A stretch of 23,524 nucleotides of DNA, taken from the IMG/VR virus record IMGVR_UViG_3300006190_000014, positions 1 to 23,524 of that record. One strand, 5' to 3'. Numbering within the stretch: the first letter of the stretch is position 1; every line of letters starts with the position of its first letter. This document shows, in pieces, positions 1 to 23,524 of the stretch. The DNA is from a virus. The notes under the pieces are model-generated. The model was not told the origin of the DNA. It saw only the letters and a program-made list of their open reading frames with translations, and did no database searches. The position numbers and the translations under genes are program-made.

Positions 1-1198
1 AATCGAATGTAAATGAATCGTAGGTGTATAGTACCAACTTAGATTTATAACCACTCATTACTTTGAATACCTCTTTTAGTATCAAAACGTTGCTTTCTGT
101 TTCCAGTGCTTGCAGATAATAATTAAACAGCTTTGGAGCGTTCATCTCCGTTAAATTATCCGCATGTAACCTTCTTGTTAATAAGTATGTAGTTATACAC
201 TTTTCCGACTTAAATTGTTTCCATAATTTTCTAGTAAAATCGTGTATTTTACCAAAAAACTCTATCTCACGCATCTCTTTAGGAATACCACCATAAATTA
301 TTTTGAAAGATAAAGCTTTTGACTCCTTATACTCTTCTTCTGTAAGTTCATCTTTACCAAAGTACTGTTTACCAAGATATTCATGCACTGAAGTATCTGG
401 AAACGTGTAGCCTACCACTTCAGCCATTAAACGGATATGATATGCATCAAAGTCAAATTCCAACATCTTACCACCATCAAATCGACTAATGAATCTGTCT
501 CTAGACCCATCTTCTTTGTTTAATGCTGCATAGTTTACGCCACCATATCGGTTAGATGGTCGTCCTGTAGAGGTGTAAGGGTTATATTGAGAATACTCTG
601 TTTTATCTAATGTAAATAATCCTGAAGATTCGATAGCATATAAGTTATATAACATTAATTCATTATAATGCTTATATGCTTGAGCTTGCTGTAGGTTGTC
701 TGTTACATAATGCTTATATGTACTATCCTTAACGCTCCTGCACTTTTCAAGATGTTTATATATAGGTATAATTGTGTTTACTCTTGGGAATTTTATATAG
801 TTACGCTCTATAAAATCATGAGCTGTTGTTGAGAATCCTGATGTGTCTATTGGTAAGTTATTTTTAAACCAAGCTGATAAGTTGAGATCTAATAGTTTTT
901 TTGATTTAGATATTCCCCATTTAAAGATATGCAAAAATTCTTTCTTATCATTTACATAGATATATGAAAATTTTGATAATATACCTTCTACTTGGTTAAT
1001 TGTAAATTTAATATCTGAATCTGGATGATCAATCGGTATTATAAAATCCTGTGACCTTGATGCTAAATATAATAAACTAATTGTTGTTTCGGCTGGGTGC
1101 TTATGTATATCAGTATATATAGGTATAACGAAAATCTCAGATTGATTCTGAGATAACTTGAATATTTCCATTACAGTTTGTCTGGATTCAACTATCAT
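1..1198 (-). CDS. DNA polymerase family A (C-terminus cut off by window edge)
   Basis: Template-directed DNA polymerase of the Pol I/T7 type, most likely the phage replicative enzyme. About 399 residues are visible and the reading frame leaves the window still open. Polymerase motifs are readable in order: a TSTGRPSNR segment (the TGR motif that contacts the template-primer) followed by NYAAL; motif A as LEFDFDAYHIRLMA with the metal-binding Asp at residue 249; motif B (O helix) as SKALSFKIIYGG with Lys294, Phe298 and Tyr302 matching E. coli Lys758, Phe762 and Tyr766; and motif C as YTYDSFTFD with Asp394. About 200 residues precede the motifs, and I see no DxE exonuclease signature there, so proofreading may be absent or encoded elsewhere. 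The start is the first ATG after the upstream stop, 29 bases away; no good Shine-Dalgarno is visible. T4 itself uses a family B enzyme, so this is a clear departure; the far-T4 phage RM378 is known for a split family A enzyme. Confidence 0.93.
   Translation of the reverse strand, partial: MIVESRQTVMEIFKLSQNQSEIFVIPIYTDIHKHPAETTISLLYLASRSQDFIIPIDHPDSDIKFTINQVEGILSKFSYIYVNDKKEFLHIFKWGISKSKKLLDLNLSAWFKNNLPIDTSGFSTTAHDFIERNYIKFPRVNTIIPIYKHLEKCRSVKDSTYKHYVTDNLQQAQAYKHYNELMLYNLYAIESSGLFTLDKTEYSQYNPYTSTGRPSNRYGGVNYAALNKEDGSRDRFISRFDGGKMLEFDFDAYHIRLMAEVVGYTFPDTSVHEYLGKQYFGKDELTEEEYKESKALSFKIIYGGIPKEMREIEFFGKIHDFTRKLWKQFKSEKCITTYLLTRRLHADNLTEMNAPKLFNYYLQALETESNVLILKEVFKVMSGYKSKLVLYTYDSFTFD
178..197. 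repeat. 20-base exact repeat, copy 1 (inside polymerase gene)
   Basis: The plus-strand string ttaataagtatgtagttata occurs here, within the family A polymerase coding sequence (encoding part of ITTYLL), and again at 15300-15319 in the gap before the tail tube gene. The flanking bases differ at both ends, so the match is exactly 20 bases. Confidence 0.9.
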
Positions 1199-1227
1199 TG
1201 ATACAATATAGGAAAAAAACTTGAGAA

Positions 1228-1857
1228 TTACAACTGTATATCAGTATTTGTATTATCATCTTGTAGTGCATACACCGTATACTGTGTTAATCTATACTCT
1301 AAATGTTGCAATATTCCAGGTAAATCATGATTTACTTCTCTGAGTGATCTACGGTTTGTACCAATAACACCTGGAATTAATATAATATTGCCATTCATTA
1401 CATCTTCACGTGGACCTTTAATCTTCCACTTCATGCTAACTGCTTTATAAAAATCTGGATTTAGCCCAGCTGCTGTATCACTTAATAATTTAAACTGCTC
1501 TTTATTAATTTCACGTATACGACCGTTTATATCGTTCCGCTGCTTTATAAAGAAGCGAACAATATATCCTCTCAATAGATCATCAGTGTCATATGATGGA
1601 AAGTGGTGATTAGGATCATCAAACTCTTGATCTGTAATTATACCTTTACTTTCTGCTAATTGAATATATAACTGACTTGCTTCATTTTCAACATACTCAA
1701 GTACATACAATCGCTTTGATTTACCAGTAAATACTCTATCTGTAAAGGCACCGTTAGCATTTATGTTATAATACCCAGTGTATTCTTCACCATCTAACAT
1801 AAACTGTTCACCTTCAGTGTACTGATTTTCTTTTTTTATGTAGCTAGGTGTATACAT
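1228..1857 (-). CDS. Conserved phage protein, possibly baseplate or virion associated
   Basis: Protein of 209 residues that I cannot assign to a named family. The N-terminal part (residues 17-31) reads like EQFMLDGEEYTGYYN and is followed by FTGKSKRLY; residues 98-122 hold RGYIVRFFIKQRND and EINKEQF. This arrangement resembles a recurrent small protein of uncultured tailed phages, found by memory rather than by a search. There is no signal peptide or membrane segment. Its ATG lies one base after the stop codon of the 913-residue hub-like gene, so translation is probably coupled, and this position at the end of the baseplate block suggests a structural or assembly role. The alternative is a protein tied to the polymerase gene that follows 29 bases later. 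Confidence 0.8.
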   Translation of the reverse strand: MYTPSYIKKENQYTEGEQFMLDGEEYTGYYNINANGAFTDRVFTGKSKRLYVLEYVENEASQLYIQLAESKGIITDQEFDDPNHHFPSYDTDDLLRGYIVRFFIKQRNDINGRIREINKEQFKLLSDTAAGLNPDFYKAVSMKWKIKGPREDVMNGNIILIPGVIGTNRRSLREVNHDLPGILQHLEYRLTQYTVYALQDDNTNTDIQL

Positions 1858-1858
1858 A

Positions 1859-4600
1859 TTATCCTGGCCCTATGGAGGTTTGTGATGGTGGTGGTGGAGT
1901 AAAACCTGGAGGCATCATCCCTTTATAAGTCACCCTTTTAGGCTTCACTACATCTGTTGCTCCATCGTAAGTTGATGACCCCATAACTTTAGTGAAATCA
2001 GTATCGTTTTTTACCTTTTTATGTTTTACCACAGTTTTCTTAACTTCTTCATTTACAGTTTCATCTGCTTTTGCTGCAGCTGCACCTCCTTTTTCTGGTA
2101 CCTTATATAATAAATCACGTAGAATACTAACTGATTCAGCAACATCAGAATCGTTGGATCCCTTATAATATAATCTAGCTAGTCGGTCAGATAAAACTTT
2201 TTCATTATCTACTTTAGCTTCTTGTTTTTCAGTTACGGCAGTTACAGGCATACCTGATTCAGGATCAGCTCCTGTACCACCCATTACTAAGTCAATAGAT
2301 TCAGCTGATCTAAATATACCTGATGGATATACTCCCTCATTTCCATATACTTTCTCTTTTTGATTACCATCTTCTTGTACTTCATTATCTTCTGTAATCA
2401 TTCCTTGGATTGCTTCAGTTGATGCTATTATTATAGTAGCATCGTTTGTTTCTGATGGTACTATGTTTTTTAATTTAATTTTCCGTAAACTATCTTCTAA
2501 AGGAGCCCATCTAAAATTTGCAGTTATAGTAGTATCCCAAGAGGTTGCGTTAATATTATGCTGTATATTAGATGCAAATAGATATGCTTGATTTTGATAT
2601 CGAGATGGCATATAATCAACTGAGAAACTTGTACCATATTGAATACCTGATATACCATCTAACGACATATCAACATTTACAGGTATAATATTTTTATTCT
2701 GTATCTCACCTATCTTTACATCTTCTCCAGTAAAGGGCCCATTAGCAGCTATATATAGAGCATTTTTCATTTGATTACTTATACTAGATTGCATAGAGAG
2801 TGATTTAAGTAAACTAGCTTGGCTATCTACTGAAAGTTCTAGTGCTTCAACCTTACCACTCCAGTTAAAATTTCTGTCTATACAAGTCATATAACCCATA
2901 TACTCATCTAACATCCTCCACTGAAACGCCCATACCTTGCCACATGCATTATTTATTTCAGTTGTTACACTATCTAGAAAAGATTGAACGGAATTAGCAG
3001 TTTCTGAGTATTCTAGTAGAATATCAAAATTTACAAATATATTAGCTAAGAATCCAGCTCCATTTTCAGATTCACGTTTATAATCACCACCTACATATAA
3101 AAGATCTGCTATTGATTTAGGTATATTAAAATCACACCCCTCACCTTTTAAACCAGTTGGTACATAATTTGATGTACCATAAAGTTTTTTAGAAGCATCT
3201 ACAACTTTATAAGGTTCACCACCTATTTGATTTGGCAATAGACATACATCAGGATCTACTGAGATTAAATTCTTGTGATTGCTTATAGCTGCTATCGGTC
3301 TCATAGGAATATCAACTCCTGTAGTATCTACACCGATACCATCTTCAAGACTAGGCCTTGTATCCACTGCTCCATTGCTTAATCCAGCTGATCGGTCAGC
3401 TTCAGTACCACCTATAGAGAATAGAGCAATAGCATTTGATGCTGGAGCTGTACCTCGAGTTGATTCACTTGTTAATCCATAAAGCTTATTAAGCAACACA
3501 TCTACTATATCACCAAATCTTATATAAGTATGTTTCTGTCTTTCAGTTTTATTTTTATCACCAACCGCTTTACTTGTAGTACCAGATTTCATTTTAAAAA
3601 TTTTAGCTTTAAACAAACCTATCTGATCCAGTGTTATACTTTCTTCACTAATCTGATTGTTTTTACCTTTTTTTGAAAAATTCTTATGAATATCCTCTAA
3701 AGCAGAGTATAGTGTCAACCCATCTTTATTAGAAAAATCACTAGAGCCTGCTTTAAATGGTGTATTAGTATTTATGGTGAATATGCTATCACCAAAGTCA
3801 GTTATATCAGTTTTGCAATCAAAAGATAAATCTGCGTTTACTGACCAGCTAAAATTTACTACTGTACCAAACATTCCATCATAGCAACCACCAGAAAGAA
3901 CTCTGTTAGTTGATATCGCGTTATAAACTTGATTAGGATCTTTTAATACCTCATTATCTAGTTCAACTAATTTAATTTCATTACTAGCTCGTTCTGCAGC
4001 TTCGTCTGCAGTATTTATAGACCATCCCCATTCAAGTAATAATTTAATTCCTGGATACATATATAACTTTTCTAATCGCTCTAAATCTTGAAGAGTATAA
4101 CACTTAAATGCAATTGATGCTTTTTTAAGAGCTCCCATATCCCCTTTGTAGGTAACATTTACATCAGTAATACCTGGCATAGGTTTATAGTTTCGCTTTA
4201 ATTGTGCACCTTCTCCAGCTGGTGGTAATCCACCAATCTGGAATGGATTAACATATTGCTCATCAAACGTGTGTGCTAAATTTACTCGTTTCTCAGCTTG
4301 ATCATATTGACCAGTACCTCCCCACATAACATGTCGAAATCTAGTTGTTTCACTCGGTGTCTCATTATACACTTGTTGAGCTAGTTTCCATTCTGGATTA
4401 CCATCATATTCACCAACTGGCACTGCGTTAGATACTAAACGTACCCAAGGCCGTTTGGTGTTATGCCAATTTTTTAAATTCTCAATACCACATACTTGAG
4501 AACCTTGTGAGTCCGATCTACGACCGCTCATACCTATAGTTCTCCTTATAAGTTCTTGAGTTACATAATTTCTTGGGGATGAATCACCTATTCCTGGCAT
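1859..4600 (-). CDS. Large baseplate protein, possibly hub (gp27-like)
   Basis: Protein of 913 residues, probably part of the baseplate centre. Residues 141-152 (MPGITDVNVTYK) and 183-193 (PGIKLLLEWGW) form a pattern I associate with large structural proteins of T4-related phages. Residues about 667-698 contain an alternating hydrophobic stretch ending in ATSWDTTITANFRW, which is like the final beta-strands of phage hub and tail-tip proteins of the gp27 / Mu gp44 type (typical form GWTTTLxGxxR). The last 200 residues look disordered: charged, alanine- and lysine-rich, ending in a proline-rich tail (PPGFTPPPPSQ). It starts three bases after the stop of the gp53-like gene with no clear ribosome site, which suggests coupling. 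The hub assignment is inferred from position (after tape measure and tube initiator) and weak motif resemblance; a wedge or other baseplate role is possible. Confidence 0.85.
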   Translation of the reverse strand: MPGIGDSSPRNYVTQELIRRTIGMSGRRSDSQGSQVCGIENLKNWHNTKRPWVRLVSNAVPVGEYDGNPEWKLAQQVYNETPSETTRFRHVMWGGTGQYDQAEKRVNLAHTFDEQYVNPFQIGGLPPAGEGAQLKRNYKPMPGITDVNVTYKGDMGALKKASIAFKCYTLQDLERLEKLYMYPGIKLLLEWGWSINTADEAAERASNEIKLVELDNEVLKDPNQVYNAISTNRVLSGGCYDGMFGTVVNFSWSVNADLSFDCKTDITDFGDSIFTINTNTPFKAGSSDFSNKDGLTLYSALEDIHKNFSKKGKNNQISEESITLDQIGLFKAKIFKMKSGTTSKAVGDKNKTERQKHTYIRFGDIVDVLLNKLYGLTSESTRGTAPASNAIALFSIGGTEADRSAGLSNGAVDTRPSLEDGIGVDTTGVDIPMRPIAAISNHKNLISVDPDVCLLPNQIGGEPYKVVDASKKLYGTSNYVPTGLKGEGCDFNIPKSIADLLYVGGDYKRESENGAGFLANIFVNFDILLEYSETANSVQSFLDSVTTEINNACGKVWAFQWRMLDEYMGYMTCIDRNFNWSGKVEALELSVDSQASLLKSLSMQSSISNQMKNALYIAANGPFTGEDVKIGEIQNKNIIPVNVDMSLDGISGIQYGTSFSVDYMPSRYQNQAYLFASNIQHNINATSWDTTITANFRWAPLEDSLRKIKLKNIVPSETNDATIIIASTEAIQGMITEDNEVQEDGNQKEKVYGNEGVYPSGIFRSAESIDLVMGGTGADPESGMPVTAVTEKQEAKVDNEKVLSDRLARLYYKGSNDSDVAESVSILRDLLYKVPEKGGAAAAKADETVNEEVKKTVVKHKKVKNDTDFTKVMGSSTYDGATDVVKPKRVTYKGMMPPGFTPPPPSQTSIGPG

Positions 4601-4603
4601 AAT

Positions 4604-4927
4604 CTATATACTATTCTTTTTGCTTAAATCGCTTGTTATTTTTGTTATATTTTTAGGTATAAATATCTGTTTACCTGTTTCAATAAACATACTATCACCT
4701 GGTAAGTTGTTTGCTAATGCTATAATCCACCATTTAGTTACATCTTTATAGAATCTATTAGCTAATAGATCTAATCTATCAATACTAGATGCAATAATAA
4801 CAGGATCACCAGGCTGTCTTGTAATTACAGGTAAAATAGTTGAGTCAATTCCATCCTTATTAAAGTGTGGGCTATCACTATGGATAGTTAAATTTTTTAT
4901 CTTACTATTATATATATATCGTTGCAT
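4604..4927 (-). CDS. Baseplate wedge protein, T4 gp53-like / LysM-like
   Basis: Small protein of 107 residues. Residues 50-92 read DRLDLLANRFYKDVTKWW, then LANNLPGD, then ETGKQIFIPK, a LysM-like fold pattern: the LDLLA-YxD-xxxWWxIAxAN helix pair and a final GxxIxIP strand. This pattern is known from T4 gp53 (a wedge subunit that attaches to the tube end) and from P2 gpX type proteins, which sit inside the baseplate rather than binding free peptidoglycan. The C-terminal 15 residues are charged. A GGAG ribosome site lies in the 11-base gap after the 1316-residue gene. Neighbours on both sides are baseplate candidates, which supports the call. Length is shorter than T4 gp53 (about 196 residues), so only the core domain is present. 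Confidence 0.82.
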   Translation of the reverse strand: MQRYIYNSKIKNLTIHSDSPHFNKDGIDSTILPVITRQPGDPVIIASSIDRLDLLANRFYKDVTKWWIIALANNLPGDSMFIETGKQIFIPKNITKITSDLSKKNSI

Positions 4928-4938
4928 TAGCTGTCTCC

Positions 4939-7900
4939 TTATTCTGATTCAATCGGTAACTCTGCGAAGAATTTACCATCTGCAGTTGCATTACTTACAC
5001 CACCACCTATATGAATACCTGATATTTTATCTGTACCAACTGTTTGAATAGCACTTAAGTGTGGTCCGTCACCTATTATAACATATGTAAGTGCTACACT
5101 TAATATTTGTGGTAATTGAGCTGTCCCATTTGGGTCTTCTTCTAGATTTATATCCCATGAATAATCATTATCAATTGTAGTTGTCATTGAATCAAAATAC
5201 CCTGGAGTCTTATGCAACCAATCACCTAATGTTAATCTTACTAATGGTGAAGTCATTGTCTCTGCAACTGCTTGATTTGGTAACCCTTTAGTTAAATGTG
5301 GGTAACATAATCCGTATAGGTAGTTAACCTTTTGATACATAGGTATCATACTATTTCTTGATAGTGCTGCAAATTTAAGAGTGAAAGATAATTGACGAGT
5401 AGCACTCGTATAATTATGCACCTGATCAGGTCGACCAATATAACTAGCTTTAGACCACTCTGGAGTTATTGTATCTGAAATGTCTGATACATATGCTCTA
5501 AATCTAACCTTCTTGTCTTGAGGTATATCATGTATAATAAGTTTTATCATATCTCGATGATTACCTACTTTATCAACATCATCAGTATAATCTTGATCAA
5601 AATCAGTAAAGTTATCAACACCATGTTCTAAATTAAATAACTGATTTCCACCTTCTTGTATCGTCCTATCTCTAGTATTATCATATCTAGTGTAACCAAA
5701 TAGAGCTTCTCTACTATACTCTTCATAAGGAAAAGCTTGTTCACCAGCAGTAACACTTAAATTATCATTATCAAACTTGACTAACTCATTTCGAAAATCA
5801 TGCGCTTTATATGGATTACCGTTTGTAGCAAACGCCATAGTTTCTAAACCAGAATGGTCAAGAGTTAAATACTTACCTAATAAGCTGCTTAAACCTCCAG
5901 CTGTTGTAGAATTCTCATCTAAATAAGGATCACCATTATTATGTTGAGTAGAATTATCATAACGTCTTATCGTTGTACCACCTATACCATATAATGATTT
6001 AGGCCCACCAAGTACATTATCAGATAATAAATCTATTTTTTGACCTTCATATCCAAGTAAATTGCCTAAACCTAAGAATCCTCCTGCTCCATTAGCTGAG
6101 CCAGCGAATAAAAGTTCATCTTTAAGCTGAACTAATCGATTACCACCACCTTTACCAACTGAAGCTTTGCCATCCAACGGTCTATCAGAATCGTATGGGC
6201 TGATACCACCATGAGCTTTTACTGCTTTTTCGTAAGTTGAATCACCTTCCCCTATACCATTTAATATACCATGTCTATATAATTTTATACCGAAAGGCCC
6301 TGTTAACATGTTTACTAAAAGTCCAACTCCAAGATTAAATACACGCGTTCTTCGACCTAAAAATAGCATTTCAGTTTCTACTTTTGGATTTGAAGCCTGT
6401 AAACCTATCTGTTTTAATCCCCATAATAATCCTTTGATAGGATCCTCAATAATATGTTTAGTATTACGAACAACATCAAGTACTGCTCGATTAGCTAAGG
6501 TTAAGAACCCCCCTCTAAATGCTCCTTCATCAAACGGTGTACCTTCGTTAGAAAATCCATTCCACTTTTTACCTATATCCCTTATAATATGTGGTTCTTT
6601 ATATGATTTTAGACCTTTTGGATCATCTCCATAACCTCCAAATGTTATATCATGACCGTATAACTCTGATTTATTATAGTCAAAATCTTCCCATCTTGAA
6701 ATTAATTCATTTCGCACGAACCCTTCTCGTTGATTAAGAACACCTGCTGAACTATATGATAAATTTTGTGTATTATAATTTGGATACCCATCCATTGAAG
6801 TATATTTTGCTATAACACTCCCAGCTCCTACTGGACCTGTATTACCTGGTATTAACACCTTCATGTTATCTAACGGTGTAGGTGACCCTTCACGGGATGC
6901 AAAATCAGCTAGAATACTTTTTGGGTGTCCACCATTTAAAGTTATTGTAGTTGAAAAATTACCTAAACTTTCTTGATATTTATTACCTTCATGAAAGTGT
7001 AATCTATCTGGAGCAGCATCATATAAATTATAACCACCCGGACTTATTTCAAAGCCTTTATTTATTTGTATTAAAGGATTTGTAGGTATCTGTTGAGTGA
7101 GAGCTGCACTATATTCTCCCCCGTAAGGGTTACCAGCATCAGCAAATGGCACGTCATACATTAATCTACCAATCCCAGCAGGTCCTACGTCAGTTGGATA
7201 TGTGTATTCAAGAGAGCCAGGTGTACCTGCTACTCCATTGAATTGAGTTTTAGGTAATGCAAGATCAAACATTTGAGGTGTAAACCCTTTAGCTCCTGAT
7301 GTTGTATCATCGAATGCATTAATTATACCAATATCACCGGAAGTTGCTCCTCCGGATGTAAATGAACCTAAACCTGTTGGATTGTTACCCATGATAGGTA
7401 CTTGACCCTGTACTCCTCCAAATGTAGCATGCTTAAAACCTTCTGCTTCTAAACCTATCTTACCTCCTCCTGCAAAACTTTCAAGACTAAATTGTGAATC
7501 TTCTATTGATTGATTTTCAACAAATCCATCTGGAAATAGTGGTGTGGTGTAAGGTGTTGGGTATGTATTAGTGAATAAACTATTTCCTATAAGTCCGTAA
7601 CCTAATCCGTGCGAATCTGGGTAGGTATAATCACTTGTAGTAGCACCTTGAAATTGTGTAGGTATTCCAGTATCAAAAAATGTTGTAAATCCAGTTGCAT
7701 CTAAATTGGGTATATCTAAAAAATTAACACCTTGGCTTGAATCTACTGATCCAAAACCTAAACCTTGTGAATCTGGATATGTATAATTTTGACCTGTTAT
7801 ACCTTGAAATTGGCTATCTAATAAAGAGTTCTGTATAGTAAATCCAGTAGCGTCTGTATTAAATCCAAAAAAATCAACACCAGTAGTAATATCTATAGTT

Positions 7901-8889
7901 GGTTGCGGTGGTGGTGGTCCTGGATAATGTCTACCGTCTTGTATCGTCGGTGTATTGTCTATTAAGCTTGAAAGATGCCTTCCATTAAATAAACTAGGTG
8001 CAGGTGCTCCTGGGTACATACTATACTCTAATCCAGCTGATGTATAGTCAGTTTGCTGTGGTTCTTTATTTAATATAAACCCTGAAGCAAATGTATTATC
8101 AAGCCAATCAGCAGTACCTAGTTGTGCATATGGTGACAAATCTGCTTGTTGTAGTGGTAATATTATATCTTGATTCCAGGTATCATTTATTGAGCTATCA
8201 GTAAACCTACCATCAGGTGCAGTTAAGCTATCATCTATTCCACTTGACTCATGTCTACCACTTAATGTTGTTGCTGCATCATCAATTCCACTTGACTCAT
8301 GTCTTCCTGTTTGAGTTGTTAGTGTATCACTAACTCCACTCGATTCATGCCTACCGTCTGGTGTAGTTAAGCCGTCGTCTACACCACTTGATTCATGTCT
8401 ACCTGTTTGAGTAGTTGCTCCGTCATCAATACCGCTAGATTCATGTCTACCAGTTAATGCAGAACTTATTGGTGCTGTATTACTGTTTTGATTATTAGCA
8501 CCTAATGTAGATGTTAAAGGTGCTGTATTGCTTGTTTGATTGTTTGCACCAAGTAATGAACTTAATGGTGCTGTATTACTTGTTTGGTTATTTGCACCAA
8601 GTACTGAGTTTAATGGTGCTATGTTTGATGATTCATGCCTACCTTGATTAGATAAAGTTATAGATGGTATATCCGATTTCATTGCAGTTGCAAAGTTAGC
8701 AAATGGTATTGGAAACACATCTGATTTCATACGAGTAGTAAATGCTGCGAACCCCATTGGTGCTATATCCGACTTCATATTAGTACTAAACGCAGAGAAA
8801 CTCATAGGAGAAATTAGAGATTCCTCATGTCTACCTAATAGTGTTCCAGGTATATTTATTTGATTTGGTATGTTATCTTCTATCGCCAT
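4939..8889 (-). CDS. Giant baseplate protein: N-terminal 16-residue repeats, C-terminal tube-initiator-like domain
   Basis: Protein of 1316 residues with at least three parts. Residues 19-242 are 14 tandem 16-residue repeats; residues 338-432 hold two copies of a 50-52 residue repeat (DATGFT...QFQG...YTYPDS) with a weaker third copy near 548-565; residues about 1116-1280 form a compact domain with VRFRAYVSDISD, W-SKASYIGRPDQVHNY, then R-LSFTLKFAA and LTYVIIGDG. That last pattern (F-A-I-d-I-s-W-GR-d-Y-R-x-I-s-F) is typical of proteins that cap or initiate the tail tube, such as T4 gp48/gp54. T4 gp48 and gp54 are only about 320-365 residues, so most of this protein is extra. Its ATG overlaps the tape measure stop by one base (TAATG), implying coupled synthesis. 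The middle region (about 580-1100) is unassigned, with glycine-rich stretches. Tube-initiator role is inference; virion structural nature is strong. Confidence 0.88.
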   Translation of the reverse strand: MAIEDNIPNQINIPGTLLGRHEESLISPMSFSAFSTNMKSDIAPMGFAAFTTRMKSDVFPIPFANFATAMKSDIPSITLSNQGRHESSNIAPLNSVLGANNQTSNTAPLSSLLGANNQTSNTAPLTSTLGANNQNSNTAPISSALTGRHESSGIDDGATTQTGRHESSGVDDGLTTPDGRHESSGVSDTLTTQTGRHESSGIDDAATTLSGRHESSGIDDSLTAPDGRFTDSSINDTWNQDIILPLQQADLSPYAQLGTADWLDNTFASGFILNKEPQQTDYTSAGLEYSMYPGAPAPSLFNGRHLSSLIDNTPTIQDGRHYPGPPPPQPTIDITTGVDFFGFNTDATGFTIQNSLLDSQFQGITGQNYTYPDSQGLGFGSVDSSQGVNFLDIPNLDATGFTTFFDTGIPTQFQGATTSDYTYPDSHGLGYGLIGNSLFTNTYPTPYTTPLFPDGFVENQSIEDSQFSLESFAGGGKIGLEAEGFKHATFGGVQGQVPIMGNNPTGLGSFTSGGATSGDIGIINAFDDTTSGAKGFTPQMFDLALPKTQFNGVAGTPGSLEYTYPTDVGPAGIGRLMYDVPFADAGNPYGGEYSAALTQQIPTNPLIQINKGFEISPGGYNLYDAAPDRLHFHEGNKYQESLGNFSTTITLNGGHPKSILADFASREGSPTPLDNMKVLIPGNTGPVGAGSVIAKYTSMDGYPNYNTQNLSYSSAGVLNQREGFVRNELISRWEDFDYNKSELYGHDITFGGYGDDPKGLKSYKEPHIIRDIGKKWNGFSNEGTPFDEGAFRGGFLTLANRAVLDVVRNTKHIIEDPIKGLLWGLKQIGLQASNPKVETEMLFLGRRTRVFNLGVGLLVNMLTGPFGIKLYRHGILNGIGEGDSTYEKAVKAHGGISPYDSDRPLDGKASVGKGGGNRLVQLKDELLFAGSANGAGGFLGLGNLLGYEGQKIDLLSDNVLGGPKSLYGIGGTTIRRYDNSTQHNNGDPYLDENSTTAGGLSSLLGKYLTLDHSGLETMAFATNGNPYKAHDFRNELVKFDNDNLSVTAGEQAFPYEEYSREALFGYTRYDNTRDRTIQEGGNQLFNLEHGVDNFTDFDQDYTDDVDKVGNHRDMIKLIIHDIPQDKKVRFRAYVSDISDTITPEWSKASYIGRPDQVHNYTSATRQLSFTLKFAALSRNSMIPMYQKVNYLYGLCYPHLTKGLPNQAVAETMTSPLVRLTLGDWLHKTPGYFDSMTTTIDNDYSWDINLEEDPNGTAQLPQILSVALTYVIIGDGPHLSAIQTVGTDKISGIHIGGGVSNATADGKFFAELPIESE
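7594..7878 (-). repeat. Two-copy 50-52 residue coding repeat
   Basis: Two consecutive copies inside the giant baseplate protein, residues 338-380 and 388-432. Each reads V(D/N)F, then DATGFT, then (S/T)QFQG, then YTYPDS(Q/H)GLG(F/Y)G. The shared landmarks are 50-52 residues apart. A third, diverged copy of the QFxG to YTYP part sits at residues 548-565 (7195-7248). The function is unknown. Confidence 0.85.
8164..8835 (-). repeat. 48-bp tandem coding repeat, 14 copies in three subfamilies
   Basis: In-frame repeat of exactly 16 codons, unbroken in register over residues 19-242. Copies start at residues 19, 35, 51, 67, 83, 99, 115, 131, 147, 163, 179, 195, 211 and 227. The first four carry MKSD-type units with a PMxFxxF centre, copies 6-8 are ANNQTSNTAPLSSLLG-like, and copies 9-13 are GRHESSGIDD-like; copies 1, 5 and 14 are mixed forms. 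On the plus strand the GRHESS boxes show as a catg(t/c)ct(a/t)cc motif at 8251, 8299, 8347, 8395 and 8443, each exactly 48 bases apart. One more isolated unit (GRHLSSLIDNTPTIQD) appears at residue 303. Confidence 0.97.
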
Positions 8890-11800
8890 TATGCTCTATA
8901 ATTTGATTCATTAACTGCAGCTGATACTTTAGCTCCATCCATAAATACGTCACCTTTTTGACTCGTTACCATTATTAATTTTTCTAATAATTCTTCTACT
9001 TTACTCTTACCACCTGTACTTGTATTTGTATTTTGAGTGATATTACCTTTTTTAGCTATCAAGTTATCGTCTTGATGTGTTTCGATCATTTGACCATCTT
9101 TAGTTAAGATCATGTCATTTACTTTAGTAACAGGTGATTTAGCAGTTATACCACCTCTTTCTCCAAAAGCATCTTCTCCACTGAGCATTTTCTTATCTAA
9201 TCCCATGTTCATTTTAGCTTCATCACTGACTTTCCCACCTCTAGGTACTTCAAATCCTGGATCTCCTTCTATTGCAAATCCATGGCCAGGGTCCTCAGGA
9301 TTTTCAAATACAAGCTTTCTAGCTTCATTACCTATATTTAGGTATTCTACTGCATGGAATCCAGCACCTATTACAGAAGCAGTTTTAGTACCTTGAATAC
9401 CTAACTTGGTTGCTGCTGCTGCATAACCAGCTCCTGGGATAGCTGCTGCTGCAGAGAGTGCTGCATGAGCATAATGACCCTCTCTAGTGTATGCTGCTGC
9501 GTTAATTAAATCGAAAAAATTACCTACTACTGGAATCAAACCCATTAAATCAAGCGCTAAATGCATACCAGGAGACATTTTAGAATCATCGTCCATCGTT
9601 CCACCCAAAGTCCTACCTCGTATAAACTCCTGTATCTCTTCTTGACTCATACCAGATGAATGCATTTTTGATATTTGAGGACCCATATCTCTCATTTTCA
9701 TATCCGCTTTCGACATACCTTTATAAGGGTTCTTTAGAGTTCGTGTACCTCCGAAATCATGATCGAATCCGTGTTTACCTGTGTCAACCATTTTATTAAT
9801 CCAATTATCTTTTCGGATATCTTGTGTATAACTGATTCTATCACCACCTTTAGTATTACTAGTTGATAAAGGAAATATTTCACCTGATGGTTTAGTTGGT
9901 ACATTTTCTAAAGGAACACCGTATGGACCAACAGTACCTCCTTTTTCAAATTTATTAGTAACACCTCCATCTCCAAATGCAACTCCTCCTCCAGCTTCAT
10001 TCATCTGTGATAGTGTGTTTTTAAACATTGAAGTAGAACGTTTATTTATTACTGCTTCACCACCTTCCATCTCACCAAATGGAGTTTGAATACCCCCTGA
10101 TGCATGTGAAGGTCCATTAAGTAATCCACCGTCTGCTAGTTTTTTTTCTACTTTATCAACATTTGTGACTTTCATTACCTTACCACCATCTATAGTGGTG
10201 ATAGCTTCATCAACTTTCATTTTCTTATTTGTTGCAATTATATTTTTATTTACAATTTTAGTTTGTTCAGCTAGCTCAGTATTCAAGTTCGTTTGAATAT
10301 CCTTTTTTAGATAATGAATAACATCTTCAATAACATCAGCTGTAAGTCCGTCGTCAGTTACAAATGCATTAATTTCAGTACCTGCTCCTTGCAATGCTTT
10401 AGCAATTTGAGCATCAGTGAATTCTAACCCAGTAGATTCATCAATCAATTGCTTTGCTAAGGTATGAAATTCATCTCGGAAAAGATTGACTGCATCACCG
10501 GTGAAATATGCATTTACACCATCAACTGCATCTCTTTTCCCATTAACCCCTTCAACAAATGCTTCTATATCAGCTCTACTTACTAGATCAAGACTACTAA
10601 TTTCACTCTGTCTATTCTCTATACCCATCTGCCTTCCACTATAACCAGATTCTTCGTTTAACCTATCTATCTCATTCTGTTTAGCTTTTGCAAAGTTGTC
10701 TAGTTTTGTAGTAGCTCCTCGGGTTGCAATATTCATCAAGTCGATGTCACTTGCACCATTTCTAACATGCTTGTTCCATTCATTCTCAGTAACATAACCT
10801 GCCTTTATAACTTTGTCTTTAAATGTCTTTAAACCTTCTTTAGATAAATCATCTGTACCGCCTGATAATTCCTTGAAGCTAGCTATAATACTAGAATGAA
10901 CTTTCTTTTCAGCGTACATCATCTTATTTGATTCAACTCTCTGCATACGGTTCATCTGCTCCTGCTGACGTTGTAAATTCTTACGTGATTTATCTAATTC
11001 ATCATCAAATATACCAGTTTCTGCAACTAAATGTCCTCCTATATATCCAATAGCAGCTCCAACACCTGTTCCAATACCAGGTAGAATCATAGTTCCAATT
11101 GCAGCACCAAGAGCTGCTCCACCTAAGCCTGATTTAGCTGCACCCTTTTCTCTACCAGATGCATCACCTTTTAAAGTTGCTACATCGTAAATTCCTTTTC
11201 CAATAATTGCTGCTCCTGCTAATCCTCCCATTAAAGCTCCTCCTGCAGATGAACTTAATCCTCCCATACCTTTTACACTGGCTTTTCCAAACATTTTAGA
11301 GCCTACATTTTGCATTACTCCACCTCCAAACTTGTTACCTTTAAGTCGCAAATCTGGTGTACCATCAGATTTTAACCCACCGCTCAACATTTTCTTCAAC
11401 CCACCAAACATACTTGACATTCCTCCACCCATCGATACAAACATAGGTGTAAGTGGTGAAGAACCTAGAAGTAACTTAGTACCTAAAAGTACTGCAATAC
11501 CTTTTCCGATTGTTTTACCAACACCCTCAGCTTTTCCATAGCTTCCAGAAAAATCTTTTGAAGCAAAACTTTTTAAGAATCCTCCTATTGCACCTCCTGA
11601 TAGTTTATCAATAAATGATGCAACTCCCATAACAGCATCTTTAATACCTATAATAACACCTTTAATAGTGAATAGTACATTTTTAAATCCAGTTTTAAAA
11701 GCTTTAGATTCTAAAAATGTAAAGAATGTAGCTTCTAATTCTTTTAACCCAGTACCAAATACATCTAAGAATAAATCACCTATAACTACAGCTATACGTT

Positions 11801-13418
11801 CCATCACACCCAACCCTGCATCAAGTTTGCCTAACATTGGCAATGCTTTTTCAGCTAACTTGTATTGCTTATCTACTAGATCGTGTTTCATCTCAGCATG
11901 CTTTGCTTCCTTTTCTCGCTGATCAGTTGTTTTCTGCAATTGTCCTACTGTAAGCCCTACAGCTGAAGCTAGAGCTCTTTGTTGGTAAGGCATCATTTTA
12001 TTAAATTTATCTAGACCTCCAACCTGCCTCATTACCTCTTCCATTGCTCCAGCTTCATCACCTTGCATAGCTAACATTCTAGCTTTTTGGAAATTAAGAT
12101 CCATCCCAGTGATTAATTGAGCTTCCATTTCTTTTTCTATAGATGTCTCAAAATCTAGTAAACCTTCAGACACTTTAGCCATATCATCTAAAGTTAAACC
12201 TAAACGCCTAGCTTGAACTGCAGATTTAGCTAGTTCGTCAGCTGAACCGCTAAACGTAGCTAAGGTATCACCTGAAGCAGCAGCTATATCTTGAAACACC
12301 TGCTGTGGATTTAAACCTGCTTGTTCTGCCATTTGATAAGTCAAATCAGTCATATTGACAGCAGCTTCACTTGATTGACCGTTTACCATCATAAAATTAC
12401 TAAGAACTTTAGCTGATGATTCATCACTTAATCCGATCGATAATTTTAACTCGGCCATAGTTTTAACTAGATCACCGGTTACATAATCAACTTTACCCAT
12501 TTCATCACCTAGTGCTACTATTGCATCAACTGATCCTTCGAGGCTACTAGAGAATCCTTCTCCCATTTCATAGAAACGCTTTTTAATTAAATCAGCTTTC
12601 TGTAATATCTTATCTTGGTAAGGGCCTGCTCCAGCTAGTTTTTTATTAACTCGATCCATCTCTTCTGCTAACTCGTTACCACGTTGACGCATGGTTTCAA
12701 ATCTTTGCAATCCAATTGCAAGTAGACCAGTAAATAGTGTTAATGGATTAGTAACTATATCTTTTAAAGTGTTAAATATTTGACCAGCGGCTCCTAACTG
12801 GCCATCTATCGCTTCTTTTATATTATTCTGTATTTTTTCTTGTTTATCAAGAACTTCTGTTTTTTTAGAAAGAGTCTTAAACTGAGTTTCTAATGTACCT
12901 AGTTCATCCATTCGCTGCTTCTGCATTGCAGATAAGCCTTTACTTTCACGTTGCTGTAATGAGTCAATTTCAGATCTAATACTTTTAATCTTATCTTCAA
13001 AAGGAATCCGTTGCTTCATGAAATTATTAAGCTCACTTGCTCGTTCAGCTACCTGAGCTGCTGCAGAGTTATAATCATCATAATCACTTATAGTTTTTTC
13101 TAAGATATTTCTATCCTCTCGCTTCATATCTAAAAGATTTTGTGTTTGAAGTGAAATAGATTTTAATTTATTATCTTGGACTTTTAAAAGATTTAAAGTT
13201 TTTTTCTCTATACCATGTAATGCGTCAGCTTCCATATACATCTTCTGCTGTAAATCTGATATATTTTCATAAGCAGTCGCCATATCGTGAACTTGATCTA
13301 ACTGTTTACCGGTTAAATCAATGTTCTTTTTATGTTCATTTGCAACCTTCGGACCTGACTGATTATAAGCATCAGGTCCAACACCTTTTACAATATTTCT
13401 ACTATTCTTTTTAGCCAT
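8889..13418 (-). CDS. Tail tape measure protein
   Basis: Protein of 1509 residues that sets tail length and fills the tube before DNA injection. Residues 30-215 are mostly charged and helical (coiled-coil-like, e.g. the EKIQNN and QQRESKG segments). A hydrophobic stretch follows near 225-240 (LTLFTGLLAIGLQ). A glycine/alanine-rich hydrophobic block spans about 729-801 (LMGGLAGAAIIG and ILPGIGTGVGAAIGYIGG). Residues about 1095-1135 hold DGGLLNGPSHASGGI and GGEAVINKRST, a signature seen in many phage tape measure proteins. Residues about 1285-1337 are a second hydrophobic segment (see findings). It is the longest gene and lies between tube/chaperone candidates and baseplate genes, as expected. 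T4 gp29 is 590 residues; this one predicts a long tail. No peptidase or muramidase motif was recognised. The 78-residue gene ends 9 bases upstream of its start. Confidence 0.95.
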   Translation of the reverse strand: MAKKNSRNIVKGVGPDAYNQSGPKVANEHKKNIDLTGKQLDQVHDMATAYENISDLQQKMYMEADALHGIEKKTLNLLKVQDNKLKSISLQTQNLLDMKREDRNILEKTISDYDDYNSAAAQVAERASELNNFMKQRIPFEDKIKSIRSEIDSLQQRESKGLSAMQKQRMDELGTLETQFKTLSKKTEVLDKQEKIQNNIKEAIDGQLGAAGQIFNTLKDIVTNPLTLFTGLLAIGLQRFETMRQRGNELAEEMDRVNKKLAGAGPYQDKILQKADLIKKRFYEMGEGFSSSLEGSVDAIVALGDEMGKVDYVTGDLVKTMAELKLSIGLSDESSAKVLSNFMMVNGQSSEAAVNMTDLTYQMAEQAGLNPQQVFQDIAAASGDTLATFSGSADELAKSAVQARRLGLTLDDMAKVSEGLLDFETSIEKEMEAQLITGMDLNFQKARMLAMQGDEAGAMEEVMRQVGGLDKFNKMMPYQQRALASAVGLTVGQLQKTTDQREKEAKHAEMKHDLVDKQYKLAEKALPMLGKLDAGLGVMERIAVVIGDLFLDVFGTGLKELEATFFTFLESKAFKTGFKNVLFTIKGVIIGIKDAVMGVASFIDKLSGGAIGGFLKSFASKDFSGSYGKAEGVGKTIGKGIAVLLGTKLLLGSSPLTPMFVSMGGGMSSMFGGLKKMLSGGLKSDGTPDLRLKGNKFGGGVMQNVGSKMFGKASVKGMGGLSSSAGGALMGGLAGAAIIGKGIYDVATLKGDASGREKGAAKSGLGGAALGAAIGTMILPGIGTGVGAAIGYIGGHLVAETGIFDDELDKSRKNLQRQQEQMNRMQRVESNKMMYAEKKVHSSIIASFKELSGGTDDLSKEGLKTFKDKVIKAGYVTENEWNKHVRNGASDIDLMNIATRGATTKLDNFAKAKQNEIDRLNEESGYSGRQMGIENRQSEISSLDLVSRADIEAFVEGVNGKRDAVDGVNAYFTGDAVNLFRDEFHTLAKQLIDESTGLEFTDAQIAKALQGAGTEINAFVTDDGLTADVIEDVIHYLKKDIQTNLNTELAEQTKIVNKNIIATNKKMKVDEAITTIDGGKVMKVTNVDKVEKKLADGGLLNGPSHASGGIQTPFGEMEGGEAVINKRSTSMFKNTLSQMNEAGGGVAFGDGGVTNKFEKGGTVGPYGVPLENVPTKPSGEIFPLSTSNTKGGDRISYTQDIRKDNWINKMVDTGKHGFDHDFGGTRTLKNPYKGMSKADMKMRDMGPQISKMHSSGMSQEEIQEFIRGRTLGGTMDDDSKMSPGMHLALDLMGLIPVVGNFFDLINAAAYTREGHYAHAALSAAAAIPGAGYAAAATKLGIQGTKTASVIGAGFHAVEYLNIGNEARKLVFENPEDPGHGFAIEGDPGFEVPRGGKVSDEAKMNMGLDKKMLSGEDAFGERGGITAKSPVTKVNDMILTKDGQMIETHQDDNLIAKKGNITQNTNTSTGGKSKVEELLEKLIMVTSQKGDVFMDGAKVSAAVNESNYRA

Positions 13419-13427
13419 GATTATCTA

Positions 13428-13664
13428 CTAATTCCCTCTCATTCTTTTAAGATCAGATGGATCTAAATCACCATGAGTTCGTTTCATTTGCTGTTCCATT
13501 TCAGCAGCAGTTTTCTCAAGCTCTTTAGATAGTTTTAATAATTTTGGATTAGTTTTAATAGCTGCAAAATATTTTAGTTTCATTGCATTATTTTTACCTA
13601 ATAAGATTTTTAGCAGCCAATTAAAGGTGCTTTCACTTATAATAGTTTTCTTTGTATTTTTCAT
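13428..13664 (-). CDS. Small helical protein between chaperone candidate and tape measure
   Basis: Protein of 78 residues, unrecognised. It is almost wholly helix-forming and very basic at the start (MKNTKKTI), with a hydrophobic face (FNWLLKILLG) and a charged second half (LSKELEKTAAEMEQQMKR). No cysteines, signal peptide or membrane span. A good GGGAG ribosome site precedes the ATG by a short spacer. Its place directly before the tape measure gene suggests a tail assembly factor, perhaps one that binds the tape measure, but nothing in the sequence proves this. Confidence 0.7.
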   Translation of the reverse strand: MKNTKKTIISESTFNWLLKILLGKNNAMKLKYFAAIKTNPKLLKLSKELEKTAAEMEQQMKRTHGDLDPSDLKRMRGN

Positions 13665-13684
13665 AGGACTCCCTTTACATAGTT

Positions 13685-13704
13685 TTACATATATAAATAT
13701 GTAA
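13685..13704. repeat. 8-bp inverted repeat in intergenic gap
   Basis: Arms TTACATAT and ATATGTAA are perfect and separated by 4 bases, in the 52-base gap between the short +1-frame ORF and the 78-residue gene. The stem is nearly all A-T and no T-run follows on the coding strand, so it is a poor intrinsic terminator. It could be an operator, an mRNA processing site or a chance AT palindrome. Confidence 0.45.
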
Positions 13705-13716
13705 TACCTAGAAAAC

Positions 13717-13905
13717 CTACTGTTTTACCGTGGGGGGACTAAATATTTCTGACCTACCTGAAGAGTGATTATCAGAAGCTTTTTGAGCTTCAGCTCTCTC
13801 AGTATTAATCTTCTCTATCTGTTTAAGGTAAAACTGACGGAGGTACCTAGGCATATTATAAACTTCATCATGAGTAAATCCACCTTTACCGTAAAAGCAA
13901 AGCAT
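13717..13905 (-). CDS. Short ORF, probable C-terminal extension of the gp26-like protein by +1 frameshift
   Basis: From its first ATG this ORF encodes 62 residues (MLCFYGKGGFTHDEVYNMPR...), with a helical C-terminal half and a charged, serine/proline-rich end. The reading frame is open well upstream of that ATG: residues GLAPKHRALIHEEVF precede it, back to the T7 run at 13951-13957 inside the upstream gene. IHEEVFMLCFYGKGGF reads as one continuous helical unit that the ATG would cut in half, and the only ribosome-site candidate is a weak GAAGAAG. I therefore prefer synthesis as a fusion (about 338 residues) by a +1 shift from the 267-residue gene. The alternative is an independent 62-residue protein started at 13905. 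Either way its site between tube and tape measure genes points to tail assembly. Confidence 0.7.
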   Translation of the reverse strand: MLCFYGKGGFTHDEVYNMPRYLRQFYLKQIEKINTERAEAQKASDNHSSGRSEIFSPPTVKQ

Positions 13906-13930
13906 GAAAACTTCTTCATGAATTAAAGCT

Positions 13931-14734
13931 CTATGCTTCGGAGCTAGGCCAAAAAAAGCCGGCGTCGATAGGCATATCGACAGTCTCCGTATGTGAACAA
14001 CTATCGCATTCGAAGTTGAATTTAGTTATTACATCCGGAGCAGCTTCTCTCATATAATTACGTAATGCTAAAGAGTCTTGTGCAAATAATTCATTATCTA
14101 CAAAATCTCGTATAGCTTTTGTATCACGATTACCGTTGATAGCAACTATTTGATGTTTTAATCTAGTTGTAAGTGTTTTACCAGGTCCTTTTTTGTTTGC
14201 AAACTTGGCTAACCCTTTCATTTCACTTTCTAATGCTTTCTCACTTGTACCGTTCATTAATTGAAAAGTAATTGAAGATTTAGATAATGGTAATTCAAAT
14301 TCAAACTCAGATGAATTTTTTGTATATTTATCAAAAGGTAGTTCTTTATTTGATAGACTAGTAAGATCTATAGTTAGTTTATTAACTTCACCACATTTAG
14401 GACAGTTAAGATCAATTTCATAATCTTTACCATAACCTAATATTCTTGCAGCTATCATTACTGCATTTTTATCACCAACTAATATATCATCGTAATTAAT
14501 ATCTGATACTAGAAGTGCATTGATAAGTGTATCAATAACTTTACCTTGTCTAATAAGATTTGCGGATGTAAGAATATCTTCTTCTCGTGCAGTCATGTAT
14601 TTTAACTCTACTTGACCAGATGCCAAAGGGTGGTTTTCTGGATAGAACCACCCTTGGCTTGGAAGATCGATAAATTCGGTTGGAAATTTCTTTTTGTTTT
14701 CTTGTTTAGCCGTAACTTTAATGTTTTCGCTCAT
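13931..14734 (-). CDS. Zinc-ribbon tail assembly protein, T4 gp26-like (PF12322 type)
   Basis: Protein of 267 residues resembling the family annotated as T4 baseplate hub subunit gp26. The N-terminal motif FIDLPSQGWFYPENHPL followed by ELKYMTAREEDILTS (residues 21-57) is highly typical of that family. A split zinc ribbon is visible: Cys111-x2-Cys114 (CPKC) and Cys243-x2-Cys246 (CDSC). The C-terminus ends with MPIDAGFFWPSSEA. In T4, gp26 is needed for hub formation; in many other phages this family occupies the tail-chaperone slot between tube and tape measure, as here. An AAGGG-like ribosome site lies before the ATG. The TTT TTT TGG codons six residues before the stop create a T7 run where ribosomes may shift frame (separate entry). 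Confidence 0.88.
   Translation of the reverse strand: MSENIKVTAKQENKKKFPTEFIDLPSQGWFYPENHPLASGQVELKYMTAREEDILTSANLIRQGKVIDTLINALLVSDINYDDILVGDKNAVMIAARILGYGKDYEIDLNCPKCGEVNKLTIDLTSLSNKELPFDKYTKNSSEFEFELPLSKSSITFQLMNGTSEKALESEMKGLAKFANKKGPGKTLTTRLKHQIVAINGNRDTKAIRDFVDNELFAQDSLALRNYMREAAPDVITKFNFECDSCSHTETVDMPIDAGFFWPSSEA
13951..13957 (-). other. Candidate +1 ribosomal frameshift site (T7 run)
   Basis: On the coding strand GGC TTT TTT TGG encodes G-F-F-W near the end of the gp26-like gene. A +1 slip of the Phe tRNA on the T run gives TTT GGC CTA, entering the open frame of the next ORF with no stop codon before its end at 13717. A 5-bp hairpin (AGCTC/GAGCT, loop 9 bases, 13927-13945) lies just downstream. 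The slip is predicted, not shown. Confidence 0.5.
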
Positions 14735-14781
14735 AACTGTTTTCCCTTTATTTTTTAATTTAATATATGTTTATTAATATA

Positions 14782-15270
14782 TTAGAACTGTAGTATTGCA
14801 TAGTCGTAAGATAATGTAATTGAAAGCATCAATGCTGAATCTGTACTCCAATCTAAACTACCTTTAGCAGTTGATTGTACGTACGCACCTTTCAATGTCC
14901 ATTCTTCGACTTTATCACCTACAGGACCTAATACATTAAAAGTAATGTCCTTCTTGTAGAAATCTGCATATCCGTCACGACCAGTAACAGATTCATGAGA
15001 TAGTCTAACCCATTCCATTACAGCTTGTGCTGCTGATGGTACTACTGGATCGTATAAGTCGCATGTGACTGTTCCCCAATCACCTTTACCTTTTAGCTTT
15101 CTCTTCACATTAATGTGATCAAGAGTTACCTCACCAAAAGTAATTGATGGTCTGTCGATTTTTTTAATTAAATATGCAGGAATACCATCTATATACATGA
15201 TAAACCTATTCTGTGTCTTCGGCTCGAATGCCGTGAACATTGCTTCTGTTGGGTCGATTAATTGTGCCAT
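14782..15270 (-). CDS. Tail tube protein, gp19-like
   Basis: Protein of 162 residues, the repeating subunit of the inner tail tube. The sequence follows the T4 gp19 family layout: an N-terminal FEPKTQNRFIMYIDGIPAYL strand pair, KIDRPSITFGEVTLDHIN, a WGTVTCDLYDPVVPSA segment, and a C-terminal run of beta-strands ending SITLSYDYAILQF. Length matches gp19 (163 residues in T4). It directly follows the sheath genes as in T4 and most contractile phages. AGGAG lies 5 bases before the ATG, consistent with a heavily made protein. The 74-base gap upstream holds two small inverted repeats and may contain a control point that sets tube levels apart from sheath levels. Confidence 0.96.
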   Translation of the reverse strand: MAQLIDPTEAMFTAFEPKTQNRFIMYIDGIPAYLIKKIDRPSITFGEVTLDHINVKRKLKGKGDWGTVTCDLYDPVVPSAAQAVMEWVRLSHESVTGRDGYADFYKKDITFNVLGPVGDKVEEWTLKGAYVQSTAKGSLDWSTDSALMLSITLSYDYAILQF

Positions 15271-15294
15271 TTGTTCTCCTCGTTTATTCTGTTT

Positions 15295-15314
15295 CTACAT
15301 TAATAAGTATGTAG
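15295..15314 (-). promoter_or_regulatory. 6-bp hairpin upstream of tail tube gene
   Basis: CTACAT and ATGTAG form a perfect 6-bp stem with an 8-base loop, ending about 24 bases before the tube ATG. It could shape the 5' end of a processed tube mRNA or be a protein site. There is no direct evidence beyond the symmetry. Confidence 0.35.
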
Positions 15315-15319
15315 TTATA
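15300..15319. repeat. 20-base exact repeat, copy 2 (intergenic, before tube gene)
   Basis: Second copy of the 20-base string described at 178-197. Here it is non-coding and overlaps the 6-bp inverted repeat at 15295-15314. Confidence 0.9.
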
Positions 15320-15320
15320 T

Positions 15321-15336
15321 AAAAAGTATCCTTTTT
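15321..15336 (-). terminator. Weak terminator-like hairpin after second sheath gene
   Basis: On the coding strand AAAAAG-GATA-CTTTTT begins about 8 bases after the sheath stop codon. The 6-bp stem has one G-C pair and is followed by TAT rather than a long T-run, so it is at most a weak terminator or an RNA processing site between sheath and tube. Confidence 0.25.
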
Positions 15337-15344
15337 TTCTGTTA

Positions 15345-18300
15345 TTATTCAGGGAATACTGCTCCTGTTGGTAAAATATTAAAGTCTAGTATAATAAATT
15401 CTGCAGATTTAGCTGGTTGTAAGAATATCTCACCAATCATCTGATTTCTATCTATTACATCTGCTGTGTTATTAGATCCATCCATTATCACCTTGTAAGC
15501 ATATAACCCTTGTCGTTGTTGTACACTTTCAAAGTATGGATTTGCTATATTTAAAAATCTATTTCTAGTTGCTGAAGTGTTATTTTCAAATACTAAGTAT
15601 TTAGTTGCAGATGCAATAAATTTCTTAGCTGCTATTAATAATCTTCGTACGTTAATTCTATCTAATGCTGATGGTCTAGCTTGAAGTGTTTTTTGACCCC
15701 AGATGCAAATTCCTTCTTTAAACGTAGCAATTGGATTTACTCTACCTTCATAAAGATCATCTCTCTCTGCATGCGTTAATCTTGTTGGTACATCAATAGC
15801 TTCAGTTAAAATACCTCTGTTCAATCCAGCTGGCGCAAACCATTCGAATGCAACCTGATCATTTTTAGATATTACACCTGCCATTACTGCAGAAGGTGGT
15901 ACCCATACCGGTTTATTCTTATCAGTATCAAGTATTTTAACCCAAGGCCAATATGTAGCTACGTAGTTAGAATCAAGTGGCTTAACTGTATTAGTTACTG
16001 TAGATATAGTTGTTGTATCATACCCTACTGCATCCATTAGATATAAAGCATCCCCTCTGTCCTCACATAGATTTTTAGCATGTGTAGTTACTACTGAGTG
16101 TAATCTGTGATTAGGTCCTGGAGTTACCATTAAGTTAATGTCGTATTCATCTGGATTACTTACTGCATTAATTGCTCTTTTATAAGCTTTTGAACCACCT
16201 TTTTCTGCGTTTGATAAATCAAACCCTTGCATATTAGTAGCTACTATATCACTATCCTTTGCAATAAATCTTGAAGGATTAAGTCCATCAAAACCACCTT
16301 GTAAAGGTACTATAAATTGCTTAGTTGATAGATTAATAAGTGCTCCATCAGGTGTTATAGTTAATTCTGCTCCATTTGCTAAAGAAGCTGATGGGTGTTG
16401 TGTACAATGTGATAAGTTAAAGTGCTTGTTATCCCCTACAGTTGAATCTTCTGACGGTATTGGTAGTAAGTAATTATAGTTATCTTTATCTAAATAGTCA
16501 AATCCATAATGAATTCTCTTATTGTAAACGTTATCTGCTATTTGAGTTTTCTTAAGATTGTGAGTAGTAATTGTACCACCTGAACCTATTTCTACAGTTG
16601 CATTAGTGTGACCAATAAGTGATGCTGATGGCATAGTACCTACATTTGCTATAACTGGTTGAGATAAAGCTTCAAATCCAAACGGTACTAAATCAGCTGA
16701 TATACCTTGGTCTTTAACATCTTCCGGTACCTCTACTCGTATATAGTAACTTAAGTTTGCATAATCACCATAAACTGTTACTTTACCGTTTGCATCAATT
16801 TCTTGATATCTGTCACCAATAACTCTCGCAATAAAATTAGGTGAGTTAGGGTCCAGAGTTAGATTGCTGTAAGTCTCTAATATATGAGGTCTTAAATCTT
16901 TGTCACCTGATGCTGGGTAAGGTGAGTTAGCTGCATGTATAGTACCATCAACGTCTACTCTTCGTAATGTTAGAGTAAATGTACCGTAATCTGATCCAGC
17001 TACTGCACTTGAATCTTTAATATTACTAATTGCGATTTTGTATGCATAATTTTCACATGATCCATGAGATCTAGTATGAACTTTAAATAACCTAGTTGTT
17101 TTAGGTGATGCATAAGAGCCTAAATTTTGTGATACAATAAATGGCGTTCTTGCTTCATAAGCATTATTACCTGCATATGTATGCAAGTATTTATTGTCTG
17201 CTATATTTGCAGCTACTGTTACTAAACTATCTGCAGCATATGATTTTGATGCATATGAGTTAAATAACATATAATTGTATACTGGTTTGTATCTATCTTT
17301 AGGTGTTCTTCCGAATACGTTACCAAGCCAATTCTCATTCGTTGTATCTATTGAACTAGAGTAAGTTGTATTAGAAGTTAATATATTACCTGTGTCAGTA
17401 TGACCAGTTGTAAAGTTTGTTTGTGGTGAGTAAGTAGTTACTCCTGTTCCTGCTTGATCATCAGTTAAATACAATGTAAATGAACCTCCGTCAATAGAAC
17501 CATTCAACGTACTATCACTACCTATCTTTATAGTAAATGATGCTGTAGCTGGTCCTGCAACTGGTTGAGTTAATGATGCATCATGCCCTACTTGAGGATT
17601 AGCTACATTTCCAGTAAACTTATTACGAACTTCTATTGAATTCGCTGCTGGTAGGTTAGCAAATGCTCCCATTGTTCCTGAAGTAAATGTACCTGAGTTA
17701 CCACCTTGAGTTGAAGAACTTTGGAATGTTCTTGCAGAGAATAATTTTACACCTGGTACTCTACTTGATGTAATTCTATTAATAGCTGAGGCAATAACTT
17801 GTACTATTGAACCAGATAAGTTAAGTGCATTTATTTTAGCACCAACAACTGCAGCTTGTGGGTTAGTAGTGTTAGCACTAGTAGATGAAGATGGCATAAA
17901 CATTTTAATTTGTTTAGTTACTGATGGCATTCCAGTTGGTGCTGCATTTCCTAGCATATTAGTTTGCGGAGCTTTTACTCCTTGCGAACCTGTAAAGAAG
18001 AATCCAAATTTTTCATCAGCTGCTCCTCCTGCAGGATCTGGTGAAGATAATGTAAGGAAAAATCCTCTAAAAGAACCAGTTGCATTACCACCTGAACCAG
18101 TGAAATAAAGGTTTGAGATTTCTCCTACACCATCATTAAATTTAGCATTAAATTTAGCATCACTATCAACATGAGTTGGGTGTAGTACTGCGACTAACTT
18201 ACTAGTACCTCCTGCAGAAGATAAACTTCCAGCAGAGGATTCTACTGCTTTAATTCCAATTAAGTTCGGCGTGTAACCTGTTAATCCAAGCACACGTATA

Positions 18301-18542
18301 ACTGTTACTCGACCAGCACTTTTTAAATAAGATTCAACTGTATAAGGAACATAACTATCTAAAGTTTTTGGTCCGAATACTTGTACGAATTCCTTAAATG
18401 ATTCTATAATTGTAGGTTCAAACGCAGGACCTTTTACTGTTGGTCCTATAATTGCGGCTCCTATCTGTGCAACACCTGCTGGTAAGAAAGATAAGTCTCT
18501 TTCTCTTGTAAATACACCTGGGCTAACTATTTTTTCTGCCAT
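15345..18542 (-). CDS. Tail sheath protein, longer paralog with ~200-residue insert
   Basis: Contractile sheath subunit of 1065 residues, paralog of the gene just upstream. The first 22 residues (MAEKIVSPGVFTRERDLSFLPA) are identical to that paralog and the second half is closely similar throughout, including the family signature MQGFDLS, GICIWGQKTLQ, ALDRINVRRLL and the C-terminal ILDFNILPTGAVFPE, which forms the handshake strands linking neighbouring subunits. Relative to the shorter paralog about 203 residues are added between residues ~115 and ~411, just before the shared VFGxTPKDR landmark. The insert is rich in S, T, G, A and N and reads as extra beta-structured surface domains. T4 gp18 is 659 residues. 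AGGAG lies 8 bases before the ATG. Both sheaths may be mixed in one tail or used in different regions of it. Confidence 0.95.
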   Translation of the reverse strand: MAEKIVSPGVFTRERDLSFLPAGVAQIGAAIIGPTVKGPAFEPTIIESFKEFVQVFGPKTLDSYVPYTVESYLKSAGRVTVIRVLGLTGYTPNLIGIKAVESSAGSLSSAGGTSKLVAVLHPTHVDSDAKFNAKFNDGVGEISNLYFTGSGGNATGSFRGFFLTLSSPDPAGGAADEKFGFFFTGSQGVKAPQTNMLGNAAPTGMPSVTKQIKMFMPSSSTSANTTNPQAAVVGAKINALNLSGSIVQVIASAINRITSSRVPGVKLFSARTFQSSSTQGGNSGTFTSGTMGAFANLPAANSIEVRNKFTGNVANPQVGHDASLTQPVAGPATASFTIKIGSDSTLNGSIDGGSFTLYLTDDQAGTGVTTYSPQTNFTTGHTDTGNILTSNTTYSSSIDTTNENWLGNVFGRTPKDRYKPVYNYMLFNSYASKSYAADSLVTVAANIADNKYLHTYAGNNAYEARTPFIVSQNLGSYASPKTTRLFKVHTRSHGSCENYAYKIAISNIKDSSAVAGSDYGTFTLTLRRVDVDGTIHAANSPYPASGDKDLRPHILETYSNLTLDPNSPNFIARVIGDRYQEIDANGKVTVYGDYANLSYYIRVEVPEDVKDQGISADLVPFGFEALSQPVIANVGTMPSASLIGHTNATVEIGSGGTITTHNLKKTQIADNVYNKRIHYGFDYLDKDNYNYLLPIPSEDSTVGDNKHFNLSHCTQHPSASLANGAELTITPDGALINLSTKQFIVPLQGGFDGLNPSRFIAKDSDIVATNMQGFDLSNAEKGGSKAYKRAINAVSNPDEYDINLMVTPGPNHRLHSVVTTHAKNLCEDRGDALYLMDAVGYDTTTISTVTNTVKPLDSNYVATYWPWVKILDTDKNKPVWVPPSAVMAGVISKNDQVAFEWFAPAGLNRGILTEAIDVPTRLTHAERDDLYEGRVNPIATFKEGICIWGQKTLQARPSALDRINVRRLLIAAKKFIASATKYLVFENNTSATRNRFLNIANPYFESVQQRQGLYAYKVIMDGSNNTADVIDRNQMIGEIFLQPAKSAEFIILDFNILPTGAVFPE

Positions 18543-18573
18543 TTCTTATACTCCTAGAGTTTATATTTTAATT

Positions 18574-21138
18574 CTATTCAGGAAACGCTGCACCTGTTGG
18601 TAATATGTTAAAGTCTAATATAATGAATTCAGCTGCTTTAGCTGGTTGTAAAAATAATTCACCTACCATCTGATTTCTATCTATTACATCAGGTGTGTTA
18701 TTAGATCCATCCATTATTACTTTAAATGCATGTAATCCTTGTCTTTGTTGTATTGATTCTAAATACGGGTTTACAATGTTTAAAAATCTATTTCTTGTTG
18801 CTGAAGTGTTATTTTCAAATACTAAGTATCTAGTAGCTGATGCGATAAACTTCTTAACTGCAATTAATAATCTTCTAACATTTACTCTGTCTAATGCCGA
18901 TGGCCTTCCTTGAAGTGTTTTTTGACCCCATATACATACTCCCTGACCAGGGAATGTTGCAATAGGATTTACTCTACCTTCATAAAGATCATCTCGCTCT
19001 TCGTGTGTTACTCTATCTGCTGTTTCAATAACTTCAGTAAGTGTCCCTCTATTAAGACCAGCTGGTGCAAACCATTCGAATGCAACCTGATCGTTAAATG
19101 CTATAGCTCCTGGTACTACTGCTGATGGTGGTACCCATACTGGTTTATTAATATCAGTATCAAGTATTTTACACCATGGATAGTACGTTGCAGCATAATT
19201 GGAATCAAAAGCTTTAATTGTATTAGTAACTGTAGCGATTGAGTCACCATAGTTAGCTGCATCCATTACATAGAATGCATCTCCACGTTCTTCACATAAA
19301 TTTTTAGCATGTGTAGTTACTACTGAGTGAAGTCTATGATTAGCACCTGGAGTAACCATCATGTTAATATCGTATTCATCTGGATTACTTACTGCGTTTA
19401 TAGCACGTTTGTAAGCTAAAGATCCATCCTTTTCTGCAGTTGATAAATCAAATCCTTGCATATTTGCAGCTGAAATGTTTGTATCTAATCCTACAAATCT
19501 TGAAGGATTAAATCCATCAAAACCACCTTGGAAAGGTAATATAAATTTCTTAGTAGCTAAATTAATTGTAGAACCACCTGGTGTAATTGTAATTGTAAGG
19601 CCTCCAGCTAAAGATGCTGATGGATGTTGTTTCTCGTTACTTAAATTAAATGCTACATTGTTACCAACTGATTTACCCTCATCTGGAAGTGGTTTTAAAT
19701 AATTATGATTATCAGATTCTAAATAATCAAAACCGTAATAAACGTTTTTGTTATATACATTATCTAGAATTTGTGTTCTCTTGCTAACTGATGGGTTTGT
19801 CTGTCCAATAATAGATGCAGATGGACAAGCTGTTACGCCATTGGTTGTCATTGAAATAGGATCAGTTAATGCTGCATGACCAAATGGAACTAATGTAGGT
19901 GGTATACCTTTATCTTTAACATCTTCAGGAACTTCTACCCATATATGTCTTGAAAGATTAGCATAATCACCTTTTATTGTTACTTTACCATTAGCATCAA
20001 AAGATTGAAACTTATCACCAATGACTCTCGCAATAAAATTAGGTGAGTTAGGGTCTAGAGTTAAGTTGTTAAACTGCTCAATAATTTCTGGCCTTCTATC
20101 TTGATCATTGCTATTTGCAAATGGTGATAGTTGACTGTGTATAGTTGAATTTACATCAACACTTCTTAATCTTATTGAGAATGAACCGTATTCACTACCT
20201 GCAACTGTGCCAGCTGCTCTAATATTATCGATAGCTATTTTGAATTCGTAATTAGTAGCTGACCCGTGTGCTCGTCTATGAATTTTAAATAAATCTATTA
20301 CCTTACCACCAATTTTCTGTGATTGTACAAATGGTGTTCTAGCTTCATATTCATCTTTATTAGTATTATATAATGTACTTAAATCTAAAGTTTTTCTACC
20401 TCTTGTTGTTACAGTTGTTATACCGTTAGCGGGGCTAGAATTTGCATTTGATCTTGAAGCTTCGTTACTAAAGAATACGTAGCTATATACTGGTTTCTTT
20501 CTATCCTTAGGTGTTTTACCAAATACTTTTGATATAAAGTTAGCAGATGCTGGATTCAATGACATTGAATAAGCTGTATCACCTGTTGCTGCTGAACCTA
20601 CATGATTTGGTTTAGTTGCTACAGGAGCTTGAATTTGATGTCCTGTAATACCTACTGTAGTATTAGTTGCTGGAGCATAATCTGCAGCAGAACCTGATAA
20701 AAGCATTACAAAACCTGAACCTGATACATCTAGTATAGATCCTGAAGTTGCAGTGAATTTAGCATCATCATCAACTTGTGATGGATGAAATGCTGCTACT
20801 GTTTTAGATACTTTAGCTGCTGGTAATCCTAGATCAGCGGTTACTGTTACTAATCCATTAGTAAGTGTGTACCCTTTTAATCCTAGGACTCTTACTATAG
20901 TTACACGACCTGCACTTTTTAGGTACGATTCAACTGTATAAGGTACATACGATTCTTTAGATTTAGGTCCAAACACCTGTACGAATTCTTTGAAAGATTC
21001 GATGATAGTTGGTTCAAAAGCTGGACCTTTTACTGTTGGTCCTATAATAGCTGCTCCGATTTCTCCGATAGCTGCTGGTAAGAAAGATAAGTCTCTTTCT
21101 CTGGTAAATACACCTGGACTGACGATTTTTTCTGCCAT
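18574..21138 (-). CDS. Tail sheath protein, shorter paralog
   Basis: Contractile tail sheath subunit of 854 residues. The N-terminus KIVSPGVFTRERD and IGAAIIGPTVKGPAF are typical of the gp18 family, where this segment joins subunits around the tube. The conserved C-terminal core includes GFNPSRF, MQGFDLSTAEKDGS, NPDEYDINMMVTPG, VCIWGQKTLQGRPSALDRV and NRFLNIVNPYLESI. It ends in ILDFNILPTGAAFPE. The region 90-200 is variable and short compared with the downstream paralog. AGGAG lies 9 bases before the ATG. It is the first of the tandem pair to be transcribed, 31 bases before the second copy's ATG. DNA similarity between the two start regions is also high, which points to duplication or gene conversion. 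Confidence 0.96.
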   Translation of the reverse strand: MAEKIVSPGVFTRERDLSFLPAAIGEIGAAIIGPTVKGPAFEPTIIESFKEFVQVFGPKSKESYVPYTVESYLKSAGRVTIVRVLGLKGYTLTNGLVTVTADLGLPAAKVSKTVAAFHPSQVDDDAKFTATSGSILDVSGSGFVMLLSGSAADYAPATNTTVGITGHQIQAPVATKPNHVGSAATGDTAYSMSLNPASANFISKVFGKTPKDRKKPVYSYVFFSNEASRSNANSSPANGITTVTTRGRKTLDLSTLYNTNKDEYEARTPFVQSQKIGGKVIDLFKIHRRAHGSATNYEFKIAIDNIRAAGTVAGSEYGSFSIRLRSVDVNSTIHSQLSPFANSNDQDRRPEIIEQFNNLTLDPNSPNFIARVIGDKFQSFDANGKVTIKGDYANLSRHIWVEVPEDVKDKGIPPTLVPFGHAALTDPISMTTNGVTACPSASIIGQTNPSVSKRTQILDNVYNKNVYYGFDYLESDNHNYLKPLPDEGKSVGNNVAFNLSNEKQHPSASLAGGLTITITPGGSTINLATKKFILPFQGGFDGFNPSRFVGLDTNISAANMQGFDLSTAEKDGSLAYKRAINAVSNPDEYDINMMVTPGANHRLHSVVTTHAKNLCEERGDAFYVMDAANYGDSIATVTNTIKAFDSNYAATYYPWCKILDTDINKPVWVPPSAVVPGAIAFNDQVAFEWFAPAGLNRGTLTEVIETADRVTHEERDDLYEGRVNPIATFPGQGVCIWGQKTLQGRPSALDRVNVRRLLIAVKKFIASATRYLVFENNTSATRNRFLNIVNPYLESIQQRQGLHAFKVIMDGSNNTPDVIDRNQMVGELFLQPAKAAEFIILDFNILPTGAAFPE

Positions 21139-21156
21139 AATTAGCGACTCCTATGT

Positions 21157-21435
21157 TTAAGATTGGGCTGGCTTAAATTCCCCGGTTAGTGGATCTAATG
21201 TACCTGCGCCGTATTTATCATTTAATTCCTTGACTAGTGTTCGTTCTTGTTGCTCTAGATCAATAATTTCTTTTTTTAACTTCGTTTCAGCTTGTTGTGC
21301 AGTGTCTAGTTGTCTTTCTAATTGAAATTTTTGAAAACTTAACTGTCCAAACATTGCTGTTTTTTCTTGGTACGTTTTTTGTACCTCTTTAATCTTGTCC
21401 ATCTCTGTGGATGTAAACTTAATTGCTTCTGACAT
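21157..21435 (-). CDS. Small coiled-coil protein of unknown function
   Basis: Protein of 92 residues, nearly all helix with a heptad-like pattern from about residue 8 to 72 (MDKIKEVQKTYQEK, then LERQLDTAQQAETKLKKEI, then LEQQERTLVKELNDKYG). The end KYGAGTLDPLTGEF is a tail I recall from small conserved proteins of environmental phages, without known role. A good AAGGAG ribosome site lies 7 bases before the ATG. It lies directly before the sheath genes, so a structural or chaperone role in the tail or neck is possible. The look of a prefoldin-like hairpin is only an impression. Confidence 0.82.
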   Translation of the reverse strand: MSEAIKFTSTEMDKIKEVQKTYQEKTAMFGQLSFQKFQLERQLDTAQQAETKLKKEIIDLEQQERTLVKELNDKYGAGTLDPLTGEFKPAQS

Positions 21436-21502
21436 AACTTAACTCCTTGTTTTTAATAAAATTGACATACTAAACCTCGATGTAGTCTTTAATAAATATC
21501 CT

Positions 21503-21510
21503 AATTTATA
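21503..21510 (-). promoter_or_regulatory. Possible T4-type late promoter (TATAAATT)
   Basis: The 121-base gap between the 98-residue and 92-residue genes is the largest in the tail block. On the coding strand it contains GAGTATAAATTAGG; TATAAATT differs by one base from the T4 late promoter core TATAAATA. It lies about 68 bases before the ATG of the 92-residue gene and upstream of both sheaths. In such AT-rich DNA a one-mismatch hit is weak evidence. Confidence 0.3.
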
Positions 21511-21556
21511 CTCAAACACTCTGTTTTATGTTATCTAAATAGTGTTATACTACCTA

Positions 21557-21853
21557 CTATGTAGATGGCAATATCCCAGGCTCGCTGGTATGTGAACTAG
21601 GTGAACACTTAACTATTATCCATTCATCTGATTTTAAGGTATCTGCTATTTCAGCTATAGTATACCTAGTTATTGAATTAATAATAGATGGGTACTTACC
21701 TTCGCTATTTGATATTATCTTCATAATGCATTTAGTTTTATCAGTATTATACCTAGCATGAGATAAGAACGTCTCACTAATATTACCGATACTAGCTAGT
21801 TCTGATTCTGTATGATCAGCTACTGTAATAATTATGTACTGTGTTGTTTTCAT
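21557..21853 (-). CDS. Small protein of unknown function
   Basis: I place the start at the ATG at 21853, giving 98 residues (MKTTQYIIITVADHT...), because this ATG sits one base after the stop of the LamG gene, the same spacing as at another gene junction here. An ATG 27 bases further up would overlap the LamG gene. The protein begins with a hydrophobic beta-strand (YIIITVAD), followed by mixed helix/strand sequence with TRYTIAEIADTLKSDEWIIV, a small alpha/beta layout. No motif identifies it. Translation is probably coupled to the LamG gene, so it may help that protein fold or attach. Confidence 0.72.
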   Translation of the reverse strand: MKTTQYIIITVADHTESELASIGNISETFLSHARYNTDKTKCIMKIISNSEGKYPSIINSITRYTIAEIADTLKSDEWIIVKCSPSSHTSEPGILPST

Positions 21854-21854
21854 A

Positions 21855-23459
21855 TTATATTGTGTCAGGTGGAATTTCACTTACCCAAGTACCACCATTA
21901 TTTAAAGCCGGTAAAGTATCAGATTCACATTCATCAAAAGCTACAAAGAAACCTAGATTCTGAGTTGAACTCCATACAGGGTAAGAGAGTGTTCTTCTAC
22001 CTGATAATGTTTGACTAGTTAAAGCTCTTCCAAAATCTTCCTCGTGATACTCACTTACCCTGTTATCTGTACTCTGTAACCTACTATCTAAAGAACTATC
22101 ATTTCGCTTTCCTCTAAACTTCCATACTGCATGCAGTCTGTCTACACCTCCAGTGAATTTAACTGGTGCAGCTCCTCCGTCAGATCTAACATAATCAGAT
22201 CCAAATGTATTACTGTAAGCTATTGGTGTATTTCCTGATGCTCCACCATAACCTTGAGTTATGTCTAAACTACCACTATTATCAGCTGCTTCAATTATAT
22301 TAAATTCACCAATCTTACAAACCAAGTTAATTGCAGCTACAAAATTTCCACAACAGGCAAGATTATCCATATTAGACCCATTATTACCAGTATATATTAC
22401 TGCATAAGAGCCGTCTGCTTGAAGAGCTCCGTTGGTTTGACCTCCTCCAATAAATTTGAATACATAATCATTACCTGCTATATCAGTTAAAGTAATAGTT
22501 TCATTAGTTGGTTTAGCACTATCGCCTGTAAAGTCTAAATTATCTACTATAGCATGTATATCTAAAGCTTTATCATAATCACTAGTATTAACATGGTATT
22601 GAATTTGATCGATGTTTTGTCTTAATGATATACCAATAGCATCATTTACATCTAGTGCAATATTTCCCCAGAAAACTGCGTCATGTACTGTCATAGCTAG
22701 ATAATCTGATTGATTTCTCCCTATATAAGCTGCAAACTCAAATTCAGCTGCTAGGTAAGCATCTACCTCTCCTTGTGTATGTCCTGATCCATGATTAACA
22801 TTAGGTGCAAATGGTATATCATAGGAATTTGGATAGTGGTATTGAACACCACCAGTTCCTCCAGAGCCATTTGGTACATGGTCTATAAAAGCTCCTCCAC
22901 TTTCTTCATCTACACCATCTATATACAGTCTTATATCACTAAACCCATACCAAGTTGCTACTATATTGTACCAAGTATCTGCTACTATTTGAGTTGTTTG
23001 ACTTTGAAGAATTCTTCTCTTTGTGATACCATTACCATAATGCATATTTCCGTGTCCTATACCAATTCTAGCTCCATCACTTAAAGTACCTACTAATCCA
23101 AGAAAAGGACCAGACCAGTAACCATTTTCAGAATCTGTTCCTATAGAGGTTGGGTTAGGTGCACCGTTAGCTGCATGTGTTTTTAAGATAAAATGCTTCA
23201 TGTCACCACCGAGTACATGATTCAATATAACATCTGAAATAGTTGAAGCGGGAAATTTTACCCAAAATGACCATGACATTGGTGTATCAGGGCAAAAAGC
23301 ATTGGGACCTTGCAAACTTGAGAAAGCTGCCTGACGTATAGCTCCGCATTTCTCACCTTGAAGATCAATAAAATCTGATACTCCATCAAGCTGTAGAGAT
23401 TTACCACGAAATGCGGGACTTTTTCTAGTAGATAATGGTGTGAATGATCTATAAGCCAT
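21855..23459 (-). CDS. LamG / concanavalin-like virion protein, possible receptor-binding or decoration protein
   Basis: Protein of 534 residues. Residues 18-290 show a LamG-type jelly roll: RGKSLQLDGVSDFIDL at the start, MSWSFWVKFP for the next strand, and DTWYNIVATWYGFSDIRLYIDG for the conserved W-x-h-x-h...hYhDG pair. These domains bind carbohydrates or proteins and are frequent in phage fibres and capsid or tail decorations. A second domain spans about 318-420 (TITLTDIAGNDYVFKF, then FVAAINLV and GASGNTPI), a pattern I recall as a repeated module in phage structural proteins. The final 90 residues are polar. There is no signal peptide and no catalytic motif seen. A strong AGGAG lies 6 bases before the ATG. 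Its location upstream of the sheath genes suggests a virion surface role. Confidence 0.85.
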   Translation of the reverse strand: MAYRSFTPLSTRKSPAFRGKSLQLDGVSDFIDLQGEKCGAIRQAAFSSLQGPNAFCPDTPMSWSFWVKFPASTISDVILNHVLGGDMKHFILKTHAANGAPNPTSIGTDSENGYWSGPFLGLVGTLSDGARIGIGHGNMHYGNGITKRRILQSQTTQIVADTWYNIVATWYGFSDIRLYIDGVDEESGGAFIDHVPNGSGGTGGVQYHYPNSYDIPFAPNVNHGSGHTQGEVDAYLAAEFEFAAYIGRNQSDYLAMTVHDAVFWGNIALDVNDAIGISLRQNIDQIQYHVNTSDYDKALDIHAIVDNLDFTGDSAKPTNETITLTDIAGNDYVFKFIGGGQTNGALQADGSYAVIYTGNNGSNMDNLACCGNFVAAINLVCKIGEFNIIEAADNSGSLDITQGYGGASGNTPIAYSNTFGSDYVRSDGGAAPVKFTGGVDRLHAVWKFRGKRNDSSLDSRLQSTDNRVSEYHEEDFGRALTSQTLSGRRTLSYPVWSSTQNLGFFVAFDECESDTLPALNNGGTWVSEIPPDTI

Positions 23460-23471
23460 AATTATCTCCTA

Positions 23472-23524
23472 TTACCATGCAGCTTCTGGAATTACGCGTT
23501 CTTGATATTGAATTGAAACACCTA
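23472..23524 (-). CDS. C-terminal end of an upstream gene (partial)
   Basis: Only the last 16 sense codons and a TAA are inside the window, ending with GVSIQYQERVIPEAAW. The stop lies 12 bases before the ATG of the LamG gene and overlaps the start of its ribosome site region. By position it is probably another virion protein, but it cannot be identified from so little sequence. Confidence 0.6.
   Translation of the reverse strand, partial: GVSIQYQERVIPEAAW

Follow-up and report, generated by a model that had tools for sequence, protein, structure and literature searches.

The DNA analyzed here, which we call the window, is a whole viral record of 23,524 bases, and the gene at its left end encodes a short family A DNA polymerase on the minus strand (positions 2–1198). 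The open reading frame starts with an ATG at 1198 and is cut at its 3′ end by the end of the contig, so that 399 of 440 amino acids are present; another contig, L002, encodes the identical 399 residues and then runs on to a stop codon, giving the 440-residue form. A gap of 29 bases (1199–1227) separates the polymerase from a gene of 209 amino acids directly upstream (1228–1857, minus strand), beyond which lies the end of a tail/baseplate run, comprising a 913-residue ORF and a 107-residue baseplate wedge-like ORF (1859–4927, minus strand). This upstream gene run contains a T4_baseplate match (7.1e-14), and the minus-strand T4-type tail module as a whole features two tail sheath genes, a gp19-like tube, a T4 baseplate hub, a tape-measure-sized ORF, and the wedge. 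The ORF coordinates, together with the tail and baseplate matches, confirm the initial annotation in its description of a family A polymerase lying next to a tail module, in the same direction and at a spacing of 29 bases, and its assignment of the DNA to a divergent T4-like phage carrying such a gene is likewise supported. The tail sheath of the window matches the sheaths of Microcystis phage Mel-JY01, the 484-kb genome LR756508, Flavobacterium phage vB_FspM_immuto (hereafter immuto), and Rhodothermus phage RM378; membership of the Far-T4 clade is judged by the major capsid protein gp23, and the contig itself has no capsid gene.

Two minor features of the tail module deserve mention. The tandem tail sheath genes (15345–18542 and 18574–21138, minus strand) encode proteins of 1065 and 854 amino acids that are 63% identical over 746 columns, consistent with a duplicated sheath of which one copy is longer. 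Separately, a 1316-residue ORF contains two tandem arrays of 48-base units (8230–8456 and 8462–8620), encoding GRHESSG- and NNQTSNTAP-type repeats.

Family A identity of the short polymerase

Searched against Pfam, the window protein matches DNA_pol_A over residues 208–309 at 3.7e-05 and 23.3 bits, and across searches it scores 23–29 bits, below the cut-off of 34.3 bits that several relatives exceed. Thirty of 33 relatives match this family and none of the 33 matches any exonuclease family (E ≤ 0.01 in both cases), and a profile of the same 33 sequences retrieves the Klenow fragment from the PDB (4.9e-09). The AlphaFold model (pLDDT 84.7, pTM 0.84) aligns end to end over residues 1–433 with large fragments of Pol I at a VIA Z of about 26, pairing 396–406 residues with the 567–580-residue M. 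smegmatis and Bacillus chains. Its Foldseek list has human Pol ν at the top, with Pol θ, Klenow, and G20c Pol I also present. Because of the Klenow profile match, the matches among relatives, and the fold alignment, we consider the weak DNA_pol_A match to be more than chance. Against PHROGs, the window fragment has no match at 0.01, while the 440-residue form matches a DNA polymerase family at 3.3e-4. Aligning a 13-sequence alignment to one full-length immuto PolA with hhalign gave a statistically weak result (probability 0.2%, E 0.33); the usable Klenow alignment is that from the PDB profile search with 33 relatives.

Homologs were collected in two scans of viral contigs, the first yielding 18 loci and the second, made with the 13-sequence alignment, at least 576 related stretches, from which 80 loci were kept. 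Pooling both scans with immuto, Mel-JY01, and LR756508 gave 99 genes, nine of which were set aside as shorter than 395 amino acids or without a stop; the other 90 are full length (408–455 amino acids, median 440). The residues by which family A membership is judged are all present: the aspartates of motifs A and C and, on the O helix, Lys, Phe/Tyr, and Tyr. The gene occurs in uncultured T4-related aquatic phages.

A FastTree phylogeny rooted at the midpoint places the window in a clade of nine (support 1.0) and also supports an immuto clade; since the deeper nodes are weak (0.43–0.65), we make no claim about the root or the branching order. Within the window clade, six pairs give whole-gene dN of 0.11–0.15 against dS of 0.79–1.58, with dN low in both halves of the gene, which indicates that both halves of the protein are under purifying selection. 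Weak matches also occur in the human gut fragments MT837804 and MT839648, and the homologs L448–L452 lie on contigs binned in bacterial or archaeal MAGs (Flavobacteriales, Nitrosopelagicus) that are probably phage contigs.

The N-terminal exonuclease-type domain

Residues 1–165 (704–1198, minus strand) are predicted to adopt a Klenow-type 3′–5′ exonuclease fold that lacks the catalytic acids. Folded alone (pLDDT 93.6), this domain aligns with Klenow residues 331–511 at a VIA Z of 13.1 (156 aligned residues, 3.0 Å, 11% identity), and RNase D/Rrp6-type exonucleases lead its Foldseek matches. The conserved acidic tetrad is absent from residues 1–185 of the 90 homologs, where columns 4 and 60 are the only ones at least 95% acidic; Asp104 occurs in 82 homologs, and position 30, with which the first strand ends, is Asp in 57, Asn in 16, and Ser in 16. 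The acids that mark a proofreading PolA (DxE, NxxxD, YxxxD) are thus not conserved although the fold is there. As a control, immuto-type phages supplied 41 distinct PolAs of full length, and all 41 keep D32-x-E34, D106, and D204.

Because the fold is retained and the acids are lost, while the control PolAs keep theirs, we regard the domain as a dead exonuclease rather than an absent one. The initial annotation had reported no visible DxE signature, which is right for the residues but not for the domain, which persists as a fold; the exonuclease domain within residues 1–200 that it named as a refuting result is indeed recognized by fold, in residues 1–165, yet without catalytic acids. Conservation and predicted structure together show a domain that appears to be retained purely as a scaffold. 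Histidines 34, 58, 127, and 149 of this dead domain are conserved in 83–87 of the 90 homologs and could be structural or form a new site.

Polymerase motifs and the thumb region

The polymerase motifs all lie on the minus strand. The palm entry motif TGRPSN (residues 211–216; 551–568) follows the exonuclease-end Gly193 by 18–36 residues among the 90 homologs. Motif A (residues 249–256; 431–454) contains Asp249 and has His254 at the Glu710 position. Motif B, the O helix (residues 290–303; 290–331), contains Lys294, Phe298, and Tyr302-Gly303, and at its Arg754 position 70 homologs have Tyr and 20 have Arg. Motif C (residues 393–395; 14–22) reads Tyr-Asp-Ser where Pol I has His-Asp-Glu; its first two residues never vary, and the Glu883 position is Ser in 79 homologs and Ala in 11. 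In all, Asp249, His254, Arg213, Phe298, Gln363, Tyr393, and Asp394 are invariant in the 90 homologs and correspond in the profile alignment to Asp705, Glu710, Arg668, Phe762, Gln849, His881, and Asp882 of Klenow, respectively, whereas Lys294 (Lys758; the one remaining residue is an X), Tyr302 (Tyr766), and His272 (His734) each occur in 89. Part of the Klenow numbering is printed in PMC9324360.

About 90 Klenow residues of the thumb region have no counterpart in the profile alignment, and the model shows no helices there; in PMC9324360, the corresponding interval of the Thermus phage Tt72 polymerase is assigned to the thumb. Palm and fingers are present and the thumb is missing in the model, in the Klenow profile alignment, and across the 90 homologs. 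As far as alignment and model can show, then, the thumb is almost entirely deleted, and the palm and fingers are retained with their catalytic aspartates and O-helix Lys, Phe, and Tyr. PMC9324360 gives S616 of the Tt72 polymerase at the Glu883 position and D384 and D615 as its critical residues, so a serine in place of Glu883 does not prevent activity. Without its thumb, and with His for Glu710 and Tyr for Arg754, the short enzyme could be weak or dead.

Both altered positions are conventional in the full-length PolAs of related phages, 41 of 41 of which keep Glu710 and Arg754, and Glu710 of E. coli Pol I is described in PMC9324360 as sterically blocking ribonucleotides. The short protein might therefore be a specialized polymerase, devoted to RNA primer extension, ribonucleotide tolerance, or lesion crossing, with the change from Glu to His at the sugar-discriminating position as an adaptation. 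The uniform His of the short proteins would fit such a role, as would the lack of proofreading and a Foldseek list that is led by Pol ν and includes Pol θ; however, Phe298, which forms the second half of the gate, is retained throughout, and Pol ν and Pol θ rank by fold only, alongside Klenow. We view this specialization as possible but unlikely.

Gene neighborhood and expression signals

The genes around the short polymerase are strongly conserved. The 209-residue ORF family lies immediately upstream in 71 of 73 testable loci (L058 and L061 are unmatched), with an upstream gap of −11 to 114 bases across the 73 homologous loci. On the other side, the next gene starts −23 to 58 bases from the polymerase in all 75 loci, with a 4-base overlap in 25. 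Genes for SSB, UvsX, and a 5′–3′ exonuclease follow downstream in every one of the 34 loci that have 8 kb or more of sequence, and a helicase in 32; the two helicase misses (L007 and L008) are at the edge of the sequence scanned, and the L008 contig does encode a helicase. DNA ligase is nearby in three of the 34, all from the window clade. With SSB, UvsX, exonuclease, and helicase as its neighbors, the gene sits where an enzyme of repair and lagging-strand synthesis would, not where a virion part would.

The same data bear on whether the protein is catalytic at all. A polymerase-like protein that had become a scaffold, or a structural or regulatory part of the replisome or the virion, would be consistent with the lost thumb, the changed Arg754 position in 70 of 90 homologs, the already dead exonuclease part, and the baseplate genes adjacent in 71 of 73 loci. 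Yet the two aspartates that bind metal, like the Lys, Phe, and Tyr of the O helix, are essentially invariant in homologs down to about 30% identity, and since a non-catalytic protein would not need them, loss of catalysis is unlikely; we consider this explanation distinctly improbable.

Expression signals near the gene are sparse. The T4 late-promoter octamer TATAAATA is not enriched (3 found against 5.4 expected), and none adjoins the polymerase gene; control of the gene by a late promoter of the T4 type was rejected. Around the gene, 8 sigma-70-like sites occur against 6.0 expected, a chance-level count. The scanned kilobase contains two weak terminator-like hairpins against 0.3 expected, one within the polymerase frame (1154–1134) and one in the upstream gene, with none in the 29-base gap, and we base no conclusion on them.

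A protein of variable length (370–564 amino acids) is encoded right behind the short polymerase (L003:9050–10744, L010:5897–7129, and L013:11320–12432). It has a conserved EW.YR..G start, no Pfam family, and, in L003, a weak HNH-endonuclease match, and is a candidate partner.

A second polymerase in related phages

We searched for a family B polymerase (PolB) on 41 IMG/VR contigs with the short gene, 12 from the 18 loci of the first scan and 29 from the 78 new loci of the second, the latter picked by how long their contigs run. PolB is present on 20 of the 41, always on the same strand and 13.1–23.1 kb downstream (median 15.1 kb). It is found on each of the 18 contigs that extend 18.0 kb or more downstream and on two of the 23 whose downstream sequence is shorter than 17 kb. 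No second family A gene was found on the 37 contigs searched for one (all but L002, L006, L009, and L018). Mel-JY01 and LR756508 also carry PolB. In LR756508, the PolB matches fall in two frames (1022 and 625 amino acids) about 6 kb apart within 260623–266900, as a split or interrupted gene would.

The immuto-type phages differ in the replicase. The genome of immuto has no PolB and instead encodes a full-length PolA with an exonuclease domain (PF00476, 193 bits; PF01612, 42 bits). Among 79 new loci from a QueF scan, 17 are on long immuto-type contigs, and all 17 of these encode the full-length PolA, 14 also the short gene, and none PolB; the three without the short gene are linear, possibly incomplete records. 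In the relatives, the short protein is thus a second polymerase besides the main replication polymerase.

The initial annotation had taken the short polymerase to stand in place of a family B replicase and anticipated that PolB would be absent and that a separate exonuclease gene would serve as partner. Neither the substitution nor the need for a partner is borne out: PolB, looked for as the decisive absence, turned up in relatives (though not on the window contig), and their exonuclease-bearing replicase is encoded elsewhere on the same genome. That the short protein is the sole replicase of its phage, with proofreading supplied by another gene, is therefore rejected as very improbable: it heads the replication cluster and the window has no other polymerase match, and family A enzymes are the replicases of many phages, but long related contigs consistently encode PolB or a full-length PolA, the latter with the short gene on 14 contigs, and the thumb and exonuclease site are missing.

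For the window's own lineage, the evidence comes from synteny. Neither the ORF list of the 23.5-kb contig nor the family A search shows another polymerase match, and PolB is not seen on the nearest relatives whose contigs extend downstream, L003 (82% identical; 14.0 kb downstream) and L008 (56% identical; 16.9 kb downstream); no contig of the nine-member window clade extends far enough downstream to reach the expected PolB position. Scans with cysteine-synthase, ribonucleotide reductase, QueF, and QueE led to L206, L207, L286, and L287, whose helicases are 90–96% identical to that of L003 and which end before that position. L386 is collinear with L008 (83–85% identical at the DNA level, 89% in the helicase) and encodes PolB, and L049, whose protein is 45% identical to the window's, has both the short polymerase and PolB. 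Because L386 and L049 carry PolB, we infer from synteny that the phage of the window has it as well.

Comparison with known polymerases

Like the Klenow and Bacillus Pol I large fragments, the short polymerase has an exonuclease-type fold followed by palm and fingers with motifs A, B, and C (Z about 26). Unlike them, it lacks some 90 thumb residues and the exonuclease acids in its 408–455 amino acids, has His for Glu710 and mostly Tyr for Arg754, and reads YDS or YDA in place of HDE at motif C. The Bst fragment is likewise exonuclease-dead.

Among named phages, only six records match over most of the query; the protein is called a polymerase in one species and hypothetical in another. The immuto homolog gp001 (NC_055915, "DNA polymerase family A"; 36% identity over 92% of the window protein) occupies the same place after the tail genes, with an SSB-RecA-exonuclease-DnaB run behind it, but its motif C is YDA, and the other polymerase of immuto is the full-length PolA gp199, not PolB. 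Baltic Flavobacterium phages are reportedly the subject of a published study. The Mel-JY01 (PP395634) homolog WWT39333 (31% identity) also follows tail genes and differs in being 408 amino acids long, annotated as hypothetical, and missed by Pfam alone; its genome encodes an 848-residue PolB with an exonuclease domain.

RM378 shares a related tail sheath (28%) and encodes its polymerase and exonuclease in separate genes, which had made it the precedent offered by the initial annotation. Since both its polymerase (PF00136) and its exonuclease (PF03104) are family B, and nothing in RM378 matches family A, that analogy concerns the wrong family; moreover, the exonuclease fold of the window is fused to the polymerase, with its acids absent, rather than split off as in RM378. 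The RM378 gene annotated "DNA polymerase" (NP_835611; L031 1996–2937) matches the PolB exonuclease domain only, and the polymerase portion of PolB is encoded at about 80 kb.

The Thermus phage enzymes include G20c Pol I, which is among the fold matches, and the family A polymerase of Tt72, which shares Ser at the Glu883 position (PMC9324360) but is a 703-residue enzyme with a thumb and strong proofreading. Far-T4 genomes are treated in PMC4360716. In searches of the open literature, none of the titles or abstracts listed describes an additional, short polymerase of family A in Far-T4-type phages.

Discussion

We consider it reasonably probable that the short family A protein is an accessory second DNA polymerase beside the replicase. 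Of the earlier interpretation, a short family A polymerase without a working-looking exonuclease site survives, whereas the replicase substitute and the exonuclease partner do not. As an accessory polymerase, the protein would be active, a low-processivity, non-proofreading enzyme that draws its grip on DNA from partners, with SSB, UvsX, or neighbor-encoded proteins taking the place of the thumb. The separate 5′–3′ exonuclease and the short polymerase could together amount to a split "Pol I", which would probably fill the short gaps that arise where primers are removed and in intermediates of recombination, rather than copy the genome. The short polymerase was probably retained as the replicase switched between family B and a full-length enzyme of family A.

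A bolder version, which we put forward as speculation and think improbable, would make these proteins a widespread class of thumbless second polymerases in Far-T4 phages that has until now gone undescribed. Their sugar gate would have been rebuilt, with His for Glu710, to use or extend ribonucleotides, making them a phage counterpart of a primer-extending polymerase that was kept while the replicase was swapped between the two families.

The accessory polymerase matters beyond this locus. One viral collection contains at least 576 stretches that encode it, and surveys that take polA as a marker of replicase or lifestyle in aquatic phages would draw wrong conclusions from such genomes. An enzyme of family A that keeps its active site but has lost thumb and proofreading is a natural experiment on how small a working Pol I can be, and an accessory enzyme that stays constant while the replicase family changes makes replicase exchange directly testable in such phages.

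Genes resembling QueC, QueE, QueD, and QueF, recognized by eye, lie between ribonucleotide reductase and PolB in L271, L287, L229, and L206; these queuosine/7-deazaguanine-type genes suggest that the relatives have modified phage DNA.
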